Assembly (NCBI GenBank): GCA_017475265.1
Contig: JAFVFY010000066.1
Span: 1 to 64,000, forward strand
Reading direction: 5' to 3'
Length of the DNA: 64,000 nt
Origin: Prevotella sp.
Lineage (GTDB): Bacteria > Bacteroidota > Bacteroidia > Bacteroidales > Bacteroidaceae
The notes under the pieces were generated by a model, which saw only the letters and a list, made by a program, of their open reading frames with translations, was not told the DNA's origin and did no database searches. This document shows positions 1 through 64,000 of the stretch, one piece after another. The stretch's first letter is position 1; every line of letters starts with the position of its first letter. The position numbers and the translations under genes were made by a program.

Positions 1-1
1 A

Positions 2-70
2 ATCTACGAGATGCTTGGATATAAGAAGATGCCCTTCTGGAGAAAAGTAAAAGTTTGTAGTACCCAATGA
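2..70 (+). CDS. C-terminal end of an unidentified protein (partial)
   Basis: An open frame runs from the left edge to a TGA at 68-70 and encodes 22 residues (IYEMLGYKKMPFWRKVK and a short tail). It is followed 110 bases later by a good intrinsic terminator on the same strand, which fits the end of a transcribed gene. The fragment is too short to assign a family, and it could also be a chance open frame. Confidence 0.4.
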   Translation: MYEMLGYKKMPFWRKVKVCSTQ

Positions 71-181
71 GGGAAACAGGTCAGCCGAAGCGACGGTGAA
101 AGCAAGAAGAACTGAGAGGTAGGGGCAAAGTTGGGTTAAACAGTTCTTATATTTGGTTGTTCAGAGACAAATACGAAAAGT

Positions 182-208
182 AAAAGCTGCCCGAAGGCAG
201 CTTTTTTT
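182..208 (+). terminator. intrinsic terminator, usable in both directions
   Basis: Stem GCTGCC (186-191), loop CGAA, stem GGCAGC (196-201), followed by seven T on the plus strand. Four A before the stem pair with the first T, so on the minus strand the hairpin is also followed by TTTTACTTTT. It would end the plus-strand gene at the left edge and the short minus-strand transcript that starts near 278. Confidence 0.8.
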
Positions 209-278
209 AAATGGAGCAGGGTCGATACGGGCTTACTCCCACTCGGAAATTACCGGATTAGTCATCACTTAAGTTCTG
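186..278 (-). ncRNA. candidate very short transcript with a 10-codon ORF
   Basis: A consensus promoter at 285-316 and a hairpin terminator at 182-208 bracket about 90 bases on the minus strand. Inside lies a complete 10-codon frame from ATG at 265 to TAA at 233 (MTNPVISEWE). It could be a small RNA, a micropeptide gene or a remnant. I recognise no RNA family. The remainder of 1-371 shows no gene. Confidence 0.3.
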
Positions 279-284
279 ACGCTG

Positions 285-316
285 CAAAGGTAAGCACTTT
301 TTCTGAAACTTCCAAA
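285..316 (-). promoter_or_regulatory. Bacteroidota-type promoter (TTTG-N20-TACCTTTG)
   Basis: On the minus strand TTTG (316-313) is followed after 20 bases by TACCTTTG (292-285), a full match to the Bacteroidota sigma-ABfr consensus. It points to the left, away from the BspA-like gene, so its transcript would start near 278 and meet the terminator at 182-208. Confidence 0.6.
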
Positions 317-371
317 TAATTCGCTTTATTTTTTCCTGCTTTCATTCAAATTTGTACCTATGTAATGCTTT

Positions 372-1477
372 TTATTTCCCAGCCATCTTGTCGATGATAG
401 TAGCGATGTCGGCAACATCTACAACCCCGTCCTTGTTCGTGTCGCAGACATCGCCGTCAGCGCCAAGAGTGAACTCCAAGGTGGCCACGTCGCTATTATC
501 ATAGTCTTGTCTGGTGGCATAGACCGTGACGGTACACTGGCAGACGGGGAGCACCTCGCTGCCTACCCCATGCACGCTATACGTGCTCTTGATGTCATAG
601 ACAAACTCCACGTCCTCCGTCTCACAACTGAACTTCAGTTTACCGTCATCAAGGGCGATGGTAGGAGTGGCGCATTTCGGAGTCTCTACGATTGTGCCGT
701 CCAGTCCCACAATGCTCCCAAAGCTCTTCCAAGGTTCCTTCTCACTGTAAGCGTTGAAAGAAGCAGTAAGAACATGCAGCGTGGCGTATTCGATTAAGGA
801 CTCCATAAATGCATCAGTACTCGTGCTTGGCACATTCTCTGCCAGACAATATACATCAGTCAGTTCATTACAATAAGCAAAAGCCTGACTGTCAATATTC
901 TTCACTCCACTTCCAATCGTGATGGAGTTTAAGCCGCTGCAACCACGGAAAGCCTCCTGTCCTATGCCCTTCACGCTGTTGGGAATAGTGATGGAGGTCA
1001 GGCTGCTGCAGCCTTGGAAGGCCCAGTTTCCTATGCTCGTCACGTTATTGCCAATCGTGACGGAGTTTAGGCCGCTGCAACCATAGAAAGCCTGGTTTCC
1101 AATAATCGTCACGCTGTTGGGAATCGTAATAGATGTCAGGCCGCCGCAAGCAGCGAAAGCACCGTCTCCTATGCTCGTCACGCTGTTGGGAATCGTGACG
1201 GAGGTCAGGCCGCTGCAACCAGAGAAAGCACTAGATCCTATACTCGTCACACTGTATTGTTCCCCGTTGTAATTCACCGTAGCAGGGATGTTGACGGTGT
1301 CGGAATAAGCGTATCGGTTTTCTTCGTAATTATTTCCAGAGGAACAATAGGTCACTGTCGCAGTCTTCGCGGTCAAGTTAAAATTGTAATAGATGCCTTT
1401 AATCTTGGCATCATAGGCCCCGCCACCATCGGCAGAAGCATCAGAATGAAAAAGGATAGTACTTTTTTCATAGTCAT
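372..1477 (-). pseudogene. BspA-like leucine-rich repeat surface protein with dockerin end, frameshifted
   Basis: The main frame encodes about seven LRR_5/BspA repeats of 23 residues (pattern LTSITIPNSVTSIGxxAFxGC), a linker, and a dockerin-like end (DTNKDGVVDVADIATIID). BspA-like proteins are secreted adhesins. Upstream, ATG at 1477 or 1471 opens a clear signal peptide (MKKVLSFFILMLLPMVAG) in a different frame. One extra G in the GGGG run at 1418-1421 would join it to the mature part (AYDAKIKGIYYNFNL). As read, the protein is cut off from its signal peptide: either a pseudogene, a phase-variable gene or a sequencing error. A consensus promoter lies at 1521-1551, so the gene was recently intact. 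Confidence 0.8.
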
Positions 1478-1520
1478 TATTGATAATTAGTTTATATTTG
1501 AGTCAATTCGCGTTTGGTGG

Positions 1521-1551
1521 CAAAATTACGAAAAATCCCACAACTCACAAA
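1521..1551 (-). promoter_or_regulatory. promoter of the BspA-like gene
   Basis: Minus strand TTTG (1551-1548), 19-base spacer, TAATTTTG (1528-1521). It lies about 44 bases before the ATG at 1477. Confidence 0.7.
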
Positions 1552-1600
1552 AGAATCGCGGGATTATTTCATATTATCTTCTTTCGGACGTAAGTACTTC

Positions 1601-1646
1601 CTTCATAGTCATTATTGATAATTAGTGTTTAATTTGTGTCAATTCG
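1601..1646 (-). repeat. second copy of the BspA-gene leader and start codon
   Basis: Positions 1601-1646 repeat 1467-1510: about 24 identical bases covering the translation start (minus strand ATGACTATGAA), then a variable stretch, then a shared TCAATTCG (plus-strand sense). In this copy the frame continues only as MTMKEVLTSERR and a stop. It looks like the 5-prime remnant of a deleted paralogue. It begins two bases from the stop codon of the neighbouring outer-membrane protein gene. Confidence 0.65.
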
Positions 1647-1647
1647 T

Positions 1648-2463
1648 TCAGAACAGGCGGCAGGCGATGGTGAGTTTCAGTACGGGGTAGAAGTTCATGC
1701 GGTCTATGAGCTTTGCCAGTCCGTTGTCGGCGCGCTCCAGATAGTCCTGATAGGGCACCTCGTTGCCATCCTGATAGACCTTTAGCTTCCCGCAGAACTG
1801 AATGCCGGCCTCTAGGCGGACACCTGTGTAGTTTCTGGTGACGACACGGCCGAAGCCCAGGCCTACGTATGGCCGCACGTTTTTCAGGCGTACCTCGGCT
1901 TCCACGTCGCCGTTGGACGCCATGTTCAGGGCGGTCTTTCCTACGATGGCCTTTATCTCATCCTCGTATTGCTCTATGTGGCCGGAGTAGTCGTCGTAGA
2001 TTTGCTTCACCTCGTCGCTATGGCCCTTGAGCTTGGCCAGTCGTTCGCCACCTACCGACACACCGCCGGCCACGAAGAAGGTGGAGCCGGGGCCGAAAGG
2101 ATAGAGGTAGAGCTTGGCGTCGAAGGTAAGGCGGTGGAAATTGCCCTCCACCTTTATTTTGTTCAGGTGGTAGACGTTCATTCCATAGCCGTCGGGTGAC
2201 GGAATGGTGATGATGCTGTTTTTGAAGTACATGTTGCCGCTTATCAATATCGCTGGCATATAGTTCACGTTTGCGCCCAGCTCGAAAAACGGGGTGATGG
2301 CTGTGGCCAGACCGAGGGTGAAGCCCTGAGTGCCGATGCCCAGCTCGGCCCCTAGATGCTGGAACGAGCCGTATTCGTAGTCGTCGGCGTGCCTGTTGTC
2401 GCCTGCGCTGGCAGTCGTGGCGAGGAGCAGGGCGACGGCGGTGATGAAATGTCTTGGGTTCAT
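1648..2463 (-). CDS. predicted outer-membrane beta-barrel protein
   Basis: 271 residues with a signal peptide (MNPRHFITAVALLLATTASA). The mature part alternates short amphipathic strands with Gly- and aromatic-rich turns (GAELGIGTQGFTLGLATA, YVGLGFGRVV) and ends in Phe (TIACRLF), as usual for outer-membrane barrels. A central charged stretch (about 140-180) may be an extracellular loop or short helix. Its ATG overlaps the stop of the upstream GT4 gene by four bases (ATGA at 2460-2463), so the two are probably translated together. No specific family was recognised. Confidence 0.75.
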   Translation of the reverse strand: MNPRHFITAVALLLATTASAGDNRHADDYEYGSFQHLGAELGIGTQGFTLGLATAITPFFELGANVNYMPAILISGNMYFKNSIITIPSPDGYGMNVYHLNKIKVEGNFHRLTFDAKLYLYPFGPGSTFFVAGGVSVGGERLAKLKGHSDEVKQIYDDYSGHIEQYEDEIKAIVGKTALNMASNGDVEAEVRLKNVRPYVGLGFGRVVTRNYTGVRLEAGIQFCGKLKVYQDGNEVPYQDYLERADNGLAKLIDRMNFYPVLKLTIACRLF

Positions 2464-3611
2464 AGATATATGCCTTTTATCTGTTGGTAGAAATGTTCGT
2501 AGCTCAGATGGTCGTAGAAGTCTTCCCTTGCCTGCTGTCCCAGACGCTGGCGCAGGGCGGCATCTGTGGTAAGACGATTGAGAGCCGAGGCTAGTGCCTG
2601 TGCGTCGCCGGGAGGCACGAGGAGGCCGTTTTGGCCGTCGATGACATACTCACGCTGTCCACCGTTGTCGGTCACTATGACGGGATGCCCCTGAGACATG
2701 TATTCCTGTGGCGACAGGGGGCAACCCTCGCTGACCGTCGAGGCCAGTATGCCCACGTCGGCAGCGGCCACCCAGGGGAGTACGGAGTGCTGGAAACCAG
2801 CGAAAATGACCTGACTGGCGATGCCCAGCTCCGAGGCTTTCTGCTTCAGATGGGCGGTGTATTCGTCGCTGCCACGACCCAGAAGGACGAGGATAATTGA
2901 GAATTGAGAATTGAGAATTGAGAATTCTTGCTCCGACGGGCTACGCAAGCGTCCCGTTGGGCCGAGCGGAGAGTTAAGGAGTGACATGGCCTCCAACAGG
3001 GTGTCGAGACCCTTCTCTGGGTCCAGACGACCGTGGAACATGGCGATAACGGCATTGGCAGGGATGGCATACTTGCCCCTCACGTCGACGGCCTCTATGT
3101 GCTCTGGCACGACGACGCTGGTGTGAACGATGCGTAGCTTCCGCTCGTCGATGGTAGGCTGGGTGCTGAGGAACTCCGACCGCGACAGCTCGGAGTCGAA
3201 ACACAGGCAGTCCAGCTGGCGGTAGAGCCAACGGTAGAGTAGGGTGTTCTTTCCCTTGCGTGTGAGGTGACGGCACATCACCACACGTACATCCTTGCAT
3301 CCCGACAGGCGGCGGGCGTAGCAGGCGGTGAAGGCATCCTTGAAGTTATGGGCGTGGATGGAGTTGAGAGTTGAGAGTTGAGAGAGTTCACGGGCGAGGG
3401 CAAGGGCGCTGCGCACATCGAGGGCTCCGCCCAAAGGCAAAGCGAGCACTCGAAGACCCGCTTCCTCGTACTTCCGGCGGATGGCTTCCACGGGCTTGCA
3501 TACTACGGTGATGCTGATTCCTTCGGCCTTCTGACGGCTGGCGAGGTCGAGGACGTACTGCTCGCCGCCACCCCACTCCTTATTAGATACAATGTGGATG
3601 ATATTTTGCAT
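2460..3611 (-). CDS. GT4-family glycosyltransferase with in-frame repeat insertions
   Basis: 383 residues. The N-terminal Rossmann half begins MQNIIHIVSNKEWGGGEQYV. The C-terminal half has the nucleotide-sugar site (MFHGRLDPEKGLDTLLEAM, then SEGCPLSPQEYMSQGHPVIV), typical of GT-B fold family 4. It probably adds a sugar during surface polysaccharide or lipopolysaccharide synthesis; donor and acceptor are unknown. Between the GRLDPEKG motif and ILVLLGRG about 30 residues (SPLGPTGRLRSPSEQEFSILNSQFSI) come from a hairpin plus heptamer repeat (2895-2985). A second heptamer tract (3361-3388) encodes QLSTLNS near residue 80. The promoter lies so close that the mRNA is probably leaderless. Confidence 0.9.
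   Translation of the reverse strand: MQNIIHIVSNKEWGGGEQYVLDLASRQKAEGISITVVCKPVEAIRRKYEEAGLRVLALPLGGALDVRSALALARELSQLSTLNSIHAHNFKDAFTACYARRLSGCKDVRVVMCRHLTRKGKNTLLYRWLYRQLDCLCFDSELSRSEFLSTQPTIDERKLRIVHTSVVVPEHIEAVDVRGKYAIPANAVIAMFHGRLDPEKGLDTLLEAMSLLNSPLGPTGRLRSPSEQEFSILNSQFSIILVLLGRGSDEYTAHLKQKASELGIASQVIFAGFQHSVLPWVAAADVGILASTVSEGCPLSPQEYMSQGHPVIVTDNGGQREYVIDGQNGLLVPPGDAQALASALNRLTTDAALRQRLGQQAREDFYDHLSYEHFYQQIKGIYL
2895..2985. repeat. heptamer tract plus GC-rich hairpin inside the GT4 gene
   Basis: Repeats of TTGAGAA (about 2897-2926) adjoin a bulged hairpin at 2936-2957: ACGGG-ct-ACGC, loop aa, GCGT-CCCGT. Together they encode the non-conserved insert of the glycosyltransferase. The same pairing of hairpin and heptamers recurs at 9830-9862 and 34574-34640. 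Confidence 0.75.
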
Positions 3612-3618
3612 TTCCGTG

Positions 3619-3650
3619 CAAAAGTAGCAAAATATTGCGGAATGAACAAA
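3619..3650 (-). promoter_or_regulatory. promoter of the GT4 gene
   Basis: Minus strand TTTG (3650-3647), 20 bases, TACTTTTG (3626-3619). Only seven bases separate the box from the ATG at 3611, which predicts a transcript starting at or next to the start codon. Confidence 0.7.
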
Positions 3651-3665
3651 TTTCTTCCCGATTAT

Positions 3666-3696
3666 TTTGTCATTTCCCCCTTTTATGCTACCTTTG
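3666..3696 (+). promoter_or_regulatory. promoter of the licD-like gene
   Basis: TTTG (3666-3669), 19 bases, TACCTTTG (3689-3696), 35 bases before the chosen ATG at 3732. It supports that start over the longer frame that overlaps the GT4 gene. Confidence 0.7.
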
Positions 3697-3731
3697 CACC
3701 ATTCTCCAACGAGTTGAGAGTTGACAACAGT

Positions 3732-4574
3732 ATGGCCAATTACGATATTGAAACGTTACATGAGCACATCCTGCAGATTCTGCTGCGCGTCGACGAAGTC
3801 TGTCGCGAGCACGGGCTGCGCTACTACTGCTGGGCGGGCACTATGCTAGGTGCTGTGCGTCACAAGGGCTTTATTCCTTGGGACGACGACATGGACATCT
3901 GCATGCCGCGCCCTGACTACGACCGCTTCATGGCTCATGCCCGTGAGTGGCTGCCCGAACCGCTGGAGGTGCTTGCCATCGAGACGAGTCCTACGTTCCC
4001 TGGTGGTTTCGGCAAGATAGTCGATGCCAGCACTACGCTCATCGAGCGGGAGCACTCGGACTACGTTGGGGGTATATATATAGATGTGTTCCCCATCGAC
4101 GGCATCTCGGCCAACCCGCTCATGAGCCGTATGGCCGTAGCCCGCTACAAGGCGTGTGACAAGTTGCTCTATTTCCTCCACCGCGACCCCTACAAGCACG
4201 GGCATGGCCCCAGTTCCTGGCCTGTGCTACTCATCCAGCGTCTTTTCACCCACGAATGGGCCCGCCGACAGCTCCTCGCCGCCTATCATGCCTACGACTA
4301 TGAGCGTGCCGACCGTGTCCTTGACTACGACGATGGCGTGCGTGGAATCATGCGGAAGGAAGTACTCGGCGAGCCACAGCCTTACGACTTCGATGGTCAC
4401 AAGGTGATGGGCGTGGAGCATGCTGACGTCTATCTTCGCCAGAAGTACGGCGATGACTACATGACCGTCCCGCCCCACGACCGCCAGCGGCAACACAACT
4501 TCTTCTTCTTAGATTACAACCTGCCTTACCGCCAGTACCACGACCAACGTCGCTTCGTGACCCAGCATCAGTAG
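3732..4574 (+). CDS. LicD-family (phosphotransferase-like) protein
   Basis: 280 residues from ATG 3732. The LicD/FKRP signature is plain: YYCWAGTMLGAVRHKGFIPW followed by DDDMDICMPRPDYDRF, with the metal-binding aspartates of the nucleotidyltransferase fold. LicD proteins transfer phosphocholine or similar phospho-alcohols onto surface glycans; the exact donor here cannot be read. It is divergent from the GT4 gene and convergent with the membrane protein that ends at 4577. The frame stays open upstream to 3378, but that part overlaps the GT4 gene and lies before the promoter, so it was not used. Confidence 0.88.
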   Translation: MANYDIETLHEHILQILLRVDEVCREHGLRYYCWAGTMLGAVRHKGFIPWDDDMDICMPRPDYDRFMAHAREWLPEPLEVLAIETSPTFPGGFGKIVDASTTLIEREHSDYVGGIYIDVFPIDGISANPLMSRMAVARYKACDKLLYFLHRDPYKHGHGPSSWPVLLIQRLFTHEWARRQLLAAYHAYDYERADRVLDYDDGVRGIMRKEVLGEPQPYDFDGHKVMGVEHADVYLRQKYGDDYMTVPPHDRQRQHNFFFLDYNLPYRQYHDQRRFVTQHQ

Positions 4575-4576
4575 GT

Positions 4577-6001
4577 TCAATCTTGTAAGATAATTAGGTT
4601 TTCTTTGTCTCGACCTACTATCCATACTGCCTCGTTGCCAGCATGGAAGGCGCTGTCGGCAATGGCCTCCACTTTCTGGGGGTCGTACTCTGACAATGTT
4701 TCTACATCGATGTGGGTCTTCCATTCGTAATGGCTATAGTAGCGCACAGAGAGGCCCCAGGCGAAGGCATCTATAGGGCGAACACAGAACGAAGAGTAAC
4801 GTGGTTCTTCTGGGTTGTCTATGTTGATGCAAAGGACACGGGATGGAGGCTGACTGGTACGGGAGTTTGCCCCTATGGTCTGACTGATGGCCTGTTGTGC
4901 AAGATGCTTGCCCAGAAGACCGGACTCTCTGGCAGCAACGTAATGACGAACAACCGTGAAGAGTGCAACAGCCATAAACAAGACAAAGGTGACAATGAGC
5001 ATCCTGCTGTTGGCAATGTGACTGACGACGAAGGCAATAATCAGCGCAGCCATTGACAAGGCTGCATAGTTGTGCATGATGCTGACTAATGTGAGAAGGT
5101 GGGGAAATACTAAAATGAAGAAACAGACGATGAGTAAGGGTAGCGTTCTGTTCTTCAATAGTTGCCATTTGCTGGCCAGCATAGCGAGGAACGGCAACGA
5201 GAGGAGGAGTGTGACGCCCACTATGAACCAGTTGCGTGTCGGCGGATAGACTGCACTCATGTAGTCGAGTGGCACCCACGTATAGGCCATCAGCTGGACG
5301 AAGTCCTTTAAATGGGATAGCATCGAGGTTTCAGAGTACTCGTCTGCATATTCTAACATGCCAGTAAACGCCAGAGAGGCATAAATAGCCATATAGGCTA
5401 TTGCCACCAGCAGTCCTTTGCAGACATCACGAATGGTCTGTCTGCGGTCTGATAAATGGAAAGCGTATGCCACCAATGGTGGCACTACAGCCCACGCCAG
5501 CCCATTCTCTTTTGACAGGACTGCCAACAACACGCAGAGCAACCACTTGTTTGAACTGGATGATGAAAGATACGACCATAGTGCCAATAATCCCCACAGC
5601 TGGGCGAAAGTCTGGTTAAAGCCGTCGCATGCCAATGTTGCTCCAAGTGTAGCGGGTGAGAAGAAAAAGAAGAACGTAGCCACGTTGGTCGCTATCGTTC
5701 CCATTCGCAGCTTCTGGCAAAGGGCGTAGACAAGACAGGTCGCTGTCGTATGGCCAAGGATGATGAGCACGTGGTTGAGTGTAGGGAAGAGTGCTGGCTG
5801 CCACCCCACAATACCGCCTAGTAAGGCATCGAAAGGCCGTCGCACACTATCTGGGAAGAAATAGCCCGGGTCAGCTATCTGCACCCACCAAGGTGACTGT
5901 AACGATGTGTAGTCGTCGAAGGTGGGGAGTATGCCGCATACTGCCCATAGTACTAAGGGGAGGAGAAGGCTAATGACAAGTAATGAAAAGTGTTTCTTCA
6001 T
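4577..6001 (-). CDS. polytopic membrane protein, GT-C-like
   Basis: 474 residues from ATG 6001 (MKKHFSLLVISLLLPLVL), with about 10-11 hydrophobic segments and an early acidic loop (ILPTFDDYTSL) after the first membrane helix. That layout recalls GT-C glycosyltransferases, which use lipid-phosphate sugars, but no family motif was recognised. The last 100 residues look extracytoplasmic. Start choice: a TAnnTTTG box at 6009-6016 lies just before this ATG, whereas the frame reaching 6031 would place the box inside the gene. It sits among glycan genes. Confidence 0.75.
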   Translation of the reverse strand: MKKHFSLLVISLLLPLVLWAVCGILPTFDDYTSLQSPWWVQIADPGYFFPDSVRRPFDALLGGIVGWQPALFPTLNHVLIILGHTTATCLVYALCQKLRMGTIATNVATFFFFFSPATLGATLACDGFNQTFAQLWGLLALWSYLSSSSSNKWLLCVLLAVLSKENGLAWAVVPPLVAYAFHLSDRRQTIRDVCKGLLVAIAYMAIYASLAFTGMLEYADEYSETSMLSHLKDFVQLMAYTWVPLDYMSAVYPPTRNWFIVGVTLLLSLPFLAMLASKWQLLKNRTLPLLIVCFFILVFPHLLTLVSIMHNYAALSMAALIIAFVVSHIANSRMLIVTFVLFMAVALFTVVRHYVAARESGLLGKHLAQQAISQTIGANSRTSQPPSRVLCINIDNPEEPRYSSFCVRPIDAFAWGLSVRYYSHYEWKTHIDVETLSEYDPQKVEAIADSAFHAGNEAVWIVGRDKENLIILQD

Positions 6002-6008
6002 TGGTTTG

Positions 6009-6016
6009 CAAAGGTA
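6009..6016 (-). promoter_or_regulatory. -7 box (TACCTTTG) before the 4577-6001 gene
   Basis: TACCTTTG on the minus strand, seven bases from ATG 6001, again predicting a leaderless or nearly leaderless mRNA. No good TTTG -33 element was found. Confidence 0.45.
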
Positions 6017-6138
6017 GGAAATATAACTCACTAGGATGAATAATGTTAGTTAAATAAAAATAAAATATGTGGGCAGAACTTTGCGGGATTAATAAAATAT
6101 GCGTAATTTGCAATATCAATTGGTACAAGGAAGGGAGT

Positions 6139-7458
6139 ATGAAATATTTCATATATTGTTGCGTATTGTTCTTATTCTTCATGCTATTTTATTTACAGGA
6201 TAGCCATGCAATCATGTATTATGATGATTGGGTGTATGCTTTCATGGTCAATGAAGATGCAGAGAACTATATGTCTGTGGCTGATGACGATGTCGTTAGA
6301 CAACCAATCCAGTCGTTTCAGGATGCTCTGGTTTCGCAGAGTCATGACTATTTTAAGACAAACGGGCGCTTCGTGCTTCACTCTTTAGTTCAGTATTTTT
6401 GTGGTACTATGACCATGCAGAGATTTGCAGTACTCAATTCATTTGTTTTTGCCTTGTTTACTGTTCTTTTTATCAAATTGGCAGGGTGGCGGCACGGAAT
6501 CGTTAATTTGCTTACCATTCTTGCCTCTATCTGGATACTGATGCCCCATAAGGGAATTACCTTTATGGGAAACATATCACTGAGTGTTAATTATCTTTGG
6601 ACAAGTGCTGCCACTCTGACGTTTCTCTTTTTGTTGGAATACTTGTCACGGCGTAGGCATAGCCTAGTGATTATCTGCTTGGCTGCTTTGTTTTCTTTCT
6701 TGGTTGGCTCCCTGCAGGAAAGTTTCTCTGTCTGCATAGCCGGTGCACTAGTTTTGAATATACGCTTCCGTCGCACAACTTTGAATAAAGGAGTAATAGC
6801 AATCTCAATAGCCTATATACTGGGAACATTGTTATGCCTGTTGTCGCCAGCAAACTTTATTAGAGTCGATAATAATGGAGGAATAGGTTTTAACCATCGT
6901 GTTGTTTTTGGCTTGTTATCTTCACCTCCATTTGTCTTGCTTGTTATAACAGGCTTAGTGTTGTATTATAAAAGATTTCTTCTGTCGGTTTGCAAGTCAA
7001 ATCTCCTATTAGTATCAGCAATCGTTCTGAATTTGGTGTTTGCTATAGTCGTAGCTTATAATGGCAGACATCAGCTTACAGCCCTAAACGTCTTGTCGTT
7101 GCTACTGCTTTCTAGGCTGTGGATAAAGTACAGGGTTGACAAAATTCCTAGTATGAAGTATGCTTCTATGTTGTTGATTCTTGTTGCCATGCTTTCTTAC
7201 TATCCGGTATTGCAAGCTCGCAAATCTTATATTGAGACCTACATGGCCTTTCTGGATGATGTGCGGAGAAGTACCGATGGCTCAGTGTCTATACGAAAGT
7301 TTGATGAACATACACAAAGGATTGGGAGCAACAGAATCCTCGAAGGCAATTATGTTGCAGTATTCACCATTTCAGATTGGGAATTCTACCAGCGTTCGCT
7401 GTCTACTTACTTGACAAAGGGGAAAAGCAATAAGCTCATTAGAGAACTGTATAAATAG
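6139..7458 (+). CDS. polytopic membrane protein of the DUF6056 type
   Basis: About 439 residues from ATG 6139, preceded by a purine-rich stretch (AAGGAAGGGAG). The first helix (MKYFIYCCVLFLFFMLFYL) is followed by the motif YYDDWVYAF and about ten more hydrophobic segments. This resembles DUF6056 or GT-C-like membrane proteins of surface-glycan clusters; the family call is from memory. The frame is open back to 6067, but that extension is not hydrophobic and lacks a ribosome site. The gene and its downstream neighbour are visibly AT-richer than the surroundings, which suggests horizontal acquisition. Confidence 0.7.
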   Translation: MKYFIYCCVLFLFFMLFYLQDSHAIMYYDDWVYAFMVNEDAENYMSVADDDVVRQPIQSFQDALVSQSHDYFKTNGRFVLHSLVQYFCGTMTMQRFAVLNSFVFALFTVLFIKLAGWRHGIVNLLTILASIWILMPHKGITFMGNISLSVNYLWTSAATLTFLFLLEYLSRRRHSLVIICLAALFSFLVGSLQESFSVCIAGALVLNIRFRRTTLNKGVIAISIAYILGTLLCLLSPANFIRVDNNGGIGFNHRVVFGLLSSPPFVLLVITGLVLYYKRFLLSVCKSNLLLVSAIVLNLVFAIVVAYNGRHQLTALNVLSLLLLSRLWIKYRVDKIPSMKYASMLLILVAMLSYYPVLQARKSYIETYMAFLDDVRRSTDGSVSIRKFDEHTQRIGSNRILEGNYVAVFTISDWEFYQRSLSTYLTKGKSNKLIRELYK

Positions 7459-7466
7459 GATTTTTG

Positions 7467-8468
7467 ATGACCACAGCCATATCACAGAAAATACGAAGTG
7501 CCAATGTGTTGATGACGCTGTTCATCATTGCTTTGCACACATTTGCTTGGGACGAGCGAATGTGGCCTTTGCGCCCGTTAGTAAATATGGCTGTTCCTGT
7601 TTTCTTTGTTATATCATCCTATCTGTATTTCCAGAAATGGAGCTTTACTTTGAGTTGCTACAAAAAGAAGCTGAAGTCAAGGTTTTGGTCATTATATGTA
7701 CCTTTCATAGTCTACAATCTACTCTATGTACCTTATATATGGCTAAAAGTAACTGTCTTTCATGCTACTGACACACGTGAGTTAATTGTCGGGTCCATCG
7801 ACATGGTAACAAGTGGGCTTTTTGGCTATCCAAACTTTCCTAATCCAGTTCTCTGGTATGTCTGGGCTGTTTTTGTCTTTGCTTTCTTTGCACCACTAAT
7901 GGGGTGGTTTGTTAAGCGTGCAAAATGGTCTTTCCCTTTACTTTTGGTAGCCGTCCTGCCGCTTTCTTTTTTATTCCCTAACACTTCTGTGTTTTACTGG
8001 CTTCCGTGCCTTCTTTTAGGATGTTTTATTGCTGTTTATGAAGGAGACGTGATAGCCTTTGTCAGGAAGCTTAGTGGGTATAGATGGCTTGTCTTTTTTT
8101 TCCTTTGTTATTTATTCTTGTTTACTTATATCTTGAAAGATGAGGATGTCTTTTCTTCCCTTGTCTATTATATTTTTCGCATGTCTGCGCCCTATTTCGC
8201 TATTTGCATATATGCCATCTGTGATAACTTGTTGCCGCAATCGTTTGTAAAGATGGTGCATCCCTATACCTTTCCCATTTATTGTCTACATGTCGTCTTT
8301 GTCAATCTATCCATGCAGTTCATATTGCATTATTTCGCTTTTCTTCACTTTTTGCTAATTCAATTTTCAGCTTTTATTCTTGCTTTCTCTTTAGTTTTTC
8401 TCTTCTGTGTCATGCTGAGTAGAATCAGGCCAGTTTGGAAAATCCTTACTGGCTTCAGATACAGTTAG
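7467..8468 (+). CDS. acyltransferase-3 family membrane protein
   Basis: 333 residues with about ten membrane helices. The N-terminus (SANVLMTLFIIALHTFAWD) has the conserved His of acyltransferase-3 (OafA/WecH-like) proteins, followed by VNMAVPVFFVISSYLYFQKW, typical of the second and third segments. Such proteins transfer acetyl or other acyl groups to surface sugars. It lies eight bases after the DUF6056-like gene, so both are probably one operon. ATG 7467 is preferred to the TTG just before it. Confidence 0.85.
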   Translation: MTTAISQKIRSANVLMTLFIIALHTFAWDERMWPLRPLVNMAVPVFFVISSYLYFQKWSFTLSCYKKKLKSRFWSLYVPFIVYNLLYVPYIWLKVTVFHATDTRELIVGSIDMVTSGLFGYPNFPNPVLWYVWAVFVFAFFAPLMGWFVKRAKWSFPLLLVAVLPLSFLFPNTSVFYWLPCLLLGCFIAVYEGDVIAFVRKLSGYRWLVFFFLCYLFLFTYILKDEDVFSSLVYYIFRMSAPYFAICIYAICDNLLPQSFVKMVHPYTFPIYCLHVVFVNLSMQFILHYFAFLHFLLIQFSAFILAFSLVFLFCVMLSRIRPVWKILTGFRYS

Positions 8469-8490
8469 CTGTTTTGTGAATGGTAATGCG

Positions 8491-10194
8491 TCATTTTATG
8501 AATTTCTTCCCGCACTTAATATATATGCCCGGCTTCAGTTGTATACTGTCTTCCATGCGCTGGCCTTTTAAGTTGTATATTTGAGAGGTAGGAGATTGGA
8601 AGTGGGAAGTGGGCATTCTGACACCTAACTCGTCGAAATACGACTTCTTGTAAAAGAGAGGCAATTCTGTCACGTCTATGAACTCCATGCGTCTACGTAT
8701 CCAGTCGCAGATGTAGATATACTCTGTGTCGAAGTCTATGATGTCGCCCCAGACGTCGGTGTCTTGGCTCCATTTTTCCTCCTCTCGCTTTGCTGCACCA
8801 CTGTTTTTCACCGCTTGGTAGTAGCGGGTGACGATGGAGATAATGCTGTCGGTGTGGAGCGGCTGTCCAGGTAGGCGGAGCTGTCGGTAGCGCTCGTTGA
8901 GCTGCCCCACGTAGTCGTTGAAATTGTCGCGAAACAGCCTGTAAGTTAACATTAGCTCGAAGTCGAGCCTGAATTCGGGTGAGTTGTAGAATCCTTCGTC
9001 TATCTCGTAGACAAGCCGCCCGCCCCACCGTTGTCCGAAGGTGGCATCAAGGTCCCAGGGCGTGGGGGTGAGCTGTTTTGTGGATGTCTTGTCGTAGATG
9101 GCCCAGTACATGTTCTTCCCAGCATTGTCTACGGCATTGACCACATTATAAAATATATTATAGTCCATAAGTACTGGCATATCGAAATACTCGCTTACAT
9201 GTTGCTCGAATTCATCATCATCGCTTTCTCTTACAAAGTTGTTTGCTGCGATGAGGGGAGCCCAGTCTATGGTATCGCTGTCATCACCCAGCTCGGGGTA
9301 TTTAAACTCATAGCCATAGAATGTGTCCTTGCTGTTGTCGTAGCTGTCGAAGATGTCAAACATTTTGGTTTTGTTCCAGCTGACACCTTTATAGAGACAT
9401 CCTCGAATGATGCCAGTCTTGTCGTCGATTTTCTTTAACTTGAGTTGTTTGCGGTCTATGAATTCGGAAAGATTGTAGATGCCCCTCCACTCGTTGCCCA
9501 AGAACAATTCTACTATATCGCCCCTGACCCCGTTGAGTGTCTTTGGCTCTTGGTCGGCGTAATAGGGCTTGCGAGCCATCTTGTTCCAGAGGTCCATGGC
9601 GATGCGGTTGCGGAGTCGGAATACGTCGGGTTGTCCAGCATCGAGCATCCATTTATCATCGTTGCGCAATCCGAAGAAACGGTGATCTTCATCGAAGTTC
9701 AACTTGTAGTTGCGTTTGTGCTTATTGGTGGCATTTGTGGTTCCTCCGCGCCATTTGATGCGTGCGGTGAGTGTGTCGGTAGTGGCGGAGTCAGGGTGCG
9801 AGAAGAGCACCATGCCGCGTTGGTATTCGTTTGAGAATTGAGAATCCCCTTCGGCGGGGAGTAACTGTACGATAGGCAGGAAAGTGAACTGTAGCGTGGC
9901 ATTTAGCTGTGTGCTGTCGGCCTTTGTTGCCGTCACCGCCCATTTCCGCTCAGCAGATATTCCTGAGAATAAGAAGGTCCCGTTGATGATGTCTGTTCCG
10001 TCGATGTCCACCTGTTGCCATCCCTGATCCTTCACAACTTGCAGCATGGCATCATGGCCGAACATGTTCTCTGGAACAGTGGCGAACAAGGTGTTGGTCA
10101 CTGTGTCCAAGCACAAAGCCCGCCCGCCAATCACCATCTGCGCCTTAGTGACTAAGCATGACAGCATAAAAGCCGCAACGACTACACTTCTCAT
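8491..10194 (-). CDS. CotH-family secreted protein
   Basis: 567 residues from ATG 10194, with signal peptide MRSVVVAAFMLSCLVTKAQ. A CotH kinase-like domain covers about residues 130-480: RIKWRGGTTN, KRNYKLNF, DKWMLDAG, RNRIAMDLWNKMA and a catalytic-type end LTPTPWDLDATFGQ. CotH proteins are atypical surface protein kinases in other bacteria; the role here is unknown. The C-terminus (IYNLKGQRM, then PGIYIKCGKKFIK) resembles sorting tails common in Prevotella exported proteins. A repeat-derived insert (LPAEGDSQFSNE, DNA 9830-9862) sits before the kinase-like domain. It follows porZ and may be its last co-transcribed gene. Confidence 0.85.
   Translation of the reverse strand: MRSVVVAAFMLSCLVTKAQMVIGGRALCLDTVTNTLFATVPENMFGHDAMLQVVKDQGWQQVDIDGTDIINGTFLFSGISAERKWAVTATKADSTQLNATLQFTFLPIVQLLPAEGDSQFSNEYQRGMVLFSHPDSATTDTLTARIKWRGGTTNATNKHKRNYKLNFDEDHRFFGLRNDDKWMLDAGQPDVFRLRNRIAMDLWNKMARKPYYADQEPKTLNGVRGDIVELFLGNEWRGIYNLSEFIDRKQLKLKKIDDKTGIIRGCLYKGVSWNKTKMFDIFDSYDNSKDTFYGYEFKYPELGDDSDTIDWAPLIAANNFVRESDDDEFEQHVSEYFDMPVLMDYNIFYNVVNAVDNAGKNMYWAIYDKTSTKQLTPTPWDLDATFGQRWGGRLVYEIDEGFYNSPEFRLDFELMLTYRLFRDNFNDYVGQLNERYRQLRLPGQPLHTDSIISIVTRYYQAVKNSGAAKREEEKWSQDTDVWGDIIDFDTEYIYICDWIRRRMEFIDVTELPLFYKKSYFDELGVRMPTSHFQSPTSQIYNLKGQRMEDSIQLKPGIYIKCGKKFIK
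9830..9862. repeat. hairpin plus heptamer element inside the CotH gene
   Basis: TTGAGAA heptamers at 9830-9844 abut a hairpin TCCCC (9845-9849), loop TTCGGC, GGGGA (9856-9860). The encoded residues are not part of the CotH domain. Confidence 0.65.
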
Positions 10195-10229
10195 AAATCT
10201 CAACTCTCAAATCTCAACCCTCAATTACC

Positions 10230-10249
10230 GTCACGCTAGGAAACGTGAC
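10230..10249 (-). terminator. small hairpin between porZ and cotH
   Basis: GTCACG (10230-10235) and CGTGAC (10244-10249) with an eight-base loop, right after the porZ stop codon. No T-run follows on the minus strand, so it may be a weak terminator or an mRNA-stability hairpin. Heptamer-like tracts (10198-10227) follow. Confidence 0.4.
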
Positions 10250-10252
10250 TTA

Positions 10253-12268
10253 CTACCTGATGACTGCAATCTTGCAGACGGTGCCTTTCGAACCGTCGCT
10301 CTTTGCCGTGGCCACCATATAGACTCCACTGGCTACTCGTTTCCCGCCGTTGTCACGTCCATTCCAGGTGAAGGAACCTCCGTTGCTGCGTCCCTGGGCA
10401 ACGAGTTGTCCATTGACGGTGAGAATCTTCACATCGGCATCACGAGTGAGTCCCACGATGGTGATGAGTCCATCGTAGCCGCTGACTACAGGATTAGGAT
10501 AGGCGTAGACATCGTCTTTTGTCATCTCTATCGATACACTGGTGGCATCGCTCATGTAGGAGCAGAGTCCCTGGTCAGTTCCGATGAACACCTCTCCTGT
10601 AGCATGGTCGATGGCGAGTGATTCTACATTGTCGGAAATGAGTGGGGCGTTGGCAGAGGTGAAGTTTGCCAATTGTTCCATGTTGTCTGCACTGATAAGG
10701 TAAAGCCCAGCGCCATTTGTGCCAATCCATTTGCGGTTAGCTTGGTCTACGGCGATGCATGTTATGTTGACCCCATCCATGAGGTAGTCGGCATAGCCCG
10801 TGCCGTCGTTACGGGGTACCTTTACCTGTGTTACATGGCTCCACTGTCCTCCTATTTCGGTGGCTTCCACTTCGAAGAGTCCGTTATTTGTTCCTATCCA
10901 TATATTGCCGTCAATGTCCTCAGCAATACATGATGGATGGATGCTCTCATAGATTGTGCCGTCTTGATTTACAAATGTGGTCATGTAGCCAATGATTTTC
11001 TTGGTATCGGGGTTGAAACAATAGAATGAAGGAACGTTATAATGGTCGTTGACAAACCACATCAACCCCCTGCTGTCCTGCATGAGCCCTTTCGTTCCTG
11101 TGAGGCTCTTCCCATCGTACATGAGCAGTTCCTGTTTGTGCGAGAGCCACTCCCCGTCAGCCGTTATCTCCATGATGGAGTTTTCTGACACTTGTTGCTG
11201 TAGCATCCAGAGATTTGCGGCTTTGTCGTAAAGGACGCTGGAAACAAGCACATATTTGTTGGTTGACGTTGCACCTTGGAGTATGCTGTTGTCCTTGTTG
11301 TAGTATTTCACCAGCTTACCGTCGTAGAACTCGAACATTCCTGGTCTGGCACCTGTCATGACGTGCTTGCTGTCGCGGGGGTCTACGTCAACGGAGTAGG
11401 TGTCTACGTATACCCACCTGTCCCCGTCAGTGCCTTCCACACCTGTCATGTCATCTTGGAAGATAGTCCAGTCGGTGCCATCGTAGACCTGAACCGCACC
11501 GTTTCTGGTGACAGAGCCCCCACCTGAGCCACTAGAGGTGTAAAGCTTGCCATCAATGATTTTCAGGAAACCAAAGTAGTTGTGCTTCGGACCAACGGGC
11601 TTAAGCGTTTTCACCAAGTCGATGTATTCGTCCCATGCTCTGGTATCGGATGTGGCGATTGAGGCAGGGTGTGTTGAAGCGCTTTTCCAGTTATGGCTGT
11701 CAATGATGTTCTTGCTCAGGTCGCACGAGTAATAGGTTCCTCCCGTGGATTGTACGTAGAGTATTCCGTCTTCTACACAAATGTGTAAGACCGGCTTGCC
11801 CATAATATAAGTCTCTACGATTTCATATTTCTGCATGTCTATCTTCACCAGTCCGAAGCCAAATCCCACGAAGGCATACTGCTGGTACATATAGATGCTG
11901 TGGAAAGATTTACTCATTGTCAGTGGTTTCGTGTAGATGCTACTGATGTTATTCACGTTGCCATTGATGTCGACGATGTCAATGTTTGCGTTCTCGTATG
12001 CCACTAGCAGTCTCTTTGCCTGGTTGTTCCAATCTATTTTCGCTATGCGCGTGTCGTTAAGCTGCCTGGAACAATCGTAGGTCGTTATCGACTTGTCGTT
12101 GAGGTTGTACTGATAAAGGCTGTTCGATGCGCGCACGAAAAGGTGGCTGTCGCCGGCCTTCACTATCTGCTGTGGTTCGTAATATGCCATGAAGGCTTTC
12201 CACGTGCCTACCTGGGCCTGACATAAGGCAGCGACAAACAGTGCTGCAAAGAGTGATGCTTTTCTCAT
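10253..12268 (-). CDS. porZ: PorZ-like type IX secretion system protein
   Basis: 671 residues, signal peptide MRKASLFAALFVAALCQAQ, then QVGTWKAFMAYYEPQQIVKA, the typical PorZ start. The body consists of two-component-propeller-like beta repeats (DGNIWIGTNNGLFEV, NRKWIGTNGAGLYLI, GEVFIGTDQGLCS). The end (VYAYPNPV, NGRDNGGKRVASGVYMVAT) is a type A sorting domain of the type IX secretion system. In Porphyromonas, PorZ works with PorU on the cell surface to attach cargo to A-LPS. It is placed after rdgB in the same order seen in other Bacteroidales. This is the only sign of the system in the window. Confidence 0.85.
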   Translation of the reverse strand: MRKASLFAALFVAALCQAQVGTWKAFMAYYEPQQIVKAGDSHLFVRASNSLYQYNLNDKSITTYDCSRQLNDTRIAKIDWNNQAKRLLVAYENANIDIVDINGNVNNISSIYTKPLTMSKSFHSIYMYQQYAFVGFGFGLVKIDMQKYEIVETYIMGKPVLHICVEDGILYVQSTGGTYYSCDLSKNIIDSHNWKSASTHPASIATSDTRAWDEYIDLVKTLKPVGPKHNYFGFLKIIDGKLYTSSGSGGGSVTRNGAVQVYDGTDWTIFQDDMTGVEGTDGDRWVYVDTYSVDVDPRDSKHVMTGARPGMFEFYDGKLVKYYNKDNSILQGATSTNKYVLVSSVLYDKAANLWMLQQQVSENSIMEITADGEWLSHKQELLMYDGKSLTGTKGLMQDSRGLMWFVNDHYNVPSFYCFNPDTKKIIGYMTTFVNQDGTIYESIHPSCIAEDIDGNIWIGTNNGLFEVEATEIGGQWSHVTQVKVPRNDGTGYADYLMDGVNITCIAVDQANRKWIGTNGAGLYLISADNMEQLANFTSANAPLISDNVESLAIDHATGEVFIGTDQGLCSYMSDATSVSIEMTKDDVYAYPNPVVSGYDGLITIVGLTRDADVKILTVNGQLVAQGRSNGGSFTWNGRDNGGKRVASGVYMVATAKSDGSKGTVCKIAVIR

Positions 12269-12304
12269 ATTTTTGAATATTTGTTTCAGACGATGAACTA
12301 TGGA

Positions 12305-12919
12305 CTATGAATTATGCTCTGACAGATACTCAGCCAGCTTCTGCGTGGCCCTGGCACGGTGGCTTATCTGGTTTTTCACTTCTGCCCCCAGCTCGGCAAA
12401 GGTTTTGTCGTAGCCGTCTGGGCGGAAGATGGGGTCATAGCCGAAACCTTCACAGCCACTGCGCTCATGGGTGATTTCCCCATTGACAATGCCTTGGAAG
12501 AAGTTGATGCGGTATGCGTAGCTGCCTCCCATTAATCTTACTAACGCGATAATAGTGCGAAATCTTGCCTTTCGATTGTTATTTTCTCCTAATTTCTGCA
12601 ACAGTTTGGCCATATTTGCCTCGCTGTCGTGAGAAGGTTGTTGGGTGTCCATTGCAGCATAGCGGGCACTATAGACTCCCGGCTCGCCGTCTAGGGCTTC
12701 CACTTCAAGTCCGGTATCGTCGGCAAAGCAGTCTATCTCATATTTCGTGGCCACGTATCTTGCCTTCATGAAGGCGTTTTCTTCCAGCGTGGCACCAGTT
12801 TCGGGAATATCCTCATGACAACCGATGTCGGCCAGCGAGAGCACTTCATAACTGTCGCCAAGTATCTGGCGAACTTCCTCCAGCTTGTGCTGGTTGTTGG
12901 TGGCAAAGACTATTTTCAT
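12305..12919 (-). CDS. rdgB: XTP/dITP diphosphatase (RdgB/HAM1)
   Basis: 204 residues. It hydrolyses non-canonical purine nucleotides such as XTP and dITP to monophosphates, cleaning the nucleotide pool. Visible motifs: the substrate-binding start [12 protein letters not shown], the catalytic region [22 protein letters not shown], and the C-terminal SHRARA-type motif ([12 protein letters not shown]). Length is normal for the family. Only two bases separate its ATG from the stop of the yitT-family gene, so translation is likely coupled. Confidence 0.95.
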
Positions 12920-12921
12920 TT

Positions 12922-13845
12922 TTAGCTCTTGACTTTTACTTTCATTTCATCGAAACCCTCGCCAAAGACGCCGATGACAGCACTTTGTGAGACAAAGGCT
13001 CGGGGGTCAATCATTTTGATGAGTCGGAAGATGGTGAGGCTCTCGTTTTTCTTAGCCAGTATGCAAAGCACCTTGCGCTCTTGACCTGTATACCAGCCGT
13101 GCCCATCGAGGACAGTCACGCCGTGGTTCAGTTGAGTGCCTATGGCGTTGGCTATCTCTTGCCATTTCTCCGTGAAAATAAGGAACTGCACGCTGGAACG
13201 CTGCCGGTTGTAGATGTAGTCGAGAACAAAGTTCTCAATTACCATCGTGCACAGTCCGAAAACTACCATGTAGGCACGTTGAAGAGGAGTGCCGAACTGG
13301 GGAATGAACATACAAGACCCGACGACGATAATGTCAATGAAGAGTAGTACTGTGCCCAGCGACATGTTGTAGTACTTGTTCACCGAGGCGGCGATGATGT
13401 CGCTACCTCCCGTAGAGCCGTTGTTCAGGAACACGATGCCCAAAGCTGAGCCTGTCATGGTGCAGCCTATGATAAGCGACATGAAGTCCTGACCCTCACC
13501 CAGAATTTTCACCATCTCCCCGGCTTGGTCACGTGGCACCAATTGCTTCATTAGCCACAAGAGGAAGGTGAGCATGCCAATGGCATAGATGGTCTTTAAC
13601 AGGAACTTGAGTCCTAGGATTTTTAGCGCAATGACCAGTAGCGCGATGTTGACGAGCAGGTAAGTGTATTGGTTGGGAAAGCTGGTGGCATACTCCACGA
13701 TGGCTCCAATTCCCGCTACACCTCCAGTCACTATCTCGTAGGGCATTAGAAAGAAGGTGAAACCGAAGGCATACAATACGAGGCCGAGGGTTATGAATAC
13801 ATAATCCTCGACCTCGTTGAGTATGAGCTTGTGGTTTACTTGCAT
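12922..13845 (-). CDS. YitT family membrane protein
   Basis: 307 residues. Five or six membrane helices in the first 200 residues carry the conserved [12 protein letters not shown] and [18 protein letters not shown] motifs of YitT/DUF161 proteins. A soluble DUF2179 domain follows (about 215-300; [22 protein letters not shown]). The substrate of this family is not established. Its ATG lies ten bases inside the end of leuS, which supports one operon leuS - yitT-family - rdgB - porZ. Confidence 0.92.
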
Positions 13846-16730
13846 ACAATGTTTATCATCCGCTTTGGCACGATGATAATCTTCACTATCTGCTTTCCGT
13901 CGGTGTACTTGGCCGTGCGCTCGTCGGCGCGAACGGCGGTTTCGATGGTGGCGTTGTCAGCATCGGCGGGGAACTGCATGTCAAAGCGCACCTTGCCGTT
14001 GAACTGTACGCCCATCTTTATCTGGTTTTCGACGAGGTACTGCTCGTCCCACTTAGGCCACTCGGCGTCGCAGACGCTTCCCTGACCTCCCAGCTGTTCC
14101 CAAAGCTCCTCAGCGATGTGCGGGGCGAAAGGTGCTATGAGCACTACGAGGGCCTTCATCACCTCTGGGTCCTTGCACTTCAGAGTGCTTAGCTCGTTGG
14201 TGGCAATCATAAAGGCCGAGATGGCAGTATTGTACGAGAAGGCCTCGATGTCCTGCGTCACCTTCTTGATGAGCTTGTGCAGAGCCTTCAGCTCCTCGGG
14301 GGTGGCAGTTCCATTTGCTGCGCTATTTGCGCAGCCTACCTGACAGAGGTTCCAGAACTTGCGGAGGAAGCGGTGGCAGCCGTCGATACCGGCTACGTCC
14401 CAAGGCTTGGATTGCTCGATGGGACCGAGAAACATCTCATAGAGGCGTAGCGTGTCGGCACCATAGTTATTGCAAATGTCATCAGGGTTCACCACGTTGT
14501 ACTTCGACTTAGACATCTTTTCTATTGCCTGGTTGACGATGTACTTGCCACCGTCGTTCAGGATAAACTCGGCTTCGGCGAACTCAGGCCGCCACTGGCG
14601 AATCTTCTCTATGTCAAGCTCCTTGCCGTTCACGGTGCTGATGTCGGTGTAGATTGGGTCGGCCTCTTCGCCATTGTAGAAGTAACGGTTCTTCTTGGCA
14701 TCGTTGTCGTATTTTGTCTCCAACAGGTCGAAGCTGACATACTTGTTAGTACCCTTGAGGCGGAACACAAAGCTCGACCATCCCTGAATCATTCCCTGGT
14801 TGATGAGCTTCTTGAACGGCTCGTCCTCGCAGCTGTAGCCGCAGTCATAGAGGAACTTGTTCCAGAAGCGGCTGTAAATGAGGTGGCCGGTGGCGTGCTC
14901 CGAGCCTCCGACGTAGAGGTCCACGTTGCGCCAGTATTCGTCGGCATCGCGGCCCACGAGGGCTTTATCGTTCTTCGGGTCCATGTAGCGCAGATAGTAG
15001 GCCGACGATCCAGCAAAGCCCGGCATGGTGTTCAGCTCGAGGGGGAACACGGTCTTGTTGTCTATCTCATCGACACTCACCACCTTGTCGAACTTCGTGT
15101 CCCATGCCCACATCTTGGCTCGACCCAGTGGCGGCTCGCCCGTCTCTGTGGGCTTGTACTCGTCGATTTCGGGCAGCTCCAGGGGCAGACAGTCCTTCGG
15201 CACGATGTAGGGCATATCATCTTTATAATATATGGGGAACGGCTCGCCCCAGTAGCGCTGGCGACTGAAGATGGCATCGCGCAGACGGTAGTTCACCTTC
15301 ACGCGGCCCAGTCCCTTTTCCTCGACGAATTTCTTCGTGGCGGCGATGGCCTCCTTTACGGTTAGGCCGTTGAGTGAGAAACCGTCGAGGGCGGTCTTGC
15401 CGGCAGCGGGCGAGTTCATGACGATACCTTCCTTTGCGTCGAAGCTCTCTTCTGAGACATCGGCACCCTCAATGAGCGGCACGATGGGCAGGCCGAAATG
15501 CTTGGCAAAGGCATAGTCGCGGCTGTCGTGGGCTGGTACGGCCATGATGGCGCCGGTGCCATAGCCGGCGAGCACGTACTCGGCAATCCAGATGGGAATC
15601 TTCTCGCCCGTGAAGGGGTTGATGGCGTAGGAGCCTGAGAATACACCCGTCACCGAGTGATCCATCTGACGCTCACGCTCCGTGCGCTTCTTTACGTAAG
15701 CGAGGTATTCATCGACGGCGGCCTTCTGCTCCGGCGTGGTCAACTGGGCTACCAGCTCGCTCTCAGGGGCGAGCACCATAAATGTAACGCCGAATATGGT
15801 GTCGGCACGAGTAGTGAAGATGGTGAAGCTTTTGGGGGCAGCGACACAGTCGCTGCTTACACTAAACTCCATCTCGGCACCTTCCGAGCGGCCTATCCAG
15901 TTGCGTTGGGCCTCCTTGAGGCTGTCGGTCCAGTCTATCTCCTCCAAACCGTCAAGCAGGCGCTGGGCGTATGCTGATGTGCGTAGACACCACTGGCGCA
16001 TCTTCTTCTGCTCCACAGGGAAGCCGCCGCGCTCCGAGACACCGTTTACCACCTCGTCGTTGGCCAGCACCGTGCCCAGTGCCGGGCACCAGTTCACCAT
16101 CGTCTCGGCCAGGTAGGCGATGCGGTAGTTCATCAGCACCTCCTGCTTCTTCTTCTCCGAGAAAGCGGCCCACTCGGAGGCGGTGAAGTGCAGCTCCTCC
16201 GTGCCCAGAGCATGGCAGTTCTCCGTACCCATCAGTTCGAAATGCTCAATGAGCTTGATGGTGGGCTGCGCCTTGTTCGACGACGTGCTGAAGTAGCTGC
16301 GGAACATTCTTTGGAAAGCCCACTGTGTCCACTTGTAGTAGCCAGGGTCGCAGGTACGCACCTCGCGGCTCCAGTCGAACGAGAAGCCTATCTTGTCCAG
16401 CTGCTCGCGGTAGCGGTTGATGTTCTGCTCGGTGGTGATGGCGGGGTGCTGCCCCGTCTGTATGGCATACTGCTCTGCGGGCAGTCCGTAGGCATCGTAG
16501 CCCATGGGGTTCAACACGTTATACCCACGGAGACGCTTGTAGCGGGCATAAATGTCGCTGGCGATATAGCCCAGCGGATGCCCCACGTGAAGACCCGCAC
16601 CGCTGGGGTAGGGGAACATGTTCAGCACGTAGAACTTCTTTTTCTTTTCATCCTCAACCACGCGGTAGGTGCCATTCTCCACCCATCGCTGTTGCCATTT
16701 CTTCTCAATCTCTCTAAAATTGTAGTCCAT
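13836..16730 (-). CDS. leuS: leucyl-tRNA synthetase
   Basis: 964 residues from ATG 16730 ([16 protein letters not shown]). It charges tRNA-Leu with leucine in the cytoplasm. Class I signatures: HVGH at residues 48-51 (HIGH motif) and [14 protein letters not shown] near 736. The CP1 editing domain with [19 protein letters not shown] is present, as is the C-terminal anticodon region. A longer frame to 16820 exists, but it would run through the promoter and the GC-rich leader, so the shorter start is preferred. It is the first gene of a five-gene minus-strand run. Confidence 0.97.
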
Positions 16731-16817
16731 ATATAATATATTATTGTGTATTTTCATTATCTTTCTCACCCCCCTTGGGAGGAGTCGGAGGAGTGCCTTC
16801 TTTTGAAGTTGTGGCTG

Positions 16818-16849
16818 CAAAGATACGGTTATTTCTTCAAACCACCAAA
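16818..16849 (-). promoter_or_regulatory. promoter of leuS
   Basis: TTTG (16849-16846), 20 bases, TATCTTTG (16825-16818) on the minus strand. The leader of about 80 bases holds a GC-rich repeat (16763-16798; CTCCTCCGACTCCTCCC sense) similar to the hairpin family found inside genes elsewhere in the window. Confidence 0.65.
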
Positions 16850-16899
16850 GATTTTGCCGAAAAACTGATTTCAGCCACTGTTTTCACTATGTGACACAA

Positions 16900-16937
16900 A
16901 AATCCCGACGCGATTTGATGAAACCACGACGGGATTT
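16900..16937 (-). terminator. terminator of the lacI-MFS unit
   Basis: On the minus strand AAATCCCG (16937-16930) pairs with CGGGATTT (16907-16900), followed by TTTGTG. It lies 24 bases after the MFS stop codon. Confidence 0.55.
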
Positions 16938-16960
16938 GCTGCTTTTTAGAAGATGCTTGT

Positions 16961-18265
16961 TTATTTCTTGGTTTTGATGCCTAACACGCAGACGGATCCG
17001 ATGACGAGCAGTAGGGCGGAGACGAACATCATATTGGCCTGATAGCTGCCCACCAAGTGCAGGATGACACCACCACAGAGTGCTGCCACAATCTGTGGCA
17101 GACAGATCGTTCCATTGAAAAGACCCAGGTAGGCACCCATGTGGCCGTAGCCCTGGAGGGCGTTGGTGACCAGCGTGAACGGGCAGGCAAGCATGGCAGC
17201 CCAGGCGCAGCCAATGAGCAGGAAGGGCACGATCTGCATGTACTGGTTGGGGCAGAATGGGATGAGGGCGAAGCCCAGTCCACCGAGGATGAGGCTGGCG
17301 GTGTAGGCCATCTTCATATTCGGGAAGCGCGGTAGCACCATAGCCCAGCAGACGGAGCCGATGGCCTGGATGGCATAGAGCACGCCCGTCCAGTTGCCGG
17401 CCACCTGGTATTCCTCACTCACAGGGTCAGCGGTGTCCCATACGGTCAGCGATACGGCATCGACGACGTAGGTCCACATATAGAGGAAAGCGGCCCAGCA
17501 GAAGAACTGCACCAGACCGACACGCCAGAAAGTCGACGGGGCGTTCTTCAGCAGCGTAATCCAATTGGCCTTCTCCTCGGCGTTTTCTGAGGAAGGGTTA
17601 TACTCGGCATACTCCTTTGGCGGCCACTCCTTTACCTTCATCGTGGTGTATATGACACAGAGGATGAGAATGGCGGCACCAACGTAGAACGACCAGATGA
17701 CCGTGTCAGGAACGATGCCCTCAGGTGCGACGTTGCTCAGGCCGATGGCTGCAAAGATGAAGGGGAATACGTAGCCCATGACCGAGCCGGCGTTGCACAA
17801 CAGTGACTGGATACTGTAGGCCTTGCCTTTCTGCTCCTCGTTCACCATGTCGCCCACCATCATCTTGAACGGCTGCATAGCCATATTAATAGATGTGTCG
17901 AGCAGCATTAGAGCAATCACGCCAAACGTCAGCACAGCTCCCACGGTAGCCAGACCAAGGCTGCCAGCATTGGGCAGCAGACACATGACGAGAACGGCTG
18001 TGGCAGCACCGATGAAGAGGTAGGGGATGCGACGGCCAAAGCGTGTCCATGTTTTGTCGCTCAGCGTGCCCACGATAGGCTGCACCAGTATGCCCATCAG
18101 CGGGGGTAGAATCCAGAAAAAGCTGAGGTCGTGTGGGTCGGCACCCAGCGTGCGGAAGATGCGCGAGATGTTAGCACTCTGGAGTGCATACGCAATCTGC
18201 ACTCCGAAGAATCCGAAGCTCAGGTTCCAGAGCTTCCAGAACGATAGATTAGGTTTCTGTTTCAT
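16961..18265 (-). CDS. MFS sugar transporter (SLC45-like, maltose/maltodextrin type)
   Basis: 434 residues, 12 predicted membrane helices. The N-terminus LSFWKLWNLSFGFFGVQIAY followed by QSANISRIFRTLGADPHDL and the loop GTLSDKTWTRFGRRIPYLFI match sucrose/maltose carriers of the GPH/SLC45 type in Bacteroidota. It would move disaccharides or short maltodextrins from periplasm to cytoplasm. It lies 29 bases downstream of the LacI-family regulator on the same strand and opposite the SusC operon, which places it in the starch locus. Substrate is inferred from context. Confidence 0.85.
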   Translation of the reverse strand: MKQKPNLSFWKLWNLSFGFFGVQIAYALQSANISRIFRTLGADPHDLSFFWILPPLMGILVQPIVGTLSDKTWTRFGRRIPYLFIGAATAVLVMCLLPNAGSLGLATVGAVLTFGVIALMLLDTSINMAMQPFKMMVGDMVNEEQKGKAYSIQSLLCNAGSVMGYVFPFIFAAIGLSNVAPEGIVPDTVIWSFYVGAAILILCVIYTTMKVKEWPPKEYAEYNPSSENAEEKANWITLLKNAPSTFWRVGLVQFFCWAAFLYMWTYVVDAVSLTVWDTADPVSEEYQVAGNWTGVLYAIQAIGSVCWAMVLPRFPNMKMAYTASLILGGLGFALIPFCPNQYMQIVPFLLIGCAWAAMLACPFTLVTNALQGYGHMGAYLGLFNGTICLPQIVAALCGGVILHLVGSYQANMMFVSALLLVIGSVCVLGIKTKK

Positions 18266-18294
18266 ATTTATAATTTTAAGATAATCGAATTATT

Positions 18295-19296
18295 TCACCT
18301 TGTGGTGCCGCGGAGGATAAGCCTTGTGCGGACGATGCGTCGTTCGGCATGGTTCAGGGGGATGGTGCCCTCGACGTGTCCTATGAGTATGTCGGCCGCC
18401 TCCTCGCCCACCTGAATACCCCGCTGTTCTACGGTGGTCAGCATGGGGTCGGAGGAGGTAGCGCGGTCGTCGTTAGTGAAGCCGCAGATGCTCACGTCCT
18501 CTGGCACGCGCAGTCCCATGTGTTTCACGGTGTAGAGAATGCCTATGGCCGTCTCGTCGTTGATGGCGAAGAAAGCGTCGGGGTAGATATCGCCGTCGAA
18601 CATTTGTGGGGTAATCATCTCCGCGTCGTGGCGATTGTCGCAGATGCGCGTCATCTCCTGTTGGAAAGGCAGCCCATGCTTCAGCAGCGCGTCTTTGTAA
18701 CCGTTGAAGCGGTTCTTTGCTATCTCTAGGTTCGGCTGCGAACCGAAATAGGCTATGCGGCGGCAGCCTGTCTCAATGAGGTGCGTCGTAGCGTTGAACG
18801 CTCCCATGTAGTCATCGACCACAACGCGGCTGGCGTTCACGCCTGTGCAGATGCGGTCGAAAAACACCAGGGGCACGCCAGCCTCCTGCAGCCGGAGAAA
18901 GTGGTCATACTGCTGCGTGTTCTTCGCCTGCGAGACAATGATGCCGCACACCTTGTTCTCGTAGAACGAGCGGCACAGCTGCACTTCACGTTCGTATTGC
19001 TCGCCGCTCTGTGCCACCATGATGTGGTAGCCGTGGGCACCCGCCTCCTCCTCTATACCCTTCAGAATAGTGGCGAAGTAGTAGTGCACCAGCTCAGGAA
19101 TGATTACTCCGATAATCTTCACTGGCTGCACGCGGCTGTGGCGCAGGTTCTCGGCCAGCATGTTGGGGATGAAATTGTGCTCGCGGGCATATTGCTGAAT
19201 CTTCTGCCGCTGCTCCACGGATATGCGTGGCGAGTCCTTCAGTGCACGCGACACCGTGGCCACGGAAACGCCCAGCTCGCGGGCGATGTCTTTCAT
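18295..19296 (-). CDS. LacI-family transcriptional regulator
   Basis: 333 residues from ATG 19296. The N-terminal helix-turn-helix MKDIARELGVSVATVSRALK and hinge-proximal region (about 1-60) are canonical. The rest is a periplasmic-binding-protein-like sugar sensor (IIGVIIPELVHYYFATILKG, VPEDVSICGFTNDDRA). It probably represses or activates its own MFS operon and the divergent SusC operon, since two perfect LacI-type palindromes lie in the shared spacer. The ligand is likely maltose or a starch fragment (inference from neighbours). GTG at 19308 is a less likely start. Confidence 0.93.
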   Translation of the reverse strand: MKDIARELGVSVATVSRALKDSPRISVEQRQKIQQYAREHNFIPNMLAENLRHSRVQPVKIIGVIIPELVHYYFATILKGIEEEAGAHGYHIMVAQSGEQYEREVQLCRSFYENKVCGIIVSQAKNTQQYDHFLRLQEAGVPLVFFDRICTGVNASRVVVDDYMGAFNATTHLIETGCRRIAYFGSQPNLEIAKNRFNGYKDALLKHGLPFQQEMTRICDNRHDAEMITPQMFDGDIYPDAFFAINDETAIGILYTVKHMGLRVPEDVSICGFTNDDRATSSDPMLTTVEQRGIQVGEEAADILIGHVEGTIPLNHAERRIVRTRLILRGTTR

Positions 19297-19362
19297 TGTC
19301 AGTACCACCTTTGTAATTTGCGATTAACTGATTTACGATTTATTTGCGATAATCTTTCGGCG

Positions 19363-19396
19363 CAAATTTAACATAAGTTTCGCGCGCGAAACCAAA
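19363..19396 (-). promoter_or_regulatory. promoter of the lacI-MFS unit
   Basis: Minus strand TTTG (19396-19393), about 22 bases, TAAATTTG (19370-19363). The spacing is a little long. Operator 19377-19392 lies between the two elements, so a bound LacI protein would block this promoter. Confidence 0.5.
19377..19392. promoter_or_regulatory. LacI-type operator 1 (perfect 16 bp palindrome)
   Basis: GTTTCGCGCGCGAAAC, a perfect palindrome with central CG, inside the lacI promoter spacer. Confidence 0.65.
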
Positions 19397-19424
19397 GCCT
19401 TAACATTTCGTTGCAGAGAATGGG

Positions 19425-19440
19425 ATGCAAACGTTTGCAT
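19425..19440. promoter_or_regulatory. LacI-type operator 2 (perfect 16 bp palindrome)
   Basis: ATGCAAACGTTTGCAT. The core GCAAACGTTTGC equals the classical LacI/GalR (PurR-like) operator core. It lies 55 bases upstream of the susC -7 box and 48 bases from operator 1 (centre to centre). That spacing would allow two bound dimers to interact or would suit activation of susC. Confidence 0.75.
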
Positions 19441-19473
19441 TAACCCAATAACGAATTTAAACGAAAAAAAGTG

Positions 19474-19502
19474 TTTCGACATTTAAATATGTCCTATCTT
19501 TG
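19474..19502 (+). promoter_or_regulatory. promoter of the susC operon
   Basis: TATCTTTG at 19495-19502 is a full -7 box. The -33 element is imperfect (TTTC at 19474-19477), which suits a promoter that needs an activator. Expected start near 19509. Confidence 0.6.
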
Positions 19503-19509
19503 CCGAGAA

Positions 19510-19563
19510 TACACGGGCAGACAAGCGGGGGATTGCAAACCTCCTAAAGCATCTGCCCCTGTA
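19510..19563 (+). promoter_or_regulatory. 5-prime-terminal hairpin in the susC leader
   Basis: GGGCAGA (19515-19521) pairs with TCTGCCC (19552-19558); flanking TACA (19510-19513) pairs with TGTA (19560-19563) across one C-C mismatch. The hairpin would begin at the very first bases of the mRNA. A two-codon frame (ATG AAA TGA at 19611-19619) overlaps the susC start ATG ATG at 19616-19621. Confidence 0.5.
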
Positions 19564-19615
19564 CAATGAGTTAAAATTATCAATATTAATACTAACAAAA
19601 CTAACACTAAATGAA

Positions 19616-22600
19616 ATGATGAAGCAGGTAAACATTCAAGTACCGCGTAGGCTGTTGACCCTCCTTTTGGGTCTCTTCCTCACGGTAGGAGCCTTTGCAC
19701 AGCAGATTACTGTGAAAGGCCATGTGAAAGATGCCACTGGTGAAGACGTCATTGGTGCAACCGTTCGTGTAGCGGGAGCCCAAGGCGGCACAGTGACCGA
19801 CTTCGACGGTAATTTCACCATCCAGGCAGCCAAGGGAGCACAGATTACCGTCACCTACATGGGCTACCAGCCGGCCACTGTGGCCGCTGCACCAACGTTG
19901 GAGGTGACGTTGCAAGATGACTCCCAGTTACTTAATGATGTGGTTGTCATCGGTTACGGTGTGGCCAAGAAAAATGATCTCACTGGTTCGGTGACGGCAC
20001 TGAAGCCCGACGAGAAGAACCACGGTATCATCACCACCGCACAGGACATGATCCAGGGTAAGATTGCCGGTGTGAACGTGAGCACGGGCAGCGGCGCACC
20101 GGGCGAGGGAGCCATGATACGCATCCGCGGCGGTGCGTCGCTCAATGCCAACAACGACCCGCTGATTGTCATCGACGGTATGCCGATGGACCCCAACGCC
20201 ACGAAGGGTATGAACAACCCGCTGTCGCTGGTCAACCCTAACGACATCGAGTCATTCACCGTCCTGAAGGACGCATCGGCAACGGCCATCTACGGTAGCC
20301 GAGGCTCTAACGGTGTCATCATCATCACCACGAAGAAAGGACGCAGGAACCAGTCGCCCAAGGTGAGCTACAACGGAACACTCTCCGTGAGCACCATCGC
20401 CAAGAAGCTCGACGTGATGAACGCCAGTGAGTATGTGGAGCAGATCAAGAACCAGTATGGCGAGGACTCTCCCGCCTATCTCGGACTGGGATGGAAGCAG
20501 TTCAACGACGACGGCACGCCTAACTTCGCCGCCGGCACCTACGAGACCAAATGGCAGGACGAAATCTTCCGTGGCGCCGTCAGCCACGACCACAACGTGA
20601 GCCTCACCGGCGGTCTGGGCAACGACAAGTGGGCTATGCCCTACCGCGTCAGCGCAGGCTACACCAACCAGCAGGGTATCCTCAAGGGTTCGGACTACAG
20701 CCGCTTCACGGCAGGATTCACGCTGAACCCCTCGCTGCTCGACGACCACCTGAACCTGAACATCAACGGTAAGTACTCCTACTCGAAGACTAACCCCGGC
20801 GGACAGGGTGCCATCGGTGCTGCATTCATCATGGACCCCACAAGGCCCATCAAGAGCAGCGACGAGCAGTTCAAGAACTGGGGCGGCTACTGGCAGTGGG
20901 TGACTCCCACCGACGCCTTCGACCCGACATTCCCCTACCAGCGCAACAGCGACGCACCGGAGAACCCGATGGAGAAGGTGGACCACTACACCTTCAACAA
21001 GAGCTCCAACGTGCTGCTGGGTAACTTCGAGGCCGACTATAAGATTCATGGCCTGGAGGATGTGCGTCTGCACTTCAACCTCGCAGGAGAGTATGCCACT
21101 GGTGGTGAGTACACCAGCAATAACCGCTATTCCACCTACGGTTATTATTATGGTGGATCAGGCGACAACAAGGAGAAGAAGTACAACCTCATTGCAACGG
21201 CTTACGCACAGTACTACAAGGACTTCAACAAGAACCACCACTTCGACATCATGGGCGGTTATGAGTACAGCCACATGAAGTACTGGGGAGACCTGTGGTA
21301 CAAGGACTACTATCCCAGCACCTATCAGGGCACATTCGATGACGGCACATCCAAGGCAGGTGCCGTGAACAGCGAGTCCAACGACAGCTGGAAGGGCCAG
21401 ACCTTCATCGTCTCGTGGTACGGACGTGCCAACTACACGCTCATGGACCGCTACCTCCTCACTTTCACCGCCCGTTACGACGGTTCCAGCCGCTTTGCCG
21501 ACGGACACCGCTGGGGCTTCTTCCCCTCAGCAGCCCTGGCCTGGAGAGTGAAGGACGAGGCCTTCCTGAAGAATGTCGATGCCATCAGCGACCTGAAGAT
21601 TCGTCTCGGTTGGGGTAAGACAGGACAGCAGGACACTGGCCGTGAGTACTATACACCTATCTATCGCAGGAGCAACAATCCTTACTACTACTACCCCGTA
21701 GGCCCCAACAACGAAGGTGTGCTCAACCAGCCGCTGGTTTACAACAACGACCTGACGTGGGAGACCACTACGACGTGGAACCTGGGTCTGGACTTCGGAA
21801 TGTTCAACCAGCGACTTACCCTCACCGTCGATGCCTATAAGCGCAAGACCACCGACCTGCTCTGCACACCGACCATCCCCGGCGGCATGAACTTCGACAA
21901 CGCCATGATGCTGAACTCTGGCTCGCTGAAGAACACCGGTATAGAGGTGGCCATCACGGGCAAGCCCGTGCAGACCAAGGACTGGTTTGTGGAGCTTGGT
22001 GTGAACTTCGCCTATAACAAGAACAAGATCAGCGAACTCTACGGTGGACGCGACATGGTGGAGGCCGGTATGCAGGTGGGCCAGAACCAGGCTATCACAT
22101 ATAATAAGGTGGGCTTGGCAGCAAACTCCTTCTGGGTTTACCAGCAGGTCTATGACCAGGGCGGACGTCCCATCATGGGTGCTTACGTAGACCGTAATGC
22201 CGACGGTGTCATCGATGAGAACGACCGCTACTTCTACAAGAACATCACGGCTCCCTGGACGGGCGGATTCAGCTTCAAGGTGGCCTACAAGCAGTGGGAC
22301 CTCGGCACCAACTTCCGTGGCAGCTTCGGAAACTACGTCTACAACGACATAGAGCAGGGAAGGGCCAACTCGGCGGTGCTCTACAACTCGAAGGGATACT
22401 ACGAGAACAGCACCAAGGACTATGTGGCACTGAAGTGGAACTCCTACAACTATCCGCTCACCGACTACTTCGTGCAGAACGCCTCGTTCCTCAAGTGCGA
22501 CAACATCACGCTGGGCTACAACTTTGAGAATCTCTTCAAGGGAGGCAGCTATGATGGAGTGTCGGGACGTATCTACGCTTCGTGCACCAACGTCTTCACC

Positions 22601-22705
22601 ATCACCAAGTACAAGGGAATCGACCCCGAGCAGACCTCCGGTCGTGAGGGTAGCATCTACCCCCGCTGCCGCACCTTCCTCATGGGACTTAACCTGAACT
22701 TCTGA
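19616..22705 (+). CDS. susC: SusC-like TonB-dependent outer-membrane transporter
   Basis: 1029 residues. Signal peptide to about residue 29, a carboxypeptidase-regulatory-like domain (about 31-104; ITVKGHVKDATGEDVIGATV), a TonB-box-like segment DVVVIGYGVAKKNDLTG (108-124), a plug (about 118-240; LIVIDGMPMD, AIYGSRGSNGVIIITTKKG), then a 22-strand barrel ending TFLMGLNLNF. It would import maltodextrins through the outer membrane, energised by TonB, with SusD as its lid. It is the first gene of susC-susD-susE-susF. Substrate is inferred from the amylase and SusE/F neighbours. Confidence 0.95.
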   Translation: MMKQVNIQVPRRLLTLLLGLFLTVGAFAQQITVKGHVKDATGEDVIGATVRVAGAQGGTVTDFDGNFTIQAAKGAQITVTYMGYQPATVAAAPTLEVTLQDDSQLLNDVVVIGYGVAKKNDLTGSVTALKPDEKNHGIITTAQDMIQGKIAGVNVSTGSGAPGEGAMIRIRGGASLNANNDPLIVIDGMPMDPNATKGMNNPLSLVNPNDIESFTVLKDASATAIYGSRGSNGVIIITTKKGRRNQSPKVSYNGTLSVSTIAKKLDVMNASEYVEQIKNQYGEDSPAYLGLGWKQFNDDGTPNFAAGTYETKWQDEIFRGAVSHDHNVSLTGGLGNDKWAMPYRVSAGYTNQQGILKGSDYSRFTAGFTLNPSLLDDHLNLNINGKYSYSKTNPGGQGAIGAAFIMDPTRPIKSSDEQFKNWGGYWQWVTPTDAFDPTFPYQRNSDAPENPMEKVDHYTFNKSSNVLLGNFEADYKIHGLEDVRLHFNLAGEYATGGEYTSNNRYSTYGYYYGGSGDNKEKKYNLIATAYAQYYKDFNKNHHFDIMGGYEYSHMKYWGDLWYKDYYPSTYQGTFDDGTSKAGAVNSESNDSWKGQTFIVSWYGRANYTLMDRYLLTFTARYDGSSRFADGHRWGFFPSAALAWRVKDEAFLKNVDAISDLKIRLGWGKTGQQDTGREYYTPIYRRSNNPYYYYPVGPNNEGVLNQPLVYNNDLTWETTTTWNLGLDFGMFNQRLTLTVDAYKRKTTDLLCTPTIPGGMNFDNAMMLNSGSLKNTGIEVAITGKPVQTKDWFVELGVNFAYNKNKISELYGGRDMVEAGMQVGQNQAITYNKVGLAANSFWVYQQVYDQGGRPIMGAYVDRNADGVIDENDRYFYKNITAPWTGGFSFKVAYKQWDLGTNFRGSFGNYVYNDIEQGRANSAVLYNSKGYYENSTKDYVALKWNSYNYPLTDYFVQNASFLKCDNITLGYNFENLFKGGSYDGVSGRIYASCTNVFTITKYKGIDPEQTSGREGSIYPRCRTFLMGLNLNF

Positions 22706-22747
22706 GTAACAAATTGTAAATAGAAAATTCGTAAATCGTAAATAAAT

Positions 22748-24472
22748 ATGGCTACCAAGATATCAAAATTCATCACCTTCGGTCTCGTATGCTGCGCAAC
22801 GAGCGTAGCCCTCACGAGCTGCATGAAGGACCTCGACAAAGGCAACATTGACCCGCATGTGCAGGCCGAGCCTGATATGACCGCCCTGTACAGCAAGTGC
22901 TATGCCGGACTCATCATGGAGGGTAACGACGGTGGTGCCGACTTCACCATCGACGATGCCGGTAAATCGACCCTGCTGCGAAACATCTTCAACTTCAACG
23001 AGCTGCCCACCGACGAGGCTATCTGCTGGTGGAGCGACGGCGGTATTGTCGATATAGGCTTCAACCAGTGCATGCCAGGAACTGCTTCGCTGCGATTCCT
23101 CTACTACCGGCTGGTGTCGAACATCTCGTTCTGCAACCACTACCTCGAACTGAGCCAGGCACAGGAAGACCAGACACGGCTGGCTGAGGTTCGCTTCCTC
23201 CGTGCTTTCAACTACTACCAGATGCTCGACTTCTTCGGTGATCCCCCTTTCACCACGGCCATCTCCGCTGAGACTCCGCGTCAGGCTCACACCTACAATG
23301 AGAAGTTCGTGGAAGGTCAGGAATACTCCCGTTCCGAGCTGCTTGCCATGGGCCGTGAGTTCCTCTTCAACTGGATTAAGAGCGAGCTGGAAGCCATCGA
23401 GCCTAACATGCTCGAACCGAAGGCCAAGACCGACACCGATCCCGACTACGGACGCGCTGACAAGGCTGCCGTATGGACGCTGCTTGGCAGGCTCTACCTC
23501 AATGCCGGAACATACCTGAACAACGACGGACAGAACAATCCTTATTGGGCTCAGGTGTTGGAGTACGCCCAGAGGGTGATTAGCTCTGGCTACTCACTCT
23601 TTGATTACTCGAAGATGTCCTCTGAAGCAAAGGCCAACGGCTACCAGCCCTACGACCTCCTCTTCATGGGCGATAACGGCTCTAACGGTGCTTCGTGCGA
23701 GGCCATCCTGCCGCTGCTGCAGGACGGTAAGAAGACAAAGGGATGGGGAGGCTCGCTCTTCTTCGTAGCCGCCATGTGGAACAGCAGCATGTCCACTGTT
23801 GTAGGACTTGACGCCGGCACTACGGGTAACAACTGGAGCGGTATGCGCTGCCGCCCGCAGCTCATCGAGAAGTTCACCAACAACCCCGCTTCGTTCGTAG
23901 GAAAGACTACGGCTGACATCCGTGCCATGGGCATCGACGACCGCGCACTCTTCTGGGGACTGGGCTCAGGCAACGACAAGCGCACGCTTGAGCTTGGCGA
24001 CAACTCCAACTTCTTCCAGGGTATCGTCACTACAAAGTGGAACAACAATTACTCTAACGGCGGTACGCCCCACGACACCTACGACGTGGACATCGACTTC
24101 TTCCTCTTCCGTGCCGCAGAAGCATACCTCAATGCCGCTGAGGCCGCACTCCACCTGGGTAACGCCAGCGTAGCCAAGGAATGTATCGACAAGCTGCGCA
24201 ACCGCGCACATGCTGTCACCAAAACCAGCTACACCCTGCAGGATGTGCTCGACGAGCGTGCCCGCGAGTTCTACTTCGAGGGTCAGCGCCGTGTAGACCT
24301 TATCCGCTTCAACCAGTTTGGAGGCCCGACGTCATACATATGGGACTATAAGGGCGGATTCCCCAACGGCGGCACCTTCGACAAGACTCGCAATGTGTTC
24401 CCGCTGCCTTCATCGGAAGTGCTGGCTAACAAGAACCTCACTCAGATTGACGGCTATAACGAAGCCGAGTAA
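22748..24472 (+). CDS. susD: SusD/RagB-family surface lipoprotein
   Basis: 574 residues. Signal peptide with lipobox ALTSC (Cys25). A TPR-like helical SusD fold is visible in RFLRAFNYYQMLDFFGDPPF, AEVRF, and the C-terminal block FFLFRAAEAYLNAAEAAL followed by RAREFYFEGQRRVDLIRFNQF. It binds starch oligosaccharides on the surface and caps SusC. It lies 42 bases after susC; the spacer has short AAATCGTAAAT-like repeats. Confidence 0.95.
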   Translation: MATKISKFITFGLVCCATSVALTSCMKDLDKGNIDPHVQAEPDMTALYSKCYAGLIMEGNDGGADFTIDDAGKSTLLRNIFNFNELPTDEAICWWSDGGIVDIGFNQCMPGTASLRFLYYRLVSNISFCNHYLELSQAQEDQTRLAEVRFLRAFNYYQMLDFFGDPPFTTAISAETPRQAHTYNEKFVEGQEYSRSELLAMGREFLFNWIKSELEAIEPNMLEPKAKTDTDPDYGRADKAAVWTLLGRLYLNAGTYLNNDGQNNPYWAQVLEYAQRVISSGYSLFDYSKMSSEAKANGYQPYDLLFMGDNGSNGASCEAILPLLQDGKKTKGWGGSLFFVAAMWNSSMSTVVGLDAGTTGNNWSGMRCRPQLIEKFTNNPASFVGKTTADIRAMGIDDRALFWGLGSGNDKRTLELGDNSNFFQGIVTTKWNNNYSNGGTPHDTYDVDIDFFLFRAAEAYLNAAEAALHLGNASVAKECIDKLRNRAHAVTKTSYTLQDVLDERAREFYFEGQRRVDLIRFNQFGGPTSYIWDYKGGFPNGGTFDKTRNVFPLPSSEVLANKNLTQIDGYNEAE

Positions 24473-24512
24473 TACATTTTATTTATTTACAGAATCTTAA
24501 TAAGAACGCAAT

Positions 24513-25727
24513 ATGAACAACAGACTATTGCTTGGCGCCATGCTTTTGGGCGCCGCCAGCTTATTCACAGCTTGCTCGGATGACAACGACTCGAATCCCA
24601 CGCTGATACAGCCAACGGTATTCACGCTGAACACTCCGGCATACGTCAGCGAGACCGTTGACCTCTTGAATACCAATGCGCTTACTATCTCTTGGTCGCA
24701 GCCGAAGTTCACCGCCGACAATGCGCCTATCAACGCCACCTACGAGATTCAGGTTTCGCCGACGGGACAGTTCAACGTGTCGCTCGCCGAGGCCGATGCC
24801 GATGAGGAGGGAACAACGATTGCAGACTATGCCGTCATCGACCGCACCACTCAGCTCTGCCGCTATGACCTCACATCCGAGGATCTCGACAAGGCTCTCA
24901 TGCAGGTGGCCAAGTGGACCGAGAGCACACTCCCGGAAACCCATACGGCATACATCCGTGTGATGGCCTATTTCCTTGAGGGACAGACGAAGCTGAACCC
25001 CGTGATTTCGAATGTCATCGAGGTGAGCGTCAATCCCTACTACATCGAGCTGAAGGATGCCGCACCTATCATGTGGTTCCTCGTGGGTAACAACTTCGGC
25101 GACGGCGCCTGGAGCAACAAACCCGGCGAGAGCAGCTTCCCGATGTTCGTGCAGAGCGGTTACACCTACGACAAGAAGACTGGAGCAGGTGAGATTACCT
25201 ACCTGAACTACTTCAACACCGATGGTTGGAAGATTCAGCCCGCTGACTTCAACTGGGACTACGGTTTCATGGGCAATGGCGCCAATCTGGCCATCTATCG
25301 TAATGGCGGCGGCGACAACGGTAACATCTGGTGCGAACCCGAGGGTTACTATCTCGTCACCGTGAACACCGGTACGCTGGAGTGTACCATCACTCCCCAG
25401 GACATCACTCCAACGAAGTACGACCAGATTTGCATGGCTGGAAGCTTTAACGAGTGGGGCGACACCAATATGCTTCCCGTGAACAAGAGCGGAGAGAACC
25501 ACGTTTGGTGCTACACTATGACTGTAGAGCCAGAAAAGGTGGAGCAGGTCAAGTTCAAGATTGCCGGCTCGTGGGACACCAACTGGGGCTACGGAGCTGC
25601 CGATGGTGAGGTGAACACCTGCGGTAAGGCTACTGCTGGAGGAAAGAACATCGGCGTGGCAGAGGGAACATGGATTATCATGTTCAACGACATCACCGGC
25701 GAGTTCAGCATCATTCCAAAACCGTAA
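24513..25727 (+). CDS. SusE-like starch-binding lipoprotein
   Basis: 404 residues. Lipobox FTAC (Cys21) followed by acidic SDDNDS, which resembles the Bacteroidota surface-export signal. N-terminal SusE Ig-like domain (about 30-170; NALTISWSQPKF, ATYEIQVSPTGQF), then two tandem carbohydrate-binding modules (about 180-290 and 300-404; ICMAGSFNEWGDTNMLPVN). It should help hold starch at the cell surface. It is third in the sus operon, 40 bases after susD. Confidence 0.88.
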   Translation: MNNRLLLGAMLLGAASLFTACSDDNDSNPTLIQPTVFTLNTPAYVSETVDLLNTNALTISWSQPKFTADNAPINATYEIQVSPTGQFNVSLAEADADEEGTTIADYAVIDRTTQLCRYDLTSEDLDKALMQVAKWTESTLPETHTAYIRVMAYFLEGQTKLNPVISNVIEVSVNPYYIELKDAAPIMWFLVGNNFGDGAWSNKPGESSFPMFVQSGYTYDKKTGAGEITYLNYFNTDGWKIQPADFNWDYGFMGNGANLAIYRNGGGDNGNIWCEPEGYYLVTVNTGTLECTITPQDITPTKYDQICMAGSFNEWGDTNMLPVNKSGENHVWCYTMTVEPEKVEQVKFKIAGSWDTNWGYGAADGEVNTCGKATAGGKNIGVAEGTWIIMFNDITGEFSIIPKP

Positions 25728-25767
25728 TGAAATACCTCCACAACTCCACAACTTTTTCGTTCATTGC

Positions 25768-25784
25768 CACGGCTGTGAGCCGTG
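25768..25784 (+). promoter_or_regulatory. intercistronic hairpin between SusE-like and SusF-like genes
   Basis: CACGGCT (25768-25774), loop GTG, AGCCGTG (25778-25784), flanked on both sides by ACTCCACAACT heptamer-like repeats. No T-run follows. It may cap the upstream mRNA and tune relative levels. Confidence 0.45.
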
Positions 25785-25822
25785 ACAGAATAACTCCACA
25801 ACTACTAAAATAAATAAACATT

Positions 25823-27304
25823 ATGACAAAGAAAATATTCATGGGATTGGCCTTGGCAGCAGGACTCTGGTCCTGCACCGAGGACTACACCGACTGGGAG
25901 TCACCACAGAAAAACGACTCCAACGACCCCGTGCAGAAATTTGCGCTGGCCATCCAGCCCACGGTCCAAGCCATTGATTTCGCTACGGAGAAAGCACAGA
26001 CCATTCAGCTTTTCACCACCAACGCAGGGGATAAGGTTGAGGGTTACGCTTTGGAATTTACAGCCAATGACACCGAAAAGAGTGCCACCATCAATGCCAC
26101 TCCCGATGGCAAGGTCACCGCTGCCGACCTCATCGGCGTGGTGAAGAGCATCTATGGCAATGCTCCTGAGGAGCGCACCTTCAATGTGGCCGTTGCCACC
26201 GACGTCACCATCAGCACAGCCGACGGCGATGTAAAGGCAAGGAAAACGGCTACACCCTTCACGCTGAAAGCCAAGCTGGAGGCTTCCTACATCGCTCCCG
26301 CATACTACGTTGTCGGCGGAACCCTCGACTGGGCAGCATCAGCAGCAAGCAAGGAGCAGAAGTTCAGCCACAGCGACAAGAGCGTCTATGATGACCCCGT
26401 CTTCACCATTACCATCCCCGCTTCGTCGGGCGACACATGGTTTGCTATCGGCGATGATGAGGCCCTCGACGCTATCACCAACAACGGAGACTGGAGCAAG
26501 CTGCTCGGCACCACCGCAGGAAACGGCGACACCAGCCTTACTGGTACGCTAGCTCCACGCAGCGAGCTTGGCAACGAAGGTAGCATCTGCATGCCTGGCT
26601 CACTGGGAGCTTCGTTCTTCAAGATCACTATCAACATGGAGGAGTACTCCTACGAAATCACGCCCGTGGTTATCGCCGCACAGTACTATGTCGTCGGTGA
26701 CGTTCAGGGTTGGAGCGATAGCAAGAAGACCTGTCTCTTCACCCCTGGCGAGAACAATATTCTCTCCTACACCACGAAGTGGAAGGGTGAGTATGACCTG
26801 AAAATCTGGGATGCCAACAGCTTCGGCAATTGGGATGCTGCATGGGGTTGTGCCGTCGACGGTGACAACTCGCCTAGCGGCAACCTGATTAACAGCGGCG
26901 CACAGGCCATCTCGGCTCCCTCGGCAGAGTTCTACACCTTCACCATCGACTTGAACACCATGACCTACACATGGACGAAGCTCGCTAACCAGTCTCCCAC
27001 CGAGTACACTAACATCTCGCTTATTGGTGAGTTCAACGGTTGGGGTGGTGACTTCGAACTGGAGCAAGTGACGCCGCACAACTGGTATGCTATCTACACT
27101 CAGGCAGCTGACGGACAGCTGAAGTTCCGCGCCAACCACGACTGGAGCACCAACTGGGGCTTTGGCAACGACATGGACTGGAACGTGACTGACGCTTTCA
27201 ACAAGATTGGTTCCAACGGAGCAGGTAATATCTTCGTTCCTGCTGGCACATACGCCGTCTACCTTAATGACATTACCGGTTCAATGATGTTTGTCGCCCA
27301 GTAA
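25823..27304 (+). CDS. SusF-like starch-binding lipoprotein
   Basis: 493 residues. Lipobox LWSC (Cys18) followed by TEDYTDWE. An N-terminal SusE/F Ig-like domain (about 35-145; KFALAIQPTVQAIDF) is followed by three carbohydrate-binding modules starting near 150 (YYVVGGTLDW), 285 (YYVVGDVQGWSDS) and 395 (ISLIGEFNGWGGDFEL). The repeated aromatic Trp pattern suits glucan binding. It is the last gene of the sus operon, ending just before a strong terminator. Confidence 0.88.
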   Translation: MTKKIFMGLALAAGLWSCTEDYTDWESPQKNDSNDPVQKFALAIQPTVQAIDFATEKAQTIQLFTTNAGDKVEGYALEFTANDTEKSATINATPDGKVTAADLIGVVKSIYGNAPEERTFNVAVATDVTISTADGDVKARKTATPFTLKAKLEASYIAPAYYVVGGTLDWAASAASKEQKFSHSDKSVYDDPVFTITIPASSGDTWFAIGDDEALDAITNNGDWSKLLGTTAGNGDTSLTGTLAPRSELGNEGSICMPGSLGASFFKITINMEEYSYEITPVVIAAQYYVVGDVQGWSDSKKTCLFTPGENNILSYTTKWKGEYDLKIWDANSFGNWDAAWGCAVDGDNSPSGNLINSGAQAISAPSAEFYTFTIDLNTMTYTWTKLANQSPTEYTNISLIGEFNGWGGDFELEQVTPHNWYAIYTQAADGQLKFRANHDWSTNWGFGNDMDWNVTDAFNKIGSNGAGNIFVPAGTYAVYLNDITGSMMFVAQ

Positions 27305-27324
27305 GTCTGGTCATTATATCAATA

Positions 27325-27367
27325 AAATTTGGGTCGCGCTCCATTAAAAAGAGCGCGACCCAAATTT
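27325..27367. terminator. bidirectional terminator between susF-like and amylase genes
   Basis: A 17-base perfect stem (27325-27341 with 27351-27367, GC-rich core GGGTCGCGCTC) with a nine-base loop and AAATTT ends, so both strands have a T-run. It serves the convergent genes on either side. Confidence 0.9.
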
Positions 27368-27383
27368 ATATAGGATTGTTGTG

Positions 27384-29432
27384 TTATCGGATGACGATTT
27401 TCTTCTTGTTCTGGATGTAGATGCCCGGTCGTGTTACGGTTTGCACGCGGCGACCGTCGAGGGTATAGATGGCTGTGTCGGCGGGCTTGTCGGCCAGGAT
27501 GCCGTCGATGCTCGACTCCACCGTTCCGAAGTATCCCTCCTCGGTGTAGTAGCCACCATTATGGAATATCAGATCATTGGTCTGTGGTGCGCCGTTGTTA
27601 CTGAAGATGATGTTGGTTGGCATCTTGGCATTGCCGGTTCCATAGAAGTCTTTCTCGGCGAAGGTCCACTTCCAAACGGTGTTGCCGTCAGGTGCCTGTC
27701 CCATCCTTGTGCAGGCAACTCCCGGCCACTGACCACCTGTGTAGTTGTTTTCGTCCCATGCCCAGCACATGATGGTCTGTGTCCATGTCCTCGGAGCCTC
27801 GAAGAAGGCACAAATCTCGCCGTCGTTGACCTTGCAGAAGTCGGGTATGACGACCTTGTCCGTGGGTGCTTCCTTCACATCGTAGGTGCGCGTCACCATG
27901 CCACTGACGGCTGAACCAATGAGCAGGGCGACCTTCAGCGTCGTGGTGCCCACGGGGATGGTAACTGTAGTACCGTTGGCCACCTTCGTACTGCTTGCCG
28001 TGGGGTTTGTGCCGTCGGTGGTATAGACGAGCTGAGCACCCGCGCTGGCGGTCACGGCGGCAAGACGTACCTTCTGCTCACCGCTGTAGATGCCAGAGGC
28101 CAGGTCGGCGTAGGCCGTGTTCATTGAGGTTGGGAAGTAGTAGGCGTAGTGGTAGCCCTCGAGTACCTTTGTCCACACCTCTGGGTCAACGTTCGTCTCG
28201 TTGGCGGCCACGTTGCCCACCACGGAGAGCAGACGGTTCTCATTGTTGGTCTTCGTCACCGTGGCGTAGTAGGCCACCTGGCTGCGGAAGGGCAGGTAGG
28301 TGCTCTCATTGTTCACTCCAGCGGCCTTTCGTGCGGCCACCATAGCCTTGATGTCGGTGGGGTATTTCTGCCAATGCTTCATGAATACGCATGGTGTGCC
28401 TGGCATGGCGAGCATGTAGGCGTTGGCGGCGAGGGTATCGCGCACCAGCGGTCCATTGGAACTACCATCGGGGCGAACCTCAGTATCATGATTCTCCACG
28501 AAGGTCACGGCATAGCGGCGATATTGTCCCTGGTCGAAGTTGCTGCTGATGAGTGGCCAGTTGCCATCGTTCTGTGTCGACAGGCGGCTCCAGGCACGGT
28601 TGTCGACAGCGTTGCGCACCACGTACTTGAACTGGAAGTCGAAGGCGGCACTTTGTATCACGCCGTCCACCTTCGTGCCGTTAATCCAGTTCCTGATGGT
28701 GTTCGAGCCATCCCAACATTCGCCGACGCTGAACTCCGGCTGCGACGAAGCATTATACTGTCCGGTGAATGAAGCCGAGTAACCCTTCACCATGTCGTAG
28801 CGGAAACCGGCATAACCCAGGTCGTCTTTCAGGAAACCGAGGTAGGCCTTTACGCATTTCTGCACGTTCTCGCTCTTGTGGTCGAGGTCGCGCATGCCGG
28901 CCCACCCCTCGCCGGTGTCGATGTTTGCCGAGAGCTGGTAGCCGTTGGCAGTGGCCCATTTCAGTGTGGCACCGTCATCATCGTTCTTGACAATGTCGGT
29001 AGAGGTCATCTCATAGGTCACGCCCTTATACGTCTCCTTGGGGAAGTCCACCCAGTTCGACACGTTACGGCGGTGGTTGATGACCACGTCAGCGATGGTC
29101 TTGATACCCTTCGCCTGATAAGTCTTGATGAGCGAGCGCAGCTGCTGCTCGTTGCCGAAGGAGCTGTTGTAGTTGTTGAACCAGTAGAGGTCGTCGTAGC
29201 CCATCGACTGTCCTCCGCAGTTGCCGCTCTGCGGCAGCCATACGAGGTCGAATGTCCCGGCCAGCTCGTCGGCCTGGCTCTCGAGGAGCGACCACTGTGT
29301 GTCGTTGAAGCTGTCCCAGTAGAAAGCCTGGAGCATCACGCCGCCATATTGCGACGGCCATCCCTGTGACCAGGCTCCTGTCGTGAGCAGCTGGCAGAGG
29401 GAGAAAATGAGTAATGTTCGTTTCATAAGCAT
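27384..29432 (-). CDS. GH13 alpha-amylase, secreted
   Basis: 682 residues with signal peptide (to about residue 23). The GH13 barrel shows region I DVVINH (115-120), region II GFRYDMVKGY with nucleophile Asp213, region III VGECWDG with acid Glu238, and region IV FVENHDTE with Asp316. A C-terminal part (about 470-640; KVALLIGSAVSG, WAWDENNYTGGQWPG) looks like a starch-binding module. The tail IYTLDGRRVQ then GIYIQNKKKIVIR is the sorting-like end seen on other proteins here. It has its own promoter. It would cut starch on or outside the cell for SusCD. Confidence 0.93.
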   Translation of the reverse strand: MLMKRTLLIFSLCQLLTTGAWSQGWPSQYGGVMLQAFYWDSFNDTQWSLLESQADELAGTFDLVWLPQSGNCGGQSMGYDDLYWFNNYNSSFGNEQQLRSLIKTYQAKGIKTIADVVINHRRNVSNWVDFPKETYKGVTYEMTSTDIVKNDDDGATLKWATANGYQLSANIDTGEGWAGMRDLDHKSENVQKCVKAYLGFLKDDLGYAGFRYDMVKGYSASFTGQYNASSQPEFSVGECWDGSNTIRNWINGTKVDGVIQSAAFDFQFKYVVRNAVDNRAWSRLSTQNDGNWPLISSNFDQGQYRRYAVTFVENHDTEVRPDGSSNGPLVRDTLAANAYMLAMPGTPCVFMKHWQKYPTDIKAMVAARKAAGVNNESTYLPFRSQVAYYATVTKTNNENRLLSVVGNVAANETNVDPEVWTKVLEGYHYAYYFPTSMNTAYADLASGIYSGEQKVRLAAVTASAGAQLVYTTDGTNPTASSTKVANGTTVTIPVGTTTLKVALLIGSAVSGMVTRTYDVKEAPTDKVVIPDFCKVNDGEICAFFEAPRTWTQTIMCWAWDENNYTGGQWPGVACTRMGQAPDGNTVWKWTFAEKDFYGTGNAKMPTNIIFSNNGAPQTNDLIFHNGGYYTEEGYFGTVESSIDGILADKPADTAIYTLDGRRVQTVTRPGIYIQNKKKIVIR

Positions 29433-29454
29433 GTATTATTTAAAAAAGATGTTG

Positions 29455-29486
29455 CAAAGATAGGCGTTTTTCCTGATATGGCCAAA
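29455..29486 (-). promoter_or_regulatory. promoter of the alpha-amylase gene
   Basis: Minus strand TTTG (29486-29483), 20 bases, TATCTTTG (29462-29455), 22 bases before the ATG at 29432. Confidence 0.7.
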
Positions 29487-29638
29487 CTTTACTTCATCTT
29501 TTTGCTAAGTTGTAATAAAATCACCACCGTCTCAGTATTATATGTTTTGAATTGTTCCTAAAGGCTTCATGATGTAAAAGCCGTTTATGAACGGCACAAA
29601 TGGCAAGCTGACTGTCAGGCAGAATAGTATCTGGAAAA

Positions 29639-29723
29639 GTAAAACAAGTTGTTTTACCTTGGAGAAGTCCGTCCAAACCCTGAGAAAAAACGGCTTTTTC
29701 TCAGGTAAAACAACTTGTTTTAC
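29639..29723. repeat. palindrome - hairpin - palindrome element in the amylase/HTCS spacer
   Basis: GTAAAACAAGTTGTTTTAC (29639-29657) and GTAAAACAACTTGTTTTAC (29705-29723) are each near-perfect palindromes. Between them CTGAGAAAAA (29680-29689) pairs with TTTTTCTCAG (29695-29704). The whole can also be read as two direct copies of about 60 bases with a 66-base period (second copy reaches about 29765). A further hairpin GCCGTT..AACGGC lies at 29580-29595. The spacer 29433-29895 otherwise holds only the two promoters. Confidence 0.7.
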
Positions 29724-29828
29724 TTTGGTGATACTTGTTGAAACTTTGAGAAAAGGCTGCACCTTTGCTAACCAACAATAGTTTTGTCAATCTGAAATTT
29801 CCTTTTTGTTTTGAAAAAAAGTAAAAAA

Positions 29829-29860
29829 TTTGCACGTTTCAAAAAAAGTGTGTACTTTTG
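29829..29860 (+). promoter_or_regulatory. promoter of the HTCS gene
   Basis: TTTG (29829-29832), 20 bases, TACTTTTG (29853-29860), 35 bases before the TTG start at 29896. Confidence 0.7.
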
Positions 29861-29895
29861 CAACGAATTACTAACTACACTACTAAGAACTGACC

Positions 29896-32800
29896 TTGAA
29901 ACGATACACTTTTCTATTTGTTGCATGTCTATTGTCATGCCTCAAAGCTTTGTCCCAGACGGGACAGTTTATTTCGGCCGACCGTTTCTCCAGCAGTCTC
30001 ATCAACGACCTCTGTCAGGATAGGGAGGGTTCTCTCTGGGTGGCTACGGACTATGGTCTCAACCGCTTCGATGGTTATAACTTCCAGACTTTTATTCACC
30101 AACCCTCCGACAGCACCTCGCTGACGGACAATATGGTTGTCTGTCTGATGGCCGACCGCCAAGGGTACCTGTGGGTAGGTACGCGAATAGGCCTCGACCG
30201 CTTCGATGCCGCCTCTGAGACGTTCATCCACTATCCTTTTCCCGACGGGCTGACTCCCCACGTGTCCGTTCTGTTGCACTTGCGCGACGGTCGATTGCTG
30301 GTAGGTACGGCGGGCTACGGGGCTTACCTCCTAGGTGATGATGGCAAGTTGCAGCCTTTTGGCGATGAAGGTCCGCATGGTTTCTACAGTCGCATTTTCG
30401 AGGACAGCCAAGGACGGTTGTGGCATTGCAGCTTCGACGAGATGATAGCCTTCAACTATCAGGGCAAGACCACCAATTTCCGCTCAGAATATGGAAATCC
30501 ACAGGCTATTTTGGAGCGCGATGGCGACGTGTTCATTGTCTGTCTGCGAGGCATACTCGTATACCATAACGGACAGATGCTTTCTGACTATGTAGACATG
30601 GGCAAGGCTGGTAGCCAGGACGTCCTCCTCTGGAAGGCTTCGGTGGGTCAGGCGGGTACTATATATATAGGTACGCGAGGACACGGTCTCTACAGCATCG
30701 CCCCTGGCCAGAATCCCCGTATGGAGGATGTAGATATCAGCACCCACGGTATCGACATGCAGACGGCCAAGGTCTCTGCCATGATGTCTGACCGTAGCGG
30801 CAACCTTTGGCTGGCTTGTCACCGTAAGGGACTTGTCATGCTGCCCCAGCGGCCTGAACAGTTTAAGAACTGGAGCTTTGAGGGTCAGGGCATACGCCTG
30901 GGTAGCACCATCTCCTCTGTCTGTGAGGGCGATGGCGGTATGACCTGGGCTACCGTGCAGGGTGTGGGCATCTATGGCTTCAACGACAAGGGGCGCGTGG
31001 TTTCCCGACCCTCCAGCCCCGATGCCGTGGAGTTTATTTTCAGAGATAAGCAGCGTCACTACTGGGTGGGTACTGACAACGGTCTCTATGACTACGACCC
31101 CCTCAGCGGACGCTATTCACAGCGCGTCACCTTCGATTGCGACCGCTTCAACGACATGACCAGCGACGACGAGGGAAACATCTACATCAGCACCTTCTCC
31201 CGAGGTTTTTGTATATACAACCCTCAGACGGGATTCTTCCGCAATTTCTCCATGGACGACCCTGAGGACTCCATCCGCGGTCGTCTGTGTAACAACTGGA
31301 TACTCGCCATGCAGCCCGACCGAAAGGGTCATCTATGGATGGCTACTGCCAGTGGCGTAGCCTGCTACGACCCGAAGGGTGATACCTTCCGTTCCTATGG
31401 TTGGATGCAGCTGCTTTCGGGCATGATATGCTACTCGCTCTGCGAAACATCGCGCGGAGACATTCTTATCGGTACCGACAGGGGACTATACATGTATACG
31501 CCGGGACACGATGAGGCCGTGCCCTTCATTGATGAAGCCGAACAGGAAGCTGGTGTGAACGATGCCCTGAAGGATAAGATTGTGGACTACGTGGTAGAGA
31601 CCAACGACGGTGACATCTGGTGCTCCACGTCGATGGGCGTTTGGCAGTACGACACGCTCAACCATGAGTTCATAGGTCATGTGGCTGGCAACGGCCTCGT
31701 CAAGAAGGAATACATCATGAACGTAGGCCTTCATACAGACGATGACCGCGTGTTCTTCGGCCATAACGACGGACTCACCGTCTTCTCTCCCAGGGAGCTG
31801 AAAATCACCCACCAGCCGCTTTCCGACACGCTACGCCTGACGGCCTTCCGTGTGGGCGACCAGTATGTGACCGTGTCTTCCGTGCTCAACGACATCCGCG
31901 TCACCGACGGCAAGCCCCTGAGCAACTGCATCAATTTCACCTTGAGTTACTTAGACCACACCGTCACCTTGGCCTTCTCCCAGTTCAACTTCGAGACGGC
32001 CATGAATGTGAGCCTGGAGTATCGGCTGAACAACGATGAGTGGGTACGCCAGCAGGAGGGAAAGAACGAAATCACCCTCGCCCACCTCCAGCCAGGCACC
32101 TATCGCATGGAAGTCCGTGCCTGTCAGGGAGGCGACTGCTCACCCTCAAGGATGGTCGTCATCACCGTGCGTTCTCCGTGGTATCGCTCCACGACGGCCT
32201 ATATCATCTATTTCCTGCTCGCAGTTTTGCTCCTGGGGCTCATAGGAGTGCTGCTGCGCCGACAGGCTAACCGACAGCTCGACGAGGAGAAGATGAAGTT
32301 CCTTATCAACGCCACCCACGACATACGCTCGCCGCTCACCATCATACTCAGCGCGCTGAAGAAGCTGAAGACTCCTGCGGGTCATTCCTTGACAGGAGAG
32401 GCTGTGGACACCATCGAGCGAAATTCGCAGCGAATACTCAGCCTGGTGAACCAGATTCTCGACGTGCGTAAGATTGACAAGCAGCAGATGCACCTCCATT
32501 GCCGTGAGACCGACATGGTGCAGTTCGTGGCCGGCATCACCAAGATGTTTGACTTCAATGCCCGTGAGCGAGGCATCACCCTCGCCTTCCAGCACGAAGG
32601 CATCGACCGTCTGCCAGCATGGGTAGACCGCTCACAATTCGACAAGGTCATTACCAACCTACTCTCAAACGCCTTCAAGTACACCCAGGATGGTGGTGAA
32701 ATTACCATTGTCTTAGGCAGCAAGGCCTCCCTTACCAAACAGGGAGAGGCTGGGGAAGGGTCTCTCTTCCTCAAAGTCCTCGACACGGGCGTAGGCCTCG

Positions 32801-33993
32801 ACTCCGATACATTGCGTCATGTCTTTGACCGCTTCTACCAAGGCAGCAACTCGCGCCGCATGAAGGTGGAGGGAACGGGCATCGGCCTTAACCTTTGCAA
32901 GATGATTGTCGACATGCACCACGGCACCATCACCGCCTCCAACCGCACCGACAGCAAGCAGGGTTCTGTCTTCACCGTCACCCTACCGATGGGCTTTGCC
33001 CACCTGGCCCCCGAGGAGATAGAGAAAGCAGAGGACGAACAGTTCCTCGACCAATTCTCCGCTGCCACCGTAGGGGCAGGCCCCGTGCCAGCCCGCCCAG
33101 AAGAGGTTGACGGCAACTCTCAATCCTCAACTCCCAACCCTCACCCTTCAACTCTCACCCCCCAACCCTCAGCTCCTAACCCTCAACCCTCAGCTCCCAA
33201 CCCTCAACCCCCAGTTAGCACTTCTTCGCCCACCCGCAAGCGTGTGCTGCTGGTAGACGATGACGAGGAGATAGGAGACTATATCAAGCAGGAACTCGAC
33301 CGCTTCTATAAATTCGGTGTCTGCCATAACGGTAAGGACGGCCTGAAGGAATTGCTCACAAACACCTACGACATAGTGGTCTCCGACGTGATGATGCCCG
33401 AGATGGACGGTTTCACCATGCTCCGCATGATTAAGTCGAATCTCAACCTCTCGCACCTGCCCGTCATCATGCTCACCTCGAAGTCCGATGTCGCCAACCG
33501 ACTGGAGGGCTTGGAGCATGGAGCCGATGCCTTCCTTGCCAAGCCTTTCGACATGGACGAGCTACACCTCACCATCGAGAATCTCATCAAGGGTCGCCGG
33601 CACCTGAAAGGAAAGTTCAGCGGGGCGCAGCAGCAAACTGACAAGCTGGAGCAGCCAGAGGTGAAAGGCAACGACGAGATGCTCATGGAACGCGTCATGA
33701 AGGCAGTGAACAAAAACCTTGATGATAGCGACTTCAACGTGGAGACACTCTGTCAGGAGGTGGGCATCAGCCGTGCACAGCTCCACCGGAAGATGAAGGA
33801 GCTGACGGGACTCTCCACCAGTGAGTTCATACGCAACATCCGACTCGAACAGGCTGCACGACTGCTGAAGGAGAAGAAAATCAACGTCACACAGGTGGCC
33901 TACACCGTAGGATTCTCAAACCTCGCACACTTCTCCACCATCTTCCGCAAGCATTTCGGAGTGGCTCCCTCGGAGTATGCGCAGAAGGAATAG
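29896..33993 (+). CDS. hybrid two-component system regulator (HTCS)
   Basis: 1365 residues. It must start at TTG 29896: an in-frame stop lies at 29884 and the signal peptide (KRYTFLFVACLLSCLKALSQ) begins right there. Periplasmic two-component propeller repeats (to about 690) and a Y_Y_Y-type domain precede a membrane helix (about 765-787). Then HisKA with His808 (ATHDIRSPLT), HATPase (NLLSNAFKYT, DTGVGLD, GTGIGLNLCK), receiver with Asp1164 (DVMMPEMDG), and an AraC-type DNA-binding end (ISRAQLHRKMKELTGLS). It senses oligosaccharides and switches on nearby utilisation genes. Repeat DNA encodes an insert at about 944-957 and the whole kinase-receiver linker. Confidence 0.93.
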   Translation: MKRYTFLFVACLLSCLKALSQTGQFISADRFSSSLINDLCQDREGSLWVATDYGLNRFDGYNFQTFIHQPSDSTSLTDNMVVCLMADRQGYLWVGTRIGLDRFDAASETFIHYPFPDGLTPHVSVLLHLRDGRLLVGTAGYGAYLLGDDGKLQPFGDEGPHGFYSRIFEDSQGRLWHCSFDEMIAFNYQGKTTNFRSEYGNPQAILERDGDVFIVCLRGILVYHNGQMLSDYVDMGKAGSQDVLLWKASVGQAGTIYIGTRGHGLYSIAPGQNPRMEDVDISTHGIDMQTAKVSAMMSDRSGNLWLACHRKGLVMLPQRPEQFKNWSFEGQGIRLGSTISSVCEGDGGMTWATVQGVGIYGFNDKGRVVSRPSSPDAVEFIFRDKQRHYWVGTDNGLYDYDPLSGRYSQRVTFDCDRFNDMTSDDEGNIYISTFSRGFCIYNPQTGFFRNFSMDDPEDSIRGRLCNNWILAMQPDRKGHLWMATASGVACYDPKGDTFRSYGWMQLLSGMICYSLCETSRGDILIGTDRGLYMYTPGHDEAVPFIDEAEQEAGVNDALKDKIVDYVVETNDGDIWCSTSMGVWQYDTLNHEFIGHVAGNGLVKKEYIMNVGLHTDDDRVFFGHNDGLTVFSPRELKITHQPLSDTLRLTAFRVGDQYVTVSSVLNDIRVTDGKPLSNCINFTLSYLDHTVTLAFSQFNFETAMNVSLEYRLNNDEWVRQQEGKNEITLAHLQPGTYRMEVRACQGGDCSPSRMVVITVRSPWYRSTTAYIIYFLLAVLLLGLIGVLLRRQANRQLDEEKMKFLINATHDIRSPLTIILSALKKLKTPAGHSLTGEAVDTIERNSQRILSLVNQILDVRKIDKQQMHLHCRETDMVQFVAGITKMFDFNARERGITLAFQHEGIDRLPAWVDRSQFDKVITNLLSNAFKYTQDGGEITIVLGSKASLTKQGEAGEGSLFLKVLDTGVGLDSDTLRHVFDRFYQGSNSRRMKVEGTGIGLNLCKMIVDMHHGTITASNRTDSKQGSVFTVTLPMGFAHLAPEEIEKAEDEQFLDQFSAATVGAGPVPARPEEVDGNSQSSTPNPHPSTLTPQPSAPNPQPSAPNPQPPVSTSSPTRKRVLLVDDDEEIGDYIKQELDRFYKFGVCHNGKDGLKELLTNTYDIVVSDVMMPEMDGFTMLRMIKSNLNLSHLPVIMLTSKSDVANRLEGLEHGADAFLAKPFDMDELHLTIENLIKGRRHLKGKFSGAQQQTDKLEQPEVKGNDEMLMERVMKAVNKNLDDSDFNVETLCQEVGISRAQLHRKMKELTGLSTSEFIRNIRLEQAARLLKEKKINVTQVAYTVGFSNLAHFSTIFRKHFGVAPSEYAQKE
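32724..32766 (+). repeat. GC-rich hairpin element inside the HTCS ATPase domain
   Basis: GCCTCCCT (32725-32732) pairs with AGGGAG-a-GGC (32741-32750), followed by GGCTGGGGAAGGGTCTCTC (32748-32766). It encodes ASLTKQGEAGEGSL between the conserved EITIVLGS and FLKVLDTGVGL strands. The 3-prime part matches elements at 40234-40250 and, inverted, 63422-63440. Confidence 0.7.
33070..33212 (+). repeat. degenerate heptamer tract forming the HTCS kinase-receiver linker
   Basis: From 33114 about 14 degenerate CAACYCT-type heptamers run in tandem (CAACTCT, CAATCCT, CAACTCC, CAACCCT and so on). They encode a Pro/Asn/Ser-rich linker with a PNPQPSA rhythm. A separate GC hairpin-like piece (GGGGCAGGCCCC, 33073-33084) precedes it. 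One seven-base change would shift the receiver and DNA-binding domains out of frame. Confidence 0.75.
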
Positions 33994-34013
33994 AACGTCA
34001 AGAATGATTTGTG

Positions 34014-34640
34014 CTATATCTGCCCGGCCTCTACCATGAGGACGACACGCTCGGTGAGGCGGTCTACGCCGTCGGGGTCGTAGCCTTTTTTCAGGGAGGC
34101 ACCGAACATCCAGGCAAAGGCTTGCCACATGCCGGAACGGACGGGGCCTATGAAGGCTTGCATGGCTTCGTAGGCAGTACTGTTGCACTCGCGGTCTATG
34201 AGTTTGATGAGAAGCTTGCCCTGTGAGAAGGTGAGCTTCTTCATTTGTGGCTTGTATTCCTTCACAATGGAGGCCTCCACGCGCTTGAGGTGCTCCTTAC
34301 GCTCCGAAGGTGGCAACGTCTCGGTGAACTCTGCCGTCTCAATGATAATCTGGCGCACCTGCTTGGCAATGGGCAGCACCTTCTTCACGTTGCGTACCAG
34401 GCGCATATAAGCCTGCTGCTGACGCTTGCTCTTGAACGTAGGCTCGGGGTAGACGTAGACCTGCGACAGCTCCATGTACTGTATGGAGTCGCCGTCTACG
34501 AGTGCCTTGCCTATCTTAACGGTAGGAACAAACGTCGGGTCGCCAATGCCCTTGTCATCCTGTGAAAAGGCAGGGAGGGGACTGAAAATCCCCTCCAAGG
34601 CCATAGTCGCTATAATTAATTGATAATTGATAATTGACAA
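34014..34640 (-). CDS. DUF4294 domain-containing exported protein
   Basis: 208 residues as drawn. The conserved DUF4294 region (about 50-200; YMELSQVYVYPEPTFKSK, AYMRLVRNVKKVLPIA, GKLLIKLIDRECNSTAYE) is clear; its function is unknown. The N-terminus is unusual. SIINYQLII is encoded by TTATCAA-type heptamers, and the likely signal-peptide part ALEGIFSPLPAFS is encoded by an 8 bp-stem hairpin (34574-34596). ATG 34604 (MALEGIF) is an alternative start. It converges with the HTCS gene, 20 bases apart, and lies downstream of the acyl-CoA synthetase gene. Confidence 0.8.
   Translation of the reverse strand: MSIINYQLIIATMALEGIFSPLPAFSQDDKGIGDPTFVPTVKIGKALVDGDSIQYMELSQVYVYPEPTFKSKRQQQAYMRLVRNVKKVLPIAKQVRQIIIETAEFTETLPPSERKEHLKRVEASIVKEYKPQMKKLTFSQGKLLIKLIDRECNSTAYEAMQAFIGPVRSGMWQAFAWMFGASLKKGYDPDGVDRLTERVVLMVEAGQI
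34574..34640. repeat. hairpin plus heptamers at the start of the DUF4294 gene
   Basis: GGAGGGGA (34574-34581), seven-base loop, TCCCCTCC (34589-34596), then AATTGAT-type heptamers (about 34613-34650). Same hairpin-plus-heptamer arrangement as at 2895-2985 and 9830-9862. Confidence 0.65.
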
Positions 34641-34671
34641 TTGAAATTGATAATACTGTGTCTGTTCAGGC

Positions 34672-36405
34672 TTAGATAACCTCGATGCCCAATTCTTCGC
34701 AGAGCTTGAGGCTCATTTCCTTCAGCTTGAACTTCTGGATTTTTCCTGAGCCAGTCAGGGGGAACTGGTCGATGAAGAACACGTACTTGGGAATCTTGTA
34801 GCGGGCTATCTTGCCTCGGCAGAAGAGTTGCACGTCCTCGGGCGTCATCTTGGCACCCTCCTCAAGGATGATGAAAGCACCGACCTCCTCGCCGTATTTC
34901 TTCGACGGCACAGCAGCCACCTGCACGTCGCGGATGCCAGGCATGTGATAAAGGAACTCCTCAATCTCGCGCGGGTAGATGTTCTCGCCGCCACGGATAA
35001 TCATGTCCTTGATGCGGCCTGTTATCTTGTAGAAGCCCTGCTCGTCCTTCACACCGAGGTCGCCAGAGTGTAGGAAACCGTTCTTGTCGATGACCTCTTC
35101 GGTGGCCGTAGGGTTCTTGTAGTAGCCCTTCATCACGTTGAAGCCGCGGCAGCACATCTCGCCCTGCACGCCGACAGGACACTCCTCGCCGGTCTCGGGG
35201 TTGAGCACCTTTACTTCTACGAAGGGGAAGTCGCGCCCCACAGTGGTGCAGCGCTGCTCGAAGGTGTCGTTGAGGCAGGTCTGTGTCATGCCGGGCGACG
35301 ACTCCGTCAGTCCGTAGACTGAGGTGATGGTCATGTACATCTTCTCTGAGACCTGCTTCATCAGCTCCACTGGGCAAAGGCTTCCGGCCATGATGCCCGT
35401 GCGCAGACAGGTGAGGTCGAACATGGAGAACATCGGGTGGTTCAGCTCGGCAATGAACATCGTGGGCACGCCATAGACCGCCGTACATCTTTCTTTATGG
35501 ATGGAGGCGAGCACGACGAGCGGGTCAAACTTCTCGACCATCACTTCGGTGCAGCCGTGCGTGAGGCAGTTCATCGTGGCAAGCACCACACCAAAGCAGT
35601 GGAACAGCGGCACACAGACGCAGAGCTTGTCGTCCTGCGTAAAGCCCATGTTCTCGCCGGTGAAGTAGCCGTCGTTGGCAATGCCGAAGTGAGTCAGCAT
35701 CACGCCCTTGGGGAAGCCGGTCGTACCGCTCGTATACTGCATGTTGCAGACATCGTAGCACGTCACCTTGCTCTTCATTTCGTTGAGCGTCTCGTCCTCG
35801 ATGTTCTGTCCCAGGAGCAGCAGCTCTGCGGTGTTGTACATGCCTCGGTATTTCTCCATGCCGATGAACACCACGTTCTTCAGGTAGGGGAACCGCTCGC
35901 TGTTCAGGTGGCCTCGCTCGCAGGTCTTCAGCTCGGGCAGCATGGTGTAGGTCATATCGACATAGTTACAGTCCCATGTGCCGTCGGTGATGCAGAGCGT
36001 GTGCATGTCGGAGTCCTTGCAGAGGTACTCCAGCTCGGCCTGCTTGTAGTTGGTGTTTACCGTGACGAGCACGGCGCCAATCTTTGCCGTGGCGTAGAGG
36101 AACGTCAGCCAGTCGGGCACGTTGGTGGCCCAGATGCCTACGTTCGAGCCTCTGGTCACGCCGATGGCGAGCAGACCCTTTGCCAGATTGTCGACACGCT
36201 CATTGAACTGGCTCCAGGTGAAGCGCAGGTCACGGTCGCTATATACAATATATTCCTTATCGGGTGTCGTCTCAGCCCAGTGTTCGAGCCACTGGCCGAG
36301 GGTACGCTCATGGAGCTTGTAGCCTACACTTCCCGTCTCAGCAGGATAAGTCCTGTCAGGCAGAGGACGTCCTGCCATGTCAAGTTTAACGTTCTTTGCT
36401 TCCAT
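34672..36405 (-). CDS. AMP-binding acyl-CoA synthetase
   Basis: 577 residues. It activates a fatty or other carboxylic acid to its acyl-CoA through an acyl-adenylate. Motifs: P-loop-like [28 protein letters not shown], the hinge [20 protein letters not shown] followed by [14 protein letters not shown], and the C-terminal catalytic Lys in [15 protein letters not shown]. Length is normal for the family. It is next to, and probably controlled by, the XRE-cupin regulator 53 bases upstream; this pairing is common in Bacteroidota. Chain-length preference cannot be read from sequence. Confidence 0.93.
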
Positions 36406-36419
36406 TTTTCTTCGTTTTT

Positions 36420-36453
36420 CGTTATAACGTTATAACGTGATTACGTCATAACG
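36420..36453. repeat. four octamer repeats with an 18 bp palindrome
   Basis: GTTATAAC GTTATAAC GTGATTAC GTCATAAC run in tandem from 36421; with flanking bases 36420-36437 is a perfect palindrome. It lies between the regulator gene and the acyl-CoA synthetase gene. It could be an operator for the XRE protein or a microsatellite. Confidence 0.6.
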
Positions 36454-36457
36454 ACCA

Positions 36458-37042
36458 TTAGAATGGAATATAAACCACTGCGAGGATTTTTGCCGACTTA
36501 CCAGGTACGCCGTGCACGTGGTGCTTGACGATGCTGTCATAGAAGATGCTGTCGCCCTCGTTGAGGGTGAAAGTGTCCTTGCCGTAGACGATTTCCACCA
36601 CGCCCTGCATGACGTAGATGAACTCCTCGCCCTCGTGAGCCGAGAGCTGGAAGTTATGCTCCTCGCTGGGGTTGATGTCGATGATGAACGGCTCCATGTG
36701 GCGTCCGGCCTTTTGCTGTGCCAGCGGATGGTACTCCATGTGGCGGCGAGCGTCGGCGGCACCGTTCGAGAAGCTGATGGTGCTCTGCTTCTCGCGGTCG
36801 GCAGCGCGGCAGACCACAGGGCCGAGGGCGTCGCTGTCATCAAGGAACGTACCCAGACGCACACCCAGTGCACGGGCCACCTTGATTAGCGGACCCAGCG
36901 ACGGGAGGTTCTGGTCAGTCTCAATCGACTGGATTTGCTCTACTGAGAGACCACTGCGCTCGGCTATCTCCTCCAGGGAGAGGCCTTTTGTCTCGCGCAT
37001 GCTCTTGATTTTTGCTCCGATTACGCTGTGTTGATTTTCCAT
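36458..37042 (-). CDS. XRE-family regulator with cupin domain
   Basis: 194 residues. N-terminal helix-turn-helix (about 9-62; IKSMRETKGLSLEEIAERSG, LSVEQIQSIETDQNLPSL) and C-terminal cupin_2 barrel (about 115-190; EEHNFQLSAHEGEEFIYVMQ, VYGKDTFTLNEGDSIFYDS, KHHVHG). Proteins of this design sense a small molecule in the cupin pocket and control neighbouring metabolic genes. Here that is the acyl-CoA synthetase downstream on the same strand. No TAnnTTTG box was found before it. Confidence 0.92.
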   Translation of the reverse strand: MENQHSVIGAKIKSMRETKGLSLEEIAERSGLSVEQIQSIETDQNLPSLGPLIKVARALGVRLGTFLDDSDALGPVVCRAADREKQSTISFSNGAADARRHMEYHPLAQQKAGRHMEPFIIDINPSEEHNFQLSAHEGEEFIYVMQGVVEIVYGKDTFTLNEGDSIFYDSIVKHHVHGVPGKSAKILAVVYIPF

Positions 37043-37073
37043 TTGTCAGTCAGTTTATGTGTATATTATTTAT

Positions 37074-37242
37074 GGAGTGAAAGGGGAGTAAAAGGGGAGT
37101 GAAGGGGGAGTGAAAGGGACGATACCTTTTGTGGCAGAGAGAGGTGAAGGGGACGATACTTTTTCTGTCAGTGGGAAATGAAGGAGGTAACGTCCCTTTC
37201 ACTTCTCTTTCACTTCCCTTTCACTCCTCCTTCACTCCCCTT
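37074..37242. repeat. long imperfect inverted repeat element, copy A
   Basis: The left arm is built of GTGAAAGGGGA-like units (37074-37120) and the right arm of the complementary TTTCACTTCCC-like units (37193-37242). The centre carries GGGACGATACCTTTTGTGGC (37117-37136), a second GGGACGATACTTTTTCTG (37151-37168), and GGTAACGTCCC (37186-37196). A related copy lies at 55928-56050. It fills the spacer between the XRE gene and DUF3467. Confidence 0.8.
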
Positions 37243-37249
37243 GAAGAAG

Positions 37250-37567
37250 TCATGCTTCTCCTTTTCCGAAGGGAGCGATAGTACGTGGGCTCTGCTGCTT
37301 GCTCTCGGGCAGCTTAATCTGTCCGAAGTTATGCTCATAGCGCATGATGTTCTCCTGGAGTGCTCCGAGGAGGCGCTTGGCGTGCTCGGGAGCCAGGATG
37401 ACGCGGCTGCGTACCTGGGCCTTCTGCAGGCCGGGCAACATGCGGGCGAAATCCACGATAAACTCCGATGAGGAGTGGGTGATGATGGCAAAGTTGGCAT
37501 ACTCGCCCTGAGCTTTCTCGGGCGTTAGTTCTATCTGCAGTCCCTGTTTCTGTTCGTTCTCGTTCAT
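37250..37567 (-). CDS. DUF3467 domain-containing protein
   Basis: 105 residues. The DUF3467 core is visible: EYANFAIITHSSSEFIVDFA, then QVRSRVILAPEHAKRLLGAL and QENIMRYEHNFGQI. Small cytoplasmic proteins of unknown function, widespread in Bacteroidota. It has its own consensus promoter about 105 bases upstream. The short C-terminal tail TIAPFGKGEA differs from the core and abuts the repeat element at 37074-37242. Confidence 0.85.
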   Translation of the reverse strand: MNENEQKQGLQIELTPEKAQGEYANFAIITHSSSEFIVDFARMLPGLQKAQVRSRVILAPEHAKRLLGALQENIMRYEHNFGQIKLPESKQQSPRTIAPFGKGEA

Positions 37568-37672
37568 GATGGTCTTGTTGTTTGTTTTTTTTGATGTGAG
37601 TAATTGAAAATATGAACACGTGCGTCCCGTCCGCTGTTAGGCTGTCAGGACGCCCGTTCTTCATAGCGGGTG

Positions 37673-37703
37673 CAAAATTACTATATTTTCCCAACCCGCC
37701 AAA
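37673..37703 (-). promoter_or_regulatory. promoter of the DUF3467 gene
   Basis: Minus strand TTTG (37703-37700), 19 bases, TAATTTTG (37680-37673). Leader of about 100 bases. Confidence 0.7.
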
Positions 37704-37875
37704 ATACTTTAACATCTTTTCAACTCTCCACGTATTGTGCCCGTCTGTTTGGCTTGTCTTTCACAACGTAAAAGGCAGCAACCGACGCAAACACATCGGC
37801 TCTATTATGTTCTAAAGTACGTTTTAAAGGTTACAAAGGGTAGGTTTATAGGTGTGAAAGGATAGGGCTAAAGTT

Positions 37876-37959
37876 AAAATCCCGTCGGTATTTGATAAAA
37901 TCCCGTCGGTATTCATTAAAATCCCGTCGGTATTTGTTAAAATCCCGTCGGTATTTGCT
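37876..37959. repeat. four tandem copies of a 21 bp repeat
   Basis: Unit AAAATCCCGTCGGTATTTGN plus T, at 37876, 37897, 37918 and 37939, nearly identical (unit 2 ends ATTCATT). On the minus strand it reads as YRRDFNK repeats in a frame with no start context, so it is treated as non-coding. It is the main content of the gene-free stretch 37568-38029, together with the DUF3467 leader. Confidence 0.85.
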
Positions 37960-38029
37960 ATTTTTATTTCTTGTACTGTTGAAATAATTGAAACAATAAA
38001 GTGACGGCAGCCCCCGTTTAATTATTGTT

Positions 38030-38563
38030 ATGAAGATTTGCATATTCTGCTCGGCCAATGACAATCTTCCTGCCGAGTATTTCGAGCTGACGCGCGAGCT
38101 GGGTCAATGGGCTGGTCGTGAGGGTCATACCATCGTCTTCGGTGGAGTCAATCAGGGCCTTATGGAGTGTGTGGCCCGTGCTACCCATGAGGCTGGTGGG
38201 CTCACCATCGGCATTGTGCCTCAGATTATTGAGAAGAATGGGCGCTTGTCGGACTATGTCGACGTGGACATTCCCTGCGATAACCTCAGCGACCGCAAGC
38301 AGATGATGATGGACCAGAGTGACGTGTTCATTGCCCTGCCTGGCGGTATTGGCACGCTCGACGAGATTTTCACCGTAGTGGCCTCGGCAACCATTGGCTA
38401 CCACAACAAACGGGTCATACTCTACAGCATGACCCGCTTCTGGGATTCTCTCGTGCAGCTGCTCGACGCGCTACAGTCGCAGGGCCTCATGCGTGGCTCT
38501 TGGCACGACTACATCGACGTGGCGTGCAGCCTGGACGAGATTGTTAGGGAGTTGAGAAGTTGA
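38030..38563 (+). CDS. LOG-family (TIGR00730) nucleotide 5-prime-monophosphate phosphoribohydrolase
   Basis: 177 residues. Rossmann-like fold starting MKICIFCSAND, with VFGGVNQGLMECVA and the family signature PGGIGTLDEIF (about 104-114). LOG proteins cleave the base from nucleoside monophosphates, for example cytokinin precursors or AMP. The physiological substrate in gut Bacteroidota is unknown. It is a single gene, convergent with the lipoprotein gene, with a shared hairpin right after its stop. Confidence 0.9.
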   Translation: MKICIFCSANDNLPAEYFELTRELGQWAGREGHTIVFGGVNQGLMECVARATHEAGGLTIGIVPQIIEKNGRLSDYVDVDIPCDNLSDRKQMMMDQSDVFIALPGGIGTLDEIFTVVASATIGYHNKRVILYSMTRFWDSLVQLLDALQSQGLMRGSWHDYIDVACSLDEIVRELRS

Positions 38564-38564
38564 G

Positions 38565-38607
38565 GAGGTAAAGTAGAATAGTTCTTGAGTCAAACCTACT
38601 TTACCTC
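38565..38607. terminator. hairpin between convergent genes
   Basis: GAGGTAAAGTAG (38565-38576) pairs perfectly with CTACTTTACCTC (38596-38607), loop 19 bases. It lies two bases after the LOG stop codon and 19 bases before the end of the lipoprotein gene. No clear T-run. Confidence 0.6.
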
Positions 38608-38625
38608 CCCAACTCCTCAACTCCT

Positions 38626-39477
38626 CTACTTCACCTGAATGACCAGATACTTGCTGGCACCCCAGAACTGCTCGGGGTTCGTGATGCGCAGCACGTAGAG
38701 CTTGTTGGCATCGCGCAGCAGCGTGTACGACCCTTCGGGATGGTTCGTCAGCAGACGGGCATCGCGCGACATGAGCTTGATTTCCTTGTCCACGCGGATG
38801 TCAATCTTCGTGAAGTACTCCTTGTTGAAGTTGCCTTTCAGCACCTCTCCGCTCTGCAGGATTCCCTGGTCTTTCAGTTCCTTCTTCGTTCCGAAGACAT
38901 ACCAGGCGGTGTTCAAGTCCTGCGTCTGCTGGCTGATGGTAGCGTCCTTCTGGGCGTTGTCGTTGGTGAGCTGCGTCACGTCCTCATTGAGGTTGGCCAC
39001 CTGCTCGTCCAGTTCTGCGATGTGGATGTCCTTCTGGTCAAGTTCTTCTATCAGTGCCCTTATTTCCTGCTCCTTCTTGGTCAGCTGCTCGGTCATCGCC
39101 TCTATAGACTTCTTCAGCCTTTCGTTGGTGATGCTACCGTCGCGCACCTTCTTCTGCAGGTTGTTGATGAGTTCCTTGTTCTGGCTGAGGGTCTCCTGGA
39201 TGAACGACATGTTCTCCTTGATGCGGGCAGTTGAGTTGCTGCCCTCGCCGCTGCGCTCCACGGTGACGCGCTCCTGCGCCTCGTTGATGGCCTGGAAGCC
39301 TTCCTCTATCAGGTTGTAGGTGTCCATCAGGTCGTTTATCTCATTGTCCTTCTGCACATTGGCAACTGTCAGCGAGTCTATGCGCTGGTTCAGTTCGGCC
39401 AGCTTACGTTTGTCGACACCGTCTCCACACGCCGTGAGTGTGAGGACGCAAATAGCAAAAATAAAAAGTTTCTTCAT
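38626..39477 (-). CDS. coiled-coil lipoprotein of unknown function
   Basis: 283 residues. Signal peptide with lipobox LTAC (Cys17), then a long heptad-rich stretch (about 22-205) of Leu/Ile/Glu/Lys/Gln residues, such as LTKKEQEIRALIEELDQKDI. A compact C-terminal domain follows (about 205-283; AWYVFGTKKELKDQGIL, EGSYTLLRDANKLYVLRI). Similar proteins occur in Bacteroides as conserved hypotheticals. It is probably a periplasm- or surface-facing envelope spacer protein, but no role is known. Confidence 0.85.
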   Translation of the reverse strand: MKKLFIFAICVLTLTACGDGVDKRKLAELNQRIDSLTVANVQKDNEINDLMDTYNLIEEGFQAINEAQERVTVERSGEGSNSTARIKENMSFIQETLSQNKELINNLQKKVRDGSITNERLKKSIEAMTEQLTKKEQEIRALIEELDQKDIHIAELDEQVANLNEDVTQLTNDNAQKDATISQQTQDLNTAWYVFGTKKELKDQGILQSGEVLKGNFNKEYFTKIDIRVDKEIKLMSRDARLLTNHPEGSYTLLRDANKLYVLRITNPEQFWGASKYLVIQVK

Positions 39478-39520
39478 ATTTTTCTTGACTTTAAGGTTTA
39501 GTATTCGTGCAAATTCGCCG

Positions 39521-39528
39521 CAAAGTTA
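39521..39528 (-). promoter_or_regulatory. -7 box (TAACTTTG) of the coiled-coil lipoprotein gene
   Basis: TAACTTTG on the minus strand, 43 bases before the ATG at 39477. No -33 TTTG found. Confidence 0.45.
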
Positions 39529-39578
39529 CAATTAATATATTAAACCCACGTAGCCTTTAACTCCCTTTAACTCCTTTT

Positions 39579-40802
39579 TTAGTATACGGTGTTGTTGAGG
39601 TTGCGGCGGAGGAAGAAGTCGCGGGTACGGAGGAAATAGGTGGCTACACCCAGGACGTTCACTAGCACCACGGCCCAGAAGGCAGCGGAGTAGCCTAGCA
39701 GCTCGGCGATGATGCCTCCGGCTAGTATGCCCAGTCCCATTCCTGCGTCCCAGGAGATAAGGATCGTACTATTTGCCGTTCCCCGTTGGTTGTTGTGGGC
39801 CACACAGATGGTCATGTTCTGGAAGGCGGGCCACATGTGACCGTTGCCAAGGCCGATGAGCAGGGCCGAACCGTAGTAAGCGACATGAATTAAGAATTGG
39901 GAGTTGAGAATTGAGAATTGGGCTAGCGTAGGTAATAATATAAATAATGTGTAGCCCACGAGCGAGATGCACATCCCCTCGCCGGCGTTATGGGTGAGCC
40001 GTCCGCGTCGCAGCGCCTTGCTGCCCAGTAGTCTTGACACCATCAGTCCTACTGCCAGCAGCATGAAGTAGGTGCCCGTGCCGCTGGTGATGCCCATCCG
40101 CTCCTTGCTGTAGATGGCCAGGTAGTTGCTCAGCACGCCGAAGCAGAAGCCGAAAGCCACCATGTTCACTCCCAGCAGCCAGCCACGGAGAAGGAAGAAA
40201 CGGTCGAGACGTATGACCCTTCCAGCAGGAAGGGGCCGGGGGAGGGTCTGCTTTACCGTCGCGTCCACTGCCAGCCCTGCGAAGGCTATGGCAAGGGCTA
40301 TCCAGAAGAGTAGCTCGAAGCTGCCGGAGAGTTGGTAGATGTAGATGCCTATGGTAGGTGCGATGGCCATTGCCAGGTTGTTGCTCAGGCCGTAAAAGCC
40401 GATGCCCTCTGTACGTCGTGAGGAGGGCAGTACGTCGATGGCCATTGTGGAGTTGGCCACGGTGAGTGCGCCAAAGGGTCCGCCGTGGAGCGTGCGAACG
40501 ATGGTGAACATGAGCAGGGTAGATGCCGCCAGGTAACCAGCGAAGAAGATGGCAAAAGCCGTGAAGCTTACCATGAGCACCGTCTTACGCGGAAAGGTGT
40601 CGACGAAATATCCACTGAACGGGCGGAAGAGCAGCGCCGTAATCGTATAGCCCGAGAGCACTAGGCCGATGACATCCTTCGTCGCGCCGAAGTGCTCGTT
40701 CAGGTAGAGCGGCAGCAACGGCGTGAGCACATAGAAAGCAAAGAACAGCGCGAAGTTCGCTGTCATCACCTTGCAGTAGTTACTATTCCACAGACGTTCC
40801 AT
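39579..40802 (-). CDS. MFS transporter with repeat-derived loops
   Basis: About 407 residues from ATG 40802 (MERLWNSNYCKVMTANFALF); ATG 40814 is a possible alternative. 12 membrane helices; motif A is seen as SGYFVDTFPRKTVLM. It resembles efflux-type or uptake carriers of the MFS_1 family; substrate unknown. Two loops come from repeat DNA: LPRPLPAGRVIRL after helix 6 (40213-40250) and AQFSILNSQFLIH (39888-39930). Both fall between membrane segments, where insertions are tolerated. Its promoter lies so close that the mRNA has almost no leader. Confidence 0.88.
   Translation of the reverse strand: MERLWNSNYCKVMTANFALFFAFYVLTPLLPLYLNEHFGATKDVIGLVLSGYTITALLFRPFSGYFVDTFPRKTVLMVSFTAFAIFFAGYLAASTLLMFTIVRTLHGGPFGALTVANSTMAIDVLPSSRRTEGIGFYGLSNNLAMAIAPTIGIYIYQLSGSFELLFWIALAIAFAGLAVDATVKQTLPRPLPAGRVIRLDRFFLLRGWLLGVNMVAFGFCFGVLSNYLAIYSKERMGITSGTGTYFMLLAVGLMVSRLLGSKALRRGRLTHNAGEGMCISLVGYTLFILLPTLAQFSILNSQFLIHVAYYGSALLIGLGNGHMWPAFQNMTICVAHNNQRGTANSTILISWDAGMGLGILAGGIIAELLGYSAAFWAVVLVNVLGVATYFLRTRDFFLRRNLNNTVY
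39888..39930. repeat. heptamer tract inside the MFS gene
   Basis: AATTGGG/AGTTGAG/AATTGAG/AATTGGG units, encoding AQFSILNSQF on the minus strand. It is the same heptamer type as in the GT4 and CotH genes. Confidence 0.7.
40217..40250. repeat. GC-rich hairpin element inside the MFS gene
   Basis: CCCTTCC (40217-40223), loop AGCA, GGAAGGG (40228-40234), followed by GGCCGGGGGAGGGTCTG (40234-40250). It is antisense to the gene and encodes TLPRPLPAGRV. Confidence 0.7.
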
Positions 40803-40819
40803 CGGCTTGTCCATGGGCG

Positions 40820-40850
40820 CAAAGTTACGAACAAAAAACAAAACCGCAAA
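40820..40850 (-). promoter_or_regulatory. promoter of the MFS gene 39579-40802
   Basis: Minus strand TTTG (40850-40847), 19 bases, TAACTTTG (40827-40820). The ATG at 40814 is five bases away and the ATG at 40802 is 17 bases away, so the latter is preferred. Confidence 0.7.
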
Positions 40851-40878
40851 GGATTTTTGCACGAATTATAAAATAATT

Positions 40879-41170
40879 TGATGAACAAACCCATAGCTCT
40901 TGTTGAACATACCCATATTCTTTTGCTGAAGTAAATGCGTGGGCTAACTGAGGTAAGTGCGTGGGCTAGCTGTGGTAAGTGCGTGGGTTAGATATAGTAA
41001 GTTCGCAAGTTAGATGTTCTAAGTTCGCAGGTTAGCTCAGCCTCGTCAGCAGGTTAGCTCAGCACTGGCCAGCTGGTTGGCTCAACCTCGTCAGCTGGTT
41101 TGCTGAACCTCCTCGGCTGGTTTGCTCAGCAAAACCATAGCTTTTGCTGAACAAACCCATAGCTTTTGGT
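40879..41170. repeat. degenerate 22 bp tandem array, about 12 units
   Basis: Units near 22 bp drift gradually along the array: ...GCTAACTGAGGTAAGTGCGT GG, GCTAGCTGTGGTAAGTGCGT GG, GTTAGATATAGTAAGTTCGC AA, GTTAGCTCAGCCTCGTCAGC AG, GTTTGCTGAACCTCCTCGGC TG. The first and last units share AACAAACCCATAGCT. No coding frame. It fills the gene-free stretch between the MFS promoter and the pectinesterase terminator. Confidence 0.8.
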
Positions 41171-41180
41171 TCAAAAGAAA

Positions 41181-41215
41181 GTGGACAGGATGCCTTTTTC
41201 GGGCAACCTGTCCAC
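41181..41215 (-). terminator. terminator of the giant pectinesterase gene
   Basis: GTGGACAGG (41181-41189) pairs with CCTGTCCAC (41207-41215); an inner TGCC/GGCA extends the stem. On the minus strand TTTCTTTT follows. Confidence 0.8.
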
Positions 41216-41237
41216 TTTGTATAGGGGTGTCCTATAC

Positions 41238-44200
41238 TTACTTAACCACAACTTTCTTGCCGTTGATGATGTAGAGACCCTTCTGAGCCTTCTGCACACG
41301 GATACCATTGATGTTGTAGACAGTTTTGGGCACAGCCTGCTCGCCGTTGGTCACCTCGCTGATGGCGGTAGTGATGGCAGCAGTTGCGCTGGCCTCGCTC
41401 AGACCGCCCATCTCGTTGGCGGCACGCACGGAGTAGGAAGCGGTGGCGTCGTCAACGGTGTAGGAGTTCTCAATGGTGAAGTCAATGACCTTGCCGTCTT
41501 TCACGATGGCGAAGAGCAGAGCGTAGTTGCTGTTGTCCCATGAGAGCACCTTGGTGTCCTTATTGACCTTCACATTGGTAGGTATGGGAGCCTGCTCGGT
41601 GGCGAGCGTGGGATCCCATTCGCCGAACATGTTGTGCAGGTCGCCAGCCTCAAGGGCTTCCTCGGCAGTGAGGATAGGATTGTTCTCATGGCCATCGCCG
41701 AAGGTCTTCTTACGTCCGCTGAGGTCAATCTGCGAACCTGTCGAGGTCATCGAGTTGTACTCGGCGAAACGCTTTGGCCATCCGCCGCTCATCTCGTTCC
41801 ATCCGATAGCTGAGGGAACGACGTTCATCTTCGTGTCGATGTAGAGGGCGATAGGCGTGCCACTGCCCCACGGACGACCGAGGGTGTAGTTGCCGTCGGC
41901 CTGTGCGGCTGTACGGGTCTCGCCAGTGGCGTAGTTCACCGTGGCGGGTTCACCGTTGATGGTGCAGTCCTTATAGACAAAACCGTACTTGATGCTCTTC
42001 GAGGGCACGGCAGCATAGCCGCCTGCAACTTGGCGAAGCTCGACACCATTGAAGAAGGCGTCACCCTTACCGCACATGTAGTCGGTGCGTCCGCGGACGT
42101 AACCACCCTCGAAGTAGTAGAGACCGTTGTCGTTGTTCGAGGTCCAGGTATCCTGGAAGCCACGCAGACCGGTGTTCTTGTAGATGGTGCGCGTAGCCTT
42201 GTCCTGCACGGCGAGGTCGCGGCCCGTGGCATCGTCCATACCACTCTCGATGGTGAGATCCTGGAAGTAGTAGTCGCTGCCGCTGATCTGGAACACGTCG
42301 CTGTTGCCAATGCCGTCATACTTGCTGGTCTTGCCGTAGGTGCCGTTGAAGAGGTCGGTCTTGTCGATGCCGTTGGTGATGATGACACCGTCGCGGCTCT
42401 CACCGATGAGTGAGATGTTGCCGCTGCGGATGAACGTGATGCACTCGGGCACCTCGTAACCCTCGGCCTTGGCCACTAAGCTGTTCTCCTTCACGGGGAT
42501 GGTGTACTCACCGTCCTTGATGAAGATGCGGTAGCGCACATTCTTGTCGGCGCGGGCCTCGGCGGCACTGATGGCGGCCATGAGATCATCGACATTCTCG
42601 ACAACATAGTCGTAGAGCTTCTTGTCGATGCTCGGACGTGTCATGATGGTGAACGTCAGGCGGATAGGCTCGGTGATGAAGTTGTCGGTCAAGTCGGCCA
42701 CGGAATTGGCGGGCAGGATGAACGAATACTCGGTGCTGTACTCCAGACCCTTATAGGCGAAGGTGATGGTCTTTCCGTTCACTATGCCACTTGTCGGGTT
42801 CTGCATCTCGCTGTTGATGGCGGTGTTGTTGATGTAAGCCACTGCATCGTCGGCCAGCTTCACGCGCTCGTCGAAGGTGAGCACGATCTTGCCTGTTGCC
42901 GAAGCACCAGTTGCGCCGTCGGCGGGAACGGTCGATACGAGCACGGGAGCCACGCCGTCGTCGACGAGCTTCGGTGTGCCGGTGATGAAGAACATGCCGA
43001 GCGAGTTACCGTCGTTCTTCGAGGGAACGTCGGTGTTCAGCTCAGAGGTCTTGTCGGCAATCATGCGGATGTAAAGCTCAGTCTGGTTGTTGGCCTCTGC
43101 GGGCAGCTGACCCTTGAACTGTGCAATCTCACGGCGTGCCATGGTGATGCTTCCTGCATTGGTCCACTGCTCTCCATCAAGCGAGTATTCCACGTTGTAG
43201 GTGGGATAGGCATTGTAGTTGAACACCATCTGGAACTGCACGTTGATGTCGGTGAATGCCTCGGCGTTGACCTTGGTCTGCCAGTGCCAATTGCCCACAT
43301 CGCCTTCCGTTGTGCCTTGCTTCCAGTTCACGGCAGCTCCCATGAGTCCCTCATAGCCTCCGTCGGCCTCATGGCTCTTGTCGAGCCAGCCGGAGGTATT
43401 GCCCGTAGCGGTCTCCACCAGCGTCAGGGCGTCGCCGTCGTTGTCCTGGGCGGCGAAGTCTGCCTTGCGACCATCGTTGCCACGCTTGTAGAAGTCCCAG
43501 CCGGCAATGATGTCGGCCTGGGCATACATGGCGGTGAGCTCAACATCGGCGGTCATGCTGACAAGCTTCGACGAGCCAGTATCGCCGTCGCTCCAGTTGG
43601 TGAAGGTCACGAGACCCTCATACTGGTTGGCGGTGAGCTGCACGGCCTGGCCTTCTTCGTACATCATCTTGCCATCGACCATGGTCGGGGCAGGGTTGAT
43701 GGTAACCATGTAGTCATTTGTTCCATCGATGGTCAGAGCCAGTTCGTAGGTGTTCACGGCCACGAAGTTGGCGGTGAGCGTCTCGTTGCTGTTCACGGTG
43801 TACTTGAACTTAGCCTCGGTCGATACCTCATCGCCGGCGGCGTTGGTCCAGTTCACGAAGTCGTAGCCGAAGTTCTCGGTGGCGGTGAGCGTTACCTCGC
43901 TGCCCTCCTCATACTGTTCGCTGACGGGGTAGATGTTGATGCTACCGCCCTCCTCGGGAGAAGCAACAGCTGTCAGGTCGTACATATTGACGCTGACGGC
44001 CTCGCCATTGACAATACCGCTGATGGTGACATTACCGATACAGATGTTCTTGTTGTTGGCGCAAGCCGAGATGTAGAAGCGGAAAGTGAACTCGTTGCAC
44101 TCGCCCACGCCCTCGAAGGTCTCGGTGTGCATCAGCTTGGCTGTGCCGCCGTTCTCAACGCTGTTCGCGCCGTTGTTGCGCAGCAGGTCGGGCTTCGGGT

Positions 44201-47200
44201 CAATCTGAGTGATGGTGCTCTCCTCGCCGTCGACGGTGTAGCTCCATGAGTAGGTGGCATTGTCGGTGCCCACCTTCACGGCAGCATAGTCAATCTGTGT
44301 GGGCTGGAAGGTCACACCAGCGGTGGGCTTCACGCGATATTCAATCATTACGCCCTCGACGTTGCCGGCATTGCTGTTGACTGGCGTGTAGTGCATCATC
44401 TCGGTGTCGAAGTACTTGGCTGTATTGATGGTCAGCTCGTTGCCTACGCTGACAGAAGCGCTGCTGATGGCACCTGCAATATCCTCGCTGATGACGGGCT
44501 GCAGCTCGTCACCGATGGGCCAGTTGATGGTTCCGGCCACGTGGTCGAAGCTCTCGCCGCCACCCTGCTGCTGCTCAGCCTTCGGCAGCACTACTTGGAT
44601 GTAGCGGTAGTAGCTGCCGTCGCCGATGACCACGTCAACGCTCTCAGCAGCACCTGCTACGGTGTAGCTGATGGTCTTGCCCTGCGTGTAGTCACTCTGT
44701 CCGTCGATGGTGGTGGTGGTGATGTCGCCGTAGGCCTCCATGGAGATGGTGGCACCCTTGCACGAAGGCACGTGGAAGGTTGTACCGTTGTTCACCTGTG
44801 CCCAGTCGGTCCAGTTGCCGTTGGCAAACTTGCCAGGAGCGGTGGAGAAGGGCAGTGCCACGTCGATGGTCTTGCCAGCTACGGTAGCCTGAGCCACCCA
44901 TACGAGGCCGTCCTGATTCTCCCAGCCTACAGTGGGAGCACCGGCGTCGCGGCGGAAGTTCCACTTCACGGTGACGGCCTCATCGCGGTCGGCGAGGCTC
45001 ACCTCGTTCTCGGAGAATACTGGCGTGAAGGTCAGGCTCTCTGCATCGGGAGCGGTGATGGTCTCACCGGGAGCGTAGACAGCACCCTCGGCAGCCCAGC
45101 CCGTCAGGGTATAGCCCTCCTTGTAGAGGGTGAAGTTCTTCGGCAGGGTGTACTGCTTGCCGATGCCGACAATCTCGTCAGCCGGTCCGACACCCTCTGC
45201 GCCGCTGTTTGCCACGTCGAAGATGAGCTTCACGTCGCTTGGCACATCCTTCGGGTCAACCTTCTCCACGGCGAAGTAGGGAACGTATGAACCACCGCTG
45301 ATGGTCAGCGTGGTGGCTACATCTTGCTTGTAGTAGCAAGAGACGATGTTGTTCTCCTTATCCTGGTGGTAGCAGGCACCGGTGTTGGTGTTCATCGTGG
45401 CCACGGTCTCGCCCTCGGCGTTCTTCACGGTCACGTCGCCGCCCCATGCACAGGTGCCGAAGCTAATTTTCACGGTACCCTCCACGGCTACGGTAGCCGA
45501 GAAGTTGCTGATGCCATGATCATTGCTGTGCCACTTACCGCTGATAATAGCGTTAGCCGTCACGTCGTCGGCAGCCACGCGGGTGAACGTACCGTCGGCG
45601 TTCATCTTCAGGCCAGCGGTAGCACCGTTGGCGTCAGCCTCGGTGAAGAAGCTCTGGTCGGTGAAGTCGGCCTTGATGTCAGCGAAGCCAGCTTCCTCTG
45701 TGGGCACAGGGCATACAACCTTCACATAGCGGAAGTAGCTGCCGTCGCCAATGACGATGTCGATGGTCTCGCCGCTGCCCTCGTAGGTATAGGTCACGAC
45801 GTTGCCCTCGGTGGTGTAGTCGGTCGAGCCGGCGATGGTGGTGGTCGTTGTTGCGGTGTAGCTCTCAAGCGAGACGGTCATGCCCTTCACGGCGGGTATG
45901 GTGAGCTTTGTGCCGGTGTTCATCTGGCACCAGTCGCTCCAGTTGCCGTTGGCAATCTTACCGCCGTTGCTGGTGTCGAAGGACATCTTCACGTCGAAGT
46001 CCTTACCGCCAATCTCGGCCTGTGCCACGTAGATGCCTGTCTGGTTCTGATAGTTCAGCACGGGAGCACCGTTCTTCTGCTGGAAGTCCCAGATGGCGGT
46101 GACAGGTTCGGTGATGGTGACATTCTCGTTCTCGGTGAACACCGGGAGGAGTGTGAGGTCGCCACTGACAGTCACCTCGTCGCCGGGCTTATACTGTGCA
46201 CCAGCACCATCTGTCCAGGCTGTCAGCGTGAAGCCTTCCTTGTAGAGTGTGCGGTTGGCGGGGATGGTAATCTTTGAACCAATCTCAGCCTCGATGGCTG
46301 CAGGAGCCACACCCTCGGCACCAGCGTTAGCCACGTCGAAGGTGACGTTAGCGGTGTGAGGTATCTCCTCTGCGCTGATGCTCTCCACGGCGAAGTACGG
46401 TACGTATGAGCCTCCGGCGATGGTGAGTGTAGCAGCTTCGCCAGCATAGTATGCCACGACGATATTGTTTTGCTTGTCCTGATGGTAGCAGGCACCGGTG
46501 TTGGTCGTGAACGTGGGAACGACCTCTGCACCAGTCTCGTCCTTCACGGTGACGTTGCCGCCCCATGCGCAGGTACCGAGGGATATTTTCACGGATCCTT
46601 CGACCTTCACGGTAGCTGAGAAATTGCTGATGCCGTGATCGTTGCTGTGCCACTTGCCGCTGATGACAGCATTGGCCGTCATGTCGTCGGCAGCCACGCG
46701 GGTGAAACCTCCGTTGGCGTTCATCTTCAGACCTGCGGTAGCGCCGTTGGCATCAGCCTCAGTAAAGAAGCTCTGGTCGGTGAAGTCGGCAAAGATGTCG
46801 GCCCAGGCCCAGACAGGCTGAGGCTCCTCGTTGGAGTACTCCACATAGATGGACTTCACGTAGATTGCCTTGGCAGAGTTATTTGCCCAACTGAGCGTGA
46901 TGGTACCAGAGGCAGAGCCGGTAAACTCATAGTCGGTAGCAGTATTGGTCAGTGTGACATTCTCTGCAGCCTCCTCACCAAAGGTGAAGGCTGTGTCGCC
47001 GACCTTGACACTAACTGTAGCATCAATGCTGTTTGCACCACTGGTGTTTACCACAATCTTGGTGATGGTTCCGGGAATGTCAGCTGTGGAAAGGGTGATG
47101 GCTGTAGCAGGTTTGTTGCCGCTGCCAAACTGCTGGCCTTTGGTTTTATCGGAGCCGAAATAGCCGTCCACGTCATCACAAGTGACGTTCAGTTCCCAGG

Positions 47201-48905
47201 TGGCAGCCTTCAGCGTCTTGGTCTGCGACTTGGCATCGAAGACCTTCTGTTCAAAAGTATAAGTGTAAGGATTGGCCAGTTCCTCCAGCTCTACGGAAGC
47301 TTCCTTAACCGTCAAGGTGTAGCTGGCAGAGCCTTTGTAGAGATTTGAGAACGTGGCTTCGGCAGTGATGACTGTGGTGCCGGGGCCTTTCAAAGTGATT
47401 TCTCCTTCCATCCCCACAGTGGCCACCTCGCCATTGGAGCTGCTATAGACCATCGTACCGTCGAAATCTTCAGGCACGCCCGACAGAACAGGCTCAATGA
47501 AATCCTCGCCCATGGTAGCCTCGTAGCTCGCTTCGGGGAACGAGAGGGTGAGTTCCTGACGCTGGTCAACTGGCTCTTCGCCCGACGATGTCTTAACAAT
47601 GTCATCGGCGGTGCGGGGAGCAATCTCCAGGGTAGTTTTATAGATGATGACGATACCTGTCAGGTCGTAGGTTGCGCCTTCTTCAAGCGAGCCGGCACTG
47701 AAATTGTCGTAATAGGTGATTTCGTTGGTGCCGTCCGATAGTTTTCCGTTGCTGAAGGTTACGCCCTTCAGTGTCACTAACGTGCTTTGGTTGGCAGCGG
47801 TGATGGCACTGATAGTTTTCTCCTCAGGGGTTAGCTCAGTGGTTGTGATGGTGAGACCGTCCTTAGAGAAACCAGTGATTTCTGTTTGGCCATTGTAGAG
47901 CACCAGATTGGCCTCGATGGTGCCGTTGAGCACCTGGCCGGCTTCCAGACCGTGGTTTTTCTGATAGACCAGAACACCGTAGCCCTGGGCATCAGCCAGA
48001 TAGGCGTTGTTGCCCTTTACAGCTGTGACAAACACGTCGTTGAACTGAATGGTGACAGGCGTGCTAGTAGATGTTACTGCTTCCTGCAGGGCTTTCAGCG
48101 ACGTAATTGCCCCGGTGATAGGAGCGGCCGTGACGGTCAGCTCGAAGCTGGCTGAGCTGGGCTTGGTGTTGTTGTCACCGTCATAGCTGGCCTTGATAGT
48201 CGTCGTGCCGGCAGCAAGGAAGTTGATGACTCCATTACCGATGGAAGCCACTTCAGTATTGCTGCTTTCCCACGTCGGTACTACATCAAGCGGTGTGCCA
48301 GAGGCAGTTGTTACCGTTGCCGAAGGCAGGTTCATAGAGCCACCCACCTCACCGGTCGTCTGGTACTCACCCAGCGTGACGGTCGTAGCCTCGCGGGTGT
48401 CTGGGGCTGAGCCATCATCATAGGTAACGGCTACACTTTTGACATAGAGTGCCTTTTTAGCTTTTACGGGCTTTTCAAGACGCACCACGATGTCGCCACT
48501 GGCAGAGCCAGTGAATGTGTAAGGAGTAGATGAATTGGTGATTGTGAAAGAACCGCCAAATGCTTCACCTCCTACTGTGACAGAAAGCGTTGCAACAACG
48601 TCTTTGGCACCACTGGCAGCGACCACCACCTTAGAAATGGTGCCACTGATACCGCTGGTGGACAGTTCGACATACTGCACCTCAGCATTGTCCGTTCCGT
48701 AGTGGATACCGGATTTCTCGCCGTATGTTGACTCGGCGCCGTCAGAAGTGACAGTCCAGACAACTCCGTCATCAGCCGTTCCCGTGCCTCCGCACTTAGC
48801 AGTGAAAGTGAGCGTACTGGTCTTCTCTTCTGCCCAAACTCCACCGCTCCCTGCTATCAGTGCGCAAAGCAAGAGCAGTGTCTGGAAAAAGAATCTTTTT
48901 TTCAT
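41238..48905 (-). CDS. giant secreted multidomain protein with CE8 pectinesterase domain
   Basis: 2555 residues, signal peptide to about 25. N-terminal Ig-like/BIG2-type domains (to about 700), then two tandem modules of about 370 residues (about 702-1075 and 1075-1445; each FTDQSFFTEADANGATAGLK, later an InlB-like repeat such as LYKEGFTLTAWTDGAG). Then further Ig-like domains and a BIG5-type domain (VSTVPADGATGASATGKIVL). The CE8 domain (about 2090-2400) has GFQDTW (about 2248), DYMCGKGDAFF (catalytic Asp) and LGRPWG. The usual oxyanion Gln of QAVAL is not obvious (RDLAV). The end IINGKKVVVK is a sorting-like tail. It would remove methyl esters from pectin. Confidence 0.87.
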   Translation of the reverse strand: MKKRFFFQTLLLLCALIAGSGGVWAEEKTSTLTFTAKCGGTGTADDGVVWTVTSDGAESTYGEKSGIHYGTDNAEVQYVELSTSGISGTISKVVVAASGAKDVVATLSVTVGGEAFGGSFTITNSSTPYTFTGSASGDIVVRLEKPVKAKKALYVKSVAVTYDDGSAPDTREATTVTLGEYQTTGEVGGSMNLPSATVTTASGTPLDVVPTWESSNTEVASIGNGVINFLAAGTTTIKASYDGDNNTKPSSASFELTVTAAPITGAITSLKALQEAVTSTSTPVTIQFNDVFVTAVKGNNAYLADAQGYGVLVYQKNHGLEAGQVLNGTIEANLVLYNGQTEITGFSKDGLTITTTELTPEEKTISAITAANQSTLVTLKGVTFSNGKLSDGTNEITYYDNFSAGSLEEGATYDLTGIVIIYKTTLEIAPRTADDIVKTSSGEEPVDQRQELTLSFPEASYEATMGEDFIEPVLSGVPEDFDGTMVYSSSNGEVATVGMEGEITLKGPGTTVITAEATFSNLYKGSASYTLTVKEASVELEELANPYTYTFEQKVFDAKSQTKTLKAATWELNVTCDDVDGYFGSDKTKGQQFGSGNKPATAITLSTADIPGTITKIVVNTSGANSIDATVSVKVGDTAFTFGEEAAENVTLTNTATDYEFTGSASGTITLSWANNSAKAIYVKSIYVEYSNEEPQPVWAWADIFADFTDQSFFTEADANGATAGLKMNANGGFTRVAADDMTANAVISGKWHSNDHGISNFSATVKVEGSVKISLGTCAWGGNVTVKDETGAEVVPTFTTNTGACYHQDKQNNIVVAYYAGEAATLTIAGGSYVPYFAVESISAEEIPHTANVTFDVANAGAEGVAPAAIEAEIGSKITIPANRTLYKEGFTLTAWTDGAGAQYKPGDEVTVSGDLTLLPVFTENENVTITEPVTAIWDFQQKNGAPVLNYQNQTGIYVAQAEIGGKDFDVKMSFDTSNGGKIANGNWSDWCQMNTGTKLTIPAVKGMTVSLESYTATTTTTIAGSTDYTTEGNVVTYTYEGSGETIDIVIGDGSYFRYVKVVCPVPTEEAGFADIKADFTDQSFFTEADANGATAGLKMNADGTFTRVAADDVTANAIISGKWHSNDHGISNFSATVAVEGTVKISFGTCAWGGDVTVKNAEGETVATMNTNTGACYHQDKENNIVSCYYKQDVATTLTISGGSYVPYFAVEKVDPKDVPSDVKLIFDVANSGAEGVGPADEIVGIGKQYTLPKNFTLYKEGYTLTGWAAEGAVYAPGETITAPDAESLTFTPVFSENEVSLADRDEAVTVKWNFRRDAGAPTVGWENQDGLVWVAQATVAGKTIDVALPFSTAPGKFANGNWTDWAQVNNGTTFHVPSCKGATISMEAYGDITTTTIDGQSDYTQGKTISYTVAGAAESVDVVIGDGSYYRYIQVVLPKAEQQQGGGESFDHVAGTINWPIGDELQPVISEDIAGAISSASVSVGNELTINTAKYFDTEMMHYTPVNSNAGNVEGVMIEYRVKPTAGVTFQPTQIDYAAVKVGTDNATYSWSYTVDGEESTITQIDPKPDLLRNNGANSVENGGTAKLMHTETFEGVGECNEFTFRFYISACANNKNICIGNVTISGIVNGEAVSVNMYDLTAVASPEEGGSINIYPVSEQYEEGSEVTLTATENFGYDFVNWTNAAGDEVSTEAKFKYTVNSNETLTANFVAVNTYELALTIDGTNDYMVTINPAPTMVDGKMMYEEGQAVQLTANQYEGLVTFTNWSDGDTGSSKLVSMTADVELTAMYAQADIIAGWDFYKRGNDGRKADFAAQDNDGDALTLVETATGNTSGWLDKSHEADGGYEGLMGAAVNWKQGTTEGDVGNWHWQTKVNAEAFTDINVQFQMVFNYNAYPTYNVEYSLDGEQWTNAGSITMARREIAQFKGQLPAEANNQTELYIRMIADKTSELNTDVPSKNDGNSLGMFFITGTPKLVDDGVAPVLVSTVPADGATGASATGKIVLTFDERVKLADDAVAYINNTAINSEMQNPTSGIVNGKTITFAYKGLEYSTEYSFILPANSVADLTDNFITEPIRLTFTIMTRPSIDKKLYDYVVENVDDLMAAISAAEARADKNVRYRIFIKDGEYTIPVKENSLVAKAEGYEVPECITFIRSGNISLIGESRDGVIITNGIDKTDLFNGTYGKTSKYDGIGNSDVFQISGSDYYFQDLTIESGMDDATGRDLAVQDKATRTIYKNTGLRGFQDTWTSNNDNGLYYFEGGYVRGRTDYMCGKGDAFFNGVELRQVAGGYAAVPSKSIKYGFVYKDCTINGEPATVNYATGETRTAAQADGNYTLGRPWGSGTPIALYIDTKMNVVPSAIGWNEMSGGWPKRFAEYNSMTSTGSQIDLSGRKKTFGDGHENNPILTAEEALEAGDLHNMFGEWDPTLATEQAPIPTNVKVNKDTKVLSWDNSNYALLFAIVKDGKVIDFTIENSYTVDDATASYSVRAANEMGGLSEASATAAITTAISEVTNGEQAVPKTVYNINGIRVQKAQKGLYIINGKKVVVK
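44575..46805 (-). repeat. tandem duplication of a 1.1 kb module inside the pectinesterase gene
   Basis: About 45690-46805 and 44575-45690 encode the two similar modules. DNA is near-identical in stretches, for example AAGAAGCTCTGGTCGGTGAA at about 45650 and again at about 46767. This points to a fairly recent duplication. Confidence 0.8.
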
Positions 48906-48988
48906 ACTGTTTGTTTTTGGTTAATAAAATAGGGTAAGTTATAAATTGTTTGTTTATTCTTCTATGTCGAGAGCGATAAGCGTATCTG

Positions 48989-51900
48989 TCAATTGTTTAT
49001 TCCCAGTCTCCTACTATTCTCTGCCATGATGGAGATAACGGTCGAGATGTCGGCCACATCGACGGTGCCATCACCGTTTACGTCAGCGGAGGCGGAGAAT
49101 GTTTCTGAGTTACCAGCCATGACATCAATGATAGCGGCGATGTCGGCTACATCGACGGTACCGTCACTGTTCACATCACCCGGCACTCCTATGGAAATAA
49201 GGAAGAGCAGACCTTCGGCGATACGGCTGGTGTCCCAGACTGCACCATCCTGGAAGTCGAACTTCGGCGTGCCTTCTAAGCTGTTGGCGCGGAAGATACG
49301 TATACTGTCTCCCTCCTGCAGCGTGTTGGATGGATTGAGAATGATGCGTATAGTACCGTTAATCGTCAGTTTGCTGATGTCCTCGATGGAGGTACATCCA
49401 TTGACCGTTGCCGTGGCACATCGTCCGGCGGTAATCTGCAATACACCTTGTTCGTCGATGGTGACAGGCTTAGAGCCGAATGTCAATGTTCCTGTGCTCA
49501 AGGTAGCGATGATGCCTGGCCGTAGGATGCCGCTGACTGTAGTGCTTGAGTTGCTGAGCGGACTCTTGGAGTTGTTACCCGAAAGGGTGGCATCGGCAGC
49601 GACGGTGAGCTTTCCTGTTCCCAGTCCTGACGAGGTGCCCAAGCTTATTTCGCCCTCACTGATAGTGTTGGTGCCAGTGTTGGTGCTCTTGCCATTCCAG
49701 GTAATCTTTCCCTGTCCCAGCTTTACGAAGTTGGCATTCGATGTAATCCTTATCGTTGTTGTCCAGTTGTCATCATTGCCCACCTGCCAGGTGTTGGCTC
49801 CCACGCTTGCTCCATTGCTGAAGGTGCAGCTGCCACCCAGGGCTCCGGTACCCGTCACCTTTCCTATGCGGTAGGTCTTTCCACTGTTCTGCACTTCCAC
49901 CTTGCTGTCCAGATTCATCGTGCCTTTAGGCATACCGGTCGAGGTGTCGAGGGTGAAGCGCAGACAGTTAGCGTCATCCAGGCTCGATGTGGGCTTTAAC
50001 GTGCCCTCAAACTCGCTGAAGTTACATTTCACGGGAGTGCGCGTAGCATAGTAGTTGGTGCCTTTCTCCGTGACGCAGTAGGCAGTTAGTGTACCCTCTC
50101 CAGTCACTTTGTTGGTATAGGTAGAGCGGTTGGCCATGTACCATGAGCCCGTCTTCCCCTTTGGCACAACGATAGGATAGCTCGTCGAGGTGTTCTCGCG
50201 CAGCGTGCCACCTTGGAACTCCACGGTCTTGGCGGGCGTGGCGGCGTTGATGCATTGCACGGTGCCGGCTGTGATAATCATCTTCGTAAGCGAGGCGTTG
50301 TTTACGTTGAGTTTCATCCATCCTGCTCCCTTCTTGTTCATCACGGTGCCGCTCATGGCGCGGTCTACGATGAAGTCGCCAGAGTTGTTGATGACACCAC
50401 CCTCTTCGCTTTCGAAGCGAATCAATGAACCGTTGGTGACGGCGGCGGTGGTCTGCAGCACACCTCCGTTTTCGATGACGAACTTCGCGGCTGATGTGGT
50501 TACTCCGCCCAGGTTTCCTTTGGGCTGAGTAGAGTTGGCTAGCGATGAGACCTTGACGGTGCCTCCGCTGATGCGGTTACCGCCGGTGTAGGAATTGTCG
50601 GTGTTGATGGTCAGCGTACCAGTGCCGCGCTTCACCAGTGTGGTATTGCCCACGAGTGCACCGGAGCCTTGGAAGGTGTAAGCCTTTGTGTTATCGACGA
50701 TGACGCTATCGGCTTCTATCTCGCTGGCGAGGTTCACCGTGAATGTCGTGGCCTCGTCGTTGAATATGGCATTGTCACCTGTGACGAAGGCTGCAGCCTG
50801 ACCGTCACCCTCCGTGAAGTTCTCAGTATTGCCCAAGTCCCAGGTGCTTCCATTGACACCATTCCAGACGATGCTCGTAGACTCGCGCATCTCCTCAATA
50901 GTGAGGACAAGTTGTCCGTCCTCGATGTCGAGCACGCTCTTCATCTTCGTGCCCAGTCCCTCGATGCGTATCTTGCTAAGGTCTCCGCTTACGCTGGCCA
51001 CCTGTCCCAGAAGGTAACGACCTGGCTCTGGCTCACCATTGGTGGTGTGGATGACGAACTCGAATATGGGCATTAGATACTGTGGCCCATACTCCCAAGA
51101 CTTAGTCTCTATGGTCATCAGCTTGTTGACAATGAGTTGATCGGACGCGTTTTGCATCAAGTCGAACACCACGCGGGAACCGAATCCCAGCTCGAGGGTG
51201 TCGGTAGTGACGGTACAAGGCTTGCTCTGCTCCTTGCCTCCTATATTCAGGCGTGCGTCGTAGTCCATCTTGATGCTGCGGAACTGTCCGCCATCGCTCT
51301 CCAGCGTGGCGAAACGGTTAAGCCATAGTGGCGACTGGAGCATCTTGCCGTTGAAGCTAATGGTGCCGGCCCAGATGTCGGTGGCTCCTGTGTGGGTGAA
51401 GTCAGCGTTCGGCAGGTTCAGCCTACCGTCGCCCTGCTTCACTAGGCGTGTCGCTCCGCTGAGACCGCTACCCATTACGTCGCAGGTGTAGTAAGTGTAG
51501 TTGATTTTGGCATTGCCGTTGGTCACGGTGCTGTTGGTTCCCTGAACCCATGAGGGAACATTGAACGTCACGACCCAAGGCTGGGCGCCCTCTTCGATGC
51601 TGACCTGCGTGTCAGCATAGTCACAGACGAGCACGTGCTTCCCGTTATGGCCGCTGCCAATGGTTCCCCCGTTGGCAATGATTTCGCGCCCGGTGTTGGT
51701 GAATGGTGGCGGGGCGACGGTGATGCCCTCCAGCTCTCCGAGGAAGTAGCTGCAATGGGGCGGCTGGTTGTAGCCCATCGACTCCCACACCATGCCCTGA
51801 CGGTACTGGTGGTCGTGCCAGAGGGTGTAGTTGCGGTAGTTTGTCTTCAAATTAGTAGTGTACACGCGTACATATTTATTATCTGTAGTGCGCACGATGA

Positions 51901-53563
51901 TTTCCTCGCGCCAGTCGCCGATGATGTCGCCCACGGCCGAGGGGGTGTTCTTCGTCCAGTTGCAGTTGGCGGTGCCGTCGGCGGTAAAGATGGCCGAGCC
52001 GTCTGCCTTGAACACACGGGCGGCTCCCTCACGCGAGCTGGCTCCGTCGAGACCTTCCTCCAGCAGGTCGCCGTCCCAGTAGATGCGCCAGTTGTTGGTG
52101 AAGCCGGTAGGACCGCCAGTGATGACCTTGTCGGCTACGCACGAGATGGTGCCCGACTGGCTGCTGTGGCCAATGGCTCCGGGATAGGCATTGGAGAAGT
52201 TACCGCAAAGGGCGCGGCCGTCATCACTCGTCGACTGCAGACGGTAATAGATTTTCGACGTGGTGGCGTCGCGGTAGTTCATGGCTGGCTCGTCCTCGTT
52301 GCAGGCAAAGATTTCCTGTCCGTGACGGTAGGGGTCGAAGTCTGAGCAATGTTGGGCGTCGCCGTGTCCCAGACCGGTAGTGGAGAGACCCTTGCCATTG
52401 TCGTCGATGACCATCGAACCGAAGCATATCTCATCGCGTCCGTCCCAGTCTACATCGGCGATGCCAAAGTTATGATACCCGTTGCCATACCAGGGGCTGC
52501 TCCATCCGTCGTTATTGCTCCACTCCCAGTAGAGTGTCAGCTGGTGGGTCTGCGGGTTTACGGAGAAAGCCTTCATGTGATGTTTGGTGTAGCATCCGCG
52601 ACCCAGGAAAATGTAGGGGTTACGTCCGTCGAGGAAAGGAGCGCCGAAGTAGTGCTTCGTCGAGCGGTGGCCGTAGCCGTCGCCCCAGTCGCTGGCGTTA
52701 CCGCGAGGCAGGGGGTAGGTCATCCACAACGCGCCGTTGGTGCCGATGGGGTAGGGCTTTGCCGTGGCTCCCTCCATATAGAGCAGATACTCGTTGCCGT
52801 AGTTAGTATAGGCGGCATTGGCATCGGTCTGGTTCACAGTATTGCGCGTGTTGGTCTTCATGTTGCCAATCTCGGTGGTAGTACCGTCGGGGTGGTGTAT
52901 AATCATGTTGTCGGCACCACGCATGAGCACCTCGGCTTTGCCGTCTCCGTCCCAGTCGTAGCCCACGGCATCGTACTGCTCGTCGGGTCCGCTGACCATG
53001 TTCGGTCCGAGGTCGATGTACCATAGCCGCTCACCCTTCAGGTTGTAGCAGTCGAGCACGTTGTAGGCCGAGTCATTGTTCACCGACTGTTTGTCGGGCG
53101 TATAGTTGCGTTTCAGGATGAACTCCGAAACGCCGTCGCCGTCGAGGTCGGCCAAGGCGATGTCGTTGATGTCGTAGCTGCTGGTGATGTCTGTTCCACG
53201 GCGGGAGTAGAGCTTGCCCACGGCAAACTGCTTATACTGATTGCTCCAGCGTGTCACCTCGGCACTCTTCTCCTGCTCTACGCCGCGCACCACGGCCGCC
53301 ACCTGATATTTCGACGAGGAGTTGCCAGCCGAATGTGTGTAGTTAGAGACTTTCAGCGGCGTGCTGTTCAGCTTTGTGCCGTTGCAATAGAGGTTGTACT
53401 CCGTGTCGTAGTACTCCTCGCCGAAGATGCGCCAGCTGATGAAGTTGCCGCTTCCTGTGGGTATGGCTACGAGGCCGCGGTCCAGGCGGTCAGTGGGTCG
53501 CTGGGCAAAGGCCAGACAAGAGAAAAATGACAAAAGGGCTGTCAGTAGGTAAAATCTTTTCAT
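48989..53563 (-). CDS. PL11 rhamnogalacturonan lyase with autotransporter-type repeats and dockerins
   Basis: 1524 residues, signal peptide MKRFYLLTALLSFFSCLAFAQ. The PL11 lyase (about 21-640) starts RPTDRLDRGLVAIPTGSGNF and has Ca-binding-type repeats (LADLDGDGVSEFILKR, YDWDGDGKAEVLMRGAD, ADVDWDGRDEICFG). It cuts the rhamnogalacturonan I backbone of pectin. The middle (about 900-1400) holds autotransporter-associated beta-strand repeats (LVKRGTGTLTINTDNSYTGG). Two dockerin-like repeats end the protein (GDVNSDGTVDVADIAAIID and ADVNGDGTVDVADISTVIS). Own promoter at 53626; the pectinesterase gene follows 83 bases later without a clear promoter, so they may form one operon. Confidence 0.9.
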   Translation of the reverse strand: MKRFYLLTALLSFFSCLAFAQRPTDRLDRGLVAIPTGSGNFISWRIFGEEYYDTEYNLYCNGTKLNSTPLKVSNYTHSAGNSSSKYQVAAVVRGVEQEKSAEVTRWSNQYKQFAVGKLYSRRGTDITSSYDINDIALADLDGDGVSEFILKRNYTPDKQSVNNDSAYNVLDCYNLKGERLWYIDLGPNMVSGPDEQYDAVGYDWDGDGKAEVLMRGADNMIIHHPDGTTTEIGNMKTNTRNTVNQTDANAAYTNYGNEYLLYMEGATAKPYPIGTNGALWMTYPLPRGNASDWGDGYGHRSTKHYFGAPFLDGRNPYIFLGRGCYTKHHMKAFSVNPQTHQLTLYWEWSNNDGWSSPWYGNGYHNFGIADVDWDGRDEICFGSMVIDDNGKGLSTTGLGHGDAQHCSDFDPYRHGQEIFACNEDEPAMNYRDATTSKIYYRLQSTSDDGRALCGNFSNAYPGAIGHSSQSGTISCVADKVITGGPTGFTNNWRIYWDGDLLEEGLDGASSREGAARVFKADGSAIFTADGTANCNWTKNTPSAVGDIIGDWREEIIVRTTDNKYVRVYTTNLKTNYRNYTLWHDHQYRQGMVWESMGYNQPPHCSYFLGELEGITVAPPPFTNTGREIIANGGTIGSGHNGKHVLVCDYADTQVSIEEGAQPWVVTFNVPSWVQGTNSTVTNGNAKINYTYYTCDVMGSGLSGATRLVKQGDGRLNLPNADFTHTGATDIWAGTISFNGKMLQSPLWLNRFATLESDGGQFRSIKMDYDARLNIGGKEQSKPCTVTTDTLELGFGSRVVFDLMQNASDQLIVNKLMTIETKSWEYGPQYLMPIFEFVIHTTNGEPEPGRYLLGQVASVSGDLSKIRIEGLGTKMKSVLDIEDGQLVLTIEEMRESTSIVWNGVNGSTWDLGNTENFTEGDGQAAAFVTGDNAIFNDEATTFTVNLASEIEADSVIVDNTKAYTFQGSGALVGNTTLVKRGTGTLTINTDNSYTGGNRISGGTVKVSSLANSTQPKGNLGGVTTSAAKFVIENGGVLQTTAAVTNGSLIRFESEEGGVINNSGDFIVDRAMSGTVMNKKGAGWMKLNVNNASLTKMIITAGTVQCINAATPAKTVEFQGGTLRENTSTSYPIVVPKGKTGSWYMANRSTYTNKVTGEGTLTAYCVTEKGTNYYATRTPVKCNFSEFEGTLKPTSSLDDANCLRFTLDTSTGMPKGTMNLDSKVEVQNSGKTYRIGKVTGTGALGGSCTFSNGASVGANTWQVGNDDNWTTTIRITSNANFVKLGQGKITWNGKSTNTGTNTISEGEISLGTSSGLGTGKLTVAADATLSGNNSKSPLSNSSTTVSGILRPGIIATLSTGTLTFGSKPVTIDEQGVLQITAGRCATATVNGCTSIEDISKLTINGTIRIILNPSNTLQEGDSIRIFRANSLEGTPKFDFQDGAVWDTSRIAEGLLFLISIGVPGDVNSDGTVDVADIAAIIDVMAGNSETFSASADVNGDGTVDVADISTVISIMAENSRRLGINN

Positions 53564-53625
53564 GATGAATTGTTAGTGGTTAGTTATTAGTATTTGGGTA
53601 GTTCACGTATTTTCACATTACGTTG

Positions 53626-53656
53626 CAAAATTACTACAATTATCTGAACTGGCAAA
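53626..53656 (-). promoter_or_regulatory. promoter of the PL11 (and probably CE8) gene
   Basis: Minus strand TTTG (53656-53653), 19 bases, TAATTTTG (53633-53626); leader about 55 bases. Confidence 0.7.
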
Positions 53657-53693
53657 CTTTTTTATCATTATTTAAAAATCTCCTCTCTTTTCT

Positions 53694-53725
53694 TTTGGTC
53701 ATGCGACAAAAAGTAAGTACATTTG
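53694..53725 (+). promoter_or_regulatory. promoter of the trmN6-like gene
   Basis: TTTG (53694-53697), 20 bases, TACATTTG (53718-53725). The ATG at 53735 is nine bases away, so the mRNA should be leaderless or nearly so. Confidence 0.7.
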
Positions 53726-53734
53726 CAGCAAATT

Positions 53735-54475
53735 ATGCCAAACGACTATTTCCAGTTCAAACAGTTCACCGTGCATCAGGGTCTTTGCGCCATGAAGGTG
53801 GGCACCGACGGCACGCTCCTGGGTGCCTGGGCTAACGTAGTAGGGCACGCTTCCCAGCGTGCCGACGGTTCTGAGGATACTGGCACGCTGGGAAGCGTGC
53901 CCTACTACAGCATCCTCGACATCGGCACCGGCACCGGCCTCATCGCCCTGATGATGGCCCAGCGCTATCCCCAGGCCCAGGTGACCGCCATCGACATCGA
54001 CCCGCAAGCCGTCCGGCAAGCACGGGAAAACGTGGCCGCCTCGCCCTTCGCCGACAGGATAACCATCATCGAAGGAGACATCGGGCGGCTTTCACTCCCT
54101 CCCTTCGAAGCCATCGTCTGCAACCCGCCCTATTTCGATGCCTCGCTGGAAAGCCCCAACGCACAGCGTACGCTTGCCCGACACACCTCATCACTCTCCT
54201 ACCGCGAGCTGATGACCTGCGCCTGGCGGCTGTTGAGTGAAAGTGGCGAACTGTCTGTGGTTATCCCCTTCGACTGCAAGTCACGCTTAGAGGCAGAGGC
54301 CATTCTCACGGGCTTCCACCTGACACGCACCTGTGCCGTGCGCACCACTCCCACAAAACCGCCACGTCGCTTCCTACTGGCCTTCCAGAAACACCCCAAG
54401 CCACTTCAGACGGAGGAATTGGTCATCGGCTCGGATGCCTACAACGAACTGACCAAGGACTTCTACCTCGTATAG
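53735..54475 (+). CDS. tRNA1(Val) A37 N6-methyltransferase-like protein (TrmN6/YfiC)
   Basis: 246 residues from ATG 53735. N-terminus FQFKQFTVHQGLCAMKVGTD GTLLGAWA is typical of the family. SAM motif I LDIGTGTGLIALMMAQRYPQ and the catalytic motif NPPYF are intact. Between GAWAN and ILDIGTGTG, where relatives have only a few residues, about 24 residues (VVGHASQRADGSEDTGTLGS and PYYS) are encoded by a perfect 27 bp inverted repeat (53837-53908). The frame is kept, so the enzyme may still work with an enlarged loop. The family methylates adenine 37 of tRNA-Val. Confidence 0.9.
   Translation: MPNDYFQFKQFTVHQGLCAMKVGTDGTLLGAWANVVGHASQRADGSEDTGTLGSVPYYSILDIGTGTGLIALMMAQRYPQAQVTAIDIDPQAVRQARENVAASPFADRITIIEGDIGRLSLPPFEAIVCNPPYFDASLESPNAQRTLARHTSSLSYRELMTCAWRLLSESGELSVVIPFDCKSRLEAEAILTGFHLTRTCAVRTTPTKPPRRFLLAFQKHPKPLQTEELVIGSDAYNELTKDFYLV
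53837..53908. repeat. perfect 27 bp inverted repeat inside the trmN6-like gene
   Basis: Left arm 53837-53863, 18-base loop, right arm 53882-53908, identical as reverse complements. Each arm is itself palindromic (GGCACGCT, TCCC, AGCGTGCC), so the DNA could fold as a nested cruciform. Length 72 bases, a multiple of three, with no stop in the gene frame. Confidence 0.92.
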
Positions 54476-54543
54476 TCATGTAGTACAGATAAGTGCCTTC
54501 TGTTTCCCTTAATCCCGCAAAACGTAAAAAAGTGAGCGGATTA

Positions 54544-54575
54544 TTTGGCTATATGCCTGTTTTTCCATACCTTTG
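54544..54575 (+). promoter_or_regulatory. promoter of folD
   Basis: TTTG (54544-54547), 20 bases, TACCTTTG (54568-54575); leader about 20 bases to ATG 54603. Confidence 0.75.
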
Positions 54576-54602
54576 CAGCCAACAACCAAATAACCAAATA
54601 GC

Positions 54603-55481
54603 ATGTCACAGATTATCGACGGAAAAGCTACGGCAGCAGCTATCAAGGCTGAGATTGCCGAGGAAGTGAAACAGATAGTGGCCCGTGGCGGCAAGCAGCC
54701 CCACCTGGCCGCAGTACTTGTGGGCCATGACGGCGGCTCGGAGACTTACGTTAAGAACAAGGTGCTGGCCTGCGAGGCCTGCGGATTCAAGAGCACGCTG
54801 TTGCGCTACGAGGACGACATCACCGAGGAGGAGCTGCTGGAATGCGTTGACCGCCTGAACCGTAATGGCGACGTGGACGGCTTCATCGTGCAGCTGCCTT
54901 TGCCTAAGCATATCGACGAACAGAAAATCATCGAGGCCATTGACCCCCGCAAGGACGTGGACGGCTTCCATCCGCAGAACGTCGGTCGCATGGCTATCGG
55001 ACTGCCCTGCTTTATCTCAGCCACACCGTTGGGCATCCTCACCCTGCTACAGCGCTACAACATCAAGACCAGTGGGAAGAAGTGCGTCATCCTAGGTCGC
55101 TCGAACATCGTCGGCAAGCCTATGGCACAGCTGATGATGCAGAAGCAGCATGGCGACGCCACCGTTACCGTCTGCCACTCGCGTTCGGCAACATTGAAGG
55201 AAGAGTGCCGCCAGGCCGACATCATCATAGCCGCCATCGGCCAGCCGGAGTTTGTCACAGCCGATATGGTGAAGCCCGGTGCAGTAGTTATTGACGTGGG
55301 CACCACCCGCGTACCCGACCCCTCACGTAAGAGCGGTTATCGTCTCACAGGCGACGTGAAGTTCGATGAGGTGGCTCCCCTCTGCTCTTTCATCACCCCC
55401 GTTCCCGGCGGCGTCGGCCCTATGACCATCTGCTCGCTGATGAAGAACACGCTGCTGGCAGCAAAATGTCACAACGGATAA
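54603..55481 (+). CDS. folD: methylenetetrahydrofolate dehydrogenase / cyclohydrolase
   Basis: 292 residues. It interconverts 5,10-methylene-THF, methenyl-THF and 10-formyl-THF, using NADP in most bacteria. Catalytic Lys in [17 protein letters not shown], the folate-binding segment [23 protein letters not shown], the nucleotide-binding [14 protein letters not shown], and the C-terminal [18 protein letters not shown] are all present. Length is normal. It is followed after 24 bases by aroQ, probably in one operon. Confidence 0.97.
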
Positions 55482-55505
55482 TTTATTTGTAAAGACCAAG
55501 ACAAG

Positions 55506-55934
55506 ATGAAGATTCTGATTATCAATGGCCCGAACCTGAACCTGTTGGGGCAAAGGGAGCCGGGCATCTATGGCAGCGAGTCGTTCGAAAACTATCTGGA
55601 AGAGCTGCGTCATCGTTATCCCGATGTCGAGATAGACTATTATCAGAGCAACATCGAGGGCTGCCTCATCGACAAGATGCAGGAAGCTGGATTCCTGAGC
55701 AAGGAGCCTGTGGACGGCATCGTGCTCAACGCCGGGGCCTATACCCATACGAGCATCGCCCTGCATGACTGTATCCGCTCGCTGAAGAGTCCTGTCATCG
55801 AGGTGCATATCTCCAACGTGCACCAGCGCGAGGAGTTCCGCCATCACAGCTATATCTCGTCAGCCTGTAAGGGTGTCATCTGCGGCTTCGGACTGGACAG
55901 CTATAGGCTGGCGGTGGAAGCTTTTAAGGAGTGA
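55506..55934 (+). CDS. aroQ: type II 3-dehydroquinate dehydratase
   Basis: 142 residues. Third step of the shikimate pathway: 3-dehydroquinate to 3-dehydroshikimate. Family motifs IINGPNLNLLGQREPGIYG (catalytic Arg and Tyr), LNAGAYTHTSIALHD, and EVHISNVHQREEFRHHSYIS. Length is typical. The stop codon TGA (55932-55934) is part of the first GGAGTGA unit of the repeat element that follows. Confidence 0.97.
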   Translation: MKILIINGPNLNLLGQREPGIYGSESFENYLEELRHRYPDVEIDYYQSNIEGCLIDKMQEAGFLSKEPVDGIVLNAGAYTHTSIALHDCIRSLKSPVIEVHISNVHQREEFRHHSYISSACKGVICGFGLDSYRLAVEAFKE

Positions 55935-56050
55935 AAGGGGAGTGAAAGAGAAGTGAAGGGGGAGTGAAAGGGACGTTACCTTTCCTGCCACCAAAAGTAT
56001 TGTCCCTTTCACTTCCCCTTCACTCCCCTTTCACTTCCCCTTCACTCCCC
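55928..56050. repeat. long imperfect inverted repeat element, copy B
   Basis: Left arm of GTGAAAGGGGA-like units (55928-55970), centre GGGACGTTACCTTTCCTGCC (55970-55989) with ACCAAAAGTATTGTCCC (55990-56006), right arm of CTTTCACTTCCCC-like units to 56050. It is the same family as 37074-37242, shorter. It sits between aroQ and the O-methyltransferase gene and could end the folD-aroQ mRNA. Confidence 0.8.
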
Positions 56051-56057
56051 TAGGAAT

Positions 56058-56738
56058 ATGGAAAAATACATTCTCCAACACATCGACCCAGAGCCGGAGT
56101 ACCTGCACCGCCTCTGGCGAGCCACGAACCTGCAGCTGCTCAACGGGCGTATGGCCAGCGGACATCTGCAAGGGCGGCTGCTGAAGATGCTGGTGCAGAT
56201 GATTCGACCTCATTATGTTTTAGAGGTGGGAACCTTTAGCGGCTATAGCGCTATCAGCATGGCTGAGGGGCTGGAGGGCGACGGGCAACTCTATACTTTT
56301 GAGATTGACGATGAGCTGGAGGACTTCACCCGTCCGTGGATAGAGGGTTCTGACGTGGCAGACCGTATTCACTTCATCATCGGCGATGCCAACATTGAAG
56401 CGCCACGTCTGGGCATCACCTTCGACATGGCCTTCATCGACGGCGACAAGCGCACCTATTGCGAGACTTACGAGACGGTACTCGGCCTTTTGTGTCCCGG
56501 CGGCTATATCCTAGCCGACAACACACTCTGGGACGGTCACGTCACCGACCCAGCCTACGACCGAGACCACCAGACACAAGGCATCCGTCGCTTCAACGAC
56601 CTCATAAAAGAAGACCGTCGCATAGAGAAGGTTATCCTTCCGCTACGCGACGGCCTGACGATTATCAGAAAAAATGATTATCCGCATGTACCCAACGGTG
56701 TCCCCCTACACCAACAGAATACGACAGATGGTGGATAA
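56058..56738 (+). CDS. class I SAM-dependent O-methyltransferase (COMT-like)
   Basis: 226 residues. SAM motif I VLEVGTFSGYSAISMAEGL, acidic YTFEIDDELEDF, metal-binding FDMAFIDGDKRTYCETYE and LADNTLWDGHV, and the end RDGLTIIRK match the methyltransferase_3 (catechol O-methyltransferase-like) family. These are small cytoplasmic enzymes whose substrate in Bacteroidota is unknown. The usual family end is RDGLTIIRK; about 20 further residues (NDYPHVPNGVPLHQQNTTDG) look like a non-conserved tail. Confidence 0.9.
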   Translation: MEKYILQHIDPEPEYLHRLWRATNLQLLNGRMASGHLQGRLLKMLVQMIRPHYVLEVGTFSGYSAISMAEGLEGDGQLYTFEIDDELEDFTRPWIEGSDVADRIHFIIGDANIEAPRLGITFDMAFIDGDKRTYCETYETVLGLLCPGGYILADNTLWDGHVTDPAYDRDHQTQGIRRFNDLIKEDRRIEKVILPLRDGLTIIRKNDYPHVPNGVPLHQQNTTDGG

Positions 56739-56763
56739 TCATATCCGAAATAGTTAACCTGAA

Positions 56764-56903
56764 TTATTCATGGTACCGCTTCGCGGTGTTACGCAAAACC
56801 CCATAAAACCAAACAAAACCAAATAAAACCTATATTAAATTGTTTTTTCTTGTTTTTTTTGTTTTCTTTTGTTTTGCTGGAGACCGCAAAGCGGTATGAA
56901 TAA
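56764..56903. repeat. long inverted repeat with T/A-rich arms, copy 1
   Basis: TTATTCAT..ACCGCTTCGCGGT at the left (from 56764) mirrors ACCGCAAAGCGGTATGAATAA at the right (56883-56903). Between them A-rich (AAAACCAAACAAAACC) and T-rich (GTTTTCTTTTGTTTTGC) arms can pair around 56831-56840. A related element lies at 63697-63841. This and the next entry are the content of the gene-free stretch 56739-57050. Confidence 0.75.
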
Positions 56904-56907
56904 TCCA

Positions 56908-56934
56908 AGTTAAATCTGCGTCGCAGATTTAACT
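56908..56934. repeat. perfect 13 bp-arm palindrome
   Basis: AGTTAAATCTGCG (56908-56920), centre T, CGCAGATTTAACT (56922-56934). It lies five bases after the preceding inverted repeat and ends in no T-run. Possible hairpin or protein site. Confidence 0.7.
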
Positions 56935-57050
56935 ATTTGCTCCGAGCGTAATGGACATATACAAAAAATCTCAGGACTTGGGGTATGCAAGACAGATGTC
57001 TATAGTGTATGAGAATGAGCAATCATAGTGGAACATTGTTTTCATTTCAT

Positions 57051-57093
57051 AATATGAAGGCTGTGCTGACAATAACGGTGCAGCCTTCATATT
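57051..57093 (-). terminator. hairpin spanning the antitoxin stop codon
   Basis: AATATGAAGGCTG (57051-57063) pairs perfectly with CAGCCTTCATATT (57081-57093), loop 17 bases. The TGA of the minus-strand gene lies inside the stem, so it would end that mRNA tightly. Confidence 0.7.
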
Positions 57094-58085
57094 GCTTTGA
57101 GTCCGAATGCCAAATGATAGTCAATCAAACCAGCGGTGCCGACATTCTTTTTCCATGCTTCTTCCTTGTGGCTTGTTTCTGATATTTGTGTGGAACTCAT
57201 TGCACGGAAATGATGATAAACTGTATCAAGCAAATTCCGTTCCTGTTCGGAGAACTCCGACATGTCTGGTGACAATGTAGAGGTGAGCCGTGTGCCCTCT
57301 TTACCACTGGAGAAATGTACGATTTCCTGCTGTATTTCATCGAAGAAACTATAAATGCGATCCCAATGTTCTGGTACGGGACCAAAATCAATTGCACGAT
57401 AGCACAGTCCAGTCATTCCACGCCCTAAAGTTTTGTAAGTCAAGAAATCTGTATAGAACAATAGTTTGTTCATTTTTGTAAAGAAAATCCCATGTGACTT
57501 TTCTATGAAGTAAAGAAGGACGTTCTTCAGCTTGCTGATGCTCTGGTTGGCATAGCCATTACTGATACTACGGCGTGTGGTGCTGAAAAGATAATGTGTG
57601 GCAAATATATCAAAGTCGCTATGGACTCGCACGGAAACCTTACTCATGATTTTTTGGAACTCTTCTTCCGAAAACTGCCCTCTGGCATTCACCACAAAAA
57701 CACGAAAGATTTCTGGATTCATTATCGACATGAGTACCTTGCCATTAGCCTCACTGGGCATGTCACCATTCTCGTATAGACGATATTGGTTTTCACCAAA
57801 GCCGAGAATCTCCGACATCTTTGTGGCTGAAAGGCCATAATGCTGGCGTATGCGCTTGATTTCCTCTGGAAAAGGTATGCCGTACTTAGCACGATACTGG
57901 TTGTAAACTTGAGCAAGATTTGCCTCGTCAATCTCCTCTGTGGTGAACCGTTCATGAGTCACGTCACATTCGTAGTACTGATGAATGTATGGAAATGTCT
58001 CCTTACGGAAAACCAGTGTTGCTGGCTCGTGCATCAACGAGGCTCCTCTACCAGTGAATGGACTTACAATAAACTGCTTAATCAT
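57087..58085 (-). CDS. MqsA-like / Panacea-domain antitoxin
   Basis: 332 residues. An N-terminal MqsA/YgiT-like part (YECDVTHERFTTEEIDEANL) lacks the usual paired CxxC zinc ligands. A helix-turn-helix follows (about 75-125; IKRIRQHYGLSATKMSEILG, FGENQYRLYENGDMPS). The C-terminal half (about 185-330; SKLKNVLLYFIEKSHGIFFT, KMNKLLFYTDFLTYKTLGRG, FGPVPEHW) is a DUF4065/Panacea domain, known as an antitoxin module that can neutralise many toxins. It lies four bases downstream of the toxin remnant on the same strand. As its partner is broken, it may now be an orphan regulator or may protect against similar toxins. Confidence 0.85.
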   Translation of the reverse strand: MIKQFIVSPFTGRGASLMHEPATLVFRKETFPYIHQYYECDVTHERFTTEEIDEANLAQVYNQYRAKYGIPFPEEIKRIRQHYGLSATKMSEILGFGENQYRLYENGDMPSEANGKVLMSIMNPEIFRVFVVNARGQFSEEEFQKIMSKVSVRVHSDFDIFATHYLFSTTRRSISNGYANQSISKLKNVLLYFIEKSHGIFFTKMNKLLFYTDFLTYKTLGRGMTGLCYRAIDFGPVPEHWDRIYSFFDEIQQEIVHFSSGKEGTRLTSTLSPDMSEFSEQERNLLDTVYHHFRAMSSTQISETSHKEEAWKKNVGTAGLIDYHLAFGLKAI

Positions 58086-58089
58086 AGGT

Positions 58090-58440
58090 TCAGCCTTTAA
58101 ATGGATATATCATTGGATGTTCTGATAGGTGGAACGATATACAAATTGTGCTGTTATTCGGGATTCCAAGTGTGATTTTTATATACACCTCGCGACCTTT
58201 CACATCTTTGCCAAACACCCACATCTCGCCCACTTTATTGAGAGTGTCCACAATCGGGCCTTCTGAATAGTCTTCGGGTTCTATGTTCAGAATAACCTGT
58301 CTGCGTTAAACGGTTGTAATTTCTAATTCGGCTAAAGTTTGAAGATTTTTGCCCCGGTCATCACGGAAGATTATACCGAATACTTTTATCTTTTCTCTAA
58401 GCCGTTTTAGGAATTCTTCTACTTGCTCTTTGGTTGCCAC
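58090..58440 (-). pseudogene. MqsR-like toxin with in-frame stop codon
   Basis: From GTG 58440 the frame reads ATKEQVEEFLKRLREKIKVF, GIIFRDDRGKNLQTLAELEI, TTV, then TAA (58308-58306, codon 45), then RRQVILNIEPEDYSEGPIVD up to WVFGKDVKGREVYIKITLG and a natural TGA at 58092-58090. Apart from the stop it keeps the length and sequence of toxins paired with MqsA/Panacea antitoxins. One base change (CAA to TAA would fit) inactivated it. An in-frame TGA upstream excludes an earlier start. A weak TATATTTG box lies at 58495-58502. Confidence 0.85.
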
Positions 58441-58688
58441 GAGTTGTTTTTTTGTTGTTTCGTGTGCAAAGTTGGGTCATTTGTGTTTAATTACCAAATA
58501 TAATTGATAATATTTCAATGTTAACGTTGCAAATTGAATTTATTTAATACTAATTATTCCACTAAAACGTTTGTTTTACGAGAAATAGAAGTCATTTTGC
58601 TCGTTTCTTATATCTTGATGTAACGCTTGCCCTTGACCCGCAAGCGACCAGAGGTTGAGCGGGTAGCAAGCGGAAGAACCGAGCGCAC

Positions 58689-58754
58689 CTTTCTTATACT
58701 TTGCCGTAATCTTTCTTATACTTTGCCGTAACCTTTCTTATACTTTGCCGTAAC
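58689..58754. repeat. three tandem copies of a 22 bp repeat
   Basis: Units at 58689, 58711 and 58733: CTTTCTTATACTTTGCCGTA plus AT or AC, then a decayed fourth start (CTTCCTTCG). The gene-free stretch 58441-58960 holds this array, the next one, a hairpin-prone CGCTTGC..GCAAGCG (58624-58646) and the promoter of the HU-like gene. Confidence 0.9.
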
Positions 58755-58781
58755 CTTCCTTCGTTCTTGCCCGGAGCAAGA

Positions 58782-58862
58782 GTTAATTCGCCGCCGATGA
58801 ACGTTAATTCGCCGACGGTGAACGTTAAATCGCCGACGATGAACGTTAATTCACCGTCGGCG
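58782..58862. repeat. four tandem copies of a 21 bp repeat, last one partial
   Basis: Units at 58782, 58803, 58824 and 58845, consensus GTTAATTCGCCGACGRTGAA plus C. Unit 2 (TCGCCGACGGTGAA) and the end of the last unit (TTCACCGTCGGCGA) are exact reverse complements over 14 bases, so the array can fold. It ends two bases before the -33 box of the HU-like gene. Confidence 0.9.
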
Positions 58863-58863
58863 A

Positions 58864-58895
58864 TTTGGCTTTTTGGAATAAAATCAGTATCTTTG
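58864..58895 (+). promoter_or_regulatory. promoter of the HU-like gene
   Basis: TTTG (58864-58867), 20 bases, TATCTTTG (58888-58895); leader about 58 bases. Confidence 0.7.
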
Positions 58896-58960
58896 CACCC
58901 TGACAGCAATGGCTCGCTGTCTCAACATATATGAAAACTTTTTAAAAACAACGAGTTACG

Positions 58961-59590
58961 ATGATTGCAAAGTATATCAAGCAGGAGATTGCCGACCTTA
59001 ACGGCACCGGCCACACGCAGGCCTACTACAAGATGAAGACCACGCCGATGGACTTTGAGGAGTTCGTGGAGCTGTGCTGCCATGAGGGAGCGATGCCCCG
59101 CGATGCCATCAAGGGTGTGCTGACACTCGTGTCGGAGAAGCTGGCCCTGTGCATGGCTGAGGGCCGGACGGTGAAGATTGACGGAATAGGCACGTTTGCG
59201 GCCAAACTGGGCATGCGCGGCGACAAGCTGCCCGACGCCTTCGAACTGGGCGAGCGGCGGCACAACGCTGCGGCCATCGAGGTGAAGGGGGTGGCATACA
59301 GGGCCGACAACGAGCTGGTGGAGAACTGTCGTGACAAGTGCCAGTTGGAGAGCGCCGGGGTGAGCCGTCTGCGAAAGCCCAAGACCACCATAGAGGAGCG
59401 CACGGAGAAGGCGCGACAGTATCTGCGGAAGCACACGCTGATGCGCGTGGACGACTATGCGTGGCTAACGGGACTCGCACGCACATCAGCATCGATAGAG
59501 CTGCGCCGCATAGCCGACGACCCCACGTCGGGTATCACCTATACCGGCAGCAGAAGCCAGAAATTCTACAAGCTGCGGACGGAAAAGTGA
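58961..59590 (+). CDS. HU-like DNA-binding protein (HU-HIG type)
   Basis: 209 residues. The N-terminal two thirds match the Bacteroidales HU-like family: MKTTPMDFEEFVELCCHEGA, VLTLVSEKLALCMAEGRTVK, IDGIGTFAAKLGMRG. The C-terminal part (about 140-209; TIEERTEKARQYLRKHTLMR, VDDYAWLTGLARTSASIELR) looks like a second small winged-helix or HTH segment. It probably binds and bends chromosomal DNA. Tandem repeat arrays lie directly upstream of its promoter, which may be relevant to its control. Confidence 0.88.
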   Translation: MIAKYIKQEIADLNGTGHTQAYYKMKTTPMDFEEFVELCCHEGAMPRDAIKGVLTLVSEKLALCMAEGRTVKIDGIGTFAAKLGMRGDKLPDAFELGERRHNAAAIEVKGVAYRADNELVENCRDKCQLESAGVSRLRKPKTTIEERTEKARQYLRKHTLMRVDDYAWLTGLARTSASIELRRIADDPTSGITYTGSRSQKFYKLRTEK

Positions 59591-59603
59591 GATTTAGGCA
59601 AAC

Positions 59604-61883
<2,280 letters not shown>

Positions 61884-62615
61884 CTATTTGTAGTCTCTTA
61901 TTCTCACGTCGATGCCTGTGTCCTTGAGCTTCATGATGGTCTGCCTGATGGGCGTAGTACTAAAGTGGTAAGGGAAAAGAACACGTGGCTTGATAATCTT
62001 GGCAGCATTTACCAGCTGGTCGACGGTCATGGTGTAGGGCTGGTTACAAGGCAGGAAGGCGATGTCGATGTTCTTCACGTCGGCCATCTCAGGGATGTCC
62101 TCGGTGTCGCCGGCAAGGTAGATACGGAGTCCGTCAAGCTCCAGAATGTAGCCGTTGTCACGGCCCTTGGGGTGGAACTGTTCCCGCCCCTCGGAGATGT
62201 TGTATGCCGGTACGGCCCAGAGCTTTATGTCTTGGGAGAACACGATGCTGTCACCGTTCACCATAGCGATGCCACGGGTATACTTGCCACGCACCACCTT
62301 GTTGGCATACATAGCGGTACGTGCACCCATCAGTTTGTTCAAGGCAATGTCGTCGTAATGGTCGAAATGCTCATGGGTCACCATGAGGATGGTGGCCTTG
62401 GGGTAGAGCGAGAAGTCTGTCTTCGGCTCAAGGTCGCCCACTGGGTCGATGTAGATGTGCTTCCCGTCGTACTCGATGTACACGCTGGCATGCTTAATGT
62501 GGTGAATCACTACTTTCTTTCCGCCAGGAGTCTCAAACGTGTCCTCCTTCTGGGCGGCCTGAAGCCCCTGCACCAATAAAAGCAGGAGCCCTGTGATAAC
62601 TGTTTTTCTCATCAT
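61884..62615 (-). CDS. exported MBL-fold metal-dependent hydrolase
   Basis: 243 residues, signal peptide to about residue 21 (MMRKTVITGLLLLLVQGLQA). UlaG/YtnP-like metallo-beta-lactamase fold: IKHASVYIEYDGKHIYIDPV, the metal motif VTHEHFDHYD, YLAGDTEDIPEM and PRVLFPYHF. Substrate unknown. It is the first gene of a two-gene unit with GH97. A TAACTTTG box lies at 62641-62648 on the minus strand, divergent from etfB. Confidence 0.88.
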   Translation of the reverse strand: MMRKTVITGLLLLLVQGLQAAQKEDTFETPGGKKVVIHHIKHASVYIEYDGKHIYIDPVGDLEPKTDFSLYPKATILMVTHEHFDHYDDIALNKLMGARTAMYANKVVRGKYTRGIAMVNGDSIVFSQDIKLWAVPAYNISEGREQFHPKGRDNGYILELDGLRIYLAGDTEDIPEMADVKNIDIAFLPCNQPYTMTVDQLVNAAKIIKPRVLFPYHFSTTPIRQTIMKLKDTGIDVRIRDYK

Positions 62616-62724
62616 ATTTACATTTTTTGGATGTCCGCTGCAAAGTTAGTGCTTTTTTTCGTCATGGCCTAACATTTTGGTCACGGAAATGGGTATTAGT
62701 CAGATAAATAAAGTTAAAATGCAC

Positions 62725-62754
62725 TTTGTAATCGGAAGAAAAGCAGTACCTTTG
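62725..62754 (+). promoter_or_regulatory. promoter of etfB-etfA
   Basis: TTTG (62725-62728), 18 bases, TACCTTTG (62747-62754); leader about 37 bases. Confidence 0.75.
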
Positions 62755-62797
62755 CACCCGCAAAACGAAAAAAGGTTTTACACATTATTATATTTAT

Positions 62798-63688
62798 ATG
62801 GCTTTAAAAATTGTAGTACTTGCCAAGCAAGTACCCGACACAAGAAATGTGGGTAAGGATGCCATGACCGCTGAAGGTACTGTAAATCGCGCCGCCCTGC
62901 CCGCAATCTTCAATCCCGAAGACCTTAATGCCCTGGAGCAGGCACTTCGCCTGAAAGAACAGAATCCAGGTTCTACAGTAGGAATCCTCACGATGGGTCC
63001 TCCACGTGCAGGTGAAATCATCCGTCAGGGACTTTATCGTGGTGCCGACACGGGTTGGCTCTTGACTGACCGTCTGTTTGCCGGTGCCGATACCCTCGCT
63101 ACTTCTTACGCCCTCGCCACCGCCATCAAGAAGATTGGTGATGTGGACATCGTCATCGGTGGTCGTCAGGCCATCGACGGCGATACTGCACAGGTAGGTC
63201 CGCAGGTGGCACAGAAGCTGGGCCTCAACCAGGTTACTTACGCCGAGGAGGTTCTCAGCGTGAAAGACGGCAAGGCTACCATCAAGCGCGTCATCGACGG
63301 TGGCGTGGAGACCGTAGAGGCTCCCCTGCCTGTGGTAATCACAGTGAACGGAAGCGCTGCTCCCTGCCGTCCCCAGAATGCAAAGCTGGTGATGAAGTAC
63401 AAGCGCGCCACCTGTCCGATGGAGAGAACCTCCCCCAACCCCTCCGAAGGAGGGGAGTCGGATTACTCCTACCTTTACGAGGAAAGACCCTACCTGACGC
63501 TGAACCAGTGGAGTGTGGCCGATGTCGATGGCGACCCGCAGCAATGCGGTCTTGCCGGTTCGCCCACGAAAGTGAAGGCCATCAAGAACATCGTGTTCCA
63601 GGCTAAGGAGTCGAAGACTTTGACGGCTTCAGATGCTGATATCGAGGGAATGATTAAAGAATTGTTGGACGAAAAGATTATTGGATAA
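62798..63688 (+). CDS. etfB: electron transfer flavoprotein subunit beta
   Basis: 296 residues. It forms the FAD/AMP-binding ETF heterodimer with EtfA and passes electrons from acyl-CoA dehydrogenases or similar enzymes to the membrane chain. Features: KIVVLAKQVPDTRNVG, the signature VGPQVAQKLGLNQVTYAEEV, LPVVITVNGSAAPCRPQNAK, and the end GLAGSPTKVKAIKNIVFQAK. Between KYKRAT and ERPYLTLNQW about 22 residues (CPMERTSPNPSEGGESDYSY) are extra and come from a repeat element (63422-63470). The acyl-CoA partner genes are outside the window. Confidence 0.93.
   Translation: MALKIVVLAKQVPDTRNVGKDAMTAEGTVNRAALPAIFNPEDLNALEQALRLKEQNPGSTVGILTMGPPRAGEIIRQGLYRGADTGWLLTDRLFAGADTLATSYALATAIKKIGDVDIVIGGRQAIDGDTAQVGPQVAQKLGLNQVTYAEEVLSVKDGKATIKRVIDGGVETVEAPLPVVITVNGSAAPCRPQNAKLVMKYKRATCPMERTSPNPSEGGESDYSYLYEERPYLTLNQWSVADVDGDPQQCGLAGSPTKVKAIKNIVFQAKESKTLTASDADIEGMIKELLDEKIIG
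63422..63460. repeat. GC-rich hairpin element inside etfB
   Basis: CCCCTCC (63439-63445), loop GAA, GGAGGGG (63449-63455). The flank 63422-63440, read on the minus strand, is GGTTGGGGGAGGTTCTCTC, close to the elements inside the HTCS (32748-32766) and MFS (40234-40250) genes. Confidence 0.75.
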
Positions 63689-63696
63689 ATAATATG

Positions 63697-63841
63697 AAAA
63701 CGAATTGAATAATGTTTTTATCTGTTTTTCTTGTTTTTACCTGTTTTCCTAAAAACATAAAGACAAACAGAGTTTTTATAAATACAGAGAAAAACAAGAA
63801 AAACAGGAAAAAACAATATCATCAATTGTTCCAGTTCGTTT
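63697..63841. repeat. long inverted repeat with T/A-rich arms, copy 2, between etfB and etfA
   Basis: Left arm AAAACGAATTGAATAATGTT then CTGTTTTTCTTGTTTTTACC (to about 63748); right arm AGAGAAAAACAAGAAAAACA and GGAAAAAACAATATC to TTCGTTT at 63841. Arms pair imperfectly over about 60 bases. Similar in style to 56764-56903. It may set the ratio of etfB and etfA mRNA. Confidence 0.75.
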
Positions 63842-63859
63842 CAATAAATAAAGAAGATT

Positions 63860-64000
63860 ATGAATAACGTTTTTGTTTATATCGAAATAGAAGGAACCGT
63901 GGTGCAGGAGGTTTCCCAGGAACTCCTGACCAAGGGTCGCAAGCTCGCCAATACATTAGGTGTGGAGCTCCACGCTGTGGTGGCTGGTACAGACATCAAG
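63860..64000 (+). CDS. etfA: electron transfer flavoprotein subunit alpha (5-prime part)
   Basis: First 47 codons from ATG 63860, running off the window: MNNVFVYIEIEGTVVQEVSQ then ELLTKGRKLANTLGVELHAV. This matches the N-terminus of EtfA in Bacteroidota, and the position right after etfB agrees. Preceded by AAGAAG as a possible ribosome site. Confidence 0.88.
   Translation, partial: MNNVFVYIEIEGTVVQEVSQELLTKGRKLANTLGVELHAVVAGTDIK

Follow-up and report, generated by a model that had tools for sequence, protein, structure and literature searches.

A REPIN-like hairpin family of rumen Prevotella-type genomes, frequently read through in frame inside protein-coding genes

In this study, we describe a REPIN-like palindromic family that appears to be dispersed in rumen Prevotella-type genomes and to persist in genes as a tolerated, translated loop; we assign a probability of about 0.8 to this reading. 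According to the mechanism we propose, a GC-rich hairpin of ~38 nt with a one-sided G-rich tail, often arranged as an inverted pair, would disperse through rumen Prevotella-type bacteria and their family. Copies in genes would be kept where they are read through without a stop, adding or replacing a Pro/Gly/Ser/Glu-rich loop that the protein tolerates. The element is probably selfish; the host would tolerate it without drawing benefit from it. Its dispersal points to mobility as an element, and selection would act against harmful frames and sites.

The family was recognized in the window, which is the whole 64,000-nt stretch of DNA analyzed here. The initial annotation had noticed three related sequences within the HTCS, MFS and EtfB ORFs; all three are located where it had placed them, in frame and with the peptides it had given. 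The HTCS copy (32726–32764, plus strand) is in the HATPase_c domain of a hybrid two-component system protein (29896–33993, plus strand), and it adds the peptide SLTKQGEAGEGS. The MFS copy (40213–40250, plus strand) lies in an MFS transporter gene (39579–40862, minus strand) and corresponds to the peptide QTLPRPLPAGRV. The EtfB copy (63424–63458, minus strand), corresponding to the peptide RTSPNPSEGGES, is in the gene for the electron transfer flavoprotein beta subunit (62798–63688, plus strand). The HTCS and MFS genes were assigned by the ORF list and domain scan, and EtfB by these and its relatives. The differences between the peptides follow from orientation and frame, as had been suggested: the HTCS copy is on its gene's own strand, whereas the MFS and EtfB copies are opposite to their genes.

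Within the window alone, the statistics are weak, too weak to decide relatedness: the tail pattern, with at most three mismatches, gave 5 matches compared to 1.76 expected, and 3 of 100 shuffles reached 5. In the source genome (G000, 4.75 Mb in 135 contigs), the tail pattern gave 43 matches, compared to 15 for the reversed control pattern. We constructed two covariance models from copies outside the window, R1 from five copies and R2 from 31. Both models ranked the three window copies 1–3 in the 64 kb, in the order of EtfB (E = 5.6e-7 with R1 and 8.7e-8 with R2), MFS (1.9e-4 and 0.0013) and HTCS (0.029 and 0.023); these E-values are rough owing to a short calibration, and the test is not wholly independent, because the outside copies came from a pattern drawn on the window copies. 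The ranking argues for one family behind the three copies, in agreement with the earlier proposal. As for the stem-loop that had been described at each copy, only the EtfB stem is clean; the HTCS stem is decayed, with mismatches, and R2 puts the 5′ arm of the MFS copy elsewhere than R1. Rank 4 was taken by one piece upstream of leuS, a minus-strand gene (16764–16799, plus strand; E = 0.31 with R1 and 0.10 with R2). This piece has a coding-like flank on one side only in the open-frame test, and it is possibly a decayed copy.

Several other repeats were also observed in the window. One inverted, 11-bp-periodic repeat of the GGAGTGAAAGGGG / CCCCTTTCACTCC type is present in two copies (37063–37242 and 55923–56062), the arms of which are complementary within and between both places. 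One 21-bp tandem repeat, AAATCCCGTCGGTATTT, is located at 37874–37976, and its distant partner (16897–16937) is close to the leuS leader. Two adjacent tandem arrays with periods of 22 and 21 occupy positions 58687–58863, and one perfect 27-bp inverted repeat with an 18-nt loop is at 53837–53908. An AT-rich 14-bp repeat, AATTGAGAATTGAG, occurs at 2881–2926, 34618–34649 and 39888–39933. In one relative (L271), the MFS loop that holds the hairpin in the window MFS reads KNEECRMKNEE, which is perhaps the AT-rich 14-bp repeat in frame.

Searching G000 with R2 identified at least 149 matches at E ≤ 1, 134 of them at E ≤ 0.01, so the three window copies are not the only ones. We take 149 as a minimum, since only 150 of 1850 candidates received a score and the HTCS and MFS window copies are absent from the matches. 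Merging the 149 matches with these two copies gave 113 elements. The unit is ACTCCCCTCCC-loop-GGGAGGGG followed by the one-sided tail, ~YYGGGGG(A/T)GGGTCT, and is ~38 nt in length. In plain alignments, of 21 and of 18 copies, the 5′ arm of the stem came to lie in the wrong place, and a model-based alignment was used instead. Base pairing of the 8-bp stem reaches 95.1% of cells in the 31 copies, and shifting the partner by 1 to 3 columns lowers it to 58.8–81.4%. Since this alignment had been fitted to the structure, and a change on both sides is seen in no more than two cells, support for the stem comes mainly from conservation. Of 38 neighboring pairs with a spacing below 300 nt, 32 have their hairpins inverted and the tails outward, an arrangement called REPIN or REP dimer; one of these 32 is in fact one hairpin that gave a match on each strand. 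The hairpin family noticed at the outset is real, but in many cases the element takes the form of an inverted pair of about 117–119 nt. Several subfamilies, differing in loop and tail, coexist in G000.

Elements were counted as in-gene when an open frame ran through the element with coding-like codon use on both flanks. In G000, 77 of the 113 elements are in genes with the frame kept, including 53 single hairpins, 23 pairs and one group of four; this number rests on the 150 scored of 1850 candidates, and an initial, more stringent form of the test, which counted the leuS piece as well, gave 63 of 114. Among the other 36 elements, 11 overlap an ORF of at least 200 codons that is coding-like on both sides and 25 do not. 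Eight elements had been flagged at first for a differing frame or a stop on the same strand. Of these, seven lie between genes, because the stop codon of the upstream gene is at most 11 nt from their edge; the remaining one, a pair at C12:24286, may break a gene. The earlier view of an element in genes holds for these 77 elements, but part of the copies are not in genes. Its companion claim, that a copy persists only if the frame is preserved, agrees with the data, although broken genes are hard to see with the methods used.

Domain scans of 75 protein stretches covered 76 of the 77 in-gene elements. By hand reading, 36 elements fall within a single reported domain or family stretch, and another 2 fall between two parts of one; therefore, about half are in well-known protein families. 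The DNA-related hosts are UvrA, DnaG (two elements), Mfd and a PIF1/RecD-type helicase. Other hosts are Lon, a Tyr/Trp-type and another class I tRNA synthetase, IspH (LytB), KsgA (two), MnmA and CobD, together with glutamate synthase, TamB, TonB receptors and several glycosidases. Several of the host enzymes, such as DnaG and the tRNA synthetases, are usually essential; UvrA and DnaG have further paralogues in G000. From the host list, we had the impression that DNA-repair proteins are over-represented. One 293-codon KsgA-type ORF (L116) contains two elements (G000:C98:83517 and 83987), and the UvrA of G000 (L077) seems to contain, besides its 119-nt pair, a further segment near query residues 133–157, missing in relatives, where the G002 and G012 matches break.

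Since single hairpins are open in ~5.1 of the six frames, the frame is not set by stop codons alone. Over the six frame classes, the 53 singles in genes are distributed as 18, 13, 12, 8, 1 and 1; when each copy chose among its own open frames, this unevenness was reached in 7 of 20000 simulations, which count related copies as independent. The presence of one family in many unrelated genes, the preservation of the frame and the frame bias are direct observations. Because the hairpins sit in genes that are usually essential, such as dnaG and those of the tRNA synthetases, one could suppose that the insert is removed or skipped by RNA splicing, translational bypass or protein splicing. RNA splicing or bypass needs no frame, and the frame preservation (77/113) and frame bias favor translation; protein splicing would need the frame, so frame preservation does not count against it. 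Overall, we consider removal or skipping highly improbable. Judged from its reading frame, the tolerated loop would be translated into the mature protein.

Among the pairs in genes, the ten that measure 116 or 119 nt share one reading phase and encode alike peptides, for example KPTPNPSRGEGSLDTSTLQNTSEQSNLSPLPLGGVGGGS in DnaG and RPNPNPSREEGRLVTSTLQNTSKQTNPSPLPSGGVGGGF in UvrA. DNA identity between the 119-nt pairs of UvrA and DnaG amounts to 87% over their length, and the peptides match each other at 68%. The phase argument is weakened, because two of the ten pairs have only one open frame and the one 117-nt in-gene pair of G000 uses another phase. In other genomes, we found five in-gene pairs of 117 nt; four read alike, with THPQPLPVREGS or TLPQPLPVREGS at the start, and one does not. 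G000 has 31 inverted pairs among its elements. Those of up to 125 nt lie in ORFs in 19 of 20 cases, a count in which the hairpin with a match on each strand is included, compared to 2 of 11 for longer pairs (Fisher 2.5e-5). We tentatively raise the idea, which we think somewhat less likely to be right than wrong, that the compact pair of 116–119 nt is adapted to coding sequence: keeping its length, its stop-free phase and a hydrophilic peptide, it would enter usually essential genes as an in-frame module, while the longer, mostly stop-containing pairs would sit between genes.

The orthologous sites of relatives were compared for five host proteins. For EtfB, the comparison used the best 80 loci, mostly from rumen Prevotella, and the EtfB proteins of 23 relatives are 91–99% identical to that of the window. 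The short loop PAEGTAYD, or one near it, is present in 69 of the best 80 relatives. EtfB of L157 (a Prevotella sp. bin from yak reticulum, 99% identical to the window EtfB) and of L159 carry an insert like that of the window, and L161, L163 and L229 have another subfamily, SLTPDPSPKGEGS or close to it, at the same place. L232 has a different hairpin ahead of an intact PAEGTAYD; the loops of L158, L168, L194, L220 and L227 are different again. To see if the dissimilar EtfB inserts of L194, L220, L227 and L232 go back to a repeated hairpin, we searched these four genomes with one pattern taken from the L227-like inserts; it gave 1, 4, 4 and 7 hits, respectively, compared to 2, 1, 4 and 0 for the reversed control. 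One AlphaFold2 prediction of EtfB (24 sequences) had a mean pLDDT of 54 and was set aside; the loop is presumably exposed at the protein surface.

At DnaG site 1, the loop is short in 26 of 29 relatives, and in the remaining three it holds a low-complexity insert. G063, which gave the best DnaG match, has a paired hairpin of another kind there. The paired-hairpin insert at site 1 of L388, AGCCCCC...GGGGGCT, is unlike the family in the G000 DnaG. At DnaG site 2, by hand reading, G066, G062, G022 and G023 have peptides of the hairpin family's kind. The UvrA element is absent from 29 of 29 relatives, two of which carry other inserts in that loop. The MFS element is absent from all 10 closer relatives (at least 55% identity); seven of them have a loop of the same length with another sequence and three have a longer one. 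The HTCS loop is ~10 residues longer than in the nearest relative, the loops of more distant relatives vary in length, and relatives without the element exist. Insert-free sites in relatives and other inserts at the same loops are thus observed directly, and at none of the five proteins is the insert fixed in all orthologues. Such loops seem to be recurrent landing sites.

Compared to relatives, the net gain in residues is 0 in MFS, 6 in EtfB, ~10 in HTCS, ~20 in UvrA and ~36 in DnaG. It is smaller than the element at all five compared sites; part of the old loop was therefore replaced or later lost. Simple insertion does not predict such small net gains without trimming or replacement. Among the genomes compared, we saw no insertion between near-identical ones, and no target-site duplication could be defined. 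The small gains, and the unlike, low-complexity or palindromic-looking inserts at the same loops (EtfB of L194, L220, L227 and L232; DnaG of L238–L240), are what one would expect if no mobile element existed and GC-rich proline/glycine loops expanded in place and converged on similar palindromes. However, the non-palindromic tail is common to the 149 G000 matches, copies outside genes carry the same sequence as those in genes, and the UvrA and DnaG copies agree at 87% in DNA across 119 nt; expansion in place is, in our opinion, quite improbable, and dispersal of one element is preferred.

The family is not restricted to G000. Among 35 genomes of the same genus, 29 have at least one match, and the number per genome is 0 to 110, with no more than 115 scored in each. 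In a sample across the family, a match at E ≤ 1e-4 is present in 31 of 121 genomes (G000 included), which belong to 9 of 30 genera. The patchy distribution is a direct observation. The in-gene test was repeated on 128 elements from 15 other genomes, in stretches around the best-scoring hits; 37 of the 128 sampled elements are in frame in a gene, very unevenly between genomes. The share rises from none in G016 (0/12), G026 (0/6) and G090 (0/5) through G019 (1/15), G157 (1/7), G129 (2/13), G193 (2/7), G028 (1/3), G023 (4/12), G032 (2/6), G183 (3/8), G034 (7/13), G162 (3/5) and G094 (4/6) to 7/10 in G022. These counts were obtained with a codon model trained on G000, and elements near stretch ends can be missed. 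In G016, G129 and G019 taken together, 26 of 37 outside-gene elements lack any through-frame of minimum flanks. The three lowest-GC genomes of the sample (G016, G026 and G129) have 2 of 31 elements in genes. Best-hit sampling may understate the in-gene share elsewhere, because in G000 the share is 10 of 20 among the best-scoring matches and 29 of 39 in the last group. Since some genomes hold nearly all sampled copies outside genes (none of 12 in genes in G016), insertion into genes is a lineage-dependent habit. The initial proposal of an element that spreads into genes is supported by dispersal, frame keeping and insert-free sites; it needs qualification in that movement is deduced from these patterns and the gene habit depends on the lineage.

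The same survey bears on two other explanations. The nearest named relatives are mostly metagenome-assembled genomes and G000 is in 135 contigs, as would suit an assembly or metagenome-bin artefact; however, the family is also present in genomes of one and two contigs (G016, G129 and G165), and G129 has frame-kept copies. We give an artefact hardly any weight at all. Alternatively, the repeat could have a job at the DNA level (chromosome organization, recombination or an uptake signal), with the coding copies merely tolerated in permissive frames and loops. The shared one-sided tail, a copy number that is high though patchy, and hosts among DNA-maintenance proteins (UvrA, DnaG, Mfd and the PIF1/RecD-type helicase) are compatible with such a job. 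However, match numbers range from 0 to 110 within one genus, the hosts are of many kinds, glycosidases and TonB receptors among them, and several subfamilies coexist. We therefore regard a DNA-level job as unlikely, and the dispersed, tolerated element remains our preferred explanation.

The closest parallel by description is with the Rickettsia palindromic elements. In PMC3767692, RPE-1 to RPE-7 and the Wolbachia palindromic elements (WPEs) are described as 100–150 bp repeats in preexisting ORFs, the frame of which is not destroyed. RPEs insert at the same place in orthologues, sometimes as different groups, and their hosts include a tRNA synthetase subunit and DNA polymerase III alpha; for RPE-4, -6 and -7 in Rickettsia, the authors reported recurrent sites and left hotspot versus common origin undecided (PMC3767692). 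Like RPE and WPE, the Prevotella family is a palindromic repeat inside ORFs with the frame kept (77/113), and insert-free orthologues exist. Different from them, its host is of Prevotella-type Bacteroidota; in hairpin sequence, tail and inverted-pair architecture it seems distinct, RPEs being compared by description, and its in-gene share differs strongly between genomes. By analogy, the Prevotella family would work like the Rickettsia palindromic elements; we do not claim membership in the RPE families.

REPs and REPINs of the GTAG and CGTC super-families, as presented in PMC3733652, are short high-copy hairpins that form inverted doublets, with several subfamilies per genome. Some REP copies are inside ORFs, including uvrA and recombination genes, and the mover of the CGTC REPs is said there to be unknown (PMC3733652). 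The Prevotella family resembles them as a short palindrome in high copy (149 matches in G000) with inverted doublets (32/38). Different from REPs, it has GTAG near the 5′ end in 3 of 151 copies and CGTC at either end in 1 of 151; CTAC, which is GTAG on the other strand, is in 16 of 151. REPs are mainly extragenic, whereas 77 of 113 elements are in genes in G000; yet in G016 all 12 sampled elements are outside genes. Different from REPs again, the family shows no association with the Y1/RAYT transposase family. The family looks like REPINs, but in G000 it departs from REPs in tag, location and transposase link.

The RAYT transposase was considered as the mover and is not supported. Across the 35 same-genus genomes, Y1_Tnp (PF01797, RAYT family) matches did not correlate with copy number (Spearman -0.11, p = 0.51). 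There was no Y1_Tnp match in 7 of 14 genomes with at least 20 copies and in 6 of 18 with at most 5 copies, some of these genomes being incomplete. G000 has three Y1 matches, on contigs C20, C29 and C37, and none of the 149 listed hairpin matches is on these contigs. In the Bacteroidetes TnpA-REP subclass 2.6, according to PMC6006769, atypical secondary structures flank the Y1 genes and hairpin copies occur elsewhere in the genome. The phylum is the same; however, the Y1 gene of G000 with the full-length match (L031) is adjoined by another repeat. This Y1-type transposase gene, at L031 1280–2100, is flanked by GC-rich hairpins of the agccccgaaggggc type, which belong to another family. In the open-access literature, we found no report of the present hairpin family in Prevotella or other Bacteroidota; subscription papers were mostly outside this search.

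Protein-coding palindromes have been described for Rickettsia and Wolbachia, and in-gene REPs for some other species. Here, 77 of the 113 detected elements of one 4.75 Mb rumen-type genome are in genes, whereas other genomes carry the family mostly outside genes. This difference in habitat between related genomes is the most interesting point: on the tentative reading of a repeat adapted to coding sequence, a switch from an extragenic REP to a protein-coding repeat could be traced within one bacterial family. An old question, how mobile DNA can add protein segments without killing the host gene, thereby becomes testable by comparison and experiment, and an insert in a loop of a Prevotella-type protein may turn out to be repeat DNA and not a functional domain.
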